DNA of 64,000 nucleotides from the NCBI GenBank assembly GCA_947649645.1, contig CANSSP010000003.1, forward strand, positions 124,001 through 188,000, in the 5' to 3' direction. The notes below the pieces were generated by a model. It had not been told where the DNA came from. It saw nothing but the letters and a program-made list of their open reading frames with translations, and did no database searches. Source of the stretch: an uncultured Roseburia sp. GTDB taxonomy: Bacteria > Bacillota > Clostridia > Lachnospirales > Lachnospiraceae. This document shows positions 1 through 64,000 of this stretch, one piece after another; position 1 is the first letter of the stretch, and each line of letters starts with the position of its first letter. The position numbers were made by a program, and so were the translations under genes.

Positions 1-499
1 TACCCTCCGTCACAACCCCGTCGAGCGGAATCCGCTCTCCGGGCCTGATCACTATCGTGCTCCCGACTTCCACGTCATCCGGATCGACCTGCACGAGTTC
101 TCCCTCCCTCTCGAGATTGGCATACTCCGGACAGATATTCATCATGTCCGAGATGGACTGGCGTGATTTTCCGACGGCATAGTTCTGAAAAAGTTCGCCG
201 ACCTGATAAAAAAGCATGACAGCCACGCCCTCTGAATATTCGCCCACGGCAAACGCCCCGAACGTGGCGATCATCATCAGAAAGTTCTCGTCAAATACCT
301 GCCCGTGACTGATATTGCGCGCCGCTTTGTACAATATGTCATAACCGACAATCAAGTATGGAAGCAGATACACCGCAAACAGTATGAAGGTTCCCTCCAC
401 ACGTTCCAGAAACCCCGCATGCTCACAGAGAAAGAGGCCCGCAAACAGGAAAAATGCGGCCAGAATCCGGAACAGCATTTTTTTCTGTTTTTTTGTCAT
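1..499 (-). CDS. Heavy-metal P1B-type ATPase, N-terminal part (cut by window edge)
   Basis: About 166 codons of the N-terminus are visible; the gene runs off the left edge. The ATG at 499 follows a GGAGGAC ribosome site. The protein starts with a lysine-rich head and two hydrophobic segments, then shows FDENFLMMIATFGAF and the actuator-domain start, including GERIPLDGVV, typical of CadA/ZntA-type Zn/Cd/Pb exporters. There is no N-terminal metal-binding CxxC domain, but the gene just upstream encodes one separately. It is the last visible gene of an ArsR-HMA-ATPase operon. The CPC metal motif and phosphorylation loop lie outside the window, so the exact metal cannot be read. Confidence 0.9.
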   Translation of the reverse strand, partial: MTKKQKKMLFRILAAFFLFAGLFLCEHAGFLERVEGTFILFAVYLLPYLIVGYDILYKAARNISHGQVFDENFLMMIATFGAFAVGEYSEGVAVMLFYQVGELFQNYAVGKSRQSISDMMNICPEYANLEREGELVQVDPDDVEVGSTIVIRPGERIPLDGVVTEG

Positions 500-516
500 A
501 ATCGTCCTCCAGACAT

Positions 517-735
517 CTACATCAGGATCTTACAATCCGGCTCTACCTTCGCACACGCCGCCGTTACCTGCTGCATAATTTCGTCAAACCGGTCGTCATC
601 TGCGTCGACTGTCATTTTCTGCGTCATAAAACTCACATTCGCGTCGTGCACACCCGGAATTTTTTTAATGGCATCCTCCATTTTTGCCGCACAATTTGCA
701 CAATCCAGATCCTGCAGTTTAAATTTTTTCTTCAT
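517..735 (-). CDS. Free-standing heavy-metal-associated (HMA) domain protein
   Basis: A 72-residue single-domain protein. LDCANCAAKMEDAI (about residues 8-21) carries the GxxCxxC-like metal loop (CANC) of HMA/CopZ domains, and the rest fits the usual beta-alpha-beta fold (VHDANVSFMTQKMTVDAD). The start is the ATG at 735, preceded by GAGG; a longer frame reaches back to 804 but has no ribosome site. It lies 17 bases upstream of the P1B ATPase, which lacks its own HMA domain, so it probably acts as the detached metal-delivery or sensing domain of that pump. A general copper chaperone is the alternative; the ArsR neighbour argues for Zn/Cd. Confidence 0.88.
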   Translation of the reverse strand: MKKKFKLQDLDCANCAAKMEDAIKKIPGVHDANVSFMTQKMTVDADDDRFDEIMQQVTAACAKVEPDCKILM

Positions 736-769
736 ATCGTTTTCCTCTCTTTCTTTTCTTTCATTCTTC

Positions 770-1132
770 TCATGATTCTCTGATATGTTCGCTGCCCTGC
801 GCAATAATGGTCCTTACGTGTCCGTCCGCAAGCGAATAAAAAACAGACTTTCCTTCTCTCCTGCTGTTCACCAGCTTCGCCTGTTTTAAGATCTTAAGCT
901 GATGAGAGATGGCCGACTGTGTCATCCGAAGCGCCTGCGCCAGATCACACACGCACACTTCCGCCTCAAACAGAACGAACAGAATCCGGATCCGTGTGGA
1001 GTCTCCAAATACTTTAAAAAGCTCCGCCAGATCATACAGCTCTTCCTCCCCCGGCATCTTCTCATGCACGACTTTTAACAGCTCTTCATGAACCTCCGTC
1101 GTGTCGCAGCATTCTATCTCATTTATCGACAA
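770..1132 (-). CDS. ArsR/SmtB-family metal-responsive repressor
   Basis: Winged-helix repressor of about 120 residues. The recognition helix region is TQSAISHQLKILKQAKLV and CVCD sits in the position seen in CadC-type proteins. The C-terminal helix has D-x-H-x10-H-x2-E, the same ligand set as the alpha-5 zinc site of SmtB. An ECCD motif near the N-terminus could add a thiolate site. I chose the TTG start at 1132 because GGAAAGGAAGGTGG lies 4 bases upstream. An in-frame ATG at 1207 falls inside the operator and has no ribosome site. It leads the HMA and ATPase genes and probably represses all three until zinc or cadmium binds. Confidence 0.88.
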   Translation of the reverse strand: MSINEIECCDTTEVHEELLKVVHEKMPGEEELYDLAELFKVFGDSTRIRILFVLFEAEVCVCDLAQALRMTQSAISHQLKILKQAKLVNSRREGKSVFYSLADGHVRTIIAQGSEHIRES

Positions 1133-1205
1133 CAGACCACCTTCCTTTCCGGAAACGAACGTTCCCGTCCCTGTGCAATGCTTTACTGAAATCTTACGCT
1201 TTATC

Positions 1206-1258
1206 ATATGAGCAATTGTTCATATATTTATCATACGCTCCCATTCAGTATCTGTCAA
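1206..1258 (-). promoter_or_regulatory. Promoter and ArsR-type operator of the metal-efflux operon
   Basis: On the minus strand TTGACA (1258-1253), a 17-base spacer and TATGAT (1235-1230) make a near-perfect sigma-A promoter. The palindrome ATATGAGCAATTGTTCATAT (1208-1227) overlaps the expected transcription start and closely resembles the 12-2-12 operators of SmtB/CzrA-type repressors. The -35 box lies inside the 3' end of the upstream MATE gene, so the operon is independently transcribed from there. Confidence 0.85.
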
Positions 1259-2579
1259 CCTTTTTTTTCAGATAATACAGTGCCCCAGCCAGATCAGCCA
1301 GTCCCCAGCCGATAGGAACCGACCACCAGATCCCCATGACGCCGACCGCCGGAATCCGTGAAAGCGTGTAAGATAAAGCCACGCGGGTCCCCAATGAGAT
1401 CACTGTCAGCACCACCGACATTCCCGGCTCTCCGAGCGCTCTGTACAGCCCGTAAAACAAAAACAGACATCCAATGCCACAGTAAAACGGCGCGATCGTG
1501 TGCAGATAGCGGACGCCTGCGGCGATGATCTCCGCCTCATACGCATCGACAAAAATAAGCATCAACGGTTTCGCCAGGCAGAAAAGAACCAGTGATACAG
1601 ACAGACAATAAGAAACGCTTGTCGCCAGGCCGCATCGTATTCCTTTTCGGATCCGCTCCTTTTCTCCGGCTCCCGCATTCTGTGCTATGAATGTAGAAAA
1701 TGCGTTTCCATATTCCTGTGCAGGCATATAGGCAAACGAATCGATTTTTACCCCTGCGGCGAACGCCGCCATGACAATCGTCCCAAAACGGTTGACCAGC
1801 CCCTGCACCATAAGAATGCCAAGATTCATCACGGACTGCTGCAGACACGTCAGGACAGAATAATTCGCAATCTCCCTGACACTTTCTTTTCTGATCTGAA
1901 AATTACGGAAAGCATTGCGCAGCTCTTCGCTTCTGACAAGAACATAAGCCGCAATCCCGAACGCCGCGATATATTGCGAGATCATCGTGGCAGCAGCGGC
2001 GCCCCACGTTCCCCGGCCAAGTCTGGCGACAAATACAAGATCCAGCACGATATTGAGCACCGTGGATATTCCGAGAAAATACAGCGGTACGACGGAATTG
2101 CCGATGGCTTTCAGATATGCGCCGAAAAAGTTGTACAGAAAAACGGCCGGAATGCCCCAGAATACCAGAACCAGATAATCTTTTGTCATCTGCGTAATTT
2201 CCTGCGGTATGTTCATCCAGACAAGAATAGCATCCACACCGGCCAGCGGAAGCGCGGTGAGAAAAACCGTGACCGCTGCAGTAATCAGAAACGAGGCACA
2301 GATGCTGTATCTCAGCCGCTCTTTATCCTGCCCTCCGAAGCAGAGTGAAAATACAACCCCGCTGCCCATGGAAAGACCGATTAAAACCGACGTCAGAAAC
2401 GTCATGAGCGCAAACGCCGCACCTACCGCCGCAAGCGCATCCGGGCCCGCAAAACGGCCTACCACCCATGTATCTACAATATTATAAGCCTGCTGCAACA
2501 TATTTCCCAGTATCATGGGAAATGCAAAAAGGCACATTGTGGAAAACACGGGGCCTTTTGTCAGATCTTTTTGCGTCAT
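1245..2579 (-). CDS. MATE-family multidrug/sodium efflux protein
   Basis: About 444 residues with 12 predicted membrane segments and the MATE signature near the start (GPVFSTMCLFAFPMILGNML, then VDTWVVGRFAG). MATE proteins export cationic drugs or metabolites using Na+ or H+ gradients. The ATG at 2579 has GAGGGG about 8 bases upstream; an upstream GTG at 2615 extends the frame without a clear ribosome site. Downstream it abuts the metal-efflux promoter, whose -35 box is in its last codons. Substrate not readable. Confidence 0.9.
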   Translation of the reverse strand: MTQKDLTKGPVFSTMCLFAFPMILGNMLQQAYNIVDTWVVGRFAGPDALAAVGAAFALMTFLTSVLIGLSMGSGVVFSLCFGGQDKERLRYSICASFLITAAVTVFLTALPLAGVDAILVWMNIPQEITQMTKDYLVLVFWGIPAVFLYNFFGAYLKAIGNSVVPLYFLGISTVLNIVLDLVFVARLGRGTWGAAAATMISQYIAAFGIAAYVLVRSEELRNAFRNFQIRKESVREIANYSVLTCLQQSVMNLGILMVQGLVNRFGTIVMAAFAAGVKIDSFAYMPAQEYGNAFSTFIAQNAGAGEKERIRKGIRCGLATSVSYCLSVSLVLFCLAKPLMLIFVDAYEAEIIAAGVRYLHTIAPFYCGIGCLFLFYGLYRALGEPGMSVVLTVISLGTRVALSYTLSRIPAVGVMGIWWSVPIGWGLADLAGALYYLKKKVDRY

Positions 2580-2701
2580 CTCTTTCCCCCTCACTTTCAC
2601 AGATCTGTTTTTCACAGTATAGATCAGACGGAACGATTTATCAACCTGGATGAACCTTTACCCCGCGGCAGATTTTCCAATGCCAGGTAAAACACACATA
2701 C

Positions 2702-2730
2702 TTGTGGTTTTTCTTCTTTCAGGGTATAAT
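2702..2730 (+). promoter_or_regulatory. Sigma-A promoter for the cytidylate-kinase-like gene
   Basis: TTGTGG (2702-2707), a 17-base spacer and a perfect TATAAT (2725-2730) lie 35 bases before the start codon; AAAGGGAG (2752-2759) is the ribosome site. This is divergent from the MATE gene. Confidence 0.75.
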
Positions 2731-2765
2731 GATGTCAAAAAAAGACACATTAAAGGGAGCATATT

Positions 2766-3629
2766 ATGTTTATAACGATTACAGGTGAACTCGGCAGCGG
2801 CAAAAGTACGATAGCAAAATTATTAGACCAGAAACATGGATTTGCACTTTATTCGACGGGAAGTATCCAGCGGGAAATCGCAAAAGAAAAAGGGATCACA
2901 ACACTGGAACTGAATCAGCAGATGTCGAATGATTTAAATAATATCTACGACAAAATGATCGATGACAAAACAGTGGAACTGTCCGAAAACAATGCAGGAA
3001 AAAATATCGTCTTTGACTCGAGAATGGCCTGGCATTTTGTCAGAAAATCCTTAAAAGTGTATGTGACCGTAGATCCGCATGTAGCCGCAGACCGTGTAAT
3101 GAAAGCGGGCAGGGGACAGGAAGAACAATACCATTCCCTTGAAGAGGCGACCAGAAGCCTGTTAAAAAGAAAACAGCTTGAGGATTCAAGATTTGCAGAT
3201 ATGTATCATGTAAACACTACGGATTTTAATAACTACGATCTGATACTGGACTCTACGTCTGCTTCCCCGGAACAACTGGCAGCTCTGATATTAGAGAAGG
3301 CGGCGCGTGAAGATGCAGAACAGGAAATCTATCTGTCTCCCTTAAGACTGTTTCCCACGCAGGCGATAAGCGATCCGGGTACAGAACGCCCGACAGTAAC
3401 AGAGAACGACGCCGATGCAAGGCCCGTTGAAGTCGTCGAATCCGAAGGATTTTATTTCATCACCGGCAACCACCACAGCGTATGTTCGGAGATCCGGAAA
3501 GACCAGACACTGATTCCGGTTACTCTGCTTAAGGCCGACGAAAAGGAAGCCGTTTACAGGCTGTCCAAAGAACATTATCATGACTGGGAAAACTTCAATT
3601 CCATAAAATTTTTCGGATACCCGGTTTAA
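2766..3629 (+). CDS. Cytidylate-kinase-like P-loop protein with extra C-terminal domain
   Basis: 287 residues. Residues 1-180 resemble the cytidylate-kinase-like (Cmk2/AAA) group: Walker A GELGSGKST at 7-15, a DSRMAWHFV motif about residue 83, and VDPHVAADRV after it. Enzymes of this fold phosphorylate (d)CMP, but many family members are uncharacterised. Residues about 218-287 are an addition: FYFITGNHHSVCSEI followed by IPVTLL looks like the GHHR...IPV pattern of ParB/sulfiredoxin-like nuclease folds, with the Arg missing. The gene stands alone with its own promoter, so its function is unassigned beyond nucleotide binding. Confidence 0.8.
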   Translation: MFITITGELGSGKSTIAKLLDQKHGFALYSTGSIQREIAKEKGITTLELNQQMSNDLNNIYDKMIDDKTVELSENNAGKNIVFDSRMAWHFVRKSLKVYVTVDPHVAADRVMKAGRGQEEQYHSLEEATRSLLKRKQLEDSRFADMYHVNTTDFNNYDLILDSTSASPEQLAALILEKAAREDAEQEIYLSPLRLFPTQAISDPGTERPTVTENDADARPVEVVESEGFYFITGNHHSVCSEIRKDQTLIPVTLLKADEKEAVYRLSKEHYHDWENFNSIKFFGYPV

Positions 3630-3673
3630 AATGGTCAGAGACGCCTGTAAAAAAGTACCCCCGGCACCTTCGC

Positions 3674-3707
3674 CTCCCCTTCCCCTCATTCATGAGAGGG
3701 AGGGGAG
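3674..3707. other. Long inverted repeat between convergent genes
   Basis: CTCCCCT and TCCCCTCA pair with TGAGAGGGAGGGGAG to make a stem of about 15 pairs with a TTCA loop, between the convergent kinase and cupin genes. Neither strand has an immediate T-run, so it is a possible but atypical terminator or mRNA-end stabiliser. Confidence 0.45.
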
Positions 3708-3781
3708 CCTTTGCCTGACCGGCGTAATATTTTGTTTCGCGTGTTTTCTTCTGCCTGTGGATTGCATAATTCAAAGAAAAT

Positions 3782-4186
3782 CTACTCCCGGATTTCCTCA
3801 GGTTCATTCGTCGCAAGCCATCCTGTCTTCTCTTCCGTCATGCCCTGCACAAAATCCTCACGCATCGGCGTAAAAATATCGAGCAGAATCCCTTCCTTCA
3901 GACAAACGCATCCGTGCGGGACCGCATCCTTCTTCAGCATGGAATCCCCCGGACCGACAATCTTCTTTGCCCCGTCAATTTCAAACGCAAACTGGCCGGA
4001 CACCACATAAGTAATCTGTGTGTGCGGGTGGTGGTGCAGGGCTCCCACGGCTCCTGCCTGAAAATGATTCTCGACACACATCAGCCCGTCCGTGTATGCC
4101 AGAACCTTGCGGCGCACCCCTTCCGCGCATTCCTCCGTGTCGATTTCTCCGTTAAAAATCCATATCTGGTTTTTTTCTGTTCTCAT
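3782..4186 (-). CDS. Small cupin-domain protein
   Basis: 134 residues forming a single cupin_2 barrel. Motif 1 is the histidine cluster ALHHHPHTQITYVVSG with a downstream G-x5-P-x-G-like element (IVGPGDSM), and motif 2 is PHGCVCL, giving a 3-His metal site. The ATG follows GAGGGG. It lies 10 bases downstream of an MFS transporter, so it is probably co-transcribed and may bind or isomerise the transported compound. The reaction cannot be named. Confidence 0.85.
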   Translation of the reverse strand: MRTEKNQIWIFNGEIDTEECAEGVRRKVLAYTDGLMCVENHFQAGAVGALHHHPHTQITYVVSGQFAFEIDGAKKIVGPGDSMLKKDAVPHGCVCLKEGILLDIFTPMREDFVQGMTEEKTGWLATNEPEEIRE

Positions 4187-4196
4187 ATATTTCCCC

Positions 4197-5381
4197 TCAT
4201 CCCTGTCCGTTTTCCGGATGTTTTTTTACATAGACGACCAGTCCGATGATAAACGCCAGATCCACAAAAAGAACAGCCATAATCGAACTCATACCGGCAA
4301 AAATGCCTGTTGCCTCCGCAATCTTTCCGATCACAGACGGCATGACAATCGAACCGATGCTCGCCATCGTCAGCATAAAACTCCATGAAACCGCATATTT
4401 TTCAATGATTACCCCGGCAAAAGAAACCGTCGTAGGATAAACCCCTGCCATGCTGTATCCAAACCCAAGGATACCTGCCACAATCCACACCGTATCTGTA
4501 CTCGAAATCAGCAGGAAAAAAAAGAACACCAGTCCCAGCCCCATCAGGAGAAGAAGTTTTCCCTTTGACACTTTCGTGGAAAGCCATGCTGTCGTCAGTC
4601 TGCCCGCCAGAATCATAACCCAGAGGATGCTCGCCGTAATCTGCGACAGGGAGGCGTCCAGAAGGCCTGTATCCTTAAAATAAGTAATCATCCAGCCAAT
4701 TACGCCCTGCTCTGCACACAGATAAAAAAATAATGTCCCCGTACACAACAAAAACAGTGGCTCCTTAAAAAACCCCAGACCGCTTCCCGCACCTGTTTTC
4801 TCACCGGATACGTTCTCTTCTTCCGGCATCCCAAGATACAAAAACCAGCTGATCACCCCCATCACCGCCAGAAACCAGCAGGCATACGTCCAGCGCCCTG
4901 TATCCTGTGCGGTCAGAACCATCAGAAAGATCGGAAAAAAGAATGCACCGACCGAAAACATTGCGTGCAGTCCGTTGATTATCGAGGCCTTTCCCGGCGC
5001 AAGACGGTTGATGACGGTATTACAGAAGTTGCTCGTCGCCCCTCTGGCCAGACCCGTCATTGTAAACGCCAGCGCCAGCCCCGGCCTGCTCTGGACAGAA
5101 AGCAGCAGAAGGCAGGAAAAAGCGTAAAAGAAATTGAAAATCAGAATACTCTTTTTTCTCCCGATCCAGACCGGCAGTGTTCCCGCCGCAAAACTGGAAA
5201 TCAGATTTCCAACCGAATGCAGGCTGACGATCAGGCCACAGAACGCATAATCCAGTCCTCTGGCATCCCTCACAAACGGAAGCAGCGAACCGACCGAGAG
5301 CGCCAGCATGCCATTGAGTGCAAACGCTCCGTAACTGTAGCAGAACTGCTTCCTTTTCTTTGCATCTTTCCAGAAATCCAT
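4197..5381 (-). CDS. Major facilitator superfamily transporter
   Basis: 394 residues, about 12 membrane segments. Loop 2-3 has GTLPVWIGRKKSI, the MFS DRxGRK-type motif. A short cytoplasmic central loop with EEENVSGEKTG separates the halves. AAAGGAGAGG precedes the ATG. It sits between oligopeptidase F (28 bases upstream) and the cupin gene (10 bases downstream), so the three are probably one operon. Substrate unknown; sugar or organic-acid uptake is possible from the family resemblance. Confidence 0.87.
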   Translation of the reverse strand: MDFWKDAKKRKQFCYSYGAFALNGMLALSVGSLLPFVRDARGLDYAFCGLIVSLHSVGNLISSFAAGTLPVWIGRKKSILIFNFFYAFSCLLLLSVQSRPGLALAFTMTGLARGATSNFCNTVINRLAPGKASIINGLHAMFSVGAFFFPIFLMVLTAQDTGRWTYACWFLAVMGVISWFLYLGMPEEENVSGEKTGAGSGLGFFKEPLFLLCTGTLFFYLCAEQGVIGWMITYFKDTGLLDASLSQITASILWVMILAGRLTTAWLSTKVSKGKLLLLMGLGLVFFFFLLISSTDTVWIVAGILGFGYSMAGVYPTTVSFAGVIIEKYAVSWSFMLTMASIGSIVMPSVIGKIAEATGIFAGMSSIMAVLFVDLAFIIGLVVYVKKHPENGQG

Positions 5382-5409
5382 TTTTCCTCTCCTTTATCGC
5401 CTGGCGCTT

Positions 5410-7161
5410 TTAAACCAGGTCACAGAACTCTTCAACCAGCTCCGCAATCTGTCCAAGCCCTTCTCTCCAGAACGCCACGTCTGTCAGGTCCACGCCCATC
5501 ATCGCCCCGGCATCCTCTACGCTGCAGCACGGCGTCGCCGCCAGCATGGCCTTATATTTCGGTACAAACTTCTCTCCTTCTTTCTGAAAAAGACCATAAA
5601 GACCGATCGCAAACAGCGCGCCGAACGCGTACGGAAAATTGTAAAAGCTCAGTTCCTCACTGTAATAATGGCTCTTGCACGCCCACATATAAGGATGCAG
5701 ATAATCCGCGTCAAGTCCCTCCCCGTATGCCTTCTTCTGCGCCTCCGTCATCAGCTCTTTTAAATCCTCCGCCATCAGAAACTTTTCCTGTCCCTGTTCA
5801 AAGACGGCCGTCTCAAACAGATAGCGGGAGTAGATATCCACAATGCACTGTGTCCGCTCCATCAGGTCATTCTCCAGAAGCCTTATGCGCTCCGCACCCT
5901 CTGCCGTCTTTAAAGCCGACCTGACGAGATGTATTTCATTGAACGTGGATGCCGTCTCCGCAACCGGCATCGGATAATCCTGGTTCATTGGCCGCTGTTC
6001 CTCAAGCTGCCGGTTGTGATAAGCATGGCCGAGTTCGTGCGCGAGCGTCCCGACCGCCCCAAAATTACCGTCATAGTTGGTGAGGATACGGCTCTGCTTA
6101 AGCCCTGGCACACCGGCGCAGAAAGCGCCTCCTTCCTTGCCTTTTCTGGGATAAAAATCAATCCATCCCTCGTCGAACGCTTCAGCCATCAGATCCGCCA
6201 TATCGGGCGTAAACTGTACAAAGCTGTTTAACAGATACCGCTTGGCCTCCGCAAGGGAATAAGTTGTATCCGCCTCCCCCAGCGGCGCAAACAGCTCATA
6301 CCAGGGCAGCCCGTCCGGATGCCCCAGCGCCTCCCCTTTCTTTTTCAGATATCTGCGAAATACCGGCAGGTATTCCACAATCGCGCCGAGCATTGCGTCA
6401 AGCGTCTTCTGGCTCATCTTTGCCTCCGCAAGCGTCATCGCAAGCGGCGACGCATACCCTCTTTTCTCACACAGCATTCTCACCTGTGCCTTAATGTGAT
6501 TCAGCGAAAACGCCATCGAATCCTCAATCCTGCGGTATGCCGCAAGCTCCGCCTCATAGGCCGCCCTGCGGATCTCCCCGTCGGGGCTGTATGCCAGATT
6601 ACGAATTTCAGAGAGTGTCACGGTCTCTCCTTTGTAATCCACCGCAAGCGTCGACGTCAGAAAAGAAGAAAGCTGTCCCCAGGCCGCCCCGCCCGTCATA
6701 TTCATCGACGAGATCATCTCTTCCACCGCATCGTCCAGAAGATGACGCGCCTCTTTCTGATTTTCCTTTAACAGGAAAGAATAGGCGCGCACAATCTCGC
6801 TGTCCTTCGCCAGCGCGTCCACATCCGGTATCTTCGCCAACGCTTTTTTTGCCGCCGATTTCACCGGAGCTGCTTTCGCCAGTATCCTGCGCAGACGATT
6901 TTCCGCCGCCATTATTTCACCGTCCTCGGTGTTGACCGACTGGCGCAGTCCTATGTATAAACGTAGCTGACAGGAAAGCCTTTCCATCTCCTCCATAGGC
7001 ACGAGAAGCGCCTCCGCTGCTTCCTTATCTCCCATATCGCCCGCGCGGTGCACCGCCTCTTCCAGTGTGCCGGTCTGTTTTTCCAGCGATGCCAGATCCG
7101 CCGCATAGGCAGGGTCGTCCAGTCCTGTATAAATGACCTCCAGTATCCATTCTGTTTTCAT
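5410..7161 (-). CDS. pepF: Oligoendopeptidase F (M3 family metallopeptidase)
   Basis: 583 residues, the usual PepF length. The zinc motif HELGHAYH (about residue 375) is followed by the conserved second-ligand region ETASTFNEIH. The N-terminal all-helical domain matches M3 oligopeptidases, which cut short peptides in the cytoplasm. The start at 7161 has GAGGAGAACGAAC directly before it; a frame extension to 7275 overlaps the preceding gene and lacks a ribosome site. It lies 29 bases downstream of an unknown gene and 28 bases upstream of an MFS gene, so it is probably in an operon. Confidence 0.93.
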   Translation of the reverse strand: MKTEWILEVIYTGLDDPAYAADLASLEKQTGTLEEAVHRAGDMGDKEAAEALLVPMEEMERLSCQLRLYIGLRQSVNTEDGEIMAAENRLRRILAKAAPVKSAAKKALAKIPDVDALAKDSEIVRAYSFLLKENQKEARHLLDDAVEEMISSMNMTGGAAWGQLSSFLTSTLAVDYKGETVTLSEIRNLAYSPDGEIRRAAYEAELAAYRRIEDSMAFSLNHIKAQVRMLCEKRGYASPLAMTLAEAKMSQKTLDAMLGAIVEYLPVFRRYLKKKGEALGHPDGLPWYELFAPLGEADTTYSLAEAKRYLLNSFVQFTPDMADLMAEAFDEGWIDFYPRKGKEGGAFCAGVPGLKQSRILTNYDGNFGAVGTLAHELGHAYHNRQLEEQRPMNQDYPMPVAETASTFNEIHLVRSALKTAEGAERIRLLENDLMERTQCIVDIYSRYLFETAVFEQGQEKFLMAEDLKELMTEAQKKAYGEGLDADYLHPYMWACKSHYYSEELSFYNFPYAFGALFAIGLYGLFQKEGEKFVPKYKAMLAATPCCSVEDAGAMMGVDLTDVAFWREGLGQIAELVEEFCDLV

Positions 7162-7190
7162 GTTCGTTCTCCTCTCCATTCTTCTGCTTT

Positions 7191-7886
7191 TCACTGTTCC
7201 TGCCCGGCCTGTTCTCCATAAATATGTCTGCGAATCAGCTCCAGCACTCCCGCGCCCATTCCGGCCCTGCCACACTCCTTATAAAAATCGTCCAGAAAAT
7301 GCTCTTTTGCATATGTGAGCACATATGTATTTCTCTGTTCATTCTCCATTTCTTTTAAACTGTCCTTATCCCCTCTCCGGAAAAAATATGCCAGCGCAAA
7401 AAAATCCGGCGCACGAAAACCAAGGACATCGTCAAGCACCGCCCCGATATTTTCGAGCTCACTTCGCAGCATGACAAAAGCCATTCCCCCGCGGTCCGTC
7501 TGCGCCCCTTCTGATATCATCCGCCTTAAACACCGGACGGACGACAGAAAATCCTGATCGTCACTCTGGATCAGACATTCGTGGCACCCTCCTTCCAGCT
7601 CGTCGGCCAGCCCTTCAAGATATTCCCGTATTTCCGCAGGTTCTCTTTCCTCCATACATTTGAGAATAACCCCGATGGCCGCATCTGCACGGCCGAGGTG
7701 CTCCCGTGCCTCCTGATACGCCGTCCTGACGCTTCCCCCCAGCTCCAGGACTTCCCCAAACTCTTTCACGGACTCATTTACCTGATTCTTATCACAGCCC
7801 GCACTCAAAAGTTCTTTTCTGAGCTGCTTTACATCGTTTCTGATGTCTTTTGCTCTTCTGTGGGCCATAGCCCTCGCACTTCGCAT
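7191..7886 (-). CDS. Hypothetical alpha-helical protein
   Basis: 231 residues, not recognised. The sequence is almost entirely predicted helix, with an arginine/lysine-rich start (MRSARAMAHRRAKDIRND), a middle rich in Glu, and a few cysteines (GGCHEC about residues 105-110). No signal peptide or membrane segment. I chose the ATG at 7886 because GGAGGGG precedes it; the frame can extend to 7922. It lies between the Mrp ATPase (63 bases upstream) and PepF. The tail contains LTYAKEHFLDDFYKECG. A cytoplasmic scaffold or regulator is possible; nothing in sequence decides. Confidence 0.75.
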   Translation of the reverse strand: MRSARAMAHRRAKDIRNDVKQLRKELLSAGCDKNQVNESVKEFGEVLELGGSVRTAYQEAREHLGRADAAIGVILKCMEEREPAEIREYLEGLADELEGGCHECLIQSDDQDFLSSVRCLRRMISEGAQTDRGGMAFVMLRSELENIGAVLDDVLGFRAPDFFALAYFFRRGDKDSLKEMENEQRNTYVLTYAKEHFLDDFYKECGRAGMGAGVLELIRRHIYGEQAGQEQ

Positions 7887-7949
7887 CGCAACCCCTCCAA
7901 CGCTCTGAAGCCGGGCTATCACGATACTCGAAATAACCCGGCTCCCTGC

Positions 7950-8804
7950 CTATTTTATGCTCTTTATCCGCTCCGCCGCGGCGTCCAGAAACGAATGTCC
8001 CACCCCCGCGATCATGCCGCTGTCCGCTTTTAATGCATAATCGGGATCAAGCGGTATTTTTGCCAGCACTGGTACGCCCAGTTCCTGTGCCGCTGTATCA
8101 ATGCTGCTCTCGCCAAACAATTTTATTTCCTTCCCGCAGTCCGGACATTTTAAATAACTGAAATTTTCCACAATCCCCAGCACGGGAATGTGCATCATCT
8201 CCGCCATATGATAAGCCTTTTTCACGATCATCTGCACCAGCTCCTGGGGCGATGTGACGATTACGATCCCATCCACCGGAAGAGACTGAAATACCGTCAG
8301 CGGAACATCTCCGGTTCCCGGAGGCATGTCCACAATAAGTTCGTCGAGCTCCCCCCACACCGTTTCGTTCCAGAACTGTTTCACAACACCGGCAATCACA
8401 GGCCCTCTCCAGATGACAGGCGCTTCCTCGTCGTCCAGGAGCAGATTGATGGACATCAGCTTTATGCCGTTGTCCGTCTCCATAGGTATCATTCCCTGCT
8501 CTCCGCCGCAGACCTGTCCGTGAACGCCAAACATTTTTGGAATGGACGGCCCTGTGATATCGGCATCCATAATGCCCACTTTATGACCGGCTGAGCGCAT
8601 CGCACAGGCCAGAGACGCTGTCACAAAAGATTTGCCGACGCCGCCCTTTCCACTGACGACACCGATCACTTTTCTGACATTGGAAAATGCATTCATCGCC
8701 TCTTTTGCGATACCGCCTCCGCTCCCTTTCTGGTTGCCGGAGCACCCCTCACAGCTCTCTCTCGAGCAGGTGGAGGCTCCGCTGCAATTACTGTTTTCCG
8801 GCAT
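7950..8804 (-). CDS. mrp: Mrp/NBP35-family Fe-S carrier ATPase
   Basis: 284 residues. Deviant Walker A SGKGGVGKS lies at residues 51-59, the ADITGPS switch region follows, and the C-terminal CxxC (LKCPDCGKEI, about residue 214) is the Fe-S site of the Mrp/ApbC group, which assembles and transfers iron-sulfur clusters. An N-terminal tail with four cysteines (C7, C13, C18, C21) resembles the N-terminal cluster site of NBP35-type proteins, common in Clostridia. AAGGAGGGC precedes the ATG. No obvious Fe-S client enzyme lies next to it. Confidence 0.93.
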   Translation of the reverse strand: MPENSNCSGASTCSRESCEGCSGNQKGSGGGIAKEAMNAFSNVRKVIGVVSGKGGVGKSFVTASLACAMRSAGHKVGIMDADITGPSIPKMFGVHGQVCGGEQGMIPMETDNGIKLMSINLLLDDEEAPVIWRGPVIAGVVKQFWNETVWGELDELIVDMPPGTGDVPLTVFQSLPVDGIVIVTSPQELVQMIVKKAYHMAEMMHIPVLGIVENFSYLKCPDCGKEIKLFGESSIDTAAQELGVPVLAKIPLDPDYALKADSGMIAGVGHSFLDAAAERIKSIK

Positions 8805-8872
8805 TTTCGTGCCCTCCTTTTTCTGTTTCTACACTTCCTGTATATGATCACGCCCCGTGCGGCGCGCCTGGA

Positions 8873-9958
8873 TCACTCCGCCATACCTTTAAGCTTCGCC
8901 AGCGAAATCTCATACGGCTCCCGCGCAATGCCATACTCCGTGACGATCCCGGCAATCAGCCCGTGATCCGTGACGTCGAAAGCCGGATTGTAAACCTTAA
9001 CGTCATCCGGCGCCATGCGTCTGCGGTACCACATTTCCGTCACTTCCTCCGCCGGACGCTGCTCAATCCGGATTGCATCCCCGTCCGGTGTGTCCGGATC
9101 AATCGTGGACGTCGGTGCGCAGACATACACCGGGATGCCGTAATATTTCGCAACCGCCGCGACGACGGATGTTCCGATCTTATTGGCGGTATCCCCGTTT
9201 GCCGCAACACGGTCACACCCCACAAAAACTGCGTCAACCCAGCCGTTTTTCATCACTGAAGCCGACATATTGTCGCAGATGAGCGTCACATCCACACCGG
9301 ACGCCTTAAGCTCATATGCCGTGAGCCGCGCCCCCTGCAGAAGCGGCCGCGTCTCGTCCGCAAAAACCCGGAAACCATACCCGCGTTCCTGTCCCAGATA
9401 GATCGGGGCGGTCGCCGTGCCATATCTGCTCGTGGCGAGCTGACCTGCATTGCAATGTGTCAGTATTCCGTCCCCCGGCTTCAGCAGCGTAAGGCCGTAC
9501 TCTCCGATCTTTTTGCAGACACGAATATCTTCCTGCCAGATCGCAATGGCTTCCTCCCTCAGATGCGCGGTGACGGCCGCAGGTGTTTCCCCTCTGTGCG
9601 ACAGAGCGACGCTCTGCATCCGGTTCAGCGCCCAGCTTAAATTGACCGCCGTCGGTCTGGCAGACTCCAGATACTCCTTATTCTTTACAAGCTCCCGGTA
9701 AAACGTATCGGAATCCGGGGCTTTCGTCTGCTTCGCCAGCACATATATTCCAAGCGCTGCTGCCACGCCGATGGCAGGCGCGCCCCTCACCTTCAGAAGA
9801 TAGATTGCCTCGTACAGTTCCTCCGCCGTCCGAAGCGAAATCTCTTCGATCGTGCCGGGCAGCTTCGTCTGATCAAGAATGACAACTGCAGATTCTTCTT
9901 CGTCGAGACGGACGGTATCATAATCCATTATGTTTTTATTCTCTGTCTGTTGGTTCAT
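8873..9958 (-). CDS. mtnA: S-methyl-5-thioribose-1-phosphate isomerase
   Basis: 361 residues, typical for MtnA, which converts methylthioribose-1-phosphate to methylthioribulose-1-phosphate in methionine salvage. Family signatures are KVRGAPAIGVAAALG (about residue 58), the catalytic cysteine in THCNAGQLATSRYGTA and the catalytic aspartate in GCDRVAANGDTANKIGT. The N-terminus is a little longer than in Bacillus. An ECF S component lies 22 bases upstream on the same strand and is probably co-transcribed. No other mtn genes are in the window. An eIF2B-related sugar-phosphate isomerase with another substrate is the main alternative. Confidence 0.92.
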   Translation of the reverse strand: MNQQTENKNIMDYDTVRLDEEESAVVILDQTKLPGTIEEISLRTAEELYEAIYLLKVRGAPAIGVAAALGIYVLAKQTKAPDSDTFYRELVKNKEYLESARPTAVNLSWALNRMQSVALSHRGETPAAVTAHLREEAIAIWQEDIRVCKKIGEYGLTLLKPGDGILTHCNAGQLATSRYGTATAPIYLGQERGYGFRVFADETRPLLQGARLTAYELKASGVDVTLICDNMSASVMKNGWVDAVFVGCDRVAANGDTANKIGTSVVAAVAKYYGIPVYVCAPTSTIDPDTPDGDAIRIEQRPAEEVTEMWYRRRMAPDDVKVYNPAFDVTDHGLIAGIVTEYGIAREPYEISLAKLKGMAE

Positions 9959-9980
9959 CCTGCGTAAATCCTCCCTGCTT

Positions 9981-10574
9981 CTAATGATACCGCAACGCTT
10001 TTTTTAATGCAAGGGTAACTCCCGCTCCCACAACAAAACAGGCCGCCGCTTCTACCGCGCCGTTTAATCCCACGGATGCCACAATAAACGGAATCACCTT
10101 CGTCATCCCATACTGCCCGCGCATCGTCTCTGCAAACAGTGTTACCATTGCCCCCATAAAAAATACCGTATTTAAAATCGGACAGCAGAGATTTGCCACC
10201 GTCACGGACACGCCGGAAGAGAGCTTTGCCTTCCGAAGCCCCCGGTAAATGTACCCGGTGAGCAGTCCTTCCAGAATACGGGTGGGCACACACACCAGAA
10301 ACGTAAAAAACGGGTTTACCCCCAGAAGAACCGTTCCAAGCGCGCTCATCCCAAAACACTGAATAAAACTGGTAACGCCAAACACTCCGCCAAGAATTGC
10401 TCCCGCCGCAGGGCCGAGCGTGACAGCCCCCACAGCCACCGGGACGACGATCAGCGTGATCTCAAGCCCGGCCGTCCGGATATAGCCGATCGGCGTAAAC
10501 GCCAGCAGCAGAATAACGGCAACCAGCAGCGCCAGCTCTACCAGATATTTTGTAGAAAATACAGATCGATTCAT
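9981..10574 (-). CDS. ECF transporter substrate-binding (S) component
   Basis: 197 residues with about six hydrophobic segments. The N-terminal LLVAVILLLAFTPIGYIRTAG and the later LGPAAGAILGGVFGVTSF match S components of energy-coupling factor vitamin transporters, which capture a vitamin or precursor and share a common EcfAA'T module (not in this window). Adjacency to mtnA hints at a thio-compound or nucleoside-derived substrate, but this is inference from position only. The 84-base leader holds no riboswitch I recognise. Start ATG with AGGAG upstream. Confidence 0.82.
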   Translation of the reverse strand: MNRSVFSTKYLVELALLVAVILLLAFTPIGYIRTAGLEITLIVVPVAVGAVTLGPAAGAILGGVFGVTSFIQCFGMSALGTVLLGVNPFFTFLVCVPTRILEGLLTGYIYRGLRKAKLSSGVSVTVANLCCPILNTVFFMGAMVTLFAETMRGQYGMTKVIPFIVASVGLNGAVEAAACFVVGAGVTLALKKALRYH

Positions 10575-10658
10575 GTTCTCTTCTCCTTTTCGCTTCTCCT
10601 CTTACCAGTTCGCAATAATATCCCTTACAATATGCGTACTGCCTGTATGCCATCAACA

Positions 10659-11996
10659 TCACATGTTCTCACAAAGCCCGCACTTTTCACGCCATCTTCC
10701 GCTAAAATACCGCCACACAAAGCAACTCACTCTGAAAATCCAGTCCAGCACCATCGCCAGCCAGACGCCGACAGCCATCATCTCCATGCCAGCCCCCAGT
10801 ATCATGCTGAACCCGATACGGAACACCACCATGGAAAACACGGCGACAACCATTGTATACTGCACATCATTGCAGGCACGCAGCATATTGGGAAGCACAA
10901 ACGAAGCGGGCCATAAAAATATGGCCACGCCGTTATGTATCATCACCAGAAGATACGAAAGCCTTCTCGTCTCTTCCCCAAGTCCGTACAGTGACAGGAT
11001 AAACGGCAGCCCAAGCAAAATCACACTGTTGACAATCGCCGTGTACAGATACGTCATCCCCAGCAGCTTTTTCGTATAAAAACGCACCTGGCGCTCGTCG
11101 CCTGCCCCCACACAGCGGCCGATCACCGTAATCATCGCCAGACTCATTGCCTGGCCAATGATACAGCCCATACTGTCAAGGCTGTTTGCCACACCGTTCG
11201 CTGCAATCTGCACCGTACCAAATCCGGCAATAATACTGACCACGAGAACGCGTCCCAGTTGAAAGATTCCGTTTTCAATCCCGCTGGGAATGCCGATCCG
11301 AAGAATCCGACCGGCCACATCCCACTCAAAGCGAAAACGCTCCCGCTTTATATAAATCATATTCTGCGGATTGTATAGCAGAAAGACAATCACCAGTCCT
11401 GCAGCCGCACGGGAAATAAGCGACGGCAGCGCGACTCCGGCCACCCCCATCCGAAGTCCATAGATGCAGACGGCATTTCCGACAACATTGATCAGATTCA
11501 TCCAGACCGACACCTTTAACGTGACGGATGAATTTCCCATCGACCGGAACAGCGCAGCACCTGCATTGTAAATGGCGAGAAACGGAAAAGAAAACGCCGA
11601 TATCATCAGATAAACGACGGCATTGCGCATCACATCCGGGAGAATCCTGCCAAAAAACAGGCGAAGCAGGATTCTCCCGGAAAAAAGCACAAAAACCGTG
11701 ATCAGAAGGGCAATCCCGCCGGCCGTGTAAAGCAGCTGTCTCGCCGAGCGACAGGCCCCGTCCCTGTTTTTTGCCCCGATCTCCTGAGAAACGACCACCG
11801 CTCCGCCGGTCGCAAGCGCCGCCAGAACACTGATGATCAGATTGTTAAACATGTCCACCAGGGAAACGCCGGACACGGCAGCCTCGCCCGCGGACGAAAT
11901 CATCATCGTATCCGCCATGCCCACGGTAATCGCCAGCATCTGCTCTAAGATCAGAGGCAGAATCAGCTTTCTTAAATCCTGTCTGCTAAACAACAT
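10659..11996 (-). CDS. MATE-family efflux protein
   Basis: About 445 residues with 12 membrane segments. The MATE fold is visible in LILPLILEQMLAITVGMADT and the second half repeats it at RIGIPSGIENGIFQLGRVLV. The ATG at 11996 follows GAGGGAGGAGCGG; an upstream frame to 12083 overlaps the preceding glycosyltransferase. It is only distantly like the MATE gene at 1245. Because it directly follows the polysaccharide genes by 19 bases it could be transcribed with them, though it is not a Wzx flippase by sequence. Confidence 0.88.
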   Translation of the reverse strand: MLFSRQDLRKLILPLILEQMLAITVGMADTMMISSAGEAAVSGVSLVDMFNNLIISVLAALATGGAVVVSQEIGAKNRDGACRSARQLLYTAGGIALLITVFVLFSGRILLRLFFGRILPDVMRNAVVYLMISAFSFPFLAIYNAGAALFRSMGNSSVTLKVSVWMNLINVVGNAVCIYGLRMGVAGVALPSLISRAAAGLVIVFLLYNPQNMIYIKRERFRFEWDVAGRILRIGIPSGIENGIFQLGRVLVVSIIAGFGTVQIAANGVANSLDSMGCIIGQAMSLAMITVIGRCVGAGDERQVRFYTKKLLGMTYLYTAIVNSVILLGLPFILSLYGLGEETRRLSYLLVMIHNGVAIFLWPASFVLPNMLRACNDVQYTMVVAVFSMVVFRIGFSMILGAGMEMMAVGVWLAMVLDWIFRVSCFVWRYFSGRWREKCGLCENM

Positions 11997-12015
11997 TTTC
12001 CGCTCCTCCCTCACG

Positions 12016-12849
12016 TCAGGCGCCGGAGTACCTGGTTTTTGTCCCAAGCAGGATGCGCACATACGGAGTAATCGAACGCACAATCGCAGTGGGCAGCCCG
12101 AAATTTTTGTGCAGGAAATGGAACCAGTCCTTAAACGGCAGACCCTTCCGGCTCTCTTTCAGCCTCAGGCGCTCCAGCCGCGGCAGCGTCTCATCCTGCC
12201 AGGTTTTTTCCAGCGTATTATCGTTGCACTCGCCCACGTATTCCGAAAACACCCGGATATCATATCCCTTGCGGCTGATCTGCAGTCCGTAATCAAAATC
12301 GCCGATGCTGTGCTGGTAAAACGGGTCGATTCCTACCTGCATAAAAATATCGTGCGGAACAATTGCACAGTTGGCATTGAACGTGTCAAAACGGACTTCC
12401 GTGGCCTCCGGTCCCATTTTCCTGTATCGGATCCCTTTCGTGTATTTGATGCCGCCATAACTTAACTGCCCCTGTTCGCCGCAGATTGCGCCGACCAGAA
12501 CGACATCTCTTTTTAAATGCGGCAGCATCTTATCAAAAATCCCCGCAAAAAAACGGGTATCATCGTTCATAAGCATATAATACTCGTAATCCGTGTGATA
12601 GCGTTTCACATGCTCGATCGCCCTGTGCATGCCGCCGTTCCAGAACAGGGTTCCGTCGCCTTCCACCAGATCAATTTCACACGGCTGTCTGTCAAGCATC
12701 TCCCTTGTCCCGTCTGTACTCGCGTCATCCACGACGACATAGTCAAAACAGACGCGTGTATTCTCCGACAGCGTCCTTATACTGCGCTCCGTCAGGGCTT
12801 TCCGGTTATGGCAGGTAAACACTGCCAGTATTTTTGTCTTCTCTTCCAT
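12016..12849 (-). CDS. Family 2 glycosyltransferase
   Basis: 277 residues. The GT-A fold is indicated by ILAVFTCHNRKALTERSI at the start, the nucleotide-binding VVVDDASTDGT (about residues 38-48), and the acceptor/metal motif MLMNDDTRFF. This resembles rhamnosyl- and related transferases that build cell-surface polysaccharide. It overlaps the 3' end of the preceding Wzy-like gene by 44 bases, a sign of tight co-translation. Donor and acceptor cannot be told. Confidence 0.88.
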   Translation of the reverse strand: MEEKTKILAVFTCHNRKALTERSIRTLSENTRVCFDYVVVDDASTDGTREMLDRQPCEIDLVEGDGTLFWNGGMHRAIEHVKRYHTDYEYYMLMNDDTRFFAGIFDKMLPHLKRDVVLVGAICGEQGQLSYGGIKYTKGIRYRKMGPEATEVRFDTFNANCAIVPHDIFMQVGIDPFYQHSIGDFDYGLQISRKGYDIRVFSEYVGECNDNTLEKTWQDETLPRLERLRLKESRKGLPFKDWFHFLHKNFGLPTAIVRSITPYVRILLGTKTRYSGA

Positions 12850-13975
12850 TCTTGTTCCCTTCTTCTAGGAGATTCGGATACAGCAACATCCCACAGAGCA
12901 GAATGAATACATTCATAAATCCGTTCATGACATACTGCTCCAGCACGCCATAGAGCGCCATCCCGGTGATCATCACGAGTTCTTTGTAATTCCCGCGCTG
13001 CCAGAGCCGGTACAACGTCATACACACCATCACAAAGAAAAAAAGCGCCACAAACACACCACAGTACAGGAGCACAAACATGTACGTATTATCAATCAGA
13101 CCGTAATAATTGGCATAAAACAGCTCCTGTGTCCGCGGAATCAGCGAAATCCCCAGCTCTTTATAATAGCCGTTCATAATATAGATCCGCCCCGAGACGA
13201 GATGGCTCATCAGTTTCATAAACGGGTTGCCCGCGTCGTAAAGCACCATCGTGACAAAGCTGAACAACGCCCCTGCCGGCACGGACAGCACCAGGAGAAA
13301 CTTTATTTTTCTGCTCTTTATCCATTTTTCCAGAAGGATCAGAGCCCAGCAGAAGAAAAACACCGCCACGCCAGTCCGGCAATACGTAAATTTGTAAAAA
13401 AGCAGCGCGACCGCGGAAGTTCCCAGAAACCACCACCGGTTCAGCCTGTCATAATTGCAGTACAGCAACAGTCCCAGCGTCAGAAACACGGCAAGAAATG
13501 CTGTATTCGGCTCATTCATCGCAAAACTGTAGACCGGGATTTCCACATATTTCGTGTCGGGCGTGGTCTTAAAACCGATATCGTACACCCCGAAATACGA
13601 TCCCACGACAAGCAGGAACAGGCTGACCGTGCGGATCGCCACTGCAATCTTTGCCATTGTCTCAAATCTGCAGTTTTTCATTCCGGCAATCGTCGCAAAC
13701 AACAGAAGCCAGGTATTTTGTTTTGTGATCACGGACAGCCCGAGTCCGACCCCTGCCAGAACGGCAACCCAGATCACCTCGCGCAGCGTATATTTTGTCG
13801 TCATCAGTTTCACGGCCAGAAAAGACATGCCGAACGCAAAGAAACATTTATAAATACGGTCTCCGTGATCATACGTAAACGCCTTCATCAGCATATTGAC
13901 GGCAAAATAGCCGTAATACGCCACAATCCCCAGTTCTTTCCAGTTTACTGTCTCAGCTATTTTTATTTTATTCAT
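12806..13975 (-). CDS. O-antigen polymerase/ligase-like membrane protein (Wzy-like)
   Basis: 389 residues with about 10-11 membrane segments and a larger outside loop after residue 240 (LVSGRIYIMNGYYKELG), where Wzy/WaaL proteins carry an RxxxW/Y-type catalytic region. Sequence conservation is low in this family, so assignment rests on topology and on lying between a chain-length regulator and a glycosyltransferase. Starts 8 bases inside the preceding gene. It probably polymerises repeat units on the outer face of the membrane. The ribosome site is weak, consistent with coupling. Confidence 0.72.
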   Translation of the reverse strand: MNKIKIAETVNWKELGIVAYYGYFAVNMLMKAFTYDHGDRIYKCFFAFGMSFLAVKLMTTKYTLREVIWVAVLAGVGLGLSVITKQNTWLLLFATIAGMKNCRFETMAKIAVAIRTVSLFLLVVGSYFGVYDIGFKTTPDTKYVEIPVYSFAMNEPNTAFLAVFLTLGLLLYCNYDRLNRWWFLGTSAVALLFYKFTYCRTGVAVFFFCWALILLEKWIKSRKIKFLLVLSVPAGALFSFVTMVLYDAGNPFMKLMSHLVSGRIYIMNGYYKELGISLIPRTQELFYANYYGLIDNTYMFVLLYCGVFVALFFFVMVCMTLYRLWQRGNYKELVMITGMALYGVLEQYVMNGFMNVFILLCGMLLYPNLLEEGNKNGREDKNTGSVYLP

Positions 13976-15260
13976 ATATCAAAATCCCACTGATCTGAAT
14001 CCGGTTTACATCGGCTTCATTTTTCACACGGTATAACGTCTCGTTTTTAACATTCTTTCTGCCGCACACAAGAAACGACCGGTCACACAGCCGTGCCGCC
14101 ACATAGGCATCCGCACAGTCCGCCGCATCCCCCGTACCGATCACAATGCGTTCGTATTCCCTGCTCTTCTCATCCAGAAACATGGCAAAACGCCGGTTCC
14201 CCAACAGATCAAATCCTTTTTCCGTCTCCGCTGTCCGGCATACGACATCCAGGTAATGGTTCAACGCGAGCGGCGTAATCTCTGCTCCCTCTTCAAAAAC
14301 AAAACGGCTGACAGAATGTTCCGGCTTTCCGTCTTCTCCCTCCCCTGCAAGGTTGACAAACAGCGTCCGCTTCTGCTCATTTGCAAAGCTCATCGCCGTT
14401 TTTAACGCCGCATCCTTCCTCGGGCTGCCCAGAGAGATACAGTTTATCCTGACACACCCCACCTGCTCTTCTTCTTTGAAAAACAGACAGACTTTCCGGA
14501 ATGTCTCCGCATTGTCGTTTCCATCCTTTAACGTATCGATAACCGGAGCCTCCATGCACTGACGTATCTCTTCCGCGTTTTTCGGCTTTTTCCAGAGAAG
14601 CAGAAAGCAGGTATACACTACGACTTCCACAATAATTCCCAGTAAAAATCCGGCTGTCGCCGCTTTCAGCACGCCCTGTCTGAACTCCTCCTCTGAAATA
14701 TAATACGATTCTATCTTCTGAACGATGCTGGAAGCATGCGGCTCATCCACGACAGTGATACAGCTGCTGCCGATAATTTCCCTTGAAGTTTTCTCCAGCG
14801 CGGCGATGACCTCGTCGGCGAAGCCGACCGCTTCCGTCTCATCCGTAATCGAAAAATCACCAAACGATGCCGGATAATTGACGCAGAGCGACAGAACGTC
14901 GGAAACCTCCCCCTGGAAGATATCAAACACGGCCAGATACCCCTGATAATCCAGCCCGAGCCCTGTCTTTCTGATCAGCTCCTTGTAAGTGAGATTGCTC
15001 TTTGCAATCTTCACGATCGTTCCCGCACGCTCTACCGCCGTCTCATCACTGTATGGCTTTACATAAATGGCTGCGGCAGCCTGCTGAATATTATCGTAGA
15101 CTACCTTTTCCACAAAGGGATGATTCGCCTTATATTTGTAGCCGCCCAGAAGGGCAGCGCATAAAAGCGCGCAGATCACCGCCAGCCACCACATTCTCAG
15201 ATTATACCGCAATACCTCCATCACGCTGTACTCTTTGTCCAGTCTGTATTCCTTATCCAT
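13968..15260 (-). CDS. Wzz/CapA-type chain-length protein with degenerate BY-kinase module
   Basis: 430 residues. A Wzz region is framed by two membrane segments (about residues 24-42 and 201-222) with an external domain between them. The cytoplasmic part (about 250-430) aligns in pattern with bacterial tyrosine kinases (RTLFVNLAGE, then YERIVIGTG and ISGILIYE). The Walker A site is lost: the GEGKST position reads SPRKDAALKT, and the LLIDADLR element has become LFVNLAGE. There is no tyrosine-rich tail. It is therefore probably a pseudokinase-fused polymerisation regulator. Next to Wzy-like and GT2 genes. Confidence 0.78.
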   Translation of the reverse strand: MDKEYRLDKEYSVMEVLRYNLRMWWLAVICALLCAALLGGYKYKANHPFVEKVVYDNIQQAAAAIYVKPYSDETAVERAGTIVKIAKSNLTYKELIRKTGLGLDYQGYLAVFDIFQGEVSDVLSLCVNYPASFGDFSITDETEAVGFADEVIAALEKTSREIIGSSCITVVDEPHASSIVQKIESYYISEEEFRQGVLKAATAGFLLGIIVEVVVYTCFLLLWKKPKNAEEIRQCMEAPVIDTLKDGNDNAETFRKVCLFFKEEEQVGCVRINCISLGSPRKDAALKTAMSFANEQKRTLFVNLAGEGEDGKPEHSVSRFVFEEGAEITPLALNHYLDVVCRTAETEKGFDLLGNRRFAMFLDEKSREYERIVIGTGDAADCADAYVAARLCDRSFLVCGRKNVKNETLYRVKNEADVNRIQISGILIYE

Positions 15261-15315
15261 TCTTCCGTCACCGTCCTTTTCCTTCTTGTTCCAAATATCA
15301 TAACACAGATAAAAA

Positions 15316-17502
15316 TCACTGAAAAGCCTTTTCTTTTTCTTCCTTCAGCCGGATTACCTCTCCGTAATCCATCTCCCAGGTGTCCCCGACACTCTTAAGC
15401 ACCTTTCCGGCCTCGTTCTCAAAGACGACATCCTGCACATCATAGTACTCCTGCGTATTGATATAGTACAGATCCTCTTTGAGCACCGTGATATAGGAGA
15501 TATTCTTCTCATCCAGATTTTTCACAATATCTCCACCGTCAATTTTCCAGATATAGAAATCCTCGCTCTTTTGTCCGGTTTTCTTTTCATACAGAATAAA
15601 ATCCATATAAGAAGTCTGATCCGCCATCAGGGGAACCTTCTCCCCTTTCAGATGCTTCTTTACATAGGAAAACAGCTCTTCTTTCTCCCCGGCAGACTCC
15701 ACTGCATGCGCGACATCCAGCCAGCTCTTGCCCGGACAGGTCAGCAGCGCCGCCTCTTCGTTTTCGTAGACCACCGTGCACAGCGAAAAATAGTCTTTAT
15801 ATCGCTCGTAAAACGCACCCGACTTAATCACGACAGCTTCACGGACGTCCCGCTTTTCCATGCGGCGCAGCAGCTCCATCAGATCCTGCTCGTCCGCCCG
15901 GTATTTTGAAATATTTATCGGCACCATACCGTTATACCAATACAGATGCCTCTGGTCATCCGACAGAAGCGGAACCTCTCTTCCCTCCGTCGTTTCCAGT
16001 ACATAATTGAACACATCAAGCATCTTGTCCGAAATCCGGTATTGTTCAAAATCCTCCGCCATGGTATCCATGTTGTAGCGGTAAAGCGTAAATACAATCT
16101 GTGTCCCATAGCTCCCCGTATAATGAGGGTTGTGAACCCACATCACACGGTCATAACTGGAAAACGTAATCCAGCCGATCATCACCATCAGTCCGGCATA
16201 GGAAAAAAATACCACAAGCTGCTTTTGCTCTGTCAGCACATCCAGCGCCTGAACAGCCAGAATCCAGCCAGACAGCCACAGATTGTAATAAATCTTATAA
16301 TAATAGTATCCGGACATTTTCCCGTTATAAAAAAGGATATACATCGCAATGGCGCACAATATCATACAGATACTCATCAGACCGGGAATACAGGAACACT
16401 CCTTTTTCCGGAACGCCATATAAAATACGTAAAACAGCGCAGGCAGAAAGAAGATCAGATCTGCATACATGGAGCGGTACATTGCCCCGTCCACCTGCAC
16501 ATACGCAAACATCCTGTCTACGGAGCCGCCCCAGTAATTCAGAAAGAAAATTGCGGCCCCTGCCGCCGCAACGGCAACTCCCGCGGCCACAGCCCAGAAA
16601 TAGCGCAGATGTCTGACGTTTCTTCGCTCTCTGCCTAGAAAATAAAACAAAACGACAAAAAACGCAAGGTAGTTTACAGGAACGAACAGCTTGTTACAAC
16701 AACTGTTCGCGTACGCCCCCAGAACCAGCAGAACGGACAGCAGCCCCCGCAGTTCCCTCTGTCTCTCAAACAAAAGCAGCGCATACACGAGAAAAATCAG
16801 AATCATTACTCCGATCCCCCAGTGCACAAACCCCCCTGTCATATAGCTGTATGCCGGATATCCCCAGAAATATCCCGCTGCAAAAATCGGAGCAAGAATC
16901 CGCACCGGCTTCTTCTCGCTGACCGTGAGTATCAGCATATAGATCATCCAGATTTCCAGAATATGCATACAGATATCTGCCAGAATAAACGCTTTATAAT
17001 AAAAAACCCTCTCCAGAAGCGGCGAGGCCGCCTCGATAAAGAGTTCGTCGATAAGAGATGCAAAATAAATTCCTTCCAGTTTTCCGGTATCCAGGATGCG
17101 CATGGCTTTCCGAAAATGGTTTGCCGGGTCCGTATTCATGTAACTGAGCCTCAGTTCCCCTGTAAAAAGATGATCTGAAACCCACAGGACCAGGACTGCC
17201 AGTCCGATCATGCACACAAGATCTGAAAACCGCCAGAACACTTTCTGAACCTTTTTTTTCCATATCATGCCGGCCAGAAATGCAATGTCCGCAATGGCCA
17301 GCGAAACGGCCAGTGACAGGAGTCCCACTCTGATCCCGATCTTATCATAAAAAAAAGCTGCCAGCGCCAGATAGCAGAACACCGCCATCGTGCCCATCAC
17401 CGCGGCCTTCCACCCATTGATTTTCTTTTCCGTCTTCGGATAAAAAATCATTCCCGCGAGACAGAGCAGAAACAAAGCTGCAAAAAGTATCGATATCGCC
17501 AT
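15316..17502 (-). CDS. Large polytopic membrane protein of the polysaccharide locus
   Basis: 728 residues; function not recognised. Residues 1-475 contain about 12-13 membrane segments; residues 480-728 are soluble, containing HNPHYTGSYGTQIVFTLYRY and ending in a Lys/Glu-rich tail. The architecture (many segments plus an extracytoplasmic C-terminal domain) resembles lipid-linked-sugar GT-C transferases or surface-polysaccharide membrane proteins, but no GT-C acidic motif is certain. It is the first gene of the polysaccharide operon, with GAGAGGG before the ATG, and the Wzz-like gene follows after 55 bases. Confidence 0.7.
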   Translation of the reverse strand: MAISILFAALFLLCLAGMIFYPKTEKKINGWKAAVMGTMAVFCYLALAAFFYDKIGIRVGLLSLAVSLAIADIAFLAGMIWKKKVQKVFWRFSDLVCMIGLAVLVLWVSDHLFTGELRLSYMNTDPANHFRKAMRILDTGKLEGIYFASLIDELFIEAASPLLERVFYYKAFILADICMHILEIWMIYMLILTVSEKKPVRILAPIFAAGYFWGYPAYSYMTGGFVHWGIGVMILIFLVYALLLFERQRELRGLLSVLLVLGAYANSCCNKLFVPVNYLAFFVVLFYFLGRERRNVRHLRYFWAVAAGVAVAAAGAAIFFLNYWGGSVDRMFAYVQVDGAMYRSMYADLIFFLPALFYVFYMAFRKKECSCIPGLMSICMILCAIAMYILFYNGKMSGYYYYKIYYNLWLSGWILAVQALDVLTEQKQLVVFFSYAGLMVMIGWITFSSYDRVMWVHNPHYTGSYGTQIVFTLYRYNMDTMAEDFEQYRISDKMLDVFNYVLETTEGREVPLLSDDQRHLYWYNGMVPINISKYRADEQDLMELLRRMEKRDVREAVVIKSGAFYERYKDYFSLCTVVYENEEAALLTCPGKSWLDVAHAVESAGEKEELFSYVKKHLKGEKVPLMADQTSYMDFILYEKKTGQKSEDFYIWKIDGGDIVKNLDEKNISYITVLKEDLYYINTQEYYDVQDVVFENEAGKVLKSVGDTWEMDYGEVIRLKEEKEKAFQ

Positions 17503-17591
17503 ATTCTTCCCTCTCTTACGTATGTTTTCCCCGTTTTTTCTTCTGTTTTATCATTATAATCCATATCCTCCTTTTCCATTCGCCATCGCCA

Positions 17592-17634
17592 CAAAAAGAA
17601 AAGGCACGAAGATATTATACTATCTCCGTGCCTT
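17592..17634 (-). terminator. Rho-independent terminator after the repeat protein gene
   Basis: AAGGCACGaAGATA (17601-17614) pairs with TATCTcCGTGCCTT (17621-17634) around a six-base loop, followed on the minus strand by TTCTTTTTG. It separates the repeat-protein transcript from the polysaccharide operon. Confidence 0.85.
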
Positions 17635-17651
17635 TTCTGAAAGTCCCAATT

Positions 17652-20333
17652 TTACTTCTTTTTCCATTTTGCGTACAGCGTAATCTTTCCGGTCGTCCCC
17701 TTCTTAATCTGGGTAACCTTCTTTGTACACTTTTTATCAGAATACCACCCGACAAATGTGTATCCTTTCCTTGTCGGATTCTTCAATCGGATCGTCGCCG
17801 TCGTGTATGTATAAGTATCGGGATTTTTGCTGTTATTCTTACCGCCGTTCAGATTATAAACAATCTTATACGTCGTCTTTTTCCACTGTGCATAGAGCGT
17901 CACTTTCCCGTTCGCTTTGGAAGTCAGATTTTTGACACTCTGCTTATCGGAATAACTTTTGCCCTTTCCGTTCTTCTTCGTATTCCACCCGACAAACGTA
18001 TACCCGGTGCGTTTAAACTTGTTCGCCGTAAGCTTATAGCTCGTTCCATATTTGCGGGAGGAAAGTGCATTCATCTTTCCGCTGGTGCTGCCGTTTCCGT
18101 TGAATGAAATCGTATATTTGTTCGCCGTCCACTTCGCGTAGAGCGTCACCTTTCCGGAACTGCCCTTCTTGATCTCGGTTACTTTTTTCGTGCACTTCTT
18201 ATCCGTATACCAGCCGCCAAATTTATAACCGGTCCTGGTCGGATTCTTCAGTCTGATTGTCGCCGTCCAGTGCGTATAGGACGCAGGATTTTTGCTGTTA
18301 TTCTTACCGCCGTTTAAATTGTATGTAATTTTATAACTCGTCTTTTTCCACTGCGCGTAAAGCGTGATCGTACTGCCCGTGCCCGAAGGAAACGCACTGA
18401 TCAGCTGCTTATCAGAATAAGAAGTCCCTTTTCCGTCCTTTTTGGTATTCCAGCCGGTAAACGTATAGTAACTGCGCTTAAATTTATTAGCCGGCAGCTT
18501 CTGACCGCTCCCGACCAGATAAGTCACGCTGCCCATTGAACCGGAACCCGAACCGTTTCCGTTGAATTTGATGGTCTTTACTTCCACCGACTTTTGTACC
18601 GCCGCACTGTCCAGTTTCGCGTCGCACACCGCAACCGCCTGTATCTTCGCCCCTTTTTCCAGAACGAGCGGTTCCGTATAGCGTTCGCATTTTATTGATG
18701 CGGGAGACGGCACCGTCTTTCCATCCTTTGAATAATAAATCACGGCTCCCGGCGTCGCGCTCTTTATAACCACCTCAATCTCATTGCCGTCACGTCTCGC
18801 CACAATCTCCGGCTTTGCCGTCGTCTCCGTAATCACCGGAACGCTTCCCGGAGCGGTATATGGAGCGGCAGGATTGCTGTCTAAATTACAGACCGGAAGG
18901 AGTCCCGACCACATCGGTAACCCTGTGCCGCTCCCCAGCGACACGTAATCTGTCTCTTCACTGTGTGACTGGGCCAGTTCCGGATGATCATTGTCATAAT
19001 ACTGGTCGTTCCTGTCAAAGTACTGATAACTCGTCGGTTTTCCCTCACCCGAATCTCCCCAGGTCAGATCCAGATTGTACCATGAATCGTTGATACGTAC
19101 TTTGTTCCACTGGTGATCTGCACTCGTCACAGAAACCGCATCAATCCCGACTCCGTTGCACACCATCGTAAATGCCTGTGAATACCCTGCACAGACTGTG
19201 AGCGGAAGGCAGATCGCACTGTAAGCCGTCTGCGTGTACTCCTTATCCTCGTCAGCCCCCGGCTCCAGAGAAGGATAATTGTAATCGACCCGGTCAATGA
19301 TCAGGTCATAAATCTTCCTTACCTTCTGCTCATCGTCCGGATATGCGTTCACCTGTTTCATCCACGCCTCAACCTGCGCTTTTACCCTAGCCGTCTCCTG
19401 TGCCCGGACTGCCCCGTCTGCAAACTTCGAGTACACGCCCATGGCGATCACGCTGGAGAAACCATTGCTTCCCGTAAGCACAATGTTGTTCAGAAAGTAA
19501 TACTGTGGATTGGAAATCCTGAACAGCCGGACGACCCGGTACATCTCCACCCTGCTGAGTGTAAAGCTTGAGACCGTATCCAGATGGTAGTAACGCACTC
19601 CCCCGTCTGCCGTATATGACACGTTGGTCTGTGTTGTCATACATTTATATGCGATGGCCTCCAGCGCATCCCAGAGCTCTCTTTCTTCCTCTTCCAGCTG
19701 ATTATAGTAATAATAACTTTTGTATTTATCCCACTCACTGGAATAAGTGTGTGCTGCCCGGCTTTCTTTCCATGTAGACAGAAACTCCCTGCTGGCAACG
19801 ATCTCGTTATTCGCCACTTCCCTCGCAGACAACGGAACCACCTCCGTCGCGAGAAGGCCTGTGGGCAGCTCCCTGTCTGCGGACGCCTCTTCCGCTTCCC
19901 CGGTTTCCGCAATGTCGTCGGCACGCACATTCTTATCCGTGTCTTTTTTCTCCGTCCTGCTCTCCGCATTCATACGGGATGCTTCCATATCTGTAAGCGA
20001 AGTCTTCGCATCCTCCCGGCGCTTCTCCCCGCTCTCCTCTGCATTTCCCGATAAGCCCGTCAGGGCATCTTCCCTGGAATCGTTCCGCTTTGGGCTCTCT
20101 GTCTCTACTGGCAGCAGACCGTCGTCCATATCAGACAGCAGCGACTGTTCCGTCGGCTGCGCCGCCTGTACTGTCACACTTCCGGCAACTTCCGCAACCG
20201 GGCCTGCGGCAATACAGACAGACAATATTGCCGCGAGAATGCGCTTCCTGCCGTACCAGACATAACGGCCGTCTTTCGCTGTTTTTTTGTCCGCGTCACG
20301 AAACATCGCGTCGAACCATCCATTTCTTTTCAC
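17652..20333 (-). CDS. Secreted transglutaminase-like protein with four InlB-type B repeats
   Basis: 893 residues. A basic head and hydrophobic stretch (KRILAAILSVCIAAGPVAEV, about 29-48) ending in VQAA form a signal peptide. Residues about 80-175 are a low-complexity Glu/Arg/Thr linker. A transglutaminase-like core follows, with the Cys-His-Asp triad in TVCAGYSQAF (about 380), SADHQWNKVR and YNLDLTWGD. A chitobiase-like C-terminal module (AVIYYSKDGKTVPSPASI) precedes four B repeats (about 588-893). No LPxTG or membrane anchor is present, so it may be released or held through the basic repeats. The GTG start at 20333 has GGGGAGG upstream. It could act as a surface adhesin or cell-wall peptide-modifying protein. 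Confidence 0.87.
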   Translation of the reverse strand: MKRNGWFDAMFRDADKKTAKDGRYVWYGRKRILAAILSVCIAAGPVAEVAGSVTVQAAQPTEQSLLSDMDDGLLPVETESPKRNDSREDALTGLSGNAEESGEKRREDAKTSLTDMEASRMNAESRTEKKDTDKNVRADDIAETGEAEEASADRELPTGLLATEVVPLSAREVANNEIVASREFLSTWKESRAAHTYSSEWDKYKSYYYYNQLEEEERELWDALEAIAYKCMTTQTNVSYTADGGVRYYHLDTVSSFTLSRVEMYRVVRLFRISNPQYYFLNNIVLTGSNGFSSVIAMGVYSKFADGAVRAQETARVKAQVEAWMKQVNAYPDDEQKVRKIYDLIIDRVDYNYPSLEPGADEDKEYTQTAYSAICLPLTVCAGYSQAFTMVCNGVGIDAVSVTSADHQWNKVRINDSWYNLDLTWGDSGEGKPTSYQYFDRNDQYYDNDHPELAQSHSEETDYVSLGSGTGLPMWSGLLPVCNLDSNPAAPYTAPGSVPVITETTAKPEIVARRDGNEIEVVIKSATPGAVIYYSKDGKTVPSPASIKCERYTEPLVLEKGAKIQAVAVCDAKLDSAAVQKSVEVKTIKFNGNGSGSGSMGSVTYLVGSGQKLPANKFKRSYYTFTGWNTKKDGKGTSYSDKQLISAFPSGTGSTITLYAQWKKTSYKITYNLNGGKNNSKNPASYTHWTATIRLKNPTRTGYKFGGWYTDKKCTKKVTEIKKGSSGKVTLYAKWTANKYTISFNGNGSTSGKMNALSSRKYGTSYKLTANKFKRTGYTFVGWNTKKNGKGKSYSDKQSVKNLTSKANGKVTLYAQWKKTTYKIVYNLNGGKNNSKNPDTYTYTTATIRLKNPTRKGYTFVGWYSDKKCTKKVTQIKKGTTGKITLYAKWKKK
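17655..18572 (-). repeat. Four B repeats arranged as two A-B dimers
   Basis: The four repeats span residues about 588-666, 667-739, 740-821 and 822-893. Repeats 1 and 3 resemble each other (FNGNG, GWNTKK-GKG-SYSDKQ) and 2 and 4 resemble each other closely (YNLNGGKNNSKNP, then ATIRLKNPTR and DKKCTKKVT). The repeat unit that duplicated was therefore a dimer of about 153 residues (about 460 bases). Confidence 0.9.
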
Positions 20334-20367
20334 ACTTCATACCTCCCCGTGTTTTCTCTGTTCTTTA

Positions 20368-20396
20368 AGTATATACTTTTTTGTCCAGACCGTAAA
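20368..20396 (-). promoter_or_regulatory. Promoter of the transglutaminase-repeat gene
   Basis: TTTACG (20396-20391), 17-base spacer, TATACT (20373-20368) on the minus strand, about 35 bases before the GTG start. The -35 box is a 4/6 match, so moderate strength is expected. Confidence 0.55.
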
Positions 20397-20435
20397 GCTT
20401 CTTTTTTTCTCTTTTTCAGACATTCTTATAAACAG

Positions 20436-20481
20436 GAAAAAACGCACTCAAAAATCCCTCTACGGAATCTTCGAATGCGTT
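20436..20481 (-). terminator. Terminator of micro-gene copy 1
   Basis: On the minus strand AACGCATTC pairs with GAGTGCGTT (one G-T), with an inner AAGATTCC/GGGATTTTT stem, followed by TTTTTT. Its GTGCGTTTTTT end resembles the ATGCGTTTTTT end of the copy 2 terminator. Confidence 0.82.
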
Positions 20482-20525
20482 CCTCGCATAACTTACACAC
20501 CGATAAATATTTCACGACCATCGGC

Positions 20526-20639
20526 TTACAGATCCAGATATGAATTGTATGTCCCAAAGTTAAGGCTTGACATTGTCGCCATACCCGCCGCGATCATTTC
20601 CATATTCTCTTCAAAATATACTTTAAACTTTTTTAACAT
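20526..20639 (-). CDS. Micro-protein, copy 1 of a two-member family (37 aa)
   Basis: Short frame too small for normal calling. AAGGAGGT ends 6 bases before the ATG. The peptide begins MLKKFKVYFEEN, has a small hydrophobic centre (MIAAGMATMSS) and ends YNSYLDL. It aligns with the 34-residue product at 43328: shared MLKK, aromatic-F, EN, GMA, LN and a C-terminal Y-x-x-Y-[LM]-D-[LI]. Upstream DNA and terminator are shared too, so this is a complete independent transcription unit. No family is recognised. Possible roles are a signalling-peptide precursor (charged head, weak hydrophobic core, conserved tail), a small membrane-active protein or a small regulator. Coding status is well supported by the paralogue. 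Confidence 0.8.
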   Translation of the reverse strand: MLKKFKVYFEENMEMIAAGMATMSSLNFGTYNSYLDL

Positions 20640-20640
20640 C

Positions 20641-20756
20641 CTGTTACCTCCTTATATTGTGACTATTTTGATCTTCCTGTCAGCGCTGTTCCATCTGACA
20701 GGTACTATCATATCGCAAAAAAAGGCACTGTATCAGATATAATATTAGCATAAAAA
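20641..20756 (-). promoter_or_regulatory. Conserved upstream region of micro-gene copy 1
   Basis: Reading the minus strand, TGCTAATATTATATCTGATA starts at 20750, a TATGAT or offset -10 follows, and the leader begins about TGTCAGATGGAACA at 20700. Compared with copy 2 the first 20 bases match at 19 positions, and the distance to TGTCAG is exactly 50 bases in both. CCTGTCAG (20702-20695) and CTGACAGG (20683-20676) form a perfect 8-pair hairpin at the transcript's 5' end. No good -35 is present, which suggests an activator binding the TGCTAATATT box. Confidence 0.75.
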
Positions 20757-20844
20757 CAGTTAATATTGACTTTTTAAATTGTCACATCTCTTTTTCCTCC
20801 GCAGTACACTTCTGGCCGTAAGTTCCAGAAGCCTGCACAGCAAA

Positions 20845-20893
20845 CAAAAAAATTCCCCTTCCGCCAAGGCTGTATGCCTTGACGGAAGGGAAA
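20845..20893 (-). terminator. Terminator of the sugar ABC transporter operon
   Basis: On the minus strand TTCCCTTCCGtCAAGGC pairs with GCCTTGgCGGAAGGGGAA around ATACA, followed by seven T. It lies 23 bases after the stop of the solute-binding protein gene. Confidence 0.92.
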
Positions 20894-20915
20894 CTCTTCA
20901 CCAAAAATTTTATTC

Positions 20916-22439
20916 TTATTTTGCTTTCCAGGCATCAATCTGGGACTGAAGTTCCTGACGGATCGTGTCAAGACCAGCCTTCTCAAGATCTGCATAGAGC
21001 GCCGGGACAGCTTCCTCCGGATCTCTTGTTCCGGTGTAAAGCTCTTTTTTGTAGCGGTCCATAATCAGTGAGCAGTTTGCAATCTCTGTCTCCACGTTGC
21101 TTCTGTCAAAAGTAAATCCAAACATCGTAGAATACACTGCCGTCTCATTCCATTCTTCCACTTTCTGCCACTGATCCGGCTCATTCGGAGCTACCGGATA
21201 CAGGGTGAAATAGGTTGCCTGTGAATAAGTTGCCGGGCTGTAGCAATTCTCTGCACGGGTGATGGTTCCGTCATCGTTCTTTGTATAATCTGTACCTTCG
21301 ATACCGTATGCGAACAGGTTACGCATTGTCTCGTCTGTATTGACAAACTCAAGATACTTGAGCGCTTCCGCCTTGTAATTGGAAGCAACGGAGATCGCGT
21401 TTACGGAACCCAGGATGGACGTTGAAGAATAAAGCGGTCCTGCAAACGGCTCTGCCACACACTCCGCGCCGCGGCTTGTCGACCAGGATACCTCGGAACC
21501 CGGGAATCCCTGTCCGGAAGAAACAACATTCCACTTCGGCCCCTGATCCGTCGTCGCCGCATCCGGATTGATGAGACCGTCTTTATACCATTTGTGCATA
21601 TGCTTTAAGATATTCATGATATCTTCCTGCTCAAACACGTTGACTACTTTCAGATCCGCATCGTCATAGCGCACGCCGAGTGCCGGAACTGCGGGAGATT
21701 CATAATTCATCAAAAAGCCGTTGATACCGTCGGAAGCAATGGTCAGCGCATACTGAGATTCCGTGATCTCACCCGCCTTGATCGCCTCCTGCACCTGATA
21801 GAGCACCGGATCCAGCTCATCTACCGTATGAATATTCTCATAATCAATATTGTACTTCTCTACAACTCCCTTATCCCATACCCAGTACTGTGTCTGTGAG
21901 GAATCCTTGTAGGTCGGAATAGAATAAATCTTATCGTTTACCTTAACTGCTTCCCAGACTTTCTCCGGAACCAGCTCCGTTAATCCCGGCGCATCGGCAA
22001 TCATATCCGTCAGATCCGCAAACGCCCCCAGCGTAATACCTGACGTATATTTGTCGCCGTTCGTAAACATGATATCCCAGTACTCGCCGGAATTGATCAT
22101 CGCGGTAACTTTATCAGACCAGACACCCCAGTCGAGATAGGAGATGTCAACGCCAATTCCGATTTTCTCAATCGAATACTCGTTCATCGCCGCGATAACT
22201 GCATCGTTATTCTGCGGTACGCTTCCGATCTGGATCCATTTGAGCATGATGGCATCACCCGTATTGGTGTTTGCACCCGCAGACGCCTGACCCCCGGACT
22301 CCGTTCCGGATGCAGCCCCCCCACCGGTACTGCCTCCGGCATTGCCAGTGTCGCCACCGCCTCCGCCGCAGCCTGCAAAGAGCGAACCTGCCATGGCAAC
22401 TGTAAGCAGAGATGCCAGAACTCTTGAAAACTTTTTCAT
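20916..22439 (-). CDS. Sugar ABC transporter solute-binding lipoprotein
   Basis: 507 residues. The signal peptide ends at lipobox LFAGC (Cys about 23), followed by a Gly/Ala/Ser/Thr linker. The body resembles LplA-type extracellular oligosaccharide-binding proteins (KWIQIGSVPQNNDAVIAAMN near the start, DRYKKELYTGTRDPEEAVPA near the end). It is the last gene of the LplB-LplC-binding-protein operon and is followed by a strong terminator. In the context of GH85, GH38 and GH130 genes it probably binds a released N-glycan or mannose-containing oligosaccharide (inference). Confidence 0.92.
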   Translation of the reverse strand: MKKFSRVLASLLTVAMAGSLFAGCGGGGGDTGNAGGSTGGGAASGTESGGQASAGANTNTGDAIMLKWIQIGSVPQNNDAVIAAMNEYSIEKIGIGVDISYLDWGVWSDKVTAMINSGEYWDIMFTNGDKYTSGITLGAFADLTDMIADAPGLTELVPEKVWEAVKVNDKIYSIPTYKDSSQTQYWVWDKGVVEKYNIDYENIHTVDELDPVLYQVQEAIKAGEITESQYALTIASDGINGFLMNYESPAVPALGVRYDDADLKVVNVFEQEDIMNILKHMHKWYKDGLINPDAATTDQGPKWNVVSSGQGFPGSEVSWSTSRGAECVAEPFAGPLYSSTSILGSVNAISVASNYKAEALKYLEFVNTDETMRNLFAYGIEGTDYTKNDDGTITRAENCYSPATYSQATYFTLYPVAPNEPDQWQKVEEWNETAVYSTMFGFTFDRSNVETEIANCSLIMDRYKKELYTGTRDPEEAVPALYADLEKAGLDTIRQELQSQIDAWKAK

Positions 22440-22471
22440 AAATAATTACCCCTTTCTTTGATAGTGTATAA

Positions 22472-23419
22472 TTACTCCTTAACCGACCCGATCGTAAGGC
22501 CGGAAACAAAGTACTGCTGGAAGAACGGATATACGCAGGCAATCGGCCCCACAATCAGAACCGCCATCGCCATTCGCATAGGTTCCTTGGGCATGCTCGT
22601 CGCATAGGCCGCGATCGACGCTCCCATTGTATCTGCATTCTGTGCAAGGAATTCAATGTTCTTTTCCACGTTCATCAGAACGGCCTGCAGAGAATACATC
22701 TTCGGATCCGAAATATACATCAGCGACTGGAACCAGTCGTTCCAGAGCGAAAAGCTGAGCAGAATCCCGATCGTCGCAAGCAGAGGCTTCGAAATCGGAA
22801 GCACAATCGTAAAATAAGTACGCAGCTGCGATGCCCCGTCTATCTCCGCAGACTCCAGAATCGACTGTGGAATCGTCGTCTTAAAAAAGGTACGGCAGAT
22901 AATAACGTTAAACGATGACACGACCAGCGGCAATATCAGAACCCAGATGGTGTCCTTAATACCTAACACCGATGTATATACATTGTAGGTAGAAACAAGT
23001 CCGCCGCCAAATACCATCGGGATAAACACGATAATGGAATAAATCCCCTTAAGCTTGTAATTGCTCCTGGAGAGCGCATATCCCATCGACGCGGTTAAAA
23101 ACAGACCAATCAGCACACCGCCAACCGTCACGACAATTGATACCAGAAACGCTCTTCCGATCATGATCCGGTTATTCCAGAGGTAGTTATAGGCATCCAG
23201 CGACCACGATTTTGGCAGGAAAGAGTAGCCGATCTCATTGATACTTTCCATACTTGAAAACGAGATAATAACGATAAATATCGCCGGTATTATACAGGTC
23301 AGAGCCAGAATGGCAAAAATCGAACTGAACAGAATATTTGTTCCCGGTTTGACCCGGTTAATTTTGGATTCTACCTCCGGTTCTTCCTGCGCTTTCCGTT
23401 TTTTTAATGTGTCAGCCAT
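22472..23419 (-). CDS. Carbohydrate ABC transporter permease, LplC/YtcP type
   Basis: 315 residues, six membrane segments. The EAA loop appears as ESAEIDGASQLRTYFTIVLPISKPLLATIG, the site that contacts the ATPase. ATG at 23419 follows GGGGAGGTGG; a GTG nine bases earlier lies in the ribosome site itself. It forms a heterodimer with the LplB-type permease encoded 15 bases upstream. No ATPase is in the window, so a shared MsmX-type ATPase is expected from elsewhere. Confidence 0.92.
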   Translation of the reverse strand: MADTLKKRKAQEEPEVESKINRVKPGTNILFSSIFAILALTCIIPAIFIVIISFSSMESINEIGYSFLPKSWSLDAYNYLWNNRIMIGRAFLVSIVVTVGGVLIGLFLTASMGYALSRSNYKLKGIYSIIVFIPMVFGGGLVSTYNVYTSVLGIKDTIWVLILPLVVSSFNVIICRTFFKTTIPQSILESAEIDGASQLRTYFTIVLPISKPLLATIGILLSFSLWNDWFQSLMYISDPKMYSLQAVLMNVEKNIEFLAQNADTMGASIAAYATSMPKEPMRMAMAVLIVGPIACVYPFFQQYFVSGLTIGSVKE

Positions 23420-23434
23420 TTTTTCCACCTCCCC

Positions 23435-24394
23435 TTAAATAATCGCGCTCTCATTGTCGACTTTCTTCACAATCCAGTTACTCAGCAGAATCAGTCCGCA
23501 GCCCACCACCGACTGCAGGAATGCCGCCGCGGAACCCATATTCGGGTTCGGCTGTGTCTTAATCATCTTATAGATAAACACGTCGATCGTCTCTGTCACG
23601 GTATACAGCGAATCAGATCCCTTTGTCACCTGATAGAAAAGACCGAAGTCACTTCTCACCAGACCGCCCATCGCGAGGATGAACATCATGATAATGACGG
23701 ACTTCATCAGCGGAAGCGTGATCTTTGTCGCCTGCTGGAACTTCGTCGCCCCGTCGATCATGGCAGCTTCATAAAGCGTATTGTCGATACCGGTGATCGT
23801 CGCAAGATAGACGACCATTCCGTAGCCCATCCCTTTCCACTGGCTTAAGAAAATCAGAATCGCCGGCCAGTATTTTGTCTCCTGATACCAGCTCACCGGA
23901 TCTTTTCCCAGGTTTACAAGAATGGTATTGATAAGTCCTTTGTCCGGGCTTAAAAATGCAAACACGAAGTAAGTAACAACAACCCACGACATAAAGTAAG
24001 GCAGAAACATCAGCGTCTGACAGGTCTTTCCGAAACGCTTGCTGTAAAGCTGGCTCATCATAAGAGACAGCGCAACCGGAATCACGATTCCCAGGATAAT
24101 AAACACAATGTTATACAGAAGCGTCAGCTTTACAACCAGTGCGCCGGAACCGGACGTGAACAGAAATTCAAAGTTCTTAAAGCCGGTCCACTCACTTTTT
24201 AATAAATTATAAAAGAAACTCTTCGTCCCGTCAATCATTTTGTAGTTCTTAAACGCCATCAGAATACCGAACATCGGGAAGTAGCAAAAGCAGATATACC
24301 ATATCACCGTAGGAAGCGTCAATATCGTCAGCTCCGTGTCGCGCTTCGCCCACCTGTCTCTTTTCCTTTTTTTTGGCAGATTTTGATTCTCCAT
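23435..24394 (-). CDS. Carbohydrate ABC transporter permease, LplB type
   Basis: 319 residues with a Lys/Arg-rich head (KKRKRDRWAKRD) and six membrane segments. The EAA loop is LYEAAMIDGATKFQQATKITLPLMKSVI. The start at 24394 follows AAGGAGGG; the frame extends to 24427 without support. It is the first gene of the permease pair and lies 95 bases downstream of a second solute-binding protein. Confidence 0.92.
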   Translation of the reverse strand: MENQNLPKKRKRDRWAKRDTELTILTLPTVIWYICFCYFPMFGILMAFKNYKMIDGTKSFFYNLLKSEWTGFKNFEFLFTSGSGALVVKLTLLYNIVFIILGIVIPVALSLMMSQLYSKRFGKTCQTLMFLPYFMSWVVVTYFVFAFLSPDKGLINTILVNLGKDPVSWYQETKYWPAILIFLSQWKGMGYGMVVYLATITGIDNTLYEAAMIDGATKFQQATKITLPLMKSVIIMMFILAMGGLVRSDFGLFYQVTKGSDSLYTVTETIDVFIYKMIKTQPNPNMGSAAAFLQSVVGCGLILLSNWIVKKVDNESAII

Positions 24395-24489
24395 TTTCTC
24401 CCTCCTTTTCTTTTCCGGGCACTCCATGCCAGCACCCTCTTTCCGAAAAACCTTTCAGCTCCCGTCCTCACACGACTCTGTGCTTACGG

Positions 24490-26004
24490 TTATTCCGAAA
24501 TTTCCTGTCTTTTACGGAGACGATCCCATGTATCGATCTGTCTCTGCATCTCGTCAATCACGTCCTGCATCCCATACTCATAAAGCTTTGCGTTCAGCAT
24601 CGGAACATAAACTTCCGGATCCACCGTACCCGTATAGAGCGCCGGTCCATATTCGTCCAGAATAATCCGAAAATCAAAAAGCGGACCAGACACCGGCCCT
24701 GCATTAAAATCAAAGCCGAAGGTAGGCGCTTCCACTGATTCTCTGTTATATTCCACAAATGCATCCCATTTATCAACCGGATCCGTGTCCGGTACCCAGG
24801 TGCGGTACAGGCCTCCCTGTACATAATAAGGCACTGCATACCCGCTGTCCTCCGCCACATGAACCCTGCAGTCGTAAATAAAGCGTTTTGAGGATGCCTC
24901 CTCCTGCTCCTCCGTCGAAACGGGGACCTTCGTGTAATGTACATTTTCGATCCCATAATTCAGCAGATTTCGCAGATATAGGTCCGTATTGACCAGATTC
25001 AGAAATTCGACAGCCTTTTCGGGATACGGGCAGTCTTTTGAGATCACCGTCAGCGCGCCCCGCGCCGAAGCGTTCGTAATCTGTGTCTCCATGATCGCCG
25101 AAGCGACCACTTCATATCCCAGCGTTCTGCCCCAGACCGATTCCGCATACGGCTGTCCGTCCCCCTTTGTGACAAATCGCTTCACTTTCCTGTCATCCCG
25201 TGCCACCGCAGCATCGCTGTTGATATACCCGGCCTTATAATACCGCCGCAATGTCCCGAGCGTATCCTGCATACGCTGCGTCTCAAACACATTTCTGACA
25301 GTCAGGGTCTCATCTCCGTATTCGATCCCGACAGGATCCATGATTTTATCCATATAAGTAGGTGCAGTAAATTCACTCGTGAGATAAAGCGGAACCACAT
25401 CCGGCTCCTTTTCAGCGATCAGTGCAAGCCATGGTTCAAGGTCTTCCAGTGTGTGCAGTGTCTCATACGGAATGTTATATCTGTCAACATACTCCTTCGT
25501 AAAAACCCACATGGGCATATTGCCGAGCTCTTTTTCACTGGGAACACCATAGATCGCTCCGTTGATTGTGGCAGCCTGCCAGAAACGTTCGTCCGTCTCC
25601 GCAAGCAGTGTGGGCGCATATTCTTCCAGAAGATCATCCAGCCGTAAAAGTACGCCCTTCTGCGCAATCTCCAGATAATCGTTTGCCCAGGAGCTGGAAA
25701 AAGCCAGATCCCATCGTGCGCCCGTGCTTATCACACTCCGCATTTTCGCATTGTAATCATTCCAGTTTATCGGAATGATCTCAACCGTCACACCGATCTT
25801 TTCCGACACATAGTCGTTGACCTGCTTCTCTACCACTTTTCCGTCCGGCTGCACCGTTCCGATCTGATACCAGACCAGATGCACCGGTTCTTCCTTTGCT
25901 GTCTCATCCCCTTCGCCGATATCATTCCCTGCCAGAACATACATGGCGAAAAAAAGCAACAGCAGGGGCACGGTGCGCCACAGTCTGCTTCCGCTGTGAT
26001 TCAT
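24490..26004 (-). CDS. Second solute-binding protein, signal peptide without lipobox Cys
   Basis: 504 residues, homologous in layout to the binding protein at 20916 (VHLVWYQIGTV, TGARWDLAFSS, GPALYTGTVDPEVYVPMLNA). A hydrophobic leader (RTVPLLLLFFAMYVLAGND) ends in LAG-N where a lipoprotein would have LAG-C; the codon is AAT. It may be cut by signal peptidase I or stay as a membrane-anchored protein. It lies between YesN and the permeases. Its proximity to the sensor suggests either a second substrate range or a sensory role. The ATG at 26004 (GGGAG upstream) was preferred over a TTG at 26055 that has no spacing from its purine run. Confidence 0.87.
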   Translation of the reverse strand: MNHSGSRLWRTVPLLLLFFAMYVLAGNDIGEGDETAKEEPVHLVWYQIGTVQPDGKVVEKQVNDYVSEKIGVTVEIIPINWNDYNAKMRSVISTGARWDLAFSSSWANDYLEIAQKGVLLRLDDLLEEYAPTLLAETDERFWQAATINGAIYGVPSEKELGNMPMWVFTKEYVDRYNIPYETLHTLEDLEPWLALIAEKEPDVVPLYLTSEFTAPTYMDKIMDPVGIEYGDETLTVRNVFETQRMQDTLGTLRRYYKAGYINSDAAVARDDRKVKRFVTKGDGQPYAESVWGRTLGYEVVASAIMETQITNASARGALTVISKDCPYPEKAVEFLNLVNTDLYLRNLLNYGIENVHYTKVPVSTEEQEEASSKRFIYDCRVHVAEDSGYAVPYYVQGGLYRTWVPDTDPVDKWDAFVEYNRESVEAPTFGFDFNAGPVSGPLFDFRIILDEYGPALYTGTVDPEVYVPMLNAKLYEYGMQDVIDEMQRQIDTWDRLRKRQEISE

Positions 26005-26193
26005 TGTCTCCCGTCCATCCTTACGCATATCTGATTTGTGCAATTTAACCAGCAACCCCTCAATGGATAACTCTATTTTAACAATATCGCCGGATATATC
26101 CTAGTTTACAATTTATAGATTTTATGTACATTTTATGGTTTTTGGAAAAATTTTATATTTTGTCCGTCAGATTGTCCGCGCAGAGCCGTCAGT

Positions 26194-27762
26194 TCAATAG
26201 TTTTTCATCTCGCGCAAAGCCGCGGGAGACACCCCGTAACTCTGTTTAAATTTCCTGTAAAAATAACTCGTATCAGAATACCCGACCTCTCTGGCGATAT
26301 CGTTGATACGCAGATTTGTCGTAAGAATCAGCCTCTTTGCAATATCATTTCTGACACTGTTTAAGTACTGCGAAAACGGACAGCCGACTTCTTTCTGGAA
26401 TATCTGCCCAAGATAAGATGTATTCATATGATATTTATAGGCCAGCGTCTTCAGATTCATATCGTTCTGATAATTGTTTTTCACTTCTGCCATAATCTGA
26501 CGCACGACCGGAGTATATTGCATGTTTTCCATATTAATGCGGGAAATAATCTCTGTAATCTCCGACAACAGCATGGTCTTTATGGAGACGATATCTTCCG
26601 CCTGCCAGATCTCATCAATTACGTCATAGAGCTGTCTTCCCTCTCCCTGCAGCTTATACTCCAGGCAGATTTCCCGCAGGATCAGCGCAATCCGCGCCGC
26701 AATCTGATAAAAAACATCGACGGAAACCTCTTCCTTCATATTATTGATAAACAGATCTTCCACATAGGCACCTGCCGCTGCGAGATCTTTTTTCATGATA
26801 AGCCCCGCAAACTTCTCCTTATCGATAACAACATCCGTGCCGGCGCGGTTTAAAAGCTTTCTCTCGTCCATGCAGCTCCCGTATCCCTCGATCAGCAGAT
26901 AGCGCTGCATCTTTTCAACAGAACCATAAACCTCAGGAAGACGCCTTAAATCCGAAAAAAAGCCGGAAACTGTGACAAAACTGTATACCCCCAGTTCAAT
27001 TTCCAGATCGTTCTGCAGATCTGAAAACCATTCACCGGACGTCGGCATTTCCCCTGTGTCAGACTGCGCTTCCTTCTGCAGTACCGGCTTTGTTTCCTCT
27101 CCCGGCAGGCACAGCAGCAACAGAAGACTGCTGCCCTGCAGGTGCCATACTTTAAGCATCCCCCGGACTTTCCTTTCGAGAATAAAATGAGTGACATCGG
27201 TTATCTTATATCCCGCAAGCCTCGAAAGGTCGATCTTCATCACCGCCGCCCTGAACACACTCCCCGCATCTTTAAGACCGAGTTTCTCAAGATACTGCTC
27301 CCGCTCCGCCTCACCCTGCTCTCCCCCCAGAAAGGAAAGAAACTCCACCTTCCGGTCAATCATGGAGTCCTGTTCCTCCTCCATCTGGTTCAGCTTCTGT
27401 ATACAGTTTGTCAGAGCCTTGACCAGTTCTTCCTCATTGATCGGCTTTAGGATATAATCCTCCACATCCAGCCTTACCGCAGCACGTACATATTCAAATT
27501 CGCTGTAGCCCGATAAAATCACAAATCGCATCGCACGATCCGAACGGCGCACCTGTTCTATCAGCTCCAGACCGCCCATCAGCGGCATGCTCACATCCGT
27601 GACGATAATATCTGCCTTTTCCTTTTTCAGCATTTCCAGCGCTTCCATACCGTTGTGTGCTTTATGTACGATTGTAAGCCCGAGCGCTTCCCAGTCAATA
27701 ATATTCTCCAGTCCCAGAAGGATAAATTCTTCATCCTCCACCAGCATCACTTTTCTCATCAC
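26194..27762 (-). CDS. Response regulator with AraC-type DNA-binding domain (YesN type)
   Basis: 522 residues. Receiver domain at 1-120 with acidic pocket VEDEE (8-12), phosphoacceptor Asp56 in IIVTDVSMP, and Lys in YILKPI. A long middle region follows, and the C-terminal 105 residues hold the double helix-turn-helix of AraC proteins (ITTNLRINDIAREVGYSDTSYFYRKFKQSYG). Overlaps the sensor kinase gene by 4 bases (ATGA). It presumably activates the adjacent binding protein and permease genes on phosphorylation by that kinase. Confidence 0.94.
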   Translation of the reverse strand: MMRKVMLVEDEEFILLGLENIIDWEALGLTIVHKAHNGMEALEMLKKEKADIIVTDVSMPLMGGLELIEQVRRSDRAMRFVILSGYSEFEYVRAAVRLDVEDYILKPINEEELVKALTNCIQKLNQMEEEQDSMIDRKVEFLSFLGGEQGEAEREQYLEKLGLKDAGSVFRAAVMKIDLSRLAGYKITDVTHFILERKVRGMLKVWHLQGSSLLLLLCLPGEETKPVLQKEAQSDTGEMPTSGEWFSDLQNDLEIELGVYSFVTVSGFFSDLRRLPEVYGSVEKMQRYLLIEGYGSCMDERKLLNRAGTDVVIDKEKFAGLIMKKDLAAAGAYVEDLFINNMKEEVSVDVFYQIAARIALILREICLEYKLQGEGRQLYDVIDEIWQAEDIVSIKTMLLSEITEIISRINMENMQYTPVVRQIMAEVKNNYQNDMNLKTLAYKYHMNTSYLGQIFQKEVGCPFSQYLNSVRNDIAKRLILTTNLRINDIAREVGYSDTSYFYRKFKQSYGVSPAALREMKNY

Positions 27763-29498
27763 AGTTCCTCCCGGAAAACAGTCTGTGCGCTCTCTTCCCG
27801 CAAAATCTTAAGCGTCACCGTCATACCGCCTGCCACATTTTTATCAAGACGAAGGCCGCATGTCTGTCCATATACGGCCCTCAGCCGACGATTCACATTC
27901 GACAGCCCCATCGACTTGTGCACATCCAGCTCACCCGCAGAGAGCGCGGCATTTTTTTCCGCCATCTCATCCTCTGTCATACCCCTCCCGTTATCCGTAA
28001 TCTCAACCCGGATATAATCTGCTCCGTCAGAACACACCCGGATGCAGATCCGGTTATCGTCCGCCTCCAGCCGGATACCATGGGCAAAATAGTTCTCCAA
28101 TACCGGCTGTATCACAAACTTAATGATGGGAACCTGCAGAAACTCTTCTTCACAGTCCACCTCCCACGAAAATTTATCATGGTATCGGTATTCAAACAGC
28201 TCCATATATTTTTTCGCATAATGTAGTTCCTGCGCAAGCGCAATAACGTCCGCTTCTTTTAACTGACTCTGAAACATGGCCGCCATGCTGTAGAGCATAC
28301 GCCCGACTTCCCTGTCCCCGTTGCAGATCGCCTTCATCCGGATCGCCTCAAGGGTATTATAGAGAAAATGAGGGTTGATCTGGCTCTGAAGCGCCGCCAT
28401 CTCCGCATTTTTCTGCTCAATTTCCGCAAGATAACTTTTTTGTATGTAGCGGTCCAGATCCTGACACATCAGGTTAAAACTGTCCGCGATGATATCCAGT
28501 TCGTCCCACTTTTCATGGTGGGCGATCCTTGTATCCAGATCGCCTTTTTTTACCCGCTCCATCCCGTCGACAATCTCGTCCAGCCTTCGCCTGATTCCGG
28601 AAACATAAGCGTAAATCCCCGCCTCCCCCGCTCCGATCAGCAGAATACTGACCGCGAGAATCGTCAGGAAACTAAAAAATGATAAACGTCCCGCCTCTTT
28701 CTTTTTCAAAATAGTGAGAACACGATAATTTCCCGCTGCCTCCTCCGCCGCATAGACGCCGGCCTCTTTTTCGATATCGCTGGCGCTGCTGTCCGGATCC
28801 CACACCGCTTCCGGATCCGACAGGAAAACGGTCTCATTCTCCTCGTTGTACACGACAATCTGGGCCATATCATAAAATGCTTCAATTTCAAGCAGAGGCT
28901 GTCCTGAAAATCCCAGTTCTACCCACCCGAGCTCCTCCAGAGAGACCGGATCAAGCAGTTTTTTCCGAAAACAGATCACTTCCCCGTTTCCGTCCATATG
29001 CACAGACGTCCCGGCAGCCAGTTCCGCCTGTTGTCTTGTCCGCCTGTCCCGGCGGCTTGTCCCGTCCGCCTCATAAGTAGTCAGTATTTCCTGTCTGAAA
29101 CTGTAAAGCCGGATGCTGCAAACCCGGCTGTTACTTGTAAATATTGAAGAAAAAAAGTCCTCGACCCCGGAATAAGACACGGAAGCACTGTTGCCATACC
29201 GGTTGAGCCTGAACTTTATGTATTCGTCAACATCATCGGAAATGTAGTGCTGTAGTTCTTCCAGATCATTGTATGAATTGTATAAGATATTGTGAATATA
29301 ATCGGTGTTTTCAAGGCACTCCAGAATGTAATCCCGCACGCCTGTCCCCACCATTTTCATATATTCCAGATTTGTCTCCTGCGTCTGTATCTTCGACGCC
29401 GAAAGTGAATATGCGGCAAGCAGCCCCACCGCGCAGACAAGAATCAGCGTGTAGACAAGCTGCAGCTTCCGGAATAGCTGTCTGGAATCCCCCTTCAT
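27759..29498 (-). CDS. Sensor histidine kinase (YesM type)
   Basis: 579 residues. Two membrane segments (about 12-32 and 270-292) enclose an extracellular sensor domain of about 240 residues; then HAMP (MERVKKGDLDTRIAHHEKWDELDIIADSFN), the His-kinase motif with phosphoacceptor in QINPHFLYNTLEAIR, and an ATPase domain with ITDNGRGM. The ATG at 29498 has AGGATAAGG upstream; an earlier GTG at 29522 lacks one. Extracellular ligand is probably the oligosaccharide or its binding protein, inferred from neighbours. Confidence 0.93.
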   Translation of the reverse strand: MKGDSRQLFRKLQLVYTLILVCAVGLLAAYSLSASKIQTQETNLEYMKMVGTGVRDYILECLENTDYIHNILYNSYNDLEELQHYISDDVDEYIKFRLNRYGNSASVSYSGVEDFFSSIFTSNSRVCSIRLYSFRQEILTTYEADGTSRRDRRTRQQAELAAGTSVHMDGNGEVICFRKKLLDPVSLEELGWVELGFSGQPLLEIEAFYDMAQIVVYNEENETVFLSDPEAVWDPDSSASDIEKEAGVYAAEEAAGNYRVLTILKKKEAGRLSFFSFLTILAVSILLIGAGEAGIYAYVSGIRRRLDEIVDGMERVKKGDLDTRIAHHEKWDELDIIADSFNLMCQDLDRYIQKSYLAEIEQKNAEMAALQSQINPHFLYNTLEAIRMKAICNGDREVGRMLYSMAAMFQSQLKEADVIALAQELHYAKKYMELFEYRYHDKFSWEVDCEEEFLQVPIIKFVIQPVLENYFAHGIRLEADDNRICIRVCSDGADYIRVEITDNGRGMTEDEMAEKNAALSAGELDVHKSMGLSNVNRRLRAVYGQTCGLRLDKNVAGGMTVTLKILREESAQTVFREEL

Positions 29499-29557
29499 GC
29501 CCTTATCCTTTCCCGACCGCACTTTCGCTTAAAATCCGTATTCTGCCCGCTTTTGCT

Positions 29558-29594
29558 GCACAGCCGCATATTCTCATTTCATATGCGGCTGTGC
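29558..29594. other. Perfect 14-pair hairpin after GH38 gene
   Basis: GCACAGCCGCATAT (29558-29571) pairs fully with ATATGCGGCTGTGC (29581-29594), loop TCTCATTTC. It follows the stop of the first GH38 gene but has no T-run on the minus strand (AGCAAAAG follows). Possible atypical terminator, processing site or 3' end stabiliser. Confidence 0.6.
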
Positions 29595-29624
29595 TTATGA
29601 TCTTTACAGCGGATATCGTTACTT

Positions 29625-32600
29625 TCAGACTTCAAAAAGCAGCGTCACGATCTCGTACGGCTTTACCGTGAGTATAATCTCCCTCGTCTGCTCCCAGTCG
29701 CCGAGCGGACGTTCTCTCAGATCGCTGACGCAGTATTTTTTCCAGTCAAATCCGGTTCTGACCCCGATCCGGTTCGTTCCTCCCGTAAAATCATGGAAAC
29801 GCACCGCGACATATCTGCCGTCTTCCGTCTTTTTGACTGCATCCAGTTCCACACATTCCCTGTCAAAGGAAAGAAAACTCTCAAACGGCAGCGACACTTT
29901 TCCTGTCTTTACGGAAAGCGGCACATTCAGTGCGGCGGCTTCCTGCACCACCCCGCCTTCCACAAAGCTGCCTCTGTGCGGATACAGGGCATAGGTAAAA
30001 ACATGCTCTCCCTGATCCTGGCTGTGATCCGGATGCGTTGCCGCTTTCAGCAGCGTGATGCGAAGCATGTTATCCTTCACATCATGCCCATACTTACAGT
30101 CATTGAGAAGGCTGACGCCGTAACCATATTCTGACAAATCCGCAAAACGATGCGCCACCGTTTCAAATTTTGCCTGATCCCAGCTCGTGTTCCAGTGATT
30201 CGGACGCCGCACATTGCCGTACTGTACGTCGAACGTTCCATATGTGGTGCGGATATCCACCGGAAAAGCGGCTTTTAATAACTGATGTGTCTCATGATAA
30301 TCGACCCTGGTAGCAAAATCAATTCTCCGGTCTGCAGCGTATAAAATCATATCCTGCGCAAGCACAGAATGCATGTACTTCCACTCCATATGGACCACCA
30401 GCCTGAGCGGCCCGCACTCTGTAACCTCATACGCCGTCAGTTCCGTGATCTCGCGCATCTTTTCCTGATAAAAGATATCGATATCCCACGCGTCATTGCC
30501 GAGCGGCTTGTCCTCAAACAGCTGCAGTACATTTGCCCTCTGCCCTTCCGGGACGACTTCGCGGTCTGCTTCTCTGTCATAAAGACGCACAATCTGGCCG
30601 TAATCATTTAACGTGAGCTGATAAAACGGCGTTGTAATCTGACGTCCGTCCACAGTAAACATGGTATCCGAAACAACACTGCCGCCTTCACAGACATCGG
30701 CCAGCTTCACCTGCGCAAAGCCCATCGGAGGCACTTTTAAGAATCCCACGAGCAATCCGCCTTTCACGCGCTGTGCCGGCAGCCTCGTACCGTCGGAAAG
30801 CCGCGCTTCCTGCGCTTTTGTATCCTCGATGAAAACACAGCCGCCCTGCGCAAATGCATTTGCGTTGATCACCGTGTACGTGCCTTCCTCTTTCTCTGTT
30901 ACATTTTCCAGAAAATCTTCTTCAACTTCCAGCCCGATCTTTTCAATCAGCGCGTAGTCCTTCTTGCAGTCCTCATACACCTCAAAAATGGAAGAACCCG
31001 GAATGATATCGTGAAACTGGTTTGTCAGAAGCGTTTTCCATCCCACCGTCAGCTTCTCCTGCCCGGCGAGCGCGAGACTCCCCCCCGCGAGCGCACGCAT
31101 TACGGCAAACCACTCTGCTTCGCGGTATAAAAGCTCCATTTTCCGGTTCATCCGCTTATTATAGGCATGACTCGTATATGTGCCCCGGTGATATTCCAGG
31201 TACAGCTCCCCGTCCCATGTATTGACATACTGATCGGTCTGCTCCACATTTTCTTTCAGCTTTTCAAAATACGCACCTGCCGTCGACGTCTTAAGATTGG
31301 GCAGCCCCGGTATCCGGTCAATTCTGCGCCGCCGCTCAAGATTATCACGGTTGACGCCGCCTCCGCCGTCTCCAAATCCGTAGGCAATCAGAAGGTCACG
31401 GTTCATCTCCTTTTCACTGTATGCGTCCCAGACCCCCTTTACCGTCCGCGGAAGAAGCTCACCGTTGTACGTGTAAAACCAGCTTCCCGGCTTCGCATCC
31501 GGTGTCGGCGTCGTGATAAAATGTGTCAGGACGCAGCTCCCGTCGATGCCTTTCCAGTAAAATGTGTCATGCGGCATACGGTTATACTGATTCCAGCTTA
31601 TTTTCGTCGTCATAAACGTATCGATACCGGATTTCTTTAAAATCTGCGGCAGAGCCCAGGAATAGCCAAACACGTCGGGCAGCCACAGATAGTGGACATC
31701 TTTTCCAAACTCCTGCTCGATAAATCTGCTTCCGATCAGAATCTGCCGCGTCAGCGACTCACCGCTGGTCAGATTACAGTCTGCCTCCACCCACATCGCG
31801 CCGTCCGCTTCCCAGCGTCCCTCCGCCACACGCTCTCTGATCGATTCGTACAGCGCAGGAAAATCTTCTTTTATATATGCATAAAGCTGCGGCTGGGTCT
31901 GCAGAAAAATGTACTCCGGAAACATTTCCATCATCCGCATCACGGTAGAAAATGACCGGGAACATTTTTCCCGCGTATGTTTCAGCCGCCAGAGCCATGC
32001 CGTGTCAATATGCGTGTGTCCCACCGCATATACATTGATCCGTGAATGCTTGTCCATCGCGTCGATCTTTTCGTTGAGCAGGTCGTCCGCCTGCGCCACT
32101 GAGGTATAAAATTCCGCACTGCCCGGCTCGCTCCAGTCGATACAGTGCAGTGCCCGGTCCAGATTGGCCAGCAGTTCATGGCGGATGGCATCGTCTGCAT
32201 CCAGCCGGTCAATGGTATCTAAGACCGCGTCCGCCATATAGTACAGATCGTCCGTCGCCTCATCAAGCCAGCCGAGTTTCGCCGTTTTCAGCCTGTGAAT
32301 CTGATCTTTCGGATGACCGCCCCCTTCCAGTCCCGACCACAGACGGAACGTCAGACTGACTGTCTTTCCATACAATTCTTTCTTGAAAAAAACTTCCTTG
32401 TGGTTGCTGTCGACCCCCTGATACGGCTCTCCGTCCAGATACAGCATTGCCTCAAAACCGGAGTTTCCTCCTGCTCCCGTCCGCCCGAAATCAAATACGC
32501 CGACGGCCCTTCTGCCGCTCCACTCTGCCGGGATCACGGCGTCAAGATGCAGCCAGAGATACCTGTCCCTGCCTTTCCAGATATCGCCGGGATACATCGT

Positions 32601-32756
32601 CTCCCAGTCTTCACCGGACGCTGCCGGCGGCGTGGGATTCGTCTTCCCCTCGCAGTCCTCTTTTACAAGGAAATGATCGAACCTCCTGACGTCTCTGTAA
32701 CGATACTTTAACAGTTCCTCTACACGGCATCTGAGCTTTTCAAAGGTAAAAAACAT
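29625..32756 (-). CDS. Alpha-mannosidase, glycoside hydrolase family 38
   Basis: 1043 residues, typical for bacterial GH38. The zinc ligands start at GHTHIDTAWLW (about residue 248), the catalytic nucleophile Asp lies in YLWLPDVFGYSWA (about 360), then the helical bundle and beta-sandwich domains. No signal peptide, so cytoplasmic. It hydrolyses alpha-mannosides from imported glycans. It has its own promoter (32788-32816), so it can be expressed apart from the GH85-to-GH130 genes. It resembles the second GH38 at 38827 across its length, but the two are clearly divergent, suggesting different linkage preference. Confidence 0.94.
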   Translation of the reverse strand: MFFTFEKLRCRVEELLKYRYRDVRRFDHFLVKEDCEGKTNPTPPAASGEDWETMYPGDIWKGRDRYLWLHLDAVIPAEWSGRRAVGVFDFGRTGAGGNSGFEAMLYLDGEPYQGVDSNHKEVFFKKELYGKTVSLTFRLWSGLEGGGHPKDQIHRLKTAKLGWLDEATDDLYYMADAVLDTIDRLDADDAIRHELLANLDRALHCIDWSEPGSAEFYTSVAQADDLLNEKIDAMDKHSRINVYAVGHTHIDTAWLWRLKHTREKCSRSFSTVMRMMEMFPEYIFLQTQPQLYAYIKEDFPALYESIRERVAEGRWEADGAMWVEADCNLTSGESLTRQILIGSRFIEQEFGKDVHYLWLPDVFGYSWALPQILKKSGIDTFMTTKISWNQYNRMPHDTFYWKGIDGSCVLTHFITTPTPDAKPGSWFYTYNGELLPRTVKGVWDAYSEKEMNRDLLIAYGFGDGGGGVNRDNLERRRRIDRIPGLPNLKTSTAGAYFEKLKENVEQTDQYVNTWDGELYLEYHRGTYTSHAYNKRMNRKMELLYREAEWFAVMRALAGGSLALAGQEKLTVGWKTLLTNQFHDIIPGSSIFEVYEDCKKDYALIEKIGLEVEEDFLENVTEKEEGTYTVINANAFAQGGCVFIEDTKAQEARLSDGTRLPAQRVKGGLLVGFLKVPPMGFAQVKLADVCEGGSVVSDTMFTVDGRQITTPFYQLTLNDYGQIVRLYDREADREVVPEGQRANVLQLFEDKPLGNDAWDIDIFYQEKMREITELTAYEVTECGPLRLVVHMEWKYMHSVLAQDMILYAADRRIDFATRVDYHETHQLLKAAFPVDIRTTYGTFDVQYGNVRRPNHWNTSWDQAKFETVAHRFADLSEYGYGVSLLNDCKYGHDVKDNMLRITLLKAATHPDHSQDQGEHVFTYALYPHRGSFVEGGVVQEAAALNVPLSVKTGKVSLPFESFLSFDRECVELDAVKKTEDGRYVAVRFHDFTGGTNRIGVRTGFDWKKYCVSDLRERPLGDWEQTREIILTVKPYEIVTLLFEV

Positions 32757-32787
32757 GTCCCTTTCCTCCTAATTTCTAATTTATCTT

Positions 32788-32816
32788 ATACTATGTTATT
32801 TCGGGGAAAGGGACAA
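32788..32816 (-). promoter_or_regulatory. Promoter of the first GH38 gene
   Basis: TTGTCC (32816-32811), a 17-base spacer, TAGTAT (32793-32788) on the minus strand, 31 bases before the ATG at 32756; GGAGGAAAGGG is the ribosome site. Confidence 0.65.
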
Positions 32817-32879
32817 CTATGAAAATTCTATTTTTACTGTAAAAGCTCTTGATAGCTGATAACCGGGACAACCCGCCTG

Positions 32880-32922
32880 CCGGAGTCCCACAGGACCGTT
32901 TCGGTCCTGTGAAACCTTCCGG
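32880..32922. other. Two-tier hairpin after the GH85 gene
   Basis: CACAGGACC (32889-32897) pairs with GGTCCTGTG (32903-32911) around GTTTC; an outer CCGGA/TCCGG stem encloses it. It begins 8 bases after the GH85 stop codon and lacks a following T-run on the minus strand. Possible terminator or RNA stabiliser; not matched to a known riboswitch, and it lies upstream of the GH38 promoter. Confidence 0.55.
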
Positions 32923-32930
32923 TATTCTGG

Positions 32931-35900
32931 CTACTCTGTTTCCGTGGATTCGCCTGCCACAGCCTCATCCGCCGCCTCGGTGGATTCTCCCGCAACAGCT
33001 TCTGCTGCCGGTTCACTGCCGGCTGCCGCCGCACCGGCACCGTCCACTGTGCCGTCCACACCGTAAACCTCGATCTCATAGATACGCGCCGCCGTGTCGG
33101 ACCCCTGCGTCGGCTTCACAACGGATACTTTCACAAATCGCGCATTCACCGGAGCAAAAGTATCATTCGTCTGTCCCAGCGTGTTTCTCGTCACAGTCTT
33201 TACATCCGTAAACTCTGCTCCGTCCTCACTCACCGAAATCACATAACTCTTTGTGTTCATATCCGGCGACTCTCCGCCTGCCTCAGCGTGGGAAATCACA
33301 ACACTGCTGATCGTCCTGACATCACCGAGATCAATCGTGATCTCATGAGGCGGCGTGCCGGTTGCACACCATTTCTTCGTCACATCACCGTCTACGGCAA
33401 ATTCGGGCGCCTCGTTGGAATTGACAAACGCCGTCGCCTCCGTCTTGCTTCCCTGGGAAAGCAGCGCAAGATCGCCTGCCGCCGTATCGGCTACCATAAT
33501 ATAAGCTTTCTCTGTCTTCTCCGCTTCGCCGTCCGCATTCTTCGCCTTCATCGTGACGGTATAAACGCCAGGCTGTGCATAAGTGACCGTCGGAGCCGTG
33601 TCGGTACTCTCTGCCGGTTCTCCTCCCTCAAATGTCCACTCCACATCCGTCGTATTCTGGGAAGCAAGGCTTGCAAACGTCACTTTCATCCCCGGCCCGA
33701 TCAATGTGCGGTCTGCCGTAAAGTCAGACTTCGGAAGACTATTGTTCGGCCAGTCCATCGTAACCGTTGCGCCCTCGCCCTCGACAAGTGCCTTGCTGAC
33801 CGGAATGACCTCAAAATTGGACTTGTTCGTGTCGTCCGTTCTTGGCAGCGTGTTGATATAGAAGCACGGATTATTGGAAACGCCAAGGAGCGATTTTGTT
33901 CCGTCCTGATTGATGCGGAAAATCTCATAGTACTCGGCCGGCGTATCTGCAGTCCACGAAAGTCTTACCCCTGCCAGCATTGCATCCTCATCAAATTCAC
34001 TTCCGTCCACCTTCACATCCGTAACGGTTCCCGTTCCGACCGATGCCACATCACCGATCGAAATATTGCCGAGCAGGAGCTGGTATGCATCGTCTGCCGC
34101 ATCCGACACAATCCGGTACGAAATCGCTGTCACCGTCCTGCCCGCTGCCTCTGACACGTCATAACTGATAGTTGTCCAGTCCTCGCCAACTTTCGCATCC
34201 CCCGCAGCTGTCACGCTTGAGCCGTCCTCAAGTGTCAGCACCAGCTCTAAAGCCGTAGGCTGTGACGCCTTCGCCGTCGTCGTAAACGCGGTTCCCTCCG
34301 CGATGGGAAGCGCTGCGCTGTATAATTTTATCGTTGTAGCCGCACTGGCATCCATTTTTCCAAACAGGCGCAGACTATTTCCGCCGTAGTACGCATCCGC
34401 CATATAAAAGCTCGGTGTCAGCGCGTTTCCGCCCTCATTTTCCATAATCCAGCGATAGGTCGGAAGTACATCGGCAATACTTCTGTTATTCCAGTCCAGA
34501 TTGGAAACCATCTCCCCACGGATGAAGAAATTGTAGCCGTTTCCAACGTTGAAGTTTGTCGAAAACGGAAGAGAAGTCAGAGCCGTACGCTCGACAACAT
34601 AAGTGGAGACCCCGCGCCATGCCGTCGGATCGGTCAGTTCCACATCGAGAGAAGGATCTCCCTTTCCGTTGACCCAGATCACGTTCTCCTTCTTTTCCAT
34701 ATCAATCGGGTCGCTTGCATTCTGCCATGCCCAGCTCGGACAATAAAGGCCCAGCGACGTATATGTACCGCCCTCCGGATTTTCAAACAGATCCCAGCGC
34801 TCCGGCGTCATGTAGCCGTTTGACTGGATATCCATGCCCGCATACAGATCGTATGGGTCTGCGCCGATCTCCGCCGCCTTCTCCGCCGAAGCCTTAAGAA
34901 GTTCCTGATCAGCAAGTTTATCCTCGGTCCACCAGAAATTCAAGAACATCGAATCCGATAAAGCATTGCCTTCCGCGTCCACCATATATGCAGCGTTCTG
35001 ATCCGTCAGTGCGTTCTGCCAGTCCATTTTTCCGTCAACCGTCATGGAATCATAATAAACGATCTCCAGATCCGGATATGCCGTCTTGAACGCTTTGATA
35101 AACTCCTGCATCAGATCCGCATGCTCTTTTGACAATGTCTCGGAACCGGTCGCCTCTGTCTCCTGGTTGATAAACCATCCGTCAAAACCATACGTCTGCG
35201 CAACTTCCGCCAGCTTATCAATGATCGGGAAACTGCCGTCCTCATCCTTCGTCAGGAACGTATCCAGCCACTCCAGCTTCCCACCGTGTGCTTCCTGTGG
35301 GAAAAAGCAGGTTCCGATCACCTTTACGCCGTTTTTATGCGCCATATCGGTCACATCCGGGCTCGGCGCCACGATCAGTCCTTCGCCGGAAGACCCTCCC
35401 CAGTAAACAAGGAGATCGACGTACTGCAGATAACCGAACGTGTTTGCCTTAAAGCGGTTCAGGCCATGCGGGGAATTGCCGCTGGTGCTGCTGTTCATGA
35501 TCGAAATCGCCATCACCTGCGTATCCTTGTTCTGACTGCTGTTTACCGTCTGAAGTTTCTCGCGGTCCGCTCTCTCTGCCAGCGGCACAGTGCTCACGTT
35601 GTAGGCAAGATCCGGATCTTCATCGGCCTTCCACTCCAGAAGCTGCTGCGGAAACCAGTACGAAGACTCTGGCTGATCGTTCATGACAACCTCTTCGTTC
35701 ACGTTTTCCTCCGTGATAAGGTAGGCCGCGTTTCCCTGCGCGCCTTCCTCCGCCGAATCCCCCGCTCCGGCGTCCTCCTGCTCCGGCACGTCCGACGCAC
35801 CGTTTTCCGTGGACTCCGGTTTTGTCGGCTGCGTCGTCTGGCTGCTCTGCGTGTTCTGACATGCAGCAAGTCCGAGCAGCATCGCTGCGGACATTCCCCC

Positions 35901-35945
35901 TGCAAATGCACGACGCAGCATAAGTTCCAGTTTCTTTCGTTTCAT
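32931..35945 (-). CDS. Secreted endo-beta-N-acetylglucosaminidase, GH85, lipoprotein
   Basis: 1004 residues. Signal peptide with lipobox LLGLAAC, then an acidic linker. The GH85 catalytic barrel includes YVDLLVYWGGSSGEGLIVAPS, VIGTCFFPQ and the catalytic pair in FDGWFINQETEA (Asn-x-Glu). Later domains are a beta-sandwich, a PKD-like domain (DVEWTFEGGEPAE through PGVYTVTMKAKNADG) and a discoidin-like F5/8C module near the end, then an Ala/Glu-rich tail. GH85 enzymes cut the chitobiose core of N-glycans, releasing the glycan from host glycoproteins. The start at 35945 has GGAGGG before it. Confidence 0.94.
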   Translation of the reverse strand: MKRKKLELMLRRAFAGGMSAAMLLGLAACQNTQSSQTTQPTKPESTENGASDVPEQEDAGAGDSAEEGAQGNAAYLITEENVNEEVVMNDQPESSYWFPQQLLEWKADEDPDLAYNVSTVPLAERADREKLQTVNSSQNKDTQVMAISIMNSSTSGNSPHGLNRFKANTFGYLQYVDLLVYWGGSSGEGLIVAPSPDVTDMAHKNGVKVIGTCFFPQEAHGGKLEWLDTFLTKDEDGSFPIIDKLAEVAQTYGFDGWFINQETEATGSETLSKEHADLMQEFIKAFKTAYPDLEIVYYDSMTVDGKMDWQNALTDQNAAYMVDAEGNALSDSMFLNFWWTEDKLADQELLKASAEKAAEIGADPYDLYAGMDIQSNGYMTPERWDLFENPEGGTYTSLGLYCPSWAWQNASDPIDMEKKENVIWVNGKGDPSLDVELTDPTAWRGVSTYVVERTALTSLPFSTNFNVGNGYNFFIRGEMVSNLDWNNRSIADVLPTYRWIMENEGGNALTPSFYMADAYYGGNSLRLFGKMDASAATTIKLYSAALPIAEGTAFTTTAKASQPTALELVLTLEDGSSVTAAGDAKVGEDWTTISYDVSEAAGRTVTAISYRIVSDAADDAYQLLLGNISIGDVASVGTGTVTDVKVDGSEFDEDAMLAGVRLSWTADTPAEYYEIFRINQDGTKSLLGVSNNPCFYINTLPRTDDTNKSNFEVIPVSKALVEGEGATVTMDWPNNSLPKSDFTADRTLIGPGMKVTFASLASQNTTDVEWTFEGGEPAESTDTAPTVTYAQPGVYTVTMKAKNADGEAEKTEKAYIMVADTAAGDLALLSQGSKTEATAFVNSNEAPEFAVDGDVTKKWCATGTPPHEITIDLGDVRTISSVVISHAEAGGESPDMNTKSYVISVSEDGAEFTDVKTVTRNTLGQTNDTFAPVNARFVKVSVVKPTQGSDTAARIYEIEVYGVDGTVDGAGAAAAGSEPAAEAVAGESTEAADEAVAGESTETE

Positions 35946-36022
35946 AGAGTTTCTCCCTCCTTTTATATTCGAAGGCGTCCGGAAACTGTTTTCGTGTTCC
36001 CTGACGCGCTTCTTCTCCATAT

Positions 36023-36907
36023 TCAGCCGGCTTCACGCTCCAGCTCCAGCATTCCCAGCCTGACAGCCCCTAAAATCCCCGGGTCCTCACCCAGAGCCGG
36101 CGGGATGATATACTCGTCAATCCGGTCACACAGCATCTCATGGTGCACATATCCGTTTAACAGTTCCTTCACGCGTTCACGCACCATACCAAACAACTGC
36201 TCCTGATGCATGACGCCCCCCCAGAGGATAATCCTCTGCGGAGAATAAGTGACAATATAATCCGCCAGAGCCTGTGCAATATAATATGCCTCCATCTCCC
36301 AGACTTCAGCGCGGTCCGCAAGCTCCGCGGCCGGTTTTCCCCAGCGCTCCCCGATGGCCGGCCCGCTGGCCAGGCCTTCCATGCAGTTGGGATGGAACGG
36401 ACAGCGCCCTTTATAAGTATCCTTCGGATGCTTTGCCAGAAGAATATGCCCTCCCTCCGGGTGCACCAGACCATGCAGCAGACCGCCGTTTACATAAACG
36501 CCTACGCCCACTCCGGTTCCGACCGTAATATAAATAGCCGAATCACATCCCTTTGCCGCCCCCCAGGTCACCTCTCCGAGGACGGCTCCGTTGACATCGG
36601 TATCAAATCCGACCGGAATATGCAGGGCATCCTTAAAATACCCGACAATATCACAGTCCTCCCAGCCCGCTTTCGGCGTCTTTGTGATATGTCCATATGA
36701 AGCGGAACTGCGGTCCAGATCAACGGGACCAAAACATCCGATCCCCAGAGCCGCGATCTCCCACTTCCCGAAATAAGAAACAATCTCCCCCAGTGTCTCC
36801 TCCGGCAGTCTCGTCGGCAGCGAAATACGGTCTTTAATCTGTCCCTTCTCATCGGCGACAGCACAGACCATCTTCGTTCCGCCTGCCTCTATTCCGCCAA
36901 TCAGCAT
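36023..36907 (-). CDS. ROK-family sugar kinase (fructokinase/mannokinase-like)
   Basis: 294 residues. The phosphate loop is GGIEAGGTKMVCAV at the N-terminus, the mid-protein ATP region is YITVGTGVGVGVYVNG, and the ROK zinc motif is GRCPFHPNCMEGLASGPAI. The subgroup resembles ROK fructokinases and GmuE-type enzymes found in mannan loci, so mannose or fructose is likely, GlcNAc possible. ATG at 36907 with AAAGGAGGG upstream; start overlaps the GH20 stop by 7 bases. Confidence 0.9.
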   Translation of the reverse strand: MLIGGIEAGGTKMVCAVADEKGQIKDRISLPTRLPEETLGEIVSYFGKWEIAALGIGCFGPVDLDRSSASYGHITKTPKAGWEDCDIVGYFKDALHIPVGFDTDVNGAVLGEVTWGAAKGCDSAIYITVGTGVGVGVYVNGGLLHGLVHPEGGHILLAKHPKDTYKGRCPFHPNCMEGLASGPAIGERWGKPAAELADRAEVWEMEAYYIAQALADYIVTYSPQRIILWGGVMHQEQLFGMVRERVKELLNGYVHHEMLCDRIDEYIIPPALGEDPGILGAVRLGMLELEREAG

Positions 36908-38808
36908 AATATATCCCTCCTTTTTAAGCGCTCCCTGCCGCGAAGCAGATCCGCATACCAGAATACAATCTCCGAAATACGGTTCAGCTCCGATTCCAGA
37001 CTTACGCTGCGCCACAACATTTTATAGTGCATGAACCACTCCTCAAGCCGTTCCGCAAGACGGAAAAGCTCTGTCTGGCAGTCTTTCTGGTTCCTGTTTT
37101 CTCCGCCCTGCAGTCTTTCTGCCAGCAATGCCCCGATCTCATTCCAGATCATAATTCCGTCAATCGTAATATCCCATGCCTCCATAATCCCGCGCCCGGC
37201 ACTGTCCATCTGTGCGACTGCACTCTGAATCTGTCGGCGCAGCCCGCGAAGCTTATCATTTGCCCCTGCGGCGCGCTCTGCCGCCGCCATTTCTTTCATC
37301 ACACCCGCTGCATCCAGATCCTTAAGCAGGGTTTCCGGCTCCCCGAGCTCCTTTACCTCATAGTAAAGCACAGCGTCATGCCAGCTGAACAGCGCGTGTT
37401 CCGGAATCCCGGCCAGAAGATTCACGACCGTCTGCGACAAATCATGATATTCCACGCGTGCAATCTGCCGGTTCATATCTTCAAACGGAATCGTCTCATG
37501 ATTCCATGAAAATGCCGCCCCGTAAATCATTCCGGGCACGGAGTACTCCGGATGATTGATATGTCCATAATCTCCCCAGTCGGTATTTAAGACACCGACG
37601 GCATTGTATTTTTTTGCATATGAGCACATGCGCACAATATTCTGATAGGAATCCCCGATCAGATTCATCCACTGATTCCAGCCGCAGACGCCGGGGCAGA
37701 GATACTGCTTTACCCCTGTCTCCGCCATCACACGACTCTCGTAATCCCTCTGATCGGGCAGATAGCCCCATGTCAGACAGACTGTCTCCTGCGGCAGCTC
37801 ATGCACAAGCTCCGGCTCGCCGCAGATCACATCCCCCCAGAACATTGGCTGTTTTCCCCGCTCTGTCAGAAATGTACACAGCTCTTTTACGTAATCGATA
37901 TAGATCCGGTGAACGCCGTTCTTCTCTGCCAGCGGCCTTGCCTTCCCTTTTCCCAGATCAAATGTCTCGTCCGCACAGAGATTGAATTTATCCGAGGTAA
38001 AGAGCGCCATATATTCTTCCAGCATCCCTTTCATCAGCGGCAGCACCCTCTCGTCCGCCACATTGACTGTATGGTGGCGCATCCGGTCAAGAAACGAAAA
38101 CGGCTGCCGCCAGGAATCCTTAAGCTCGCAGAGCTCCCCGTATGTTCTTGTGGACAACAGCGTACAGAGATGACCAAAGCTTGAAAGCGAAGGAACAAGC
38201 TCCACATGCCGCTCTCTGCAATAACGGTCCAGCGCAAGGATATCCTCCGCCGTAAGCGGCGTCTGATCCCGCCACATCTCCGAAAATCCTCTGAAAAGGT
38301 AGGTGTGCTCTATGTAGAGCTGGAACTGGTTTACCTTATAGCGGCACAGGCGGTCCACTGTCTTTTTCAGCTGCGCCAGCGTGAGCACACGCCCTCTCGT
38401 CTGATCCAGATAATACCCGCGATGCAGCAGATCGGGCCGGTCCTCAATCCTTACACATTCAAATATACCGCCGCACTGTTCCGCCATCTGGCAAAGTGTC
38501 TGTACGGCATAGAGGACGCCTGCGCCGTCTCCGCCTGAAGCTGTGATTCTGTTCTCGTCCACTGTTATGGTGTATTCCTGCGGAGAAAGCGCCTCTGAGA
38601 GTGTGAGGAACAGATCTCCGTCTTCCGGAACCCCCGCTGTGACGGCGGGGGTGATTCCGGCTGATTTACCGATACATTCCTTCAGGATTCCTGCATAAAT
38701 CATCCCGTTTTCAAGGATTTCGGGCGAAATCACAATTCTGCTCCTATAACCCAGACAGAATGTCCCCGCCTCTGTTTCTATTTTTTTTGGCTGTGGTATC
38801 AGATACAT
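36901..38808 (-). CDS. Beta-N-acetylhexosaminidase-like, glycoside hydrolase family 20
   Basis: 635 residues, no signal peptide, so cytoplasmic. A GH20b-like N-terminal domain (TPAVTAGVPEDGDLFLTLSEAL) precedes the barrel; VNQFQLYIEHTYLF and the catalytic Asp-Glu pair in FNLCADETFDLG (about residue 284) are visible, then TLTWGYLPD-like and VLNTDWGDYGH elements. It releases terminal GlcNAc or GalNAc, perhaps from N-glycan antennae. Coupled to the downstream ROK kinase by overlap. The C-terminal 150 residues are helical and not usual for short GH20 enzymes. Confidence 0.88.
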   Translation of the reverse strand: MYLIPQPKKIETEAGTFCLGYRSRIVISPEILENGMIYAGILKECIGKSAGITPAVTAGVPEDGDLFLTLSEALSPQEYTITVDENRITASGGDGAGVLYAVQTLCQMAEQCGGIFECVRIEDRPDLLHRGYYLDQTRGRVLTLAQLKKTVDRLCRYKVNQFQLYIEHTYLFRGFSEMWRDQTPLTAEDILALDRYCRERHVELVPSLSSFGHLCTLLSTRTYGELCELKDSWRQPFSFLDRMRHHTVNVADERVLPLMKGMLEEYMALFTSDKFNLCADETFDLGKGKARPLAEKNGVHRIYIDYVKELCTFLTERGKQPMFWGDVICGEPELVHELPQETVCLTWGYLPDQRDYESRVMAETGVKQYLCPGVCGWNQWMNLIGDSYQNIVRMCSYAKKYNAVGVLNTDWGDYGHINHPEYSVPGMIYGAAFSWNHETIPFEDMNRQIARVEYHDLSQTVVNLLAGIPEHALFSWHDAVLYYEVKELGEPETLLKDLDAAGVMKEMAAAERAAGANDKLRGLRRQIQSAVAQMDSAGRGIMEAWDITIDGIMIWNEIGALLAERLQGGENRNQKDCQTELFRLAERLEEWFMHYKMLWRSVSLESELNRISEIVFWYADLLRGRERLKRRDILC

Positions 38809-38826
38809 CCGGATATTCCTTTCGTT

Positions 38827-41800
38827 CTATACAACCTTCACGGTCACAACTTCATATGGTTTTAGTGTCAAAGCGATTTTGTTTCCTTCCACCTGCGCCT
38901 CTGCTTCCGTCTCCTCCAGCAGATTACAGATATATGCCTTTTCAAACGGACGATCAACCGTAAGATGCGCCTTCGTCAGCGCGTTCTCCGATTCGTACAT
39001 GCGCAGTACAATTCCGTCTTTCTCTTCCGACACTTTGACGGTCTCAAGGACAACATTTTTTCTGTCTGCCGATGCCAGCGAACAGGATGCCCCCGGCGCT
39101 CCGCCATTCACCACGAGCGCAGGCTGATTCAGCCTGTAAGCCTCCGTCACCGTACCTGCCTCGCGCCATCCTCCGGCATGCGGATACAGCGCGTAGGTAA
39201 AGAAATGTTCTTCCTGATCCGTCACCGGATTTGGCTCAATCCCCGACTTAATCAGCGTCAGCGCGATATTGCTGTCCCTGACAGAATGACCATACTTGCA
39301 GTCGTTGAGCAGACTGACACCATAATGGCCCTCCGACACATCCATCCACTTCTGTCCGCAGCTCTCAAACCGCGCTTTATCCCAGCTCGTATTCTGATGC
39401 GTCTTTCTCGTCAGATTGCCAAACTGAATGTCAAACGTTGCCTCATCCGTGTGCACATCGACCGGAAAATGCACCTTCAGCAGATGCTGGTGTTCTTTCC
39501 AGTCTACATACGTCTCAAATTCAATGCGTCTGCTTTTCGCATAAAAATGAATCTTCTGGCGGATAAGGGAGCTGCTCACCCTGCGGGTAATTTCCAGCGT
39601 CATCCGCACCGGACCGTTTTCCGTCCACTCCATAGCCGTCACGTCGTCCACGTCCCAGAACTTTTCCGTATAATAAATGTCAATATCCCAATTGTCATAG
39701 TAAATCGGTTTATCCTCGTACATCCGCATCAGATTGGCTCTCTCGCCTGCTTTTAGTACTTCCCGGTCGTTTTCTTTGTCATAAATCCGGGTAAACAGCC
39801 CGTTTTCATCGAACTCGGCAATATAATACGGTGTCTCAAGCCGCCTGTCGCCCTCCAGAACAAACGGGGACGGAATGTGTTCCGGCGCTTTTGCCTTCGC
39901 GAATGTCCGGTATCCCTTTGACGGCAGATTTTCCACATAGGCAACCGCCCCCTCCGCCGTCTTCTGTACCGGATAGAGATTGCCTTCCTCGTCGGCAAGC
40001 GCCTCCGCCCAGGCCCCGTCCAGCATGATCACATCATTGCGCGTGCTGCCGGTCGTGTTAAACACCGTGACGCCGTCGCCTGCTCCCGCAAGCGCTTCCA
40101 TCCTCTCCTGTTTTAAAGCCCCGCACATTTCCGCGATCTCCGAGTACTCTTTCTTCGTCACTTCATACACTTCATGGATACTTGAGCCGGGCAGGATATC
40201 GTGAAACTGGTTCAGAAGCACCTTTTTCCACATCGCCTCCAGCTCTTCTTCCGGATATGGCAGCTTCCCCTGCGCCAGCACGCCCAGCAGTTCCAGATCC
40301 ATCAGACCCAGCTCTGATTTGCGGTTGGAGCGCTTGTTTCTCGCCATAGAGGTATATGTCCCGCGGTGGTACTCAAAATAAAGCTCACCCACCCACACCG
40401 GAAGACGTGCATGATCTTTTACGCGCTCGTTTAACTCGTCAAAATAGGTGCGCGCAAACGCCTGTCGGACCGCCGGGATGCCCTTCACTCCTTTTTCCAT
40501 CCGCACGGAAGTCTCAAGCATCTCCCTGTCGGGACCGCCGCCGCCGTCTCCATAGCCATAGGATATCAGGATGTCATTATTGATGTCCTTATTCTGATAG
40601 CGCATCCATCCGCCCATAATGGAATCCGGGTGCAGCCTTCCATTGTAGGTGGTAAAAAACCGTTCCGTCGGCTGGCCTACATCCAGCGTGGTGATAAGAT
40701 GCGTCAGAATCTCCGTCCCGTCAATGCCGCGCCAGAGCATCGTATCGTAAGGCACCTTGTTAAACTGATTCCATGCCAGTTTCGTCGTCATAAAATAGTC
40801 GATACCGCATTTTTTCATAATCTGCGGCAGGGCTCCGGAATAACCGAACACGTCCGGCAGCCAGAGAATCCGATTATCCAGTCCGAACTCCTCCCTGAAA
40901 AACCGCTTTCCGTGCAGGAACTGGCGCACCAGAGATTCGCCGGAAGTCAGGTTACAGTCTGCCTCCACCCACATGCCGCCTTCCGGTTCCCATCGCTTTT
41001 CCTTCACACGTTCCTTTACTTTTTCGTAAAGCCCGGGATAACGCTCCTTTAAAAATGCATAGAGCTGGGGCTGGCTGGACATAAACCGGTAATTCGGGTA
41101 TTCGTCCATCAGCTTTAAGACCGTCGCAAAACTCCTGGCCACTTTTTCCCTCGTCTGTGCGACCGTCCACCACCATGCCACATCGATATGCGTATGCCCG
41201 ATGCAGGTCGCAATCACATCCTTATACCCGGCATGATCTGTGTACAGCTCTTTCTCGACAAAGTCTGTCGCCTCTTTCAGAGACGCATAAAAAGCATCCG
41301 AATACGGCGTCCGCAGATCCAGAAGATTTACCGTCCCGTTTAAAATGTGCTCGATCTCCTTCCGGTTGCGGTCTTCCGCATCCATCCGTGGAAACGCCGC
41401 CAGCGGAACCCAGATATCATAGTAAAGCTTTTCAATATCGGCGTCCACTTCACGCATTTCCACAATCAGATGAAACTCCGAGTGCAGTATGCCGGAATAC
41501 GCCTGCAGCTGCAGATCCCAGGATTCTCCCGAAACAGCCTTCCGCGTCAGCAGCACCTCCCGGTGGTTCATGTCGATCCCCTGCACCGGCTCCCCGTTCA
41601 CAAAGAGCAGAAACTGCGGATTCTTCGCATCATCAGGCTCATCAATCTGTGTGCAGACATACATCCACATATTTTTTCCGTTCAGCTCTTCCGGCACGGT
41701 AAACGTCGTCTTAAACCAGTAATGACGGTCCTTTCCATACCAGTGCATCTTTCCGCTGTCAAATACTTCCCAGGGCGCCGCATCCTCTGCCGCCTCTTCG

Positions 41801-41916
41801 GGTGTGAAAAAAGTTCCCTCTTTGTACTCCCATTTTTCAATCGGCAGATGCTGTTTTACTTTCAGCTTTTTCAGCTCGTCACAGATCCCCGCAGCCCTTT
41901 TGTCCAAAAAGTCCAT
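38827..41916 (-). CDS. Second alpha-mannosidase, glycoside hydrolase family 38
   Basis: 1029 residues, cytoplasmic. The zinc motif is GHTHIDVAWWW (about residue 240) and the nucleophile Asp lies in ILWLPDVFGYSGA (about 351). Compared with the first GH38, the pattern of motifs is the same but WWW replaces WLW and the sandwich domains differ. It lies 18 bases upstream of GH20 and 24 downstream of GH130, in one operon. Two GH38 enzymes would allow trimming of differently linked mannose branches. Confidence 0.94.
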   Translation of the reverse strand: MDFLDKRAAGICDELKKLKVKQHLPIEKWEYKEGTFFTPEEAAEDAAPWEVFDSGKMHWYGKDRHYWFKTTFTVPEELNGKNMWMYVCTQIDEPDDAKNPQFLLFVNGEPVQGIDMNHREVLLTRKAVSGESWDLQLQAYSGILHSEFHLIVEMREVDADIEKLYYDIWVPLAAFPRMDAEDRNRKEIEHILNGTVNLLDLRTPYSDAFYASLKEATDFVEKELYTDHAGYKDVIATCIGHTHIDVAWWWTVAQTREKVARSFATVLKLMDEYPNYRFMSSQPQLYAFLKERYPGLYEKVKERVKEKRWEPEGGMWVEADCNLTSGESLVRQFLHGKRFFREEFGLDNRILWLPDVFGYSGALPQIMKKCGIDYFMTTKLAWNQFNKVPYDTMLWRGIDGTEILTHLITTLDVGQPTERFFTTYNGRLHPDSIMGGWMRYQNKDINNDILISYGYGDGGGGPDREMLETSVRMEKGVKGIPAVRQAFARTYFDELNERVKDHARLPVWVGELYFEYHRGTYTSMARNKRSNRKSELGLMDLELLGVLAQGKLPYPEEELEAMWKKVLLNQFHDILPGSSIHEVYEVTKKEYSEIAEMCGALKQERMEALAGAGDGVTVFNTTGSTRNDVIMLDGAWAEALADEEGNLYPVQKTAEGAVAYVENLPSKGYRTFAKAKAPEHIPSPFVLEGDRRLETPYYIAEFDENGLFTRIYDKENDREVLKAGERANLMRMYEDKPIYYDNWDIDIYYTEKFWDVDDVTAMEWTENGPVRMTLEITRRVSSSLIRQKIHFYAKSRRIEFETYVDWKEHQHLLKVHFPVDVHTDEATFDIQFGNLTRKTHQNTSWDKARFESCGQKWMDVSEGHYGVSLLNDCKYGHSVRDSNIALTLIKSGIEPNPVTDQEEHFFTYALYPHAGGWREAGTVTEAYRLNQPALVVNGGAPGASCSLASADRKNVVLETVKVSEEKDGIVLRMYESENALTKAHLTVDRPFEKAYICNLLEETEAEAQVEGNKIALTLKPYEVVTVKVV

Positions 41917-41940
41917 ATCCTCTTCCTCTCCTGTTACATG

Positions 41941-42930
41941 TTACATATGATGTTCTTTCAGATAGGATAATATCTCATCTACGGTCGTGAAACAAAGTCC
42001 CGTCACCGTGTCCGCACATCCGTAATAAATGGCAATCCTGCCCGTATCTGCGTCGCCAAGCGCCGCGCACGGGAAAACCACATTCGGGACATCTCCTACG
42101 CATTCATAGTATTCCATGGGCGCAAGAATATAATCCTTTGAGCGGTACAATACTTTCCACGGCTCATCCAGATCCAGCAGGGCAGCTCCCATGCGGTAGA
42201 CAAAGCCGTTGCAGGTCGTGATGACACCGTGGTAGATCAGAAGCCAGCCCTCATCCGTCTCGATCGGAATCGGTCCCGGACCCACTTTGGTGCACTGCCA
42301 TGCGGATGCATCCCCCGGCACCGGGCTCATGACGTGGCGGTGCCTTCCCCAGAATTCCATATCATGACTCTGGCTGATAAAAATATCTCCGAACGGCGTG
42401 TGTCCGTTGTCACTGGGCCTGCTGAGCATCATATACATCCCGCCGATCTTTCTGGGAAACAAAACCCCGTTCCGGTTGCACGGCAGAAATGCATTCTCAA
42501 GCTGTACAAATTTTTTAAAATCAAACGTATAGGCGACACCGATCGTCGGCCCGTGGTAGCCGTTGCACCAGGTAACGTAATACCGGTCCTCCAGAAAACA
42601 GACTCTCGGGTCATAACGGTACTCTCTCGCCAGGATCTCCCCGTCGGCTCCCGTAAACTGCACCGGCGTATCCTCGATCTCCCAGTGGATGCCGTCCTTA
42701 CTCTTTCCGACAAAAATATCCATGCTGATCGACCTGCTGTCACAGCGGAATACCCCCGCGAAACCGCCCTCAAACGGAACCACGGCGCTGTTGAATACGC
42801 TGTTGGACACCTTGTTGCCGTCCCTTCCGATAATCGGATTTGCGCTGAAACGCCACAGCGGCATCTTAGCGCCTTCCGGCTTTTTTTCCCATGGAATATC
42901 CGGTAATGACTGTCCTATAATCTTACTCAT
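41941..42930 (-). CDS. Beta-1,4-mannosyl phosphorylase, glycoside hydrolase family 130
   Basis: 329 residues, five-bladed propeller pattern (repeated aromatic-rich blades). The catalytic Asp lies in [15 protein letters not shown] and phosphate-contacting basic residues in [21 protein letters not shown] fit the family. GH130 enzymes split beta-1,4-mannosides with phosphate, giving mannose-1-phosphate. With a GH85 enzyme in the locus, the substrate is probably Man-beta-1,4-GlcNAc, the core left after GH85 and GH38 action (inference). First gene of the operon, with a promoter and likely LacI operator upstream. Confidence 0.92.
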
Positions 42931-42967
42931 ATTTTTCCTTGTTTCCCCTTTCCGGTCGCTGTTATGA

Positions 42968-43017
42968 GTTAACTTTTGTTGTAATCAAACATTAACATTA
43001 TGTTCCAGCTTTGTCAA
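42968..43017 (-). promoter_or_regulatory. Promoter and probable LacI operator of the GH130 operon
   Basis: Minus strand TTGACA (43017-43012), 17-base spacer and a weak TAATGT (42994-42989). Just downstream of the expected start lies GTTAACTTTTGTT (42968-42980, plus-strand reading), identical to a 13-base string in front of the LacI-family gene at 44094, where it forms a TTAAC-TTTT-GTTAA palindrome. The position fits repression. Confidence 0.65.
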
Positions 43018-43208
43018 TATTATCTTGTCCATTTTGCCTCTGTTCTTTGTATGATTTGACTAATTTCACCAAAGTCGCTTCTCAGATTCGTGCATATTTT
43101 TTCATTCAGACGCCTTCTCCATCCATTATTGTTAACAAATGTTGCATTTTTATTATCTTTCACTGTCTCCGATTTACCAGGCGCCTCGAAAAAGTCAATA
43201 TCAACCAT

Positions 43209-43327
43209 TTTTTTGCTAATATTGTATCTGATATTTCCTTGTATTTCCAAGTATTATAATACATGTCAGATGGAACACATCAGACAGGGAAACACAATAT
43301 CAACAGAAATATAAGGAGGTAATTATT
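43209..43327 (+). promoter_or_regulatory. Conserved upstream region of micro-gene copy 2
   Basis: TGCTAATATTGTATCTGATA at 43214, a perfect TATAAT at 43255-43260, leader TGTCAGATGGAACA from 43264 and GACAGG after it. The layout matches copy 1 gaplessly over the first 60 bases. TGTCaGATG and CATCaGACA can form a hairpin with a GAACA loop. AAGGAGGT ends 7 bases before the ATG. There is no -35 at the right distance, so an activator site is likely. Confidence 0.75.
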
Positions 43328-43432
43328 ATGTTGAAAAAATGCAGAACATTCTTTATGGAAAATATAACCGCTGCTGCGATCGGTATGGCGTGCCTTAATG
43401 GTGCCGACTACCGTCCTTACATGGATATTTAA
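43328..43432 (+). CDS. Micro-protein, copy 2 of a two-member family (34 aa)
   Basis: Starts MLKKCRTFFMEN, has a small hydrophobic centre (ITAAAIGMACLN) and ends YRPYMDI. Homologous to the 37-residue product at 20526 (see that entry). Unlike copy 1 it has two cysteines. Complete unit: conserved promoter region, strong ribosome site and a strong terminator 22 bases after the stop. Sits between the GH130 operon (divergent) and the DUF2752/LacI genes. No family recognised. Confidence 0.8.
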   Translation: MLKKCRTFFMENITAAAIGMACLNGADYRPYMDI

Positions 43433-43453
43433 CCGCAGCACACTCATCCTTTG

Positions 43454-43499
43454 AAAAAACGCATCCGACACCGGTTTCCCGGTGTCGGATGCGTTTTTT
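43454..43499 (+). terminator. Terminator of micro-gene copy 2
   Basis: AAAAAACGCATCCGACACCGG pairs with its exact complement around TTTC and ends in TTTTTT on the plus strand; the A-rich left flank makes it work in both directions. Confidence 0.93.
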
Positions 43500-43635
43500 C
43501 TGCTTCGGAGCAAAACAAAAAACTCCCTGTTTCCTCCGTCCCCCAGATGTGATAAAATAAAACCATCCGGCTGCGGCCGGACGATCTGACAACTAAAAAA
43601 CTTCAGCAAAAACAATACAGACAGATATTACAATT

Positions 43636-44067
43636 ATGAACAGCAATAAAAAGACAGATACTGCACTCTACATCACAGGCTGGGTTCTGCTTCTCTCCGG
43701 CTTCATTGTCCTCTCGGCGGCCAGACGGTATTCCTTTGACCCCGTCAGACTTCTTCCGCCCTGCCCGTTTCACACCATAACCGGCTTATACTGCCCCGGC
43801 TGCGGCGGGACACGCGCCGTCTGCGCCCTGCTCCGCGGTGATATCCTCCGCTCTCTTAGGTTTCATCCACTGGTTCCTACAACGGCCGCCGCCGCAGGCT
43901 GGTTTATGATCAGCCAGACGATTGAACGCATCTCGGGCGGCAGGATCAGAATCGGTATGCACTTCAGGGAAATCTGCCTGTGGGCCGCCCTTTTTCTCCT
44001 CTCCGCCAATTTCCTCGTAAAAAATGCGGCGCTCATGGTCTGGCACATCGATCTTATGCCGGTATAA
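43636..44067 (+). CDS. DUF2752 small membrane protein
   Basis: 143 residues with about three or four membrane segments. The signature of DUF2752 is plain: CPFHTITGLYCPGCGGTRAV followed by ALLRGDILRSLRFHPL. Family function is unknown; the CPxCGxTR motif may bind a metal or form a disulfide. The ribosome site is weak. The stop codon lies within a perfect 10-pair hairpin (44056-44080: ATGCCGGTAT/ATACCGGCAT). Not obviously tied to the neighbouring LacI gene. Confidence 0.88.
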   Translation: MNSNKKTDTALYITGWVLLLSGFIVLSAARRYSFDPVRLLPPCPFHTITGLYCPGCGGTRAVCALLRGDILRSLRFHPLVPTTAAAAGWFMISQTIERISGGRIRIGMHFREICLWAALFLLSANFLVKNAALMVWHIDLMPV

Positions 44068-44093
44068 AAAATACCGGCATCTCTCACATTCAT

Positions 44094-44143
44094 GTTAACT
44101 TTTGTTAAATTTTCTTGTTTTTCCCCTTTTCCGATGCTATACT
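44094..44143 (+). promoter_or_regulatory. Promoter of the LacI-family gene with probable operator
   Basis: TTGTTT (44115-44120), 17-base spacer, TATACT (44138-44143). Upstream lies GTTAACTTTTGTTAA (44094-44108), a TTAAC-N4-GTTAA palindrome sharing 13 bases with the GH130 operon leader. This suggests one regulator acts at both sites. Confidence 0.65.
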
Positions 44144-44203
44144 GAGATCAGTCCCCTGCGGACATTTGCATTCTGGTATCTGATTTTTCAAAAGAGGTTT
44201 TCA

Positions 44204-45217
44204 ATGAGTAAAGTAACAATGCAGGATATCGCGGACGCGCTGGGCATCTCCCGCGTCACGGTATGGAAAGTATTTAATCACCACTCCGGCGTCTCCCAGA
44301 CGCTTCGGGAAGACATACTGAATAAGGCAAAAGAGATGGGATACGTCAAGGCCGGACAGCCCTCTTTTTCCTCCGACGCGGAAAAAACCGTCTCTCTGAT
44401 CGTATCCAGGCCGGACTCCTCTACCTTCTGGACAAACATCATCCACCGGCTGGCACAGGAGCTTTCCCTTCATAATATAAATCTGATGTACACTTACGTT
44501 CCCACTGGCTACACGGACGGTTTTCTCCTGCCTCCCGTCTTAACCGGCGGAAGCGTTAAGGCTGCAATCGTCTTAAACGTCTATGACGCCAGACTGGCAC
44601 ATCTTATCAATGAACTCGAACTGCCAAAGGTTTTTCTTGACACCGTTCCGCAGATCAGCACACGCTCGCTCCACGGCGACCTTCTGCTCTTAGAAGGACG
44701 CTCTTCCCTTTACCGGATCACCGAATCCGTCCTCTCAAAAGGCCTGACGCAGATTGGTTTTATCGGCGATATCCACTATGCCAGGACAAACCTGGAGCGC
44801 TGGGAAGGCTTCCGTGAATGTATGGAAGCACATAACCTCACACCCGATCCGCGCTTCTGTCTGACTGACCCGATCGGTATTTTTTCCTACTACCAGGAAC
44901 TCTGCCATTTTCTGGATTCCCTCACTGCCCTGCCACAGGCCTTCATCTGCGCCAGTGACTATATCGCGCATTTTCTGCAGCGCTATTTTTCTGAACATAC
45001 AGACCGGATTCCCGACGGCATCGTCGTGACCGGCTATGACGGGAGCCGGGAATATTCCAATATTGAAGGGCTGATCACAACTGCGGACGTGAAGACAAGC
45101 CTGCTCGGAAAGAGGCTGTCCATGCAGATTATTTACCGGATGGAGCACGAAGATGCCCCCTTTGAACTGACCTATATTTATCCCGAAATATTATACAGGG
45201 ATTCTGTCTTTTTTTAA
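44204..45217 (+). CDS. LacI-family transcriptional regulator
   Basis: 337 residues. N-terminal helix-turn-helix VTMQDIADALGISRVTVWKVF plus hinge region, then a periplasmic-binding-protein-like effector domain (TVSLIVSRPDSSTFWTNIIHRLA, CASDYIAHFLQRY, VVTGYDGSREYSNI). The start at 44204 has AGAGG upstream and begins MSKVTMQDIA as usual. It lies beside the divergent glycan operon and shares a candidate operator with it, so it probably represses the GH130-to-GH85 genes until a glycan-derived sugar binds. Confidence 0.92.
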   Translation: MSKVTMQDIADALGISRVTVWKVFNHHSGVSQTLREDILNKAKEMGYVKAGQPSFSSDAEKTVSLIVSRPDSSTFWTNIIHRLAQELSLHNINLMYTYVPTGYTDGFLLPPVLTGGSVKAAIVLNVYDARLAHLINELELPKVFLDTVPQISTRSLHGDLLLLEGRSSLYRITESVLSKGLTQIGFIGDIHYARTNLERWEGFRECMEAHNLTPDPRFCLTDPIGIFSYYQELCHFLDSLTALPQAFICASDYIAHFLQRYFSEHTDRIPDGIVVTGYDGSREYSNIEGLITTADVKTSLLGKRLSMQIIYRMEHEDAPFELTYIYPEILYRDSVFF

Positions 45218-45219
45218 AA

Positions 45220-45265
45220 CCGGCAGGCAGCAGCGCCGGACGTCTCCGATCTGCCCGCCTGCCGG
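45220..45265 (-). terminator. Hairpin between convergent LacI and VanZ genes
   Basis: CCGGCAGGC (45220-45228) pairs with GCCTGCCGG (45257-45265). On the minus strand it is followed by TTTT, so it may end the VanZ transcript; the loop is long and the T-run short. Confidence 0.5.
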
Positions 45266-45278
45266 CCCCTGCCCATAT

Positions 45279-45803
45279 CTATAACGACTTATGGATTGAT
45301 TTTTTCAGACGGGACGCACAGATTTTCCCCAAAATCCACAACACGAGCAGTCCTGCCGCAGCGCCCAGCGTATCAATCACAACGTCACTGCATCTGCCGG
45401 CTCTGCCGGGGACAAAAAGCTGATGTATTTCATCCGTGGCCGCATATACCGCAGAAAACAGAAGAGAAAAAACATAGCATTTTCTCCCCTTCCGCCCCCG
45501 GACGGCAAAAAATAAAAATGCAGCCATGCCCAGGACGGCATATTCCGACATATGTGCCGCTTTCCGGATCGGGTGATCCAGCTTTTGCGTATATCGCAGA
45601 AGCTCTTCCTCCCGCAGATCCATCCCAAATATCCGGTCTGCCCGGGAAACAATACGGTACGCAACCCCGCCGCTCACCTTCGACGACTCCCCGGCGGGCT
45701 GCGCAGAAAACAGAAAAATAATTGTCATCCATCCGGCCAGCAATACCGTCGATGCCAGCCGGTATATCTTCTTCCTCGTATCTCTCACTCCGCTATTCCC
45801 CAC
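45279..45803 (-). CDS. VanZ-like membrane protein
   Basis: 174 residues with about four membrane segments. The VanZ-like pattern is seen in TIIFLFSAQPAGESS near the start, RKAAHMSEYAVLGMAAF, and the DEIHQLFVPGRAGRCSDVVIDTLGA region. VanZ proteins give low teicoplanin resistance in enterococci, but most homologues have no known role. Starts 11 bases inside the CtpA gene end, so probably co-translated. Confidence 0.9.
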   Translation of the reverse strand: MGNSGVRDTRKKIYRLASTVLLAGWMTIIFLFSAQPAGESSKVSGGVAYRIVSRADRIFGMDLREEELLRYTQKLDHPIRKAAHMSEYAVLGMAAFLFFAVRGRKGRKCYVFSLLFSAVYAATDEIHQLFVPGRAGRCSDVVIDTLGAAAGLLVLWILGKICASRLKKSIHKSL

Positions 45804-47055
45804 TCAGCACTTCGATCGCCTTTTGTATCTGATTATCGTACTGCATCTCGTATTCCTCTCCCTCCGGGTTCAGGTACTCATATTCCAGCTCAATATCGGG
45901 TTCAATCCCCACTCCGTGAATATAATTTCCGTCTGGCGTAAAATATTTTGCCGTCGTCAGCTTGACGGCATCGCCGTCTTTCAGCCGGAAAATCGTCTGG
46001 ACAATGCCCTTCCCAAACGTCGTTGTTCCGATCAGCGTCCCATATTTAAAATCCTTGATCGCCCCGGCAAAAATCTCGGAAGCACTCGCACTGTCCTGGT
46101 TTATCAGCACCGCGACCGGATAATCCATGTGCGTCTTTCCGTCGGACCTGTACTCCTCCCTCTTCCCGTTCTTATCTTCCGTGTAGACGAGAAGGCCTTC
46201 CGGAAGAATCGCATCGAGAATTTCCACAACCGAGTCCACCAGTCCGCCTCCGTTGTACCTTAAATCAATTATCAGCGACTCCATTCCCTGCCCTGCAAGG
46301 CTTTCCACTGCCGCTTTAAACTGGGCTGCCGTCTCTTTCTCAAAAGATTCGATCCGGATATATCCGATCCTTTCCGCCGCCATCTCAAAGGCAATGCTCG
46401 GAAGCGTGACATTCTTTCGCTCCACATCAAAGGAAAGATATTCATTCGTATCCGGGCGGTAAACTTCAAGATGCACCGACGTGCCCTCTTCCCCCCGGAT
46501 CAGTTTCACGAGCTCTGTCACCTCCATGGTATCGGCTTCCGTGCCGTCGACCGAGATAATAATATCACCGTCGAGAAGCCCTGCTTCCTCCGAGGGCGTT
46601 CCCTCATACACCCTGGAAACAGAGACTGACATGGTATCCTTTTCCTGTTTTAAGCCCGCGCCAATCCCATAATACTGTCCCGTCGTGTCAATCTGCATCT
46701 GCCGGTACTCATCCGCATTATAGTAAACAGAATACCGGTCTCCCAGCCCGGAAAGCAGCCCGGCATAAATTCCGTCCCGCAGTCTGTCCCGGTCCGCCTC
46801 ATCGTAATAATAGAGGTCTACATACGACGTCAGTTCATTTACCTTCGATAAGACTCCTGCGTCTATCACCTGTTCATCCGTTCTTCCTCTCTCCACCAGC
46901 ATAAACCGGTTTCCCGTTGCAAAACAGAAAACAGAGAGTCCCGCAAACACCGCGAACACTGCCCCTATGGCGCCGATTAAAATTCCGCGGCCGACACCGT
47001 CTCCCCTTTTTCCGTTCTCCGTCTCCTGACCATATACCATATTTTGTCTGTCCAT
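45793..47055 (-). CDS. C-terminal processing protease, S41 family (CtpA type)
   Basis: 420 residues. One N-terminal membrane segment (about 24-48) anchors it with the rest outside. PDZ domain (GIGAGLKQEKDTMSVSVSRV, EEAGLLDGDIIISVDGTE) then the S41 protease with catalytic Ser in QDSASASEIFAGAI and Lys in TTFGKGIVQTI. It degrades or trims exported proteins. GGAAGGAAAG precedes the ATG. It lies next to a PcsB-like hydrolase locus, in line with a role in regulating wall hydrolases (inference). Confidence 0.94.
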   Translation of the reverse strand: MDRQNMVYGQETENGKRGDGVGRGILIGAIGAVFAVFAGLSVFCFATGNRFMLVERGRTDEQVIDAGVLSKVNELTSYVDLYYYDEADRDRLRDGIYAGLLSGLGDRYSVYYNADEYRQMQIDTTGQYYGIGAGLKQEKDTMSVSVSRVYEGTPSEEAGLLDGDIIISVDGTEADTMEVTELVKLIRGEEGTSVHLEVYRPDTNEYLSFDVERKNVTLPSIAFEMAAERIGYIRIESFEKETAAQFKAAVESLAGQGMESLIIDLRYNGGGLVDSVVEILDAILPEGLLVYTEDKNGKREEYRSDGKTHMDYPVAVLINQDSASASEIFAGAIKDFKYGTLIGTTTFGKGIVQTIFRLKDGDAVKLTTAKYFTPDGNYIHGVGIEPDIELEYEYLNPEGEEYEMQYDNQIQKAIEVLSGE

Positions 47056-47129
47056 TTCTTTCCTTCCTGTCCTGTATACTGACGGATCCTGTCCCGCAAA
47101 GCGTTTTTGCGCCCGCTATAAGTTTATGT

Positions 47130-47157
47130 AAAAATCCCCTGTCCAAAGACAGGGAAT
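47130..47157 (-). terminator. Terminator of the ftsE-ftsX-hydrolase operon
   Basis: On the minus strand CCCTGTC-TTTG-GACAGGG with flanking AAT/ATT pairs, then TTTTT; 14 bases after the hydrolase stop codon. Confidence 0.88.
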
Positions 47158-47170
47158 TGTGAAAACTTTC

Positions 47171-48385
47171 TCATCCGCCAAAATAGCCCCACGGGCTGAC
47201 ATAGCTTCCATTTAAAGACACGCCGAAATGCAGATGGTTCCCGGTGGAAATGCCGGTACTCCCTACTTTTGCAATCATCTGACCGGCGCTGACCTGCTGT
47301 CCTGTCGATACATGCACTGACGACGCGTGCATATATACCGTATACAGACCGCCTCCGTGATCGATCATCACATAATTCCCGGCCGCGCTGCTATAATTCA
47401 CTGCCTTTACCGTCCCGGCCGCCGCCGCCACAATATCCGCGCCATAAGCGGCGCCGACATCAATGCCTCTGTGATTCGTCGACGCACCCGAAGTGGGAGA
47501 AATCCTTGCGCCGTAATTGCTTGTCACCCGGGTGCTGCTCGGGCAGGGCCAGACGAACGCTCCCCCCGTGTAAGGCTGATTCGCCGCGCCCGCAGCGGCC
47601 TTCTCCGCCTCCGCACGCTTAATCTCCGCTATCAGCTCCTCCTGTGCCTGTATCTCCGCGGCATAATAATCGGCCACGCTCTGTGCATCCAGAATGTCCT
47701 CCGAGAGAGCAGCAAGCTCCGCCTCCTTCTGCTGCATCAGCGCCGCCACATTCTGTTTATTCTCTTCCACCACCGCTTTCATCGCTTCCAGTTCGGCATA
47801 ATCCTGTTCGAGCTGCGCCTGCATCTCCTCAATGTCGCGGACCGTCTGCTCATATTCTTCTAATTTCTGGCGATCGTAACTCTCAATCTCCGCGATATAC
47901 TCCGAAGTATTCATAAACTCCGCGATACCCTCCGTCGAGAGGAGGACATCCAGATAAGAAGTCTGACTGTTCTCATACATAAACTGAATGCGGACTTTCA
48001 TGTCCTCATACTGCTGCGCCTCAAGCTCCATGGCCGCCTCAAGCTCCTTCTGCGCGTCCACGATATCCTCACTCTTTTCTGTCAGCTCGTTTTCGAGCTC
48101 CGTAATGCGCGCAGATATTCCGACAAGCTGCGCATTCAGTTCTTTCACCTTCTCCTGTATATCGCCCTTTTCGTTACGGAGCGCTTCAATCGTCTCTTTT
48201 GCTTTTTTCAGCTCGTTCTCCAGCTCGTTCTTTTCTTTCTGCGCTTCCTTTAAGGAAGTCTGTTCCTTTTCTTTCCCCTTTCCTTCCGCCGCCGACGCAT
48301 GCATCGACAGCCCTGTTGTAAATACAAGCAGACAGACAACTGCCATTTTCCGTAATCCTGTTCTCTTCTTCATAGCCTCCATCAT
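47171..48385 (-). CDS. Secreted murein hydrolase, coiled coil plus M23 peptidase (PcsB/CwlO/EnvC-like)
   Basis: 404 residues. The signal peptide (MAVVCLLVFTTGLSMHASA) is followed by a long coiled coil (about 30-265, rich in Glu/Gln/Ala/Leu) and a C-terminal M23 domain: NYGARISPTSGASTNHRGID, YVMIDHGGGLYTVYMHAS and GNHLHFGVSLNG carry the zinc and catalytic histidines and aspartate. The start ATG at 48385 overlaps the FtsX stop (ATGA), indicating coupling. The FtsE-FtsX complex probably activates this hydrolase at division or elongation sites, as for PcsB and CwlO. Confidence 0.92.
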   Translation of the reverse strand: MMEAMKKRTGLRKMAVVCLLVFTTGLSMHASAAEGKGKEKEQTSLKEAQKEKNELENELKKAKETIEALRNEKGDIQEKVKELNAQLVGISARITELENELTEKSEDIVDAQKELEAAMELEAQQYEDMKVRIQFMYENSQTSYLDVLLSTEGIAEFMNTSEYIAEIESYDRQKLEEYEQTVRDIEEMQAQLEQDYAELEAMKAVVEENKQNVAALMQQKEAELAALSEDILDAQSVADYYAAEIQAQEELIAEIKRAEAEKAAAGAANQPYTGGAFVWPCPSSTRVTSNYGARISPTSGASTNHRGIDVGAAYGADIVAAAAGTVKAVNYSSAAGNYVMIDHGGGLYTVYMHASSVHVSTGQQVSAGQMIAKVGSTGISTGNHLHFGVSLNGSYVSPWGYFGG

Positions 48386-49290
48386 ACTTTTAAATGCTTG
48401 CGGATTGTGATGCGGCTTCCGATTAGGCCGATGCCGACACCAAGAACGAGCGCAACCGGCAGCAAAGTGTGGAACACCTCTTTTACCGTGAGAAACGACA
48501 TCATCCCACCGATAAACCGGAACTTTTCTGCGACATATGTAACAATTTTTCCGTAAATCACATAGAGAATCCCCAGAGGAATCGCCGCGCCGATCAGGCC
48601 GATGACAATCCCCTCCACGACAAACGGTGCGCGGACAAAGTAGTCGGTCGCACCGATCAGTTTCATAATGCCGATCTCCTCCCGGCGAACCGAGATACCG
48701 ACTGCAATCGTGTTGCTGATCAGAAAGATTGCAACGCACAGAAGGATCAGTATAACGCCTGCGGAGATATATCCGATCAGCCGGTTAAAATCTGTCAGCG
48801 TATTGGCCACCGTCGCCGACTGCTTTACCTCCCTGACACCGTCGACCGACTCAAGATAGGTGACAAGCGCAGACTGCATCGAGATATCGTTCATGTATAC
48901 CGCATAACTCGCAGAATTTGCAAGCGGGTTGTCTGCCCCGAAGCTCTCCGCCACTTTCTCATTTCCGTCAAAATAGATATCCCTGAAGTAATCCCATGCT
49001 TCCTGTGATGAAATAAATTCATAGTGGGATACCTCAACACGGCCGTCAATCAGCTCGCCGATCTCCTCAATGCGCTGTTCCGATATCCCGTGATCAAAGA
49101 GAACCGTGACTGCCACGCCGGCTTCCGCATTCCTTACCATCGTCTGAAAATTCATCACAATCATATAAAACAGACCGAACAGAAAAATACAGGCTGTCAT
49201 CGTCGCAACAGAGGCCAGAGAAAACATCTTGTTTTTCCAGATATTGACAATCCCCTGCTTTATCGTATAAAAAAACGTACTAATCCTCAT
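48382..49290 (-). CDS. ftsX: Cell division ABC permease FtsX
   Basis: 302 residues. An N-terminal membrane segment after [20 protein letters not shown], a large external loop (about 55-165), and three C-terminal membrane segments fit FtsX. The start at 49290 lies inside the end of ftsE with GGAGGCGGCG as ribosome site; a long upstream frame overlaps ftsE fully and is not used. Passes an ATP-driven signal from FtsE to the extracellular PcsB-like hydrolase encoded next. Confidence 0.94.
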   Translation of the reverse strand: MRISTFFYTIKQGIVNIWKNKMFSLASVATMTACIFLFGLFYMIVMNFQTMVRNAEAGVAVTVLFDHGISEQRIEEIGELIDGRVEVSHYEFISSQEAWDYFRDIYFDGNEKVAESFGADNPLANSASYAVYMNDISMQSALVTYLESVDGVREVKQSATVANTLTDFNRLIGYISAGVILILLCVAIFLISNTIAVGISVRREEIGIMKLIGATDYFVRAPFVVEGIVIGLIGAAIPLGILYVIYGKIVTYVAEKFRFIGGMMSFLTVKEVFHTLLPVALVLGVGIGLIGSRITIRKHLKV

Positions 49291-50125
49291 CGCCGCCTCC
49301 GTCCCCGTTTTGTCGGCCGCTCTGAGTATAAAACGGCCTTCCGCCGAAAAAGTCGTCGGCCGCTCCCTCTTCTCCTGAAAATCCCGGCTGTTCCCCGAAA
49401 TAATCGCTCCCGTACGAAGAAGCCTCCCCGCTTCTGTACAGCGGACTGCCGTCATCCCAGTCCGCGCCGTCATCCCTGACAACGCCTTTCTGCATCTGAA
49501 TCACACGCTTATTCATCGCCCGCACAATCTCAAGATTATGCGTTACAACCACAACAGTGGTCCCGTTCTGATTGATCTCATCGAGCAGCTCCATAATTTC
49601 CCAGGCGTTTTTGACGTCAAGATTCCCCGTGGGCTCATCGGCCAGAAGGATCCTGGGCCGGTTAATCAGCGCTCTCGCAATCGCCACCCTCTGCTGCTCG
49701 CCGCCGGAGAGCTGCCTTGGATAGGCGCGATACTTTGCAGCCAGTCCCACCTGCGACAAAATCTTCGGAACATTTTTTCTGATGTTTCTGGAGGATTCCC
49801 CAATGACCTGCTGGGCAAAAGCAACATTCTGATAAATATTCCGGTCCTTTAACAGCCTGAAATCCTGAAACACCACGCCGATATCGCGACGAAATTTCGG
49901 GATCTGCCTCCTCCTTATTTTGTTCAGTTTTTTTCCGTTTATCGTGATCGTCCCGGCCGTCGGCTCCAGCTCCTTTAGCAGAAGCTTAATCAGCGTCGAC
50001 TTACCCGAACCGCTGTCGCCGACAATAAATGCAAAATCTCCCGCGTTTATCTCAAGGCTCACGTCATTTAATGCAGGCAGTCCTTCCTTTACATAAGACT
50101 TGCTGACATGCTCCAACCTTATCAT
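49280..50125 (-). CDS. ftsE: Cell division ATP-binding protein FtsE with long C-terminal tail
   Basis: 281 residues; typical FtsE is about 225-230. Walker [11 protein letters not shown], signature [15 protein letters not shown] and Walker [13 protein letters not shown] are intact. Residues about 225-281 form an extra Gly/Asp/Ser/Tyr-rich, probably disordered tail that ends GDGGGDED. The tail's DNA also holds the ribosome site and start of ftsX, so it is likely real coding sequence. Drives FtsX. Confidence 0.94.
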
Positions 50126-50144
50126 CCTCTACCTCATTTCCAGT

Positions 50145-51233
50145 TTAATAGTCCATTGATTCCATATATTTCATATATTTTACTACCATAAGAGCAATTT
50201 TAAATGTAATCGCGTCCTCAAATACACGCAGATCCAGCCCTGTATATTTCTGCAGCTTATCCAGACGGTAGACGAGCGTATTCCGGTGAATATAGAGCTG
50301 TCTGGAAGTCTCCGATACGTTCAGGCTGTTTTCAAAAAACTTGTTGATCGTCGTCAGCGTCTCCTCGTCAAAATCATCGGGCGACTTTCCATCAAAAATC
50401 TCTTTAATAAACATCCTGCACAGCGGAATCGGGAGCTGGTAGATCAGACGTCCGATTCCGAGCGTCGAATATGCAATCACATCCTTCTCCTCGAAAAAAA
50501 TCTTGCCCACATCCAGCGCCATGCGCGCCTCTTTGTAGGAACGGGACACTTCCTTGATCTCATTCACGATCGTGCCGTATGCCACATGCACATCGCTCTC
50601 CGCATCTGCGCGGAACAGATTGACAATCACCTCAGCGGTCCTCCCGAGCTCTTCATATCCTTCATTTTCCCCGACTTCTTTTACGACGATAATATTCTTC
50701 TCATCGACTGCCGTCACAAAATCCCTGGTCTTTCCGCCAAAAATACCGCGGATTTTCTCCAGCTCATTGCCGTCCTTGTCACGGTTTGTCTCAACGATAA
50801 ACACGACACGTCTGACTTCGGTATCGATGTGGAGCTTTTTTGCCCGGTTATAAATATCCACAAGCAGAAGATTATCCAGGAGAAGATTTTTGATAAAATT
50901 ATCCTTATCAAACCGCTCTTTATATGCTATCAGAAGATTCTGAATCTGAAAACTGGCAATTTTACCCACCATATAGACATCATCGCTGTCACCGCTGGCA
51001 AGCAGAATATACTCAAGCTGATGCTCGTCAAATACTTTAAAAAACTGGTACCCGTTTACGACCTGACTGTCCGCCGGCGAATCCACAAACGCCTGGGCAG
51101 CCTCGATATATCGGTCAGCCTCCGGAAATGTCGCAGCCAGCACTTTTCCCTCCACGTCAATGATGCACAGGTCTATTCTTGTGATTCCTTTTAATCCGTC
51201 AATCGTGTTCTGAAGTATCTGATTCGAAATCAT
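50145..51233 (-). CDS. CdaR/PucR-type transcriptional regulator
   Basis: 362 residues. The N-terminal part (1-120) resembles a putative sugar-diacid-recognition sensor (IDLCIIDVEGKVLAATFPEA); the C-terminus has the PucR-type helix-turn-helix NVSETSRQLYIHRNTLVYRLDKLQKYTG. It lies 19 bases upstream of ftsE on the same strand, and may be transcribed with the division genes. No sugar-acid genes are nearby, so the ligand is unknown. Confidence 0.87.
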   Translation of the reverse strand: MISNQILQNTIDGLKGITRIDLCIIDVEGKVLAATFPEADRYIEAAQAFVDSPADSQVVNGYQFFKVFDEHQLEYILLASGDSDDVYMVGKIASFQIQNLLIAYKERFDKDNFIKNLLLDNLLLVDIYNRAKKLHIDTEVRRVVFIVETNRDKDGNELEKIRGIFGGKTRDFVTAVDEKNIIVVKEVGENEGYEELGRTAEVIVNLFRADAESDVHVAYGTIVNEIKEVSRSYKEARMALDVGKIFFEEKDVIAYSTLGIGRLIYQLPIPLCRMFIKEIFDGKSPDDFDEETLTTINKFFENSLNVSETSRQLYIHRNTLVYRLDKLQKYTGLDLRVFEDAITFKIALMVVKYMKYMESMDY

Positions 51234-51283
51234 ATGCCCCGCTCCTTCTCCAAATGGTTTCTTCTATTTTAATGCAAAACAAC

Positions 51284-51329
51284 AAAAAAGGAAAGAGGAA
51301 ATGCATATTTTTTATGCACTTCCCCTCCT
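51284..51329 (-). terminator. Terminator after yitT-like gene
   Basis: On the minus strand AGGGGAAGTGCATA pairs with TATGCATTTCCTCT around AAAAA, then TTTCCTTTTTTG. It separates the WecG-YitT transcript from the regulator gene. Confidence 0.82.
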
Positions 51330-51346
51330 TAAGCATAACTTCTCAT

Positions 51347-52231
51347 TCATGCCTTCTGATATTCCTGAAACCCTTCTCCCAGAACTTCTCTCGCATCGGA
51401 GACAATCACAAAAGCATGCGGGTCGACTTCTGATACAATCTCCTTGACCGCGACGATCTCTTTCTTTGATACAACACAGTAGAGCATACATTTCTCCTCA
51501 CCGGAATACATCCCTTTCGCCATCAGCCCTGTCACCCCGCGGTCCAGCTCTTTCATAATCCGCTCCGCTACAAGCGCGTGATTCTGCGTGATAATATATG
51601 CCGCCTTGGAAAACTTAAACCCTTCCATCAGTGCATCTGAAACCTTGCTCGTGATAAAAATCGCAACAATTGCGTAGAGCGCCGCACGAACCCCGAAAAC
51701 ATACAGGCCACAGAGCACGATCAGACCGTCAAGAACCTGCATGATCTGAACAATCGTGTAATGCCGCATATAATTCTGTATGAGCGTCGCCACCATATCC
51801 GTCCCTCCGGTCGTCGCCTTTGCCAGCAGCACAAGCCCCATCCCGACGCCTCCGATACAGCCTCCAAAAACCGCCGCAAGAATATAGTCGCCCTGCGCCA
51901 GATCCACCGACGGAATCAGATACAGCCACATAGATAAAAGAGATGTCCCCAGAACGGTTCGCGCGATAAAACGGATACCCTTGATGCGCAGCGCTGCCAG
52001 GAACACCGGTACGTTGAGTACAATATTGGTAACCCACAGCGGAATGCCTCCCGGCATAAAATGCGATGTTACTTCCTTTACGATAATTGCGCCTCCGGTA
52101 AACCCTCCGGTGACAAGCCTCACCGGATCATAGACACACTGTATGCTCGCCGCCACAAGTCCGGTTCCTGCCAGAAGCAGGATATAATCCCACAGCTTCG
52201 ACCGTTTATAAAAAATTTTCTGCATTGTCAA
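51347..52231 (-). CDS. YitT-family membrane protein (DUF161/DUF2179)
   Basis: 294 residues. Five to six membrane segments in the first 200 residues (LVTGGFTGGAIIVKEVTSHF, GCIGGVGMGLVLLAKATTGGTDM) and a cytoplasmic DUF2179 domain at the end (GLMAKGMYSGEEKCMLYCVVSKKEI). The family is widespread in Firmicutes without a firm function. The start overlaps the stop of the glycosyltransferase gene by 4 bases, suggesting coupled translation. Confidence 0.92.
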   Translation of the reverse strand: MTMQKIFYKRSKLWDYILLLAGTGLVAASIQCVYDPVRLVTGGFTGGAIIVKEVTSHFMPGGIPLWVTNIVLNVPVFLAALRIKGIRFIARTVLGTSLLSMWLYLIPSVDLAQGDYILAAVFGGCIGGVGMGLVLLAKATTGGTDMVATLIQNYMRHYTIVQIMQVLDGLIVLCGLYVFGVRAALYAIVAIFITSKVSDALMEGFKFSKAAYIITQNHALVAERIMKELDRGVTGLMAKGMYSGEEKCMLYCVVSKKEIVAVKEIVSEVDPHAFVIVSDAREVLGEGFQEYQKA

Positions 52232-52944
52232 TCATCCTTCCTGCCCTCTTCTTCTGCCCCCTCTTCCTGAAGACATCTGTTTTCCCGATACCGGACCATG
52301 CTGCTCTTTAATTTTCCGAGATGCATCACGTTCCGAAAAAAATTTCTGACGCCCGAGCGCCTTCTTCCGAACCCTGCCCCGCCGGTTCCGTACCAGATAC
52401 CGGTGTTTATCTTCCCTTTATGCTCCCAGAAAAAATGTTCCTGCATCGGTGAAGGCAGAAGCGAAACAATGATATCGGGCGTCGTCGCATTCATCTCATT
52501 GATCGCCGTCTCATAATCTCCCTTACAATGCTCCAGCGCATACCATCCGGCGACCGAAAGACGCGGAAACGTCTGCAAAAGCATCTCGCGCGCCACGTTA
52601 AGTTTCTCATCCGTCTCCCCCAGGAAAAAAAGACTCTTTTTACTGCGCTCAGCCTTGCGGAAAAACTCAAAAGAAAAATCATTTTCCTCCGTCTCCTTTA
52701 TCCGCTGCATCGTCCCTATGCCGGCCGCCTGCAGAATCTCCTTCTCTCCGATAACGGCAAGATCCAGCGCAGACATCACTTCTTTTAAGACCGGATCGCT
52801 CTCTGATTCAATCAGCATCTGCATCGAAATATTTTCAATTGTATTCATCACATGATCGTTCAGATATCCGTCTACCTGCCGCACCGCCTCGCGCACGGTA
52901 TAATTATCCAGCCGGATACCCAGAATGTCAATCTTCTTTGTCAT
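52228..52944 (-). CDS. WecG/TagA/CpsF-family glycosyltransferase
   Basis: 238 residues. The family pattern is seen in IDILGIRLDNYTVREAV, KSLFFLGETDEKLNVAREML, TTPDIIVSLLPSPMQEHFFWEH and GIWYGTGGAG. In related proteins this type adds N-acetylmannosamine or a similar sugar to undecaprenyl-linked GlcNAc (teichoic acid or capsule start). ATG at 52944; a TTG at 52974 extends the frame without support. The C-terminal tail is Glu/Arg/Lys-rich. Overlaps YitT gene. Confidence 0.88.
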   Translation of the reverse strand: MTKKIDILGIRLDNYTVREAVRQVDGYLNDHVMNTIENISMQMLIESESDPVLKEVMSALDLAVIGEKEILQAAGIGTMQRIKETEENDFSFEFFRKAERSKKSLFFLGETDEKLNVAREMLLQTFPRLSVAGWYALEHCKGDYETAINEMNATTPDIIVSLLPSPMQEHFFWEHKGKINTGIWYGTGGAGFGRRRSGVRNFFRNVMHLGKLKSSMVRYRENRCLQEEGAEEEGRKDD

Positions 52945-53221
52945 AATACACCCATATTCGTTTCCATCGTGCAAAAAAATATACGTTTTTGCATCTATAA
53001 CAGCATAACCCTGTCATTCATTATTTTGTAATATTTTCGTAAAATTTACTGACATTTTTTTCTAATCCACTATATTTTTAAAATTCAGAAATGTCAATAT
53101 TTTTTTCCTATTTTTTATTCGGAATGATAACTTTATGATTTCTATACAAAACGTATATTCGCTTTTTCATCGGCACACTTGATTTTTTTATCGCAGAAAT
53201 CCGTTTCTTTCGCGCAGAAAA

Positions 53222-53292
53222 TGTGGATAATGTGCATAACTTCGTGTATAACTTGCTTTTTTCCATTTTCCTGTCGCTTTTCCTGTTGATAA
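53222..53292 (+). other. DnaA-box-like cluster in an AT-rich gene-free region
   Basis: TGTGGATAA (53222, exact complement of TTATCCACA), TGTGCATAA (53231), CGTGTATAA (53243) and TGTTGATAA (53284), all in one orientation. The flanking 53030-53160 is strongly AT-rich. The rest of 52945-53395 shows no gene. No dnaA or dnaN is nearby and gene direction does not switch, so this is probably not the chromosomal origin. Confidence 0.6.
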
Positions 53293-53395
53293 CTTTGTGG
53301 GAAGTTTTTACAGTTTCGTCATTTTTTTCATTGCTCTTTTACCATTTTGTGCATTTTGTATATCCTGTTTTTATCGTGTAAAAAGTTCCCAGACC

Positions 53396-53568
53396 CGCAG
53401 TCCGGACTGCGCGCACATCTGCGGCTGCTGACCGTCCCGTTTTCCCGCAAAGGCAAAGAAATCCCCGGCTGCCAGGACCGCTTCTACGGCTTACTTCACC
53501 CGAAGGATTTTCGGTTTCACAGGAAAGATACTTTAACGTTTCGCAGCAGCCGTGTCTTTCCTGTGAAA
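53396..53568. ncRNA. Unassigned structured element with possible pseudoknot
   Basis: Contains a perfect 16-base palindrome CGCAGTCCGGACTGCG (53396-53411), a small CCGAA/TTCGG hairpin (53500-53514) and a 14-pair hairpin TTTCACAGGAAAGA/TCTTTCCTGTGAAA (53515-53568). The loop of the last one contains CAGCAGCCG (53544-53552), complementary to CGGCTGCTG (53422-53430), which would make a pseudoknot. GC content is far above the adjoining AT-rich stretch. No coding frame is convincing. Strand unknown: the minus strand would place it after the NlpC/P60 terminator. I do not recognise it as a named riboswitch or housekeeping RNA. Confidence 0.5.
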
Positions 53569-53605
53569 TAAAAAATAAGGGGCAAATCGGAATGATCTAC
53601 CCCTT
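53566..53605 (-). terminator. Terminator of the NlpC/P60 gene
   Basis: On the minus strand AAGGGGtAgATC pairs with GATtTgCCCCTT, then ATTTTTTATTT. It lies 54 bases after the stop codon. Confidence 0.82.
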
Positions 53606-53658
53606 ACATCCAAAAATCACAAATCCATAACCTTAATCGCAAAACACGGTATGAAAAT

Positions 53659-55005
53659 TTAGAAAATTCTTCTCACGCAGATCGGGCTGCGATATGTAGC
53701 GCTGGAATACGTGATTCCGCTGGCAGGCGTGCTTGCATGTACAATGGTGCCGTTCCCGACATAAATTCCGACATGTCCGCTGTAACACACGATATCTCCC
53801 GGCTGCGCAGCGCTAAGGCTTACCTCGTATCCGGCTCCTCTGAGCGCGCTTGAACTGTGTGGCAGTGAGATCCCGAACGCCCCATAGACACTCATCACAA
53901 AACCGGAACAGTCGGCACCGTTCGTAAGGCTTGTCCCGCCATATACATATGGATTGCCCACAAACTGACACGCATAATTTGCCACTGCCTGTCCGTTCGA
54001 GCTGCCCGGCGCACTGTAGCTCTGTCCGCCGCCGGATGAACCGGAACCGGATTTGGAAGACTTGCCTTCCTGCCTGGACGCCTTTTTCCGCGCCGCCTCC
54101 GCAGCCGCAGCCGCAGCCTGTCTCTCCGCTTCTTCCTTCGCCAGTCTCGCCTCTTCTTCCTCTTTGGACTCTGCCTGTACAAACTCCGTAAACAGTTCCA
54201 CATACTCGGCGGAGACATATCCTTCACCTTCCACCGTCGTCACACGCGGCCAGCCCTCAACGGATTCGTCGACGACAACCAGATCGTCTTCCAGCGGAAC
54301 CATCGTCAGAACGCTCGACTCCGTGGTCGGCTCAGTCCGCACAAAAAGTGTTGTCGTGTTCACCTTTGCATAACGCGTGCTGACCTCTCTCGCAAGCTGT
54401 TCGTCGCCTGCCACCACATATTCACACTTTACATAACCTGTGACCGACCCCGATGTAATGCGGTACCAGCCATTGTCCGTCGTCTCCAGAATCGTCGCGG
54501 CCGAATTATTATAAAGCTTTCCAAGAACCTCACTCTCCGTCGAAGGTTCGGACCGCAGCCTTACATAATTATCAACCTGCGCGATCGCAATATCTGCGTA
54601 CTCGGATTCTACCTTGGGCGCTTCTTTCTCACTCACCTGATCCGTTTTTTCTTCCCTGCTGGCAGCCTGATTCTCAGCCACCGAAAGGAAAACGCCTGCC
54701 GCCGGACTCTCCCCTTCCTTTTTTTCATCGGAAGAGGCCGTATCGCCGTCCGCCGGTGTATTCTCGTCTTCCGGCGCTGCCTGATCCGCACCGGTCTGCG
54801 TCCCGTCTGCGTCACCCGCACCGATCGCACTCTCTGCCGGCGTATCCTGCGGCGTCGCGCTCTCATCTTTCGTCTCTGTCCCGGCAGAAGCGGCGGCAGT
54901 CACCCCCGCCACCGGCGCCCCAGACGCCGTAACAGCCGGATTTGCAATTAACAATGCTCCTGTCAGAATACATCCTGTGATTTTTATCACTGATTTATAA
55001 ACCAT
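53659..55005 (-). CDS. Secreted SH3-NlpC/P60 peptidoglycan endopeptidase
   Basis: 448 residues. Signal peptide (KITGCILTGALLIANPAVTASGA), then an Ala/Asp/Glu/Thr-rich linker to about 145. Two bacterial SH3 domains follow (VDNYVRLRSEPSTESEVLGK and TTTLFVRTEPTTESSVLTMV), then a basic Ala/Glu-rich helix and a Ser/Gly linker, and the NlpC/P60 domain with catalytic Cys in TNGADCSGFVMSVY and His in GHVGIYVGNGTIVHAS. Cuts wall peptides. Own consensus promoter with a WalR-type box. The ATG at 55005 has GGAGG upstream; the ATG at 55029 lies too near the promoter box. Confidence 0.94.
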   Translation of the reverse strand: MVYKSVIKITGCILTGALLIANPAVTASGAPVAGVTAAASAGTETKDESATPQDTPAESAIGAGDADGTQTGADQAAPEDENTPADGDTASSDEKKEGESPAAGVFLSVAENQAASREEKTDQVSEKEAPKVESEYADIAIAQVDNYVRLRSEPSTESEVLGKLYNNSAATILETTDNGWYRITSGSVTGYVKCEYVVAGDEQLAREVSTRYAKVNTTTLFVRTEPTTESSVLTMVPLEDDLVVVDESVEGWPRVTTVEGEGYVSAEYVELFTEFVQAESKEEEEARLAKEEAERQAAAAAAEAARKKASRQEGKSSKSGSGSSGGGQSYSAPGSSNGQAVANYACQFVGNPYVYGGTSLTNGADCSGFVMSVYGAFGISLPHSSSALRGAGYEVSLSAAQPGDIVCYSGHVGIYVGNGTIVHASTPASGITYSSATYRSPICVRRIF

Positions 55006-55031
55006 ATATGCCTCCAATACGCTTCTCATTT

Positions 55032-55090
55032 GTTACAAATTTGTTACAATTATCAAGCGTTATTATAGCAAAGGTATGAAACACTGTCAA
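55032..55090 (-). promoter_or_regulatory. Consensus promoter with WalR-type box for the NlpC/P60 gene
   Basis: Minus strand TTGACA (55090-55085), 17-base spacer, TATAAT (55067-55062): a full consensus. In the leader is TGTAAC-AAATT-TGTAAC (55048-55032), matching the known WalR/YycF direct repeat TGTWAH-N5-TGTWAH. Its position downstream of the start site is where WalR represses rather than activates in Bacillus. Confidence 0.75.
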
Positions 55091-55135
55091 CCACCATCCT
55101 GTATTATTTTAAAAACATTGTAATAAATTACCGGG

Positions 55136-56056
55136 TCAGCCGATTCCTCTGCCAGAAAGGTAACGCTCCGCCGAGGTCACTGCGTTGGCCCCGTCCGCGG
55201 CCGCCGTCACAATCTGTCTCAACGGCTTTGTCCGCACGTCGCCCGCTGCAAACACGCCTTCCACACTTGTGGCGCAGTCTTCACCCGCCCGGATATACCC
55301 GTTTTCATCCATCTCAACCTGTCCTTTAAAAAGTTCACTGTCCGGCTGCATTCCGATCGCGGCAAAAACGCCGCTCACCAGAAGTCTTCCCGCCTCCTGC
55401 GTTTTTTTATTCTGAAGCAGAAGCGCTTCTACCTGACCTTCCCCTTCAATGCGCTCCACCACAGTGTCCCACAGTACCTCAATCTTCTCTGATGCCAGCA
55501 CTTTCTCCTGAAGCGTCCGCGCGCCGCGCAGCGCATCTCTCCGATGAACCAGGTATACCTTCCGGCAGTTACGCGCCAGAAACAGCGCATCCTCAAGCGC
55601 TGTGTCACCGCCTCCGATCACCGCCACATCTTTCCCGCGGAAAAAAGCCCCGTCACAGGTTGCACAGTAAGAAACGCCCATACCGCGCAGCTCTTCCTCT
55701 CCCGGCACTCCCAGCCTGCGATGCCAGGCTCCGGTCGCTGCGACAACCGTCCGCGCCGTATACGTTTCCTTATCTGTAATCACCTGTTTTTCGTCCCCGG
55801 AAAGACAGACGCTGCGCACCTCCTCGCAGACCACTGCCGCTCCCAGCGCACCGGCATGCCCTCTGAACTTTTCACCGAGTTCATATCCGCCAATGCCAGG
55901 CAGCCCAGGATAATTATCTACCTCATATGTGTTTGCCACCTGCCCTCCGCTCATCGGCAGTTTTTCAATGACGAGCAAAGACAGCTTTGCCCGTTGTCCG
56001 TAAATCGCTGCGGCCAGTCCTGCCGGGCCGCTTCCGATAATAATCATATCATACAT
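55136..56056 (-). CDS. trxB: Thioredoxin reductase
   Basis: 306 residues. FAD motif IIIGSGPAGLAAAIYG at 5-20, redox-active cysteines in YCATCDGAFF (about 132-141), NADPH motif VAVIGGGDTALEDAL, and C-terminal FAD motif VEGVFAAGDVRTKPLRQIVTAA. Uses NADPH to reduce thioredoxin. AGGAGG upstream. No thioredoxin gene is adjacent. Confidence 0.93.
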   Translation of the reverse strand: MYDMIIIGSGPAGLAAAIYGQRAKLSLLVIEKLPMSGGQVANTYEVDNYPGLPGIGGYELGEKFRGHAGALGAAVVCEEVRSVCLSGDEKQVITDKETYTARTVVAATGAWHRRLGVPGEEELRGMGVSYCATCDGAFFRGKDVAVIGGGDTALEDALFLARNCRKVYLVHRRDALRGARTLQEKVLASEKIEVLWDTVVERIEGEGQVEALLLQNKKTQEAGRLLVSGVFAAIGMQPDSELFKGQVEMDENGYIRAGEDCATSVEGVFAAGDVRTKPLRQIVTAAADGANAVTSAERYLSGRGIG

Positions 56057-56084
56057 TCTTTTGCCTCCTGTCTTTCATATCATG

Positions 56085-56113
56085 TTGCTTTTCCCTGCTT
56101 TTTATGCCATAAT
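56085..56113 (+). promoter_or_regulatory. Promoter of the YjfB-like gene
   Basis: TTGCTT (56085-56090), 17-base spacer, CATAAT (56108-56113), 35 bases before the ATG; divergent from trxB. Confidence 0.6.
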
Positions 56114-56147
56114 GGAACTAATCCAGACAGAAAGGCAGGGATGATTT

Positions 56148-56360
56148 ATGGATATTGGAAATATGGATCTGGCACTCAGCGCATTGGCTTCTTATGGCAC
56201 TGGCTCCTCTTCCGGCGTCGGCAGCCTTGGCTATGCAGTCAGCACGGCCGTGCTGGGCAAGTCGATCGACATGACCCAGGAAATGGGAGACGCCATGCTC
56301 AAAATGATGGAACAGTCCGTGACACCAGGGCTGGGCGGTAATATTGACCTCCGCGTCTGA
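56148..56360 (+). CDS. YjfB-family putative motility protein
   Basis: 70 residues. Matches the YjfB pattern: MDIGNMDLALSALASYG start, a middle helix (AVSTAVLGKSIDMTQEMGDA), and the C-terminal LKMMEQSVTPGLGGNIDLRV, where GGNIDLRV is the family end. YjfB genes in Bacillus are linked to the sigma-D motility regulon, yet no flagellar gene is in this window and the promoter here is not sigma-D-like. Ribosome site GGCAGGG. Confidence 0.87.
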   Translation: MDIGNMDLALSALASYGTGSSSGVGSLGYAVSTAVLGKSIDMTQEMGDAMLKMMEQSVTPGLGGNIDLRV

Positions 56361-56391
56361 CCACGGGATTGTGATTTGCACCACCTGTGCC

Positions 56392-56434
56392 AAAATGCGC
56401 AGACGCTCATTAAGAGAGCATCTGCGCATTTTTT
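56392..56434. terminator. Bidirectional terminator between yjfB-like and ridA genes
   Basis: AAAATGCGCAGA-cGCTC pairs with GAGC-aTCTGCGCATTTT, with T-runs at both ends, so it can stop both converging transcripts. Confidence 0.9.
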
Positions 56435-56455
56435 CACCCGTCCGCCGGGCTCTTT

Positions 56456-56830
56456 TTATTTTTCGGCCACTGCCTCGATTTCTATCATGACATCTTTGGG
56501 AAGACGTGCCACTTCCACGCAGCTGCGAGCCGGATACGCCCCGTCAAAAAATTCCTGATAGACCTCATTGATCGCGCCAAAATCATTCATCTCCTTGATA
56601 AACACAGTCGTCTTTACCACTTTGTCCATACCGGATCCTGCCGCGGTGAGCAGATTCGAGAGATTTTCCAGCGCCTGGCGGGCCTGTGCCGCCGACCCGT
56701 CCGGGATGGCCCCCGACTCCGGAACCACCGGAATGACCCCCGATGTGTAAACCATCCCGTTCACCTCAACCGCCTGTGAATATGGGCCGATTGCTGCCGG
56801 CGCCTTGTCTGTGCTGATAATGTTCTTCAT
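56456..56830 (-). CDS. ridA: RidA-family enamine/imine deaminase
   Basis: 124 residues, standard length. The start KNIISTDKAPAAIGPYSQAV, VYTSGVIPVVPESG, and the C-terminal ARSCVEVARLPKDVMIEIEAVA with the catalytic Arg match RidA. It hydrolyses reactive enamines formed by PLP enzymes in the cytoplasm. AAGAAGGA precedes the ATG. Confidence 0.95.
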   Translation of the reverse strand: MKNIISTDKAPAAIGPYSQAVEVNGMVYTSGVIPVVPESGAIPDGSAAQARQALENLSNLLTAAGSGMDKVVKTTVFIKEMNDFGAINEVYQEFFDGAYPARSCVEVARLPKDVMIEIEAVAEK

Positions 56831-56893
56831 AGAAATCCTTCTTTCTTTGTGATCTGTATTTTCTATCTTAACACATCTTACGTCTGCACGCCA

Positions 56894-57727
56894 CTATATT
56901 TTCCGGATCGCTTTTTCCGTCAGCTCTACGCGGCGCTCTTTATAAAGCCTGCCCACTGCGCGCTTAAACGCATTTTTGCTGAGCCCGGTTTCTCTTTTTA
57001 TCACTTCGGGCGAAGCCTTGTCGGTAAACGGCAGTACTCCCGCAAATGACTCGATGACGGACATCACTTTTTCCGCATCCGCATCCATCTGGAGATATGC
57101 CTTCTCACGCCGTGTGATATCAAGCTTGCCGTCCGGCTTTACCGTCAGAACCCGCGCCTCGATTACATCCCCGATCCTTAACATACTGCAGTCTTCCGAC
57201 ACCGGAATCATCGCGGAATACATATCGTCCACTGCTACAAATGTGCCGAAATCATGTCCAAATTCATAGACCCGTCCGCTCACCGTCTCATCCTCCTGAT
57301 ACGGCGAATCCGTCCGAAGAAGATGATAGAGGTTTTTCATACTTGCACAGAGCCGACGACTCTTGTCGACATAAAGCGTGACCAGCACTTCGTCCCCCAC
57401 GTTGACCTTTGCGGTCATTTCTTTATATGGAAGAAACAGATCTTTCTCCAGTCCCCAGTCCAGAAACGCTCCGATCTTCCCGGTCTCAAGGACTTTTAGC
57501 GCTGCCAGCCCGCCCAGCACAAGCTTCGGCCGGTTCGTCGATGCAATCAGACGGTCCTGGGAATCCTTGTACAAAAACACTTCGATCTCATCCCCAACCA
57601 CAGTTCCATCCGGCACCTGTTTTCGCGGCAGAAGCACACGATTTCCTGCACTCTTTTCTTCCGCGAGATAGACGCCAAATTCCACCTGCTTTACCACTTC
57701 CAGTTTCTGATATTGTCCTAACTTCAT
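56894..57727 (-). CDS. CvfB-family S1 RNA-binding protein
   Basis: 277 residues. Three S1-like beta-barrels (KLEVVKQVEFGVYLAEE; LKVLETGKIGAFLDWGLEKDLFLP; GRVYEFGHDFGTFVAVDD) and a C-terminal winged helix (PEVIKRETGLSKNAFKRAVGRL), the layout of CvfB/YitL. CvfB affects virulence-gene mRNA in staphylococci; the role here is unknown. Lies 12 bases downstream of the thioesterase gene, probably one operon. Confidence 0.93.
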   Translation of the reverse strand: MKLGQYQKLEVVKQVEFGVYLAEEKSAGNRVLLPRKQVPDGTVVGDEIEVFLYKDSQDRLIASTNRPKLVLGGLAALKVLETGKIGAFLDWGLEKDLFLPYKEMTAKVNVGDEVLVTLYVDKSRRLCASMKNLYHLLRTDSPYQEDETVSGRVYEFGHDFGTFVAVDDMYSAMIPVSEDCSMLRIGDVIEARVLTVKPDGKLDITRREKAYLQMDADAEKVMSVIESFAGVLPFTDKASPEVIKRETGLSKNAFKRAVGRLYKERRVELTEKAIRKI

Positions 57728-57739
57728 AACGCTCTGCTC

Positions 57740-58456
57740 TCATCCCTTTCTAAAAAACTGCACGACTGCATATGGCTTTTCATTTTCATCTGCAAGTATG
57801 ATATCCGCCCTGTCTCTTGTTATCGATACAGAAGGATACAGCACATCACCCAGCAGCGCCGCTTTTTTGTATTCCGCTCTGAGTTCCCCGGCCACAAAAT
57901 CCTCCGGCACATACTCCTGCGCCGCCAGAATATATTTTCCGTTGTTCATATGATGATTCGTGTCGATATGAAACCGTGCGACCTTAACCGGACTCTTTTT
58001 TTCTCCCCCGCCTGAAACAGCAATCCTCCGCTCTTCCCACTGGCCCAAAAGCGGGGCATCGAATGCATTTCGATACACCTCCGTGATCGCCTCCGGAATC
58101 CTGACCGGGCGCATACGCTTAAAATCCATAAAAACCCATATCGAATTTGCCTCGGCAAGCGTCTTTCCTTCTGCATCCTCTATCGAAAAATTGCGGTATC
58201 CATAAAAACTTTTAAAATCATACGGCCAGGTGCGGATCCTGATCTGTTCTCCCAGCTTCGGATATTCTGCTATTTTTACCTGCCAGGAAGAAAGGAGCCA
58301 TGCGGCCTTTTCCCTCCGCAGATAATCAACGCCCACATCCAGTGATTCCGACTCAAAGGTACAACAATCCTGAAAGTAATCCAGAAGAGACGGCAGCGTC
58401 AGACATTTGCTGCTGTCCGTCTCGCTGTAACGCACCCGGCTCTGAAAGCTATACAT
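57740..58456 (-). CDS. Acyl-ACP thioesterase (FatA/FatB-like)
   Basis: 238 residues with a double hot-dog fold pattern. N-terminal half: YSETDSSKCLTLPSLLDYFQ; C-terminal half has the catalytic region RFHIDTNHHMNNGKYI with Asn/His. It frees fatty acids from acyl carrier protein. GGAGGGGAG precedes the ATG. Directly upstream of the CvfB gene. Confidence 0.92.
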   Translation of the reverse strand: MYSFQSRVRYSETDSSKCLTLPSLLDYFQDCCTFESESLDVGVDYLRREKAAWLLSSWQVKIAEYPKLGEQIRIRTWPYDFKSFYGYRNFSIEDAEGKTLAEANSIWVFMDFKRMRPVRIPEAITEVYRNAFDAPLLGQWEERRIAVSGGGEKKSPVKVARFHIDTNHHMNNGKYILAAQEYVPEDFVAGELRAEYKKAALLGDVLYPSVSITRDRADIILADENEKPYAVVQFFRKG

Positions 58457-58517
58457 ATCTGTCTCCCCTCCGCAGTTAAAAAATCAAAGCCACATCTTTC
58501 CAAATACACCCTTGTGC

Positions 58518-58551
58518 AAAAAACAACCCGGCGGAAATCTTCCACCGGGTT
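58518..58551 (-). terminator. Terminator after tRNA-Gln
   Basis: Minus strand AACCCGGtGGAA-GAT-TTCCgCCGGGTT then GTTTTTT, beginning 7 bases after the tRNA 3' end. Confidence 0.92.
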
Positions 58552-58557
58552 ACTTAG

Positions 58558-58629
58558 CAGGGCTACCAGGATTCGAACCTGGAAATGACGGAGTCAGAGT
58601 CCGTTGCCTTACCGTTTGGCGATAGCCCT
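58558..58629 (-). tRNA. tRNA-Gln, anticodon CUG
   Basis: Acceptor stem AGGGCTA/TAGCCCT with discriminator G; D arm CGCCAAACGGTAAGGC; anticodon stem ACGGA/TCCGT with loop CTCTGAC, giving CTG; T arm CCAGGTTCGAATCCTGG. CCA is not encoded (GCTA follows). Confidence 0.95.
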
Positions 58630-58649
58630 TTGCGCTGTCAACAAAATGT

Positions 58650-58678
58650 ATTATATAGGACATCTTCAAAAAAATCAA
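58650..58678 (-). promoter_or_regulatory. tRNA-Gln promoter
   Basis: TTGATT (58678-58673), 17-base spacer, TATAAT (58655-58650), about 20 bases before the mature tRNA. The -35 box overlaps the stop codon region of the upstream YigZ gene. Confidence 0.8.
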
Positions 58679-59325
58679 GTGTTTTTTGAAAAAATTTCTA
58701 TTTTTTTTCCGATCACCGCGTAGGAAACGGCTTCCCCCCAGGAAATACGCGCATTTCCGCTTGTCGCCTCCACAATCTCTTTTTCCGCGGCCTGCTCCTC
58801 TTCCTCCGGAACCATCAGAAACAGCTCTACCTTATCCGTGTAAACCGTATCTGACAGCAGAAACCCTTTGCAGGCAAACAGATACTGCAGCTTTCCGAGA
58901 CCGTTGTAATCTGTTCCGACCACAAGGCGCCGTCCCCTCTTCTGGTCAACGACGGTGCTCGCGGCCAGCCCCTCTGCCACTGCCTTCTGATATGCCCGCA
59001 CCAGTCCGCCGGTCCCAAGAAGTACTCCCCCAAAATAACGCGTCACCACGACAGCCACATTGTGAAGTTCCTCCCGCAGCAGCACCTCAAGCATCGGCCT
59101 TCCCGCCGTCTGCGCCGGCTCCCCGTCATCAGAGCAGCGGCTGATCTCCTGATGCGCGCCCAGGACAAACGCTGAGCAGTTATGTCTGGCATCCCAATAT
59201 TTTTTCTTCATCTCAGCGATAAACGCCACAGCTTCCTCCTCAGAGGAAACCGGGCGCACCGTCGCAATAAAGCGCGATTTTTTTTCCGTAATCTCTCCCT
59301 GTCCGCCGGAATATACGATTTTCAT
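58675..59325 (-). CDS. YigZ/IMPACT-family protein
   Basis: 216 residues. IMPACT domain signatures: KKSRFIATVRPVSSEEEAVA, DARHNCSAFVLG, SDDGEPAQTAGRPMLEVL and VVVTRYFGGVLLGTGGLVRAY; then a ferredoxin-like C-terminal domain (LFLMVPEEEEQAAEKEIVEA). Related to eukaryotic IMPACT, a modulator of translation stress signalling; the bacterial role is unclear. GGAGGTAAGC before the ATG. Confidence 0.94.
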   Translation of the reverse strand: MKIVYSGGQGEITEKKSRFIATVRPVSSEEEAVAFIAEMKKKYWDARHNCSAFVLGAHQEISRCSDDGEPAQTAGRPMLEVLLREELHNVAVVVTRYFGGVLLGTGGLVRAYQKAVAEGLAASTVVDQKRGRRLVVGTDYNGLGKLQYLFACKGFLLSDTVYTDKVELFLMVPEEEEQAAEKEIVEATSGNARISWGEAVSYAVIGKKIEIFSKNT

Positions 59326-59429
59326 GCTTACCTCCGTGCCGAAACAATTTCTTTCCCCGGGTCAGAACGAAAATATCCATATCTGCATAACATGCGGAAA
59401 ATGACACGAAAACCAGACACCTCTCTGAC

Positions 59430-59762
59430 CTAAAACGTTCCATCCGACTCACACATTTCATATAACAGGCGAAGAATATCCTTTATCCTGTCCATCTGCG
59501 CAGGCGCCAGCTTACCGAAATCGCCGGGCACTTCCTCCTGCCATGGGCATTTCCTCTCCGCACCGAACATTATATAATCACAACTCACAACCAGCACCTG
59601 TGACATCCGCCGCAGAACATCCACCGAAAAACCTTTTTTTCCTGTCTCGATCTCATACAAAAACTTCGCGGAAATATTTACTTTCTCGGCAAAGGCCTCC
59701 CGTGTATAATTCTGAAGCTCACGCAGTTCTCTGATCCGCTCCCCGATCTGTATATCAGACAT
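59430..59762 (-). CDS. Small XRE-family DNA-binding protein
   Basis: 110 residues. HTH_3 domain at 6-62: IGERIRELRELQNYTREAFA, KVNISAKFLYEIETGKKGFS. The C-terminal helix (LAPAQMDRIKDILRLLYEM) could dimerise. GGGGGATGAT precedes the ATG. Stands alone between YigZ and the MFS gene, so targets are unknown. The gap 59763-59981 shows nothing more. Confidence 0.88.
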   Translation of the reverse strand: MSDIQIGERIRELRELQNYTREAFAEKVNISAKFLYEIETGKKGFSVDVLRRMSQVLVVSCDYIMFGAERKCPWQEEVPGDFGKLAPAQMDRIKDILRLLYEMCESDGTF

Positions 59763-59981
59763 ATCATCCCCCGTATATCACAGCTTTATATAAAATCGCA
59801 GTGTACAGGTTTAGTATACCACGGATGACATTTCTAGGAAAGTACCTTTTAAACTCTGTTTATCCTTTCCGTATCCTTTTGCCCGGTGTCTGATTCACAT
59901 ACTATCGTTCCACGCTCCCGTGAGCTTCATTATAACAGACACATTCATTTCTGTATACCTGTTTATCCGAAATCCGCCATA

Positions 59982-61223
59982 TTACCTGCGGACTGCTTCA
60001 TACACCGGCCGGTTATCCTTAGCCGGAATTACAATCAGCACCGCCATACAAAAAAGAGTAAATACCGACAGCAGCACAACCGCCGCCCGATAGGACAGAA
60101 TCTGCCCCAGAATCCCTGCGACAAACTGAAAAACAACGCTTCCGAGCGCAAAGATCACATAAAAACATGCCTTTATCCTGGCCCGCATCTTTTCCGGCAG
60201 ATAACACATAACCGCCGTCTCACGGATCGTCGCGCTCGAAATCCCGAGCGCTCCGCACAGAAACCGGTTGCACATCATCAGCGGATAAGGCAGATACAGC
60301 AGAATCAGGTCCATAACATTATACACAGTGTACACCATCCGGGTAAACGCATACCGCTTTCCGACCGGAATTTCCTTCCGGTACTGCAAAAAACCGCCAA
60401 GGCCCCTGCCGATCATCTCCGCACTCCGCAGAAAGCCGAGCATGGTCACAGTCAGCCAGGGACTGGTCTGATAAAATGCCTGTGTCAGGACTGCAATCCC
60501 GTCGGACACTCCGCTTGTGACACTCATATATCCATAAATGTTGCGGATTCCATGCTCCTTTTTGAGATAGGAAAACCCTTCCTTAAGATCCGATACGTAG
60601 ACTTTAAACGTATATGTCTCCCCGTCCGCAGCTTCTTCCCGTTCCTCCCTGATAAGGCTCTCCACAAAAACAGCCGCCAGCGTGATCCCCGCCACCAGAT
60701 AAAAAATCTGTCCCATCGAAATCCGCTCATATAAAAATGCAGCTCCGGGCGACATGGCGATAATCACAAGCGGATAAACCAGATTGCTCACCGCATAACC
60801 TTTCTGCTCCATCCCGGGTGCAATCAACGCCGGATACCACGCGTCATAAGCCAGCCTGTAAAACACAGAGATCGTCCCGACTGTCAGCACGAAAGCCAGA
60901 TAGAGCCCATAGTGAAACGGATGATTCGAAATATAAATCCCCATCGCCAGATAGACCGCTGCCGCCAGAACATCCAGCGCGACAATCCATTTCTTTTTTC
61001 TGCCCTTATCGATAAGCGGCGCCGCCAGGACAGAAAAAAATACATCCGGCAGAACACCGCAGATCAGTACGAGTGCCGACAGCAGCGTGGACCCCGTCTC
61101 TTCAAACACCAGAAGGCTGATCGGAAGGTTCATCGCCTCTCCTCCGACCGCGCTGAGCACAGTCGCCAACGTGATACAGGTAAAATCTCTCGTCCATAAT
61201 CCCTTCTTGTTCCTCTCTTTCAT
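59982..61223 (-). CDS. MFS transporter, MFS_3/enterobactin-exporter-like
   Basis: 413 residues with 12 membrane segments. The start FTCITLATVLSAVGGEAMNLP and loop LIDKGRKKKWIVALD are the MFS pattern; a charged central loop (REEREEAADGETYTFKVYVS) separates the halves. AGGAGGTAAGA precedes the ATG. Probably a drug or metabolite exporter. Confidence 0.88.
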   Translation of the reverse strand: MKERNKKGLWTRDFTCITLATVLSAVGGEAMNLPISLLVFEETGSTLLSALVLICGVLPDVFFSVLAAPLIDKGRKKKWIVALDVLAAAVYLAMGIYISNHPFHYGLYLAFVLTVGTISVFYRLAYDAWYPALIAPGMEQKGYAVSNLVYPLVIIAMSPGAAFLYERISMGQIFYLVAGITLAAVFVESLIREEREEAADGETYTFKVYVSDLKEGFSYLKKEHGIRNIYGYMSVTSGVSDGIAVLTQAFYQTSPWLTVTMLGFLRSAEMIGRGLGGFLQYRKEIPVGKRYAFTRMVYTVYNVMDLILLYLPYPLMMCNRFLCGALGISSATIRETAVMCYLPEKMRARIKACFYVIFALGSVVFQFVAGILGQILSYRAAVVLLSVFTLFCMAVLIVIPAKDNRPVYEAVRR

Positions 61224-61309
61224 TCTTACCTCCTGTTCTTAAGCGTCTGCGCAGACACTGCTCACAAAAATATCAGTTTCCAGGCCTTCTTCTATTTTAA
61301 GCATAAAAT

Positions 61310-61332
61310 AACGCAGCGTAAAGCGCTGCGTT
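61310..61332. terminator. Terminator between MFS and XRE-repeat gene
   Basis: AACGCAGCG-taaag-CGCTGCGTT (61310-61332). On the minus strand it is followed by ATTTTATG, so it ends the XRE-repeat gene transcript. Confidence 0.75.
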
Positions 61333-61397
61333 TTGGGAAATTAAGCCCTCTTCTCTGCCTCTTAAGCAGTTTATTTATCCGTTCCCAGGAAATTGTT

Positions 61398-62657
61398 TCA
61401 AACAAGACTCTCCTTGTGTTTTATCCGCGAAATGAAAAGCTCCGTCTCCAGCGCTTTCCGGTACTGCCGTCTGGCGACATAAGCGGCACGCATAATTTTC
61501 CGATACGAATACAGAAAACTGAATGTCTGCTTTTTCTTCAGGACATCCGTCAAGTGTTCCAGCACATCCAGATAATCTGATTCCAGAAAAGATACCATTT
61601 CGGCGCGCATTCTGATCTCATCATACATCAGCCTGTCTGCTTCATCCATCCAGTCACGTTCCATCCTTCCTATGAGATCAATATACTTCATCGCCTGTTC
61701 CCTGTCACCGAGTCCAAGATAAGCCCATGCCTTTTTATGCCATAAAAGAAACACATCCCTGTCTGCTTTCTTTGCATCCACAGGGATCTGGTCAAAATAG
61801 GACAGCGCCTTTTCATATTCTTCCAGCACCACATAGACGGAACCCATATTATAGCAGGCCGAGGCAAGAAAGGCATCGCGCCAGCCGGTATTCATCAGCA
61901 GATATTCCGATTTCCGGTAATACGACACCATCATTTCATCCATATCCACACAGGCATAAGCCGATGCATTGATGTGATAATAATAACCCAGCGCAAACGT
62001 ATTCCCCTCGTCAAGCGCGGCTGCCACAAAGCGATTTTCCAGATAATGGATCGCATTATAATCTCCCGCCGCAAACCATGCGTCAAGCAGACAGCGCATG
62101 CCAAACGTGTCATTCAGCAGCGCCGAAGCCCTGCTGCAGTCCTTTACCTGCTCCACGGGGTCCGTTTCGTCCGCCGACTTCAGAATATAAAAATACGCCC
62201 TCTGTCTGCGTGTCAGGTTCTCATGTAGTTTTTCAAGCAGCTCACTGCCCCCGTCTTCCTCAAATCCCACAATAAGAAGCCAGTCGACGGCGAGCGGCGA
62301 ATAGCTGAGCCGGTCCGCATCTGTCTTTAAATTCCGATAAGACTCCGACGTGTCCAGCCCGTACCGCTGCCGGAAAAAATATTCTTCTGTCCGTCTTTTA
62401 CATTCCTTCAAAAATACCGGATCCGTTTCATACCGGATCCCGAGACGTTCAAACAGCTGTCCCAGGAGCCCACTGTCCGGCTGTACCTTTCCGCGCTCGA
62501 TTTTACTGAGATAAGACGGGACGCAGATCCCCGTGCAGACTTCTTTCAGCTCCATATCTGCACGAAGACGTGCCAGGCGCAGCAGCGTACCTGCCGCCTT
62601 ATCAGCTCCGTCCCCGTCTGCTCCCGTGTCTTCGATTCTGTATGCATCTTCATTCAT
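61398..62657 (-). CDS. XRE-type regulator with TPR-like repeats (RRNPP-like architecture)
   Basis: 419 residues. Helix-turn-helix near residues 24-78 (LLRLARLRADMELKEVCTGI, VPSYLSKIERGKVQPDSGL), then about 330 helical residues in tetratricopeptide-like pairs (ACYNMGSVYVVLEEYEKALS; KKAWAYLGLGDREQAMKYID). This is the architecture of peptide-sensing regulators such as PlcR and Rgg, although many such proteins have no known peptide. The start at 62657 follows GGAGGAACAACAG; an upstream GTG at 62681 is weaker. No small peptide gene is adjacent. Confidence 0.87.
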   Translation of the reverse strand: MNEDAYRIEDTGADGDGADKAAGTLLRLARLRADMELKEVCTGICVPSYLSKIERGKVQPDSGLLGQLFERLGIRYETDPVFLKECKRRTEEYFFRQRYGLDTSESYRNLKTDADRLSYSPLAVDWLLIVGFEEDGGSELLEKLHENLTRRQRAYFYILKSADETDPVEQVKDCSRASALLNDTFGMRCLLDAWFAAGDYNAIHYLENRFVAAALDEGNTFALGYYYHINASAYACVDMDEMMVSYYRKSEYLLMNTGWRDAFLASACYNMGSVYVVLEEYEKALSYFDQIPVDAKKADRDVFLLWHKKAWAYLGLGDREQAMKYIDLIGRMERDWMDEADRLMYDEIRMRAEMVSFLESDYLDVLEHLTDVLKKKQTFSFLYSYRKIMRAAYVARRQYRKALETELFISRIKHKESLV

Positions 62658-62725
62658 CTGTTGTTCCTCCGCCTCTGTCACTGCCGCTCATGCCGCGCCT
62701 CTCCGGCTCTTTCTTTTCGGCCGGC

Positions 62726-64000
62726 TCAATGCCATCCTCCATATCGCTTTGTCTGCGCCGAAGGCATCGCGCCGCATTTTGCGCTCTGGCCCGCAGCTTC
62801 GGATGTCGCCGCAAAAGACGACCTCTGCGCCGTAAACGAACAGAAAAGCAGAAGCTCATGCGCCAGCAGCGGCATGGATGCCAATACCAGAAGCCTTACC
62901 CAGTCGAAAAGGTCAAGCCGGCTTGTTCCAAAAAGAGTGATAAAATAAGGAATCTCCGTCACCGCCATCTGAAGCCCGATCCCGACCGCAAAAGCCGCCA
63001 GCATCAGACGATTTTCCAGATGATTCATGCGGAACAGGGAAATCTCCACATCCCGCATTCCGACAGCATGAAAGAGCTGCGCCATCCCCAGCACCGTAAA
63101 CGCATACGTCTGGCACCGGTTTAAGATTACAGGATTGCCCAGTACCGCCCTGATCCCGGAAAGCGTCACAGGCTCACCCTCCTTCAGGAGAAAACTTACC
63201 GGAAACTGTAAAAATGCTGCGATACTGATCGCCGCGATCAGTACACCATAAAAACCGGTGCAGCTCCATCCACCGCCCGCAAACAGACTCTCATCCTTGT
63301 GCCTTGGCGGCCGGTCCATATAGCTTTTACTTTCCTCCACGTCAATTCCCAGCGCAAGCGCAGGCAGGGAATCCGTAATCAGATTGATCCAGAGAATGTG
63401 GCTCGATTTCAACGGCGCGGGCAGTCCGCATGCCACTGCCGCGAGCATTGTGATAATCTCTCCGAAATTTGACGACAACAAAAACAGCACCGATTTTCGA
63501 ATATTTTCATAAATACATCTTCCCTGTGCGATCGCTTTCGCAATCGTAGCAAAATTATCGTCCGTCAGCACGATATCCGCCGCATTCTTTGCCACATCCG
63601 TCCCCGTCATTCCCATCGCAATGCCGACGTCCGCCGATTTCAGCGACGGCGCGTCGTTTACGCCGTCCCCGGTCATCGCGGTAATCTCACCATTCTCTTT
63701 ACACGCAGAAACAATACGGACCTTGTGCTCCGGCGACACATGGGCAAACACTCTGATTTTCGACATACGGCTCCTGAGCTCTTCGTCATCCATCTTTGCG
63801 AGCTCTTCGCCAGAGAGGCATTCGTCCTCTTTTTCCGCAATGCCAAGCTCCTTTGCAATTGCGAAAGCCGTATCCATGCGGTCACCGGTGATCATAACCG
63901 TCTTCACACCGGCGCGGCAAAACTCCTGCACCGCCGCTGCCGCCTCCGGCCTGACCGGATCCGCAATGCCCACGAGACCCAGAAAAATCAGCCCTTCTTC
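62726..64000 (-). CDS. Cation P-type ATPase, calcium-pump-like, C-terminal part (cut by window edge)
   Basis: About 424 codons are visible and the frame runs off the right edge without a start. Motifs: MTGDGVNDAPSLKSADVGIAMG (P-domain hinge), the segment 6 region ILWINLITDSLPALALG and several C-terminal membrane segments, matching SERCA/PMCA-like bacterial pumps such as LMCA1 and YloB. The last about 25 residues (after FCSFTAQRS) are Ala/Ser-rich. The XRE-repeat gene follows after 68 bases and might be co-transcribed. Confidence 0.92.
   Translation of the reverse strand, partial: EEGLIFLGLVGIADPVRPEAAAAVQEFCRAGVKTVMITGDRMDTAFAIAKELGIAEKEDECLSGEELAKMDDEELRSRMSKIRVFAHVSPEHKVRIVSACKENGEITAMTGDGVNDAPSLKSADVGIAMGMTGTDVAKNAADIVLTDDNFATIAKAIAQGRCIYENIRKSVLFLLSSNFGEIITMLAAVACGLPAPLKSSHILWINLITDSLPALALGIDVEESKSYMDRPPRHKDESLFAGGGWSCTGFYGVLIAAISIAAFLQFPVSFLLKEGEPVTLSGIRAVLGNPVILNRCQTYAFTVLGMAQLFHAVGMRDVEISLFRMNHLENRLMLAAFAVGIGLQMAVTEIPYFITLFGTSRLDLFDWVRLLVLASMPLLAHELLLFCSFTAQRSSFAATSEAAGQSAKCGAMPSAQTKRYGGWH

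Follow-up and report, generated by a model that had tools for sequence, protein, structure and literature searches.

Small proteins under dedicated regulators

Small proteins placed under a dedicated regulator are already known in kind, among them SgrT, VcdP and the ANR proteins. The SgrR-SgrS/SgrT system of E. coli joins a dedicated transcription factor to a protein of about 40 aa and serves in sugar stress. AraC-type activators of class II bind two direct repeats, the nearer of which abuts the -35 element. In layouts of the Rgg-SHP or RopB-LCP type, a regulator gene lies beside a fast-diverging gene for a short peptide that is under its activation. In Vibrio cholerae, a published account of the VcdRP system describes VcdP, a 29-aa small protein that tunes citrate synthase, an enzyme of central carbon metabolism (PMC8672173), and another describes ANR proteins (Aar, Rnr) as small proteins activated by an AraC-family regulator (PMC4038620). 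In B. subtilis, according to a third report, unphosphorylated Crh, a relative of HPr, inhibits the methylglyoxal synthase MgsA (PMC9631020).

The system considered here is a family of very small proteins of Lachnospiraceae. Its main features are a shared promoter and an AraC-family regulator, neither of which figured in the preliminary description of the locus. It resembles SgrR-SgrS/SgrT in having an apparently dedicated transcription factor, a short gene whose protein measures about 40 aa and a possible sugar-stress theme, but its regulator is of the AraC/cupin type and an RNA part with conserved base-pairing was not seen. It resembles VcdP in the very small size of the protein; a likeness in carbon role is a proposal on the Lachnospiraceae side. 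The ANR proteins are directed at virulence regulators in Gram-negative pathogens, whereas here, in Lachnospiraceae, strong sites head mainly the peptide gene, and no Pfam or NCBIfam model reached its cut-off with the peptides scanned. No description of the family, its promoter or its AraC partner was found in the family libraries or the open-access literature searched. That a transcription factor is apparently kept mainly for a protein of 30-60 residues strongly suggests that small proteins have a function in abundant gut bacteria that has gone unrecognised. Many small proteins of the microbiome are without an assigned function, and one regulator gene, a few peptide genes and a sharp promoter motif together offer a testable handle.

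Two peptide genes in the window

The window, that is, the whole 64-kb stretch of DNA analysed (C3:124001-188000 of a 3.07-Mb genome), holds two short genes, each supported by its open reading frame (ORF) and by the family alignment, and copy 2 also by a structure model. Copy 1, of 37 codons (MLKKFKVYFEENMEMIAAGMATMSSLNFGTYNSYLDL), occupies 20526..20639 on the minus strand, behind the ribosome site TAAGGAGGTAA at 20644..20654 (-) and ahead of a terminator-like stem-loop that a terminator scan placed at 20438..20484 (-). Copy 2, of 34 codons (MLKKCRTFFMENITAAAIGMACLNGADYRPYMDI), lies at 43328..43432 on the plus strand, with the ribosome site AAGGAGG at 43313..43319 (+) and a terminator stem-loop at 43458..43499 (+), formed by AACGCATCCGACACCGG..CCGGTGTCGGATGCGTT and followed by a T-run; of this stem the scan gave the inner part only. 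Both ribosome sites are of the strong TAAGGAGG type and share an identical core. The preliminary description had given each peptide frame a strong ribosome site and its own terminator, and frames, sites and terminator-like stems after each stop were indeed found. Each gene stands alone between its own promoter and its own terminator.

Pairwise alignment of the two peptides gives 16 invariant columns. Their upstream DNA is more similar than the ORFs themselves (AAAAAGTCAATATYAAC...TGCTAATATTRTATCTGATA...TATnATAnTACnTGTCAGATGGAACA...AATATAAGGAGGTAA), and this similarity spans about 90 bp, from AAAAAGTCAATAT to the presumed transcript start. Searches of the whole window genome gave copies 1 and 2 alone, with no third copy. 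They belong to one small-protein family, probably as paralogues. Copy 2 is modelled as a single helix over residues 2-24 that is followed by a short tail (pLDDT 89); no secretion feature was noticed.

The peptide family and selection on it

A profile of the two copies found relatives at E <= 1e-4 in 10 of the 61 other genomes of the genus; since these relatives also have the same promoter, the likeness of the pair exceeds chance. Members within the genus follow a common plan of the kind M[LF]xKxKxY[FY]xENIDxIAxGxAxxNGxDxxPY, and the core across the whole family is Y-x-x-EN-x3-I-x2-G-x-A-x2-NG. The shared plan first proposed for the pair therefore holds in its invariant columns, but the Y-x-x-Y-[LM]-D-[LI] at its C-terminus is peculiar to the window pair and differs from the family core. 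The 58 members collected are 28-67 aa long. Long-form members and those of other genera have 6-27% identity to window copy 2, with one outlier at 32%, and with identities so low among distant members a single shared target is not assured. At least 12 residues stand ahead of the short-form start in 26 of the 53 aligned members. When genome contigs were scanned with the two-row peptide alignment no relative was returned, the query being too short, and the promoter pattern was therefore used instead; the promoter search finds family members that sequence search misses.

Selection was assessed in peptide pairs with at least 60% identity and at least five differences, which share members and are hence not independent, and which the window pair is too diverged to join. 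In all 26 such pairs pN was lower than pS (pooled 0.14 vs 0.51), and dN/dS was 0.04-0.38 in the 20 computable pairs, the other six being saturated. Values in this range in every computable pair argue that the peptides are translated, and judged from these substitutions purifying selection on the protein appears strong. The preliminary description had taken the peptides to be real and of an unrecognised family, and would have given this up if conserved-frame homologues were lacking or if synonymous and non-synonymous changes were equal; such homologues exist, in the genus and in other Lachnospiraceae, and synonymous change predominates.

For the peptides tested there was no convincing match in Pfam, NCBIfam, PHROGs, PADLOC or PDB, the best hits all being sub-threshold: E 0.2 in the PDB profile search and E 0.087 in PHROGs (four peptides), while the two window peptides had no PADLOC match. 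Pfam Vts1 (19.1 bits against a cut-off of 27) and NCBIfam TtrA (E 0.0018; 16 bits against a cut-off of 1750), each hit by a single peptide, were dismissed as chance. With regard to AgrD, copy 1 has no Cys, although it does have Ser, and NCBIfam gave no match. The family is distributed through Lachnospiraceae and has gone unlabelled so far.

A conserved promoter

The promoter, of about 90 bp, is the best-conserved feature of the system. It comprises direct repeats, GTCAATATYGMC and a second of GTCAA/GCTAA type, 21 or 22 bp apart; the nearer repeat abuts a poor -35 element, and the -10 element follows at a fixed distance. Fourteen copies from the genus were aligned, and 13 of these sites form a gapless alignment of 95 bp; in G060, where two copies lie in tandem, the second has kept only the distal part of the promoter. 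Both window promoters were matched by a model (R1) in whose training set they were included, at 74 bits for copy 1 (20685..20775, -) and 78 bits for copy 2 (43189..43280, +). Upstream of copy 1, the distal half-site GTCAATATTAAC, a putative site of the regulator, lies at 20759..20770 (-); the putative proximal half-site GCTAATATTATATCTGATA, spaced 21 bp from its distal partner and directly adjoining the -35 position, at 20731..20749 (-); and the -10 element TATGAT at 20707..20712 (-). The corresponding elements of copy 2 are the putative half-sites GTCAATATCAAC (distal, 43194..43205, +) and GCTAATATTGTATCTGATA (proximal, 43215..43233, +) and the -10 element TATTAT (43252..43257, +). Control by a LytTR regulator, suggested by the 21-bp repeats, was dropped because the divergent gene is of AraC type.

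The presumed transcripts start with a hairpin, in the window of the TGTCAG...CTGACA type, which is perhaps an mRNA stabiliser. It is predicted at 20678..20700 (-) for copy 1 (-8.1 kcal/mol) and at 43264..43286 (+) for copy 2 (-8.5 kcal/mol). In all, 8 of the 13 genus leaders, both window copies included, have leader hairpins of -6 to -10.4 kcal/mol, with differing stem sequences; these energies stand without a shuffle control.

Distribution and targets of the promoter

In the genus, a promoter sequence model found 18 strong sites (E <= 1.1e-6; 13 of them from the training set) in 13 of 62 genomes. All head a peptide of the family except one, in G033, where the ORF is gone. After these the scan yielded nothing better than 1.7e-3 (at most 20 bits). 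Seventeen weaker matches (L056-L072) were checked for the GTCAATAT core, which four had, and five more were read; the best among those read (G024) heads an MFS sugar-transporter gene.

A pattern scan over one genome per species, for 84,980 species in a set that overlaps the genus genomes, gave 67 stretches with 68 sites. Those in an archaeon, a cyanobacterium and a Bacteroidales record (L147, L170, L179) were judged to be chance and removed before counting; the remaining 65 sites come from records named as Lachnospiraceae or its genera, Clostridiales, Eubacterium or plain 'bacterium'. By reading, 51 of the 65 head a peptide of the family plan; in L172 and L183 the peptide lies about 290 bases further on, and L131 has a hydrophobic variant. 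Among the 14 sites without a recognisable peptide, two have lost the ORF, two are cut off by the end of the stretch and ten have other or unclear targets: GH3 enzymes (two), methylglyoxal synthase (two), an HPr-like protein, a secreted protein, a 59-aa protein (two) and two that are unclear. The same scan of viral contigs returned three stretches, none followed by a peptide with a ribosome site, and these too were judged chance. When 397 genomes of the bacterial family were scanned with a model of 66 sites, 21 sites at E <= 4e-8 were found in 16 genomes; 18 head a family-type peptide, and the rest comprise a remnant (G089), another ORF of 70 aa (G259) and a site with nothing recognisable after it (G197:C59). 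At E <= 0.01, eight named genomes had one or two sites each; in the scan of the genus, G050 had four. The genomes searched carry 1-4 strong sites, nearly all of them ahead of peptides.

Methylglyoxal synthase stands under the promoter in two genomes, its MGS domain being confirmed by Pfam in one of them, and each genome also has a family-type peptide under the promoter, of a variant with a strongly hydrophobic centre. In Hespellia, the sole site found in the genome heads an HPr-like protein that contains no histidine and has the motif KSIMG. Both targets recall Crh and the methylglyoxal bypass of B. subtilis; the peptides themselves gave no match to Pfam HPr in the five scanned.

Sites of the TCAATATCGACCTA type were also seen at genes that were named by eye as GH3 beta-glucosidases or GPH-type transporters (L232, L234, L235, L237, L241, L242, L247, L060, L243, L315). 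Several of the GH3/GPH loci with weaker promoter matches have divergent AraC genes of their own, which supports AraC-type recognition of this class of motif.

The AraC-family regulator

All-against-all comparison of the neighbours at 116 loci and in the window gave one cluster that stood out from the rest, that of an AraC-family protein about 285 aa long, present at 65 loci (a number that includes the sugar-gene loci), mostly divergent and close to the site. Among the 65 pattern sites, 29 have the regulator divergently within 700 bp, 27 of these within 200 bp; it lies downstream at one, within 2 kb in another layout at three, and is absent from the fetched stretch at 32. At L167, at least, it is missing only because the stretch was cut, as L111, from the same place, shows. 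Eighteen further genomes were searched, 16 of them chosen for absence of the regulator from the fetched stretch, and 17 encode a homologue at E <= 2.3e-109, the next AraC protein scoring 2.9e-70 or weaker; in the remaining one, G476, the genome search found no homologue. Within the genus, regulator orthologue and promoter occur in the same 13 of 62 genomes. The orthologue has at least 68% identity in 12 of these and is a 71-residue fragment at a contig end (77%) in G049; among the other 49 genomes G052 alone reaches E <= 1e-60, with 37% identity, a cut-off that misses fragments. In the window genome the regulator gene lies at C3:72016-72876. No site is nearby, and the distances to the peptide genes are about 72 and 94 kb, so that this regulator would act in trans.

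The regulator carries an N-terminal AraC_binding/cupin domain and a C-terminal HTH_18 domain, the latter scoring 69.4-77.2 bits (cut-off 33.6) in five regulators, that of the window genome included; AlphaFold likewise models two domains (pLDDT 85). Its place in the AraC/XylS family is indicated by this helix-turn-helix score, above the Pfam cut-off, and by predicted sites that are direct repeats about 21 bp apart beside the -35 of the target, as is generally held for the family. With the AraC/XylS sugar regulators it has in common the cupin and HTH_18 domains, the direct-repeat sites and relatives that lie divergent to GH3/GPH genes with a similar motif. It differs in belonging to a separate group and in usually having a small protein as its target instead of an enzyme or transporter. 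In a tree, 40 promoter-linked regulators fall on one side and 13 other AraC proteins, mostly beside sugar genes and mostly drawn through the similar motif, on the other (support 91/40; 92% of bootstrap trees), which is moderate support for a clade. The promoter-linked proteins have H88 (37 of 40), C108 (38 of 40) and C125 (36 of 40), each found in 0 of the 13 comparison proteins, and in the 17 regulators from the further genomes the counts are 17, 17 and 16. That these His and Cys residues are conserved next to the cupin histidines suggests a signal based on a thiol or a metal. Two regulators marked '1 TAA / 1 TAG' had been read as pseudogenes, a reading that was discarded as no stop falls within the aligned part.

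Proposed function and alternatives

The explanation that we favour, with more confidence than doubt, is that the peptide is an intracellular small protein which is made under a dedicated AraC activator and adjusts carbon flux through a protein target. The regulator, with its cupin sensor and HTH_18 domain, would sense an intracellular small molecule and bind the two GTCAA-type half-sites, 21-22 bp apart and just upstream of the weak -35. Once bound it would activate, rather than repress, the peptide mRNA, as class II activators of AraC type do. The peptide, predicted to be one helix with a short tail, would then bind a protein target in the cell, probably a sugar-metabolism enzyme or transporter, and through this binding adjust carbon flux after the fashion of SgrT or VcdP. 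With so few strong sites outside peptide genes, the circuit should have the peptide as its output, and the peptide is probably the working output of the regulator; an AraC/cupin partner together with a promoter that heads almost only peptides points to an intracellular effector.

A different use of the same parts is feedback, in which AraC activates the small protein and the small protein binds and damps AraC, the relation that ANR proteins have to AggR in enteric bacteria. For Gram-negatives, three reports describe small proteins that AraC proteins activate and that in turn inhibit AraC proteins (PMC4038620, PMC5570504, PMC10148876), and in the present system the regulator gene often neighbours the peptide gene and the two occur together. 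The scarcity of strong targets besides the peptide makes this unlikely, since a regulator would achieve nothing by producing only its own inhibitor, though weak sites at other genes are possible. A pure feedback inhibitor would need a separate output, as would a pheromone, and none is regularly seen. The latter bears on the suggestion of the preliminary description that the peptides could be precursors of a signal. In such a model they would be exported, processed and sensed by AraC or another receptor as in Rgg-SHP or RopB-LCP. A short, fast-diverging peptide gene next to a regulator that probably activates it, with several paralogues possible per genome, would suit such a signal, but the recurrent partner is an AraC protein with a cupin sensor rather than an RRNPP regulator. 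A reading by eye of the other recurrent neighbours, in which a broad ABC-ATPase cluster (27 of the 116 loci and the window) and a MATE-like one (20) kept these general labels, brought up no recognisable pair of peptide exporter and peptidase and no RRNPP-type receptor. Moreover, the N-terminal extensions found in about half of the aligned members are unlike a conserved secretion leader. A secreted signal is thus less likely than an intracellular small protein, and the precursor model is given little credence.

Equally little is given to a membrane-active peptide or small toxin. An amphipathic helix is seen in many members, the best 18-residue window beating its own shuffles in 9 of the 14 peptides examined (p < 0.05), and the variant of the two MgsA genomes is hydrophobic at its centre; window copy 2, however, is not significantly amphipathic (p = 0.34), a long hydrophobic stretch is absent by eye from the other peptides read, and PADLOC matched neither window peptide. 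It is also improbable that a regulatory RNA with a 5' hairpin is the effector and the peptide secondary to it, as in the dual-function SgrS. Start hairpins of -6 kcal/mol or better in most genus leaders and the retention of the promoter despite ORF loss in G033/L134 and L138 would agree with this, but the selection acts strongly on the protein, the promoter-ORF gap and the sequence after the stop are not conserved by eye, and no Rfam family was found at the peptide loci in the window.

Within the favoured explanation of an intracellular carbon-flux effector, methylglyoxal synthase and the HPr-like protein as co-targets point to the methylglyoxal bypass, a step that, coming from 3 of 65 sites, is suggestive only. 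A more specific and speculative version would be a two-part stress circuit: glycolytic overflow, perhaps methylglyoxal, would be detected by a thiol- or metal-sensing AraC, and a helical small protein would throttle a step of sugar catabolism, with a Crh-like HPr in place of the peptide in Hespellia and MgsA co-regulated in two genomes. In this detailed form the idea is doubtful.

Variation among loci

Peptide genes are duplicated, in tandem or nearby, at several loci, with two each in L106/L015 (G060), L102/L123 (G050) and L140 and three in L214 (G325). At L104/L134 (G033), L138 and L226 (G089) the promoter is retained and the peptide ORF lost or truncated. The genome of L138 encodes the regulator, and as G033 and L138 keep both promoter and regulator without an intact ORF, the peptide can evidently be lost. 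At L229 (70 aa), L166 (a secreted protein) and L173/L181 (59 aa), promoter and clade regulator are accompanied by another protein downstream, possibly a replaced output. The regulator gene of the window genome (G000:C3:72016-72876) immediately follows a gene that by eye is glycosyltransferase-like and with which it perhaps forms one operon, and in Hespellia (L162:4907-8000) the regulator gene is found between the HPr-like target and apparent pyruvate formate-lyase genes, likewise named by eye.
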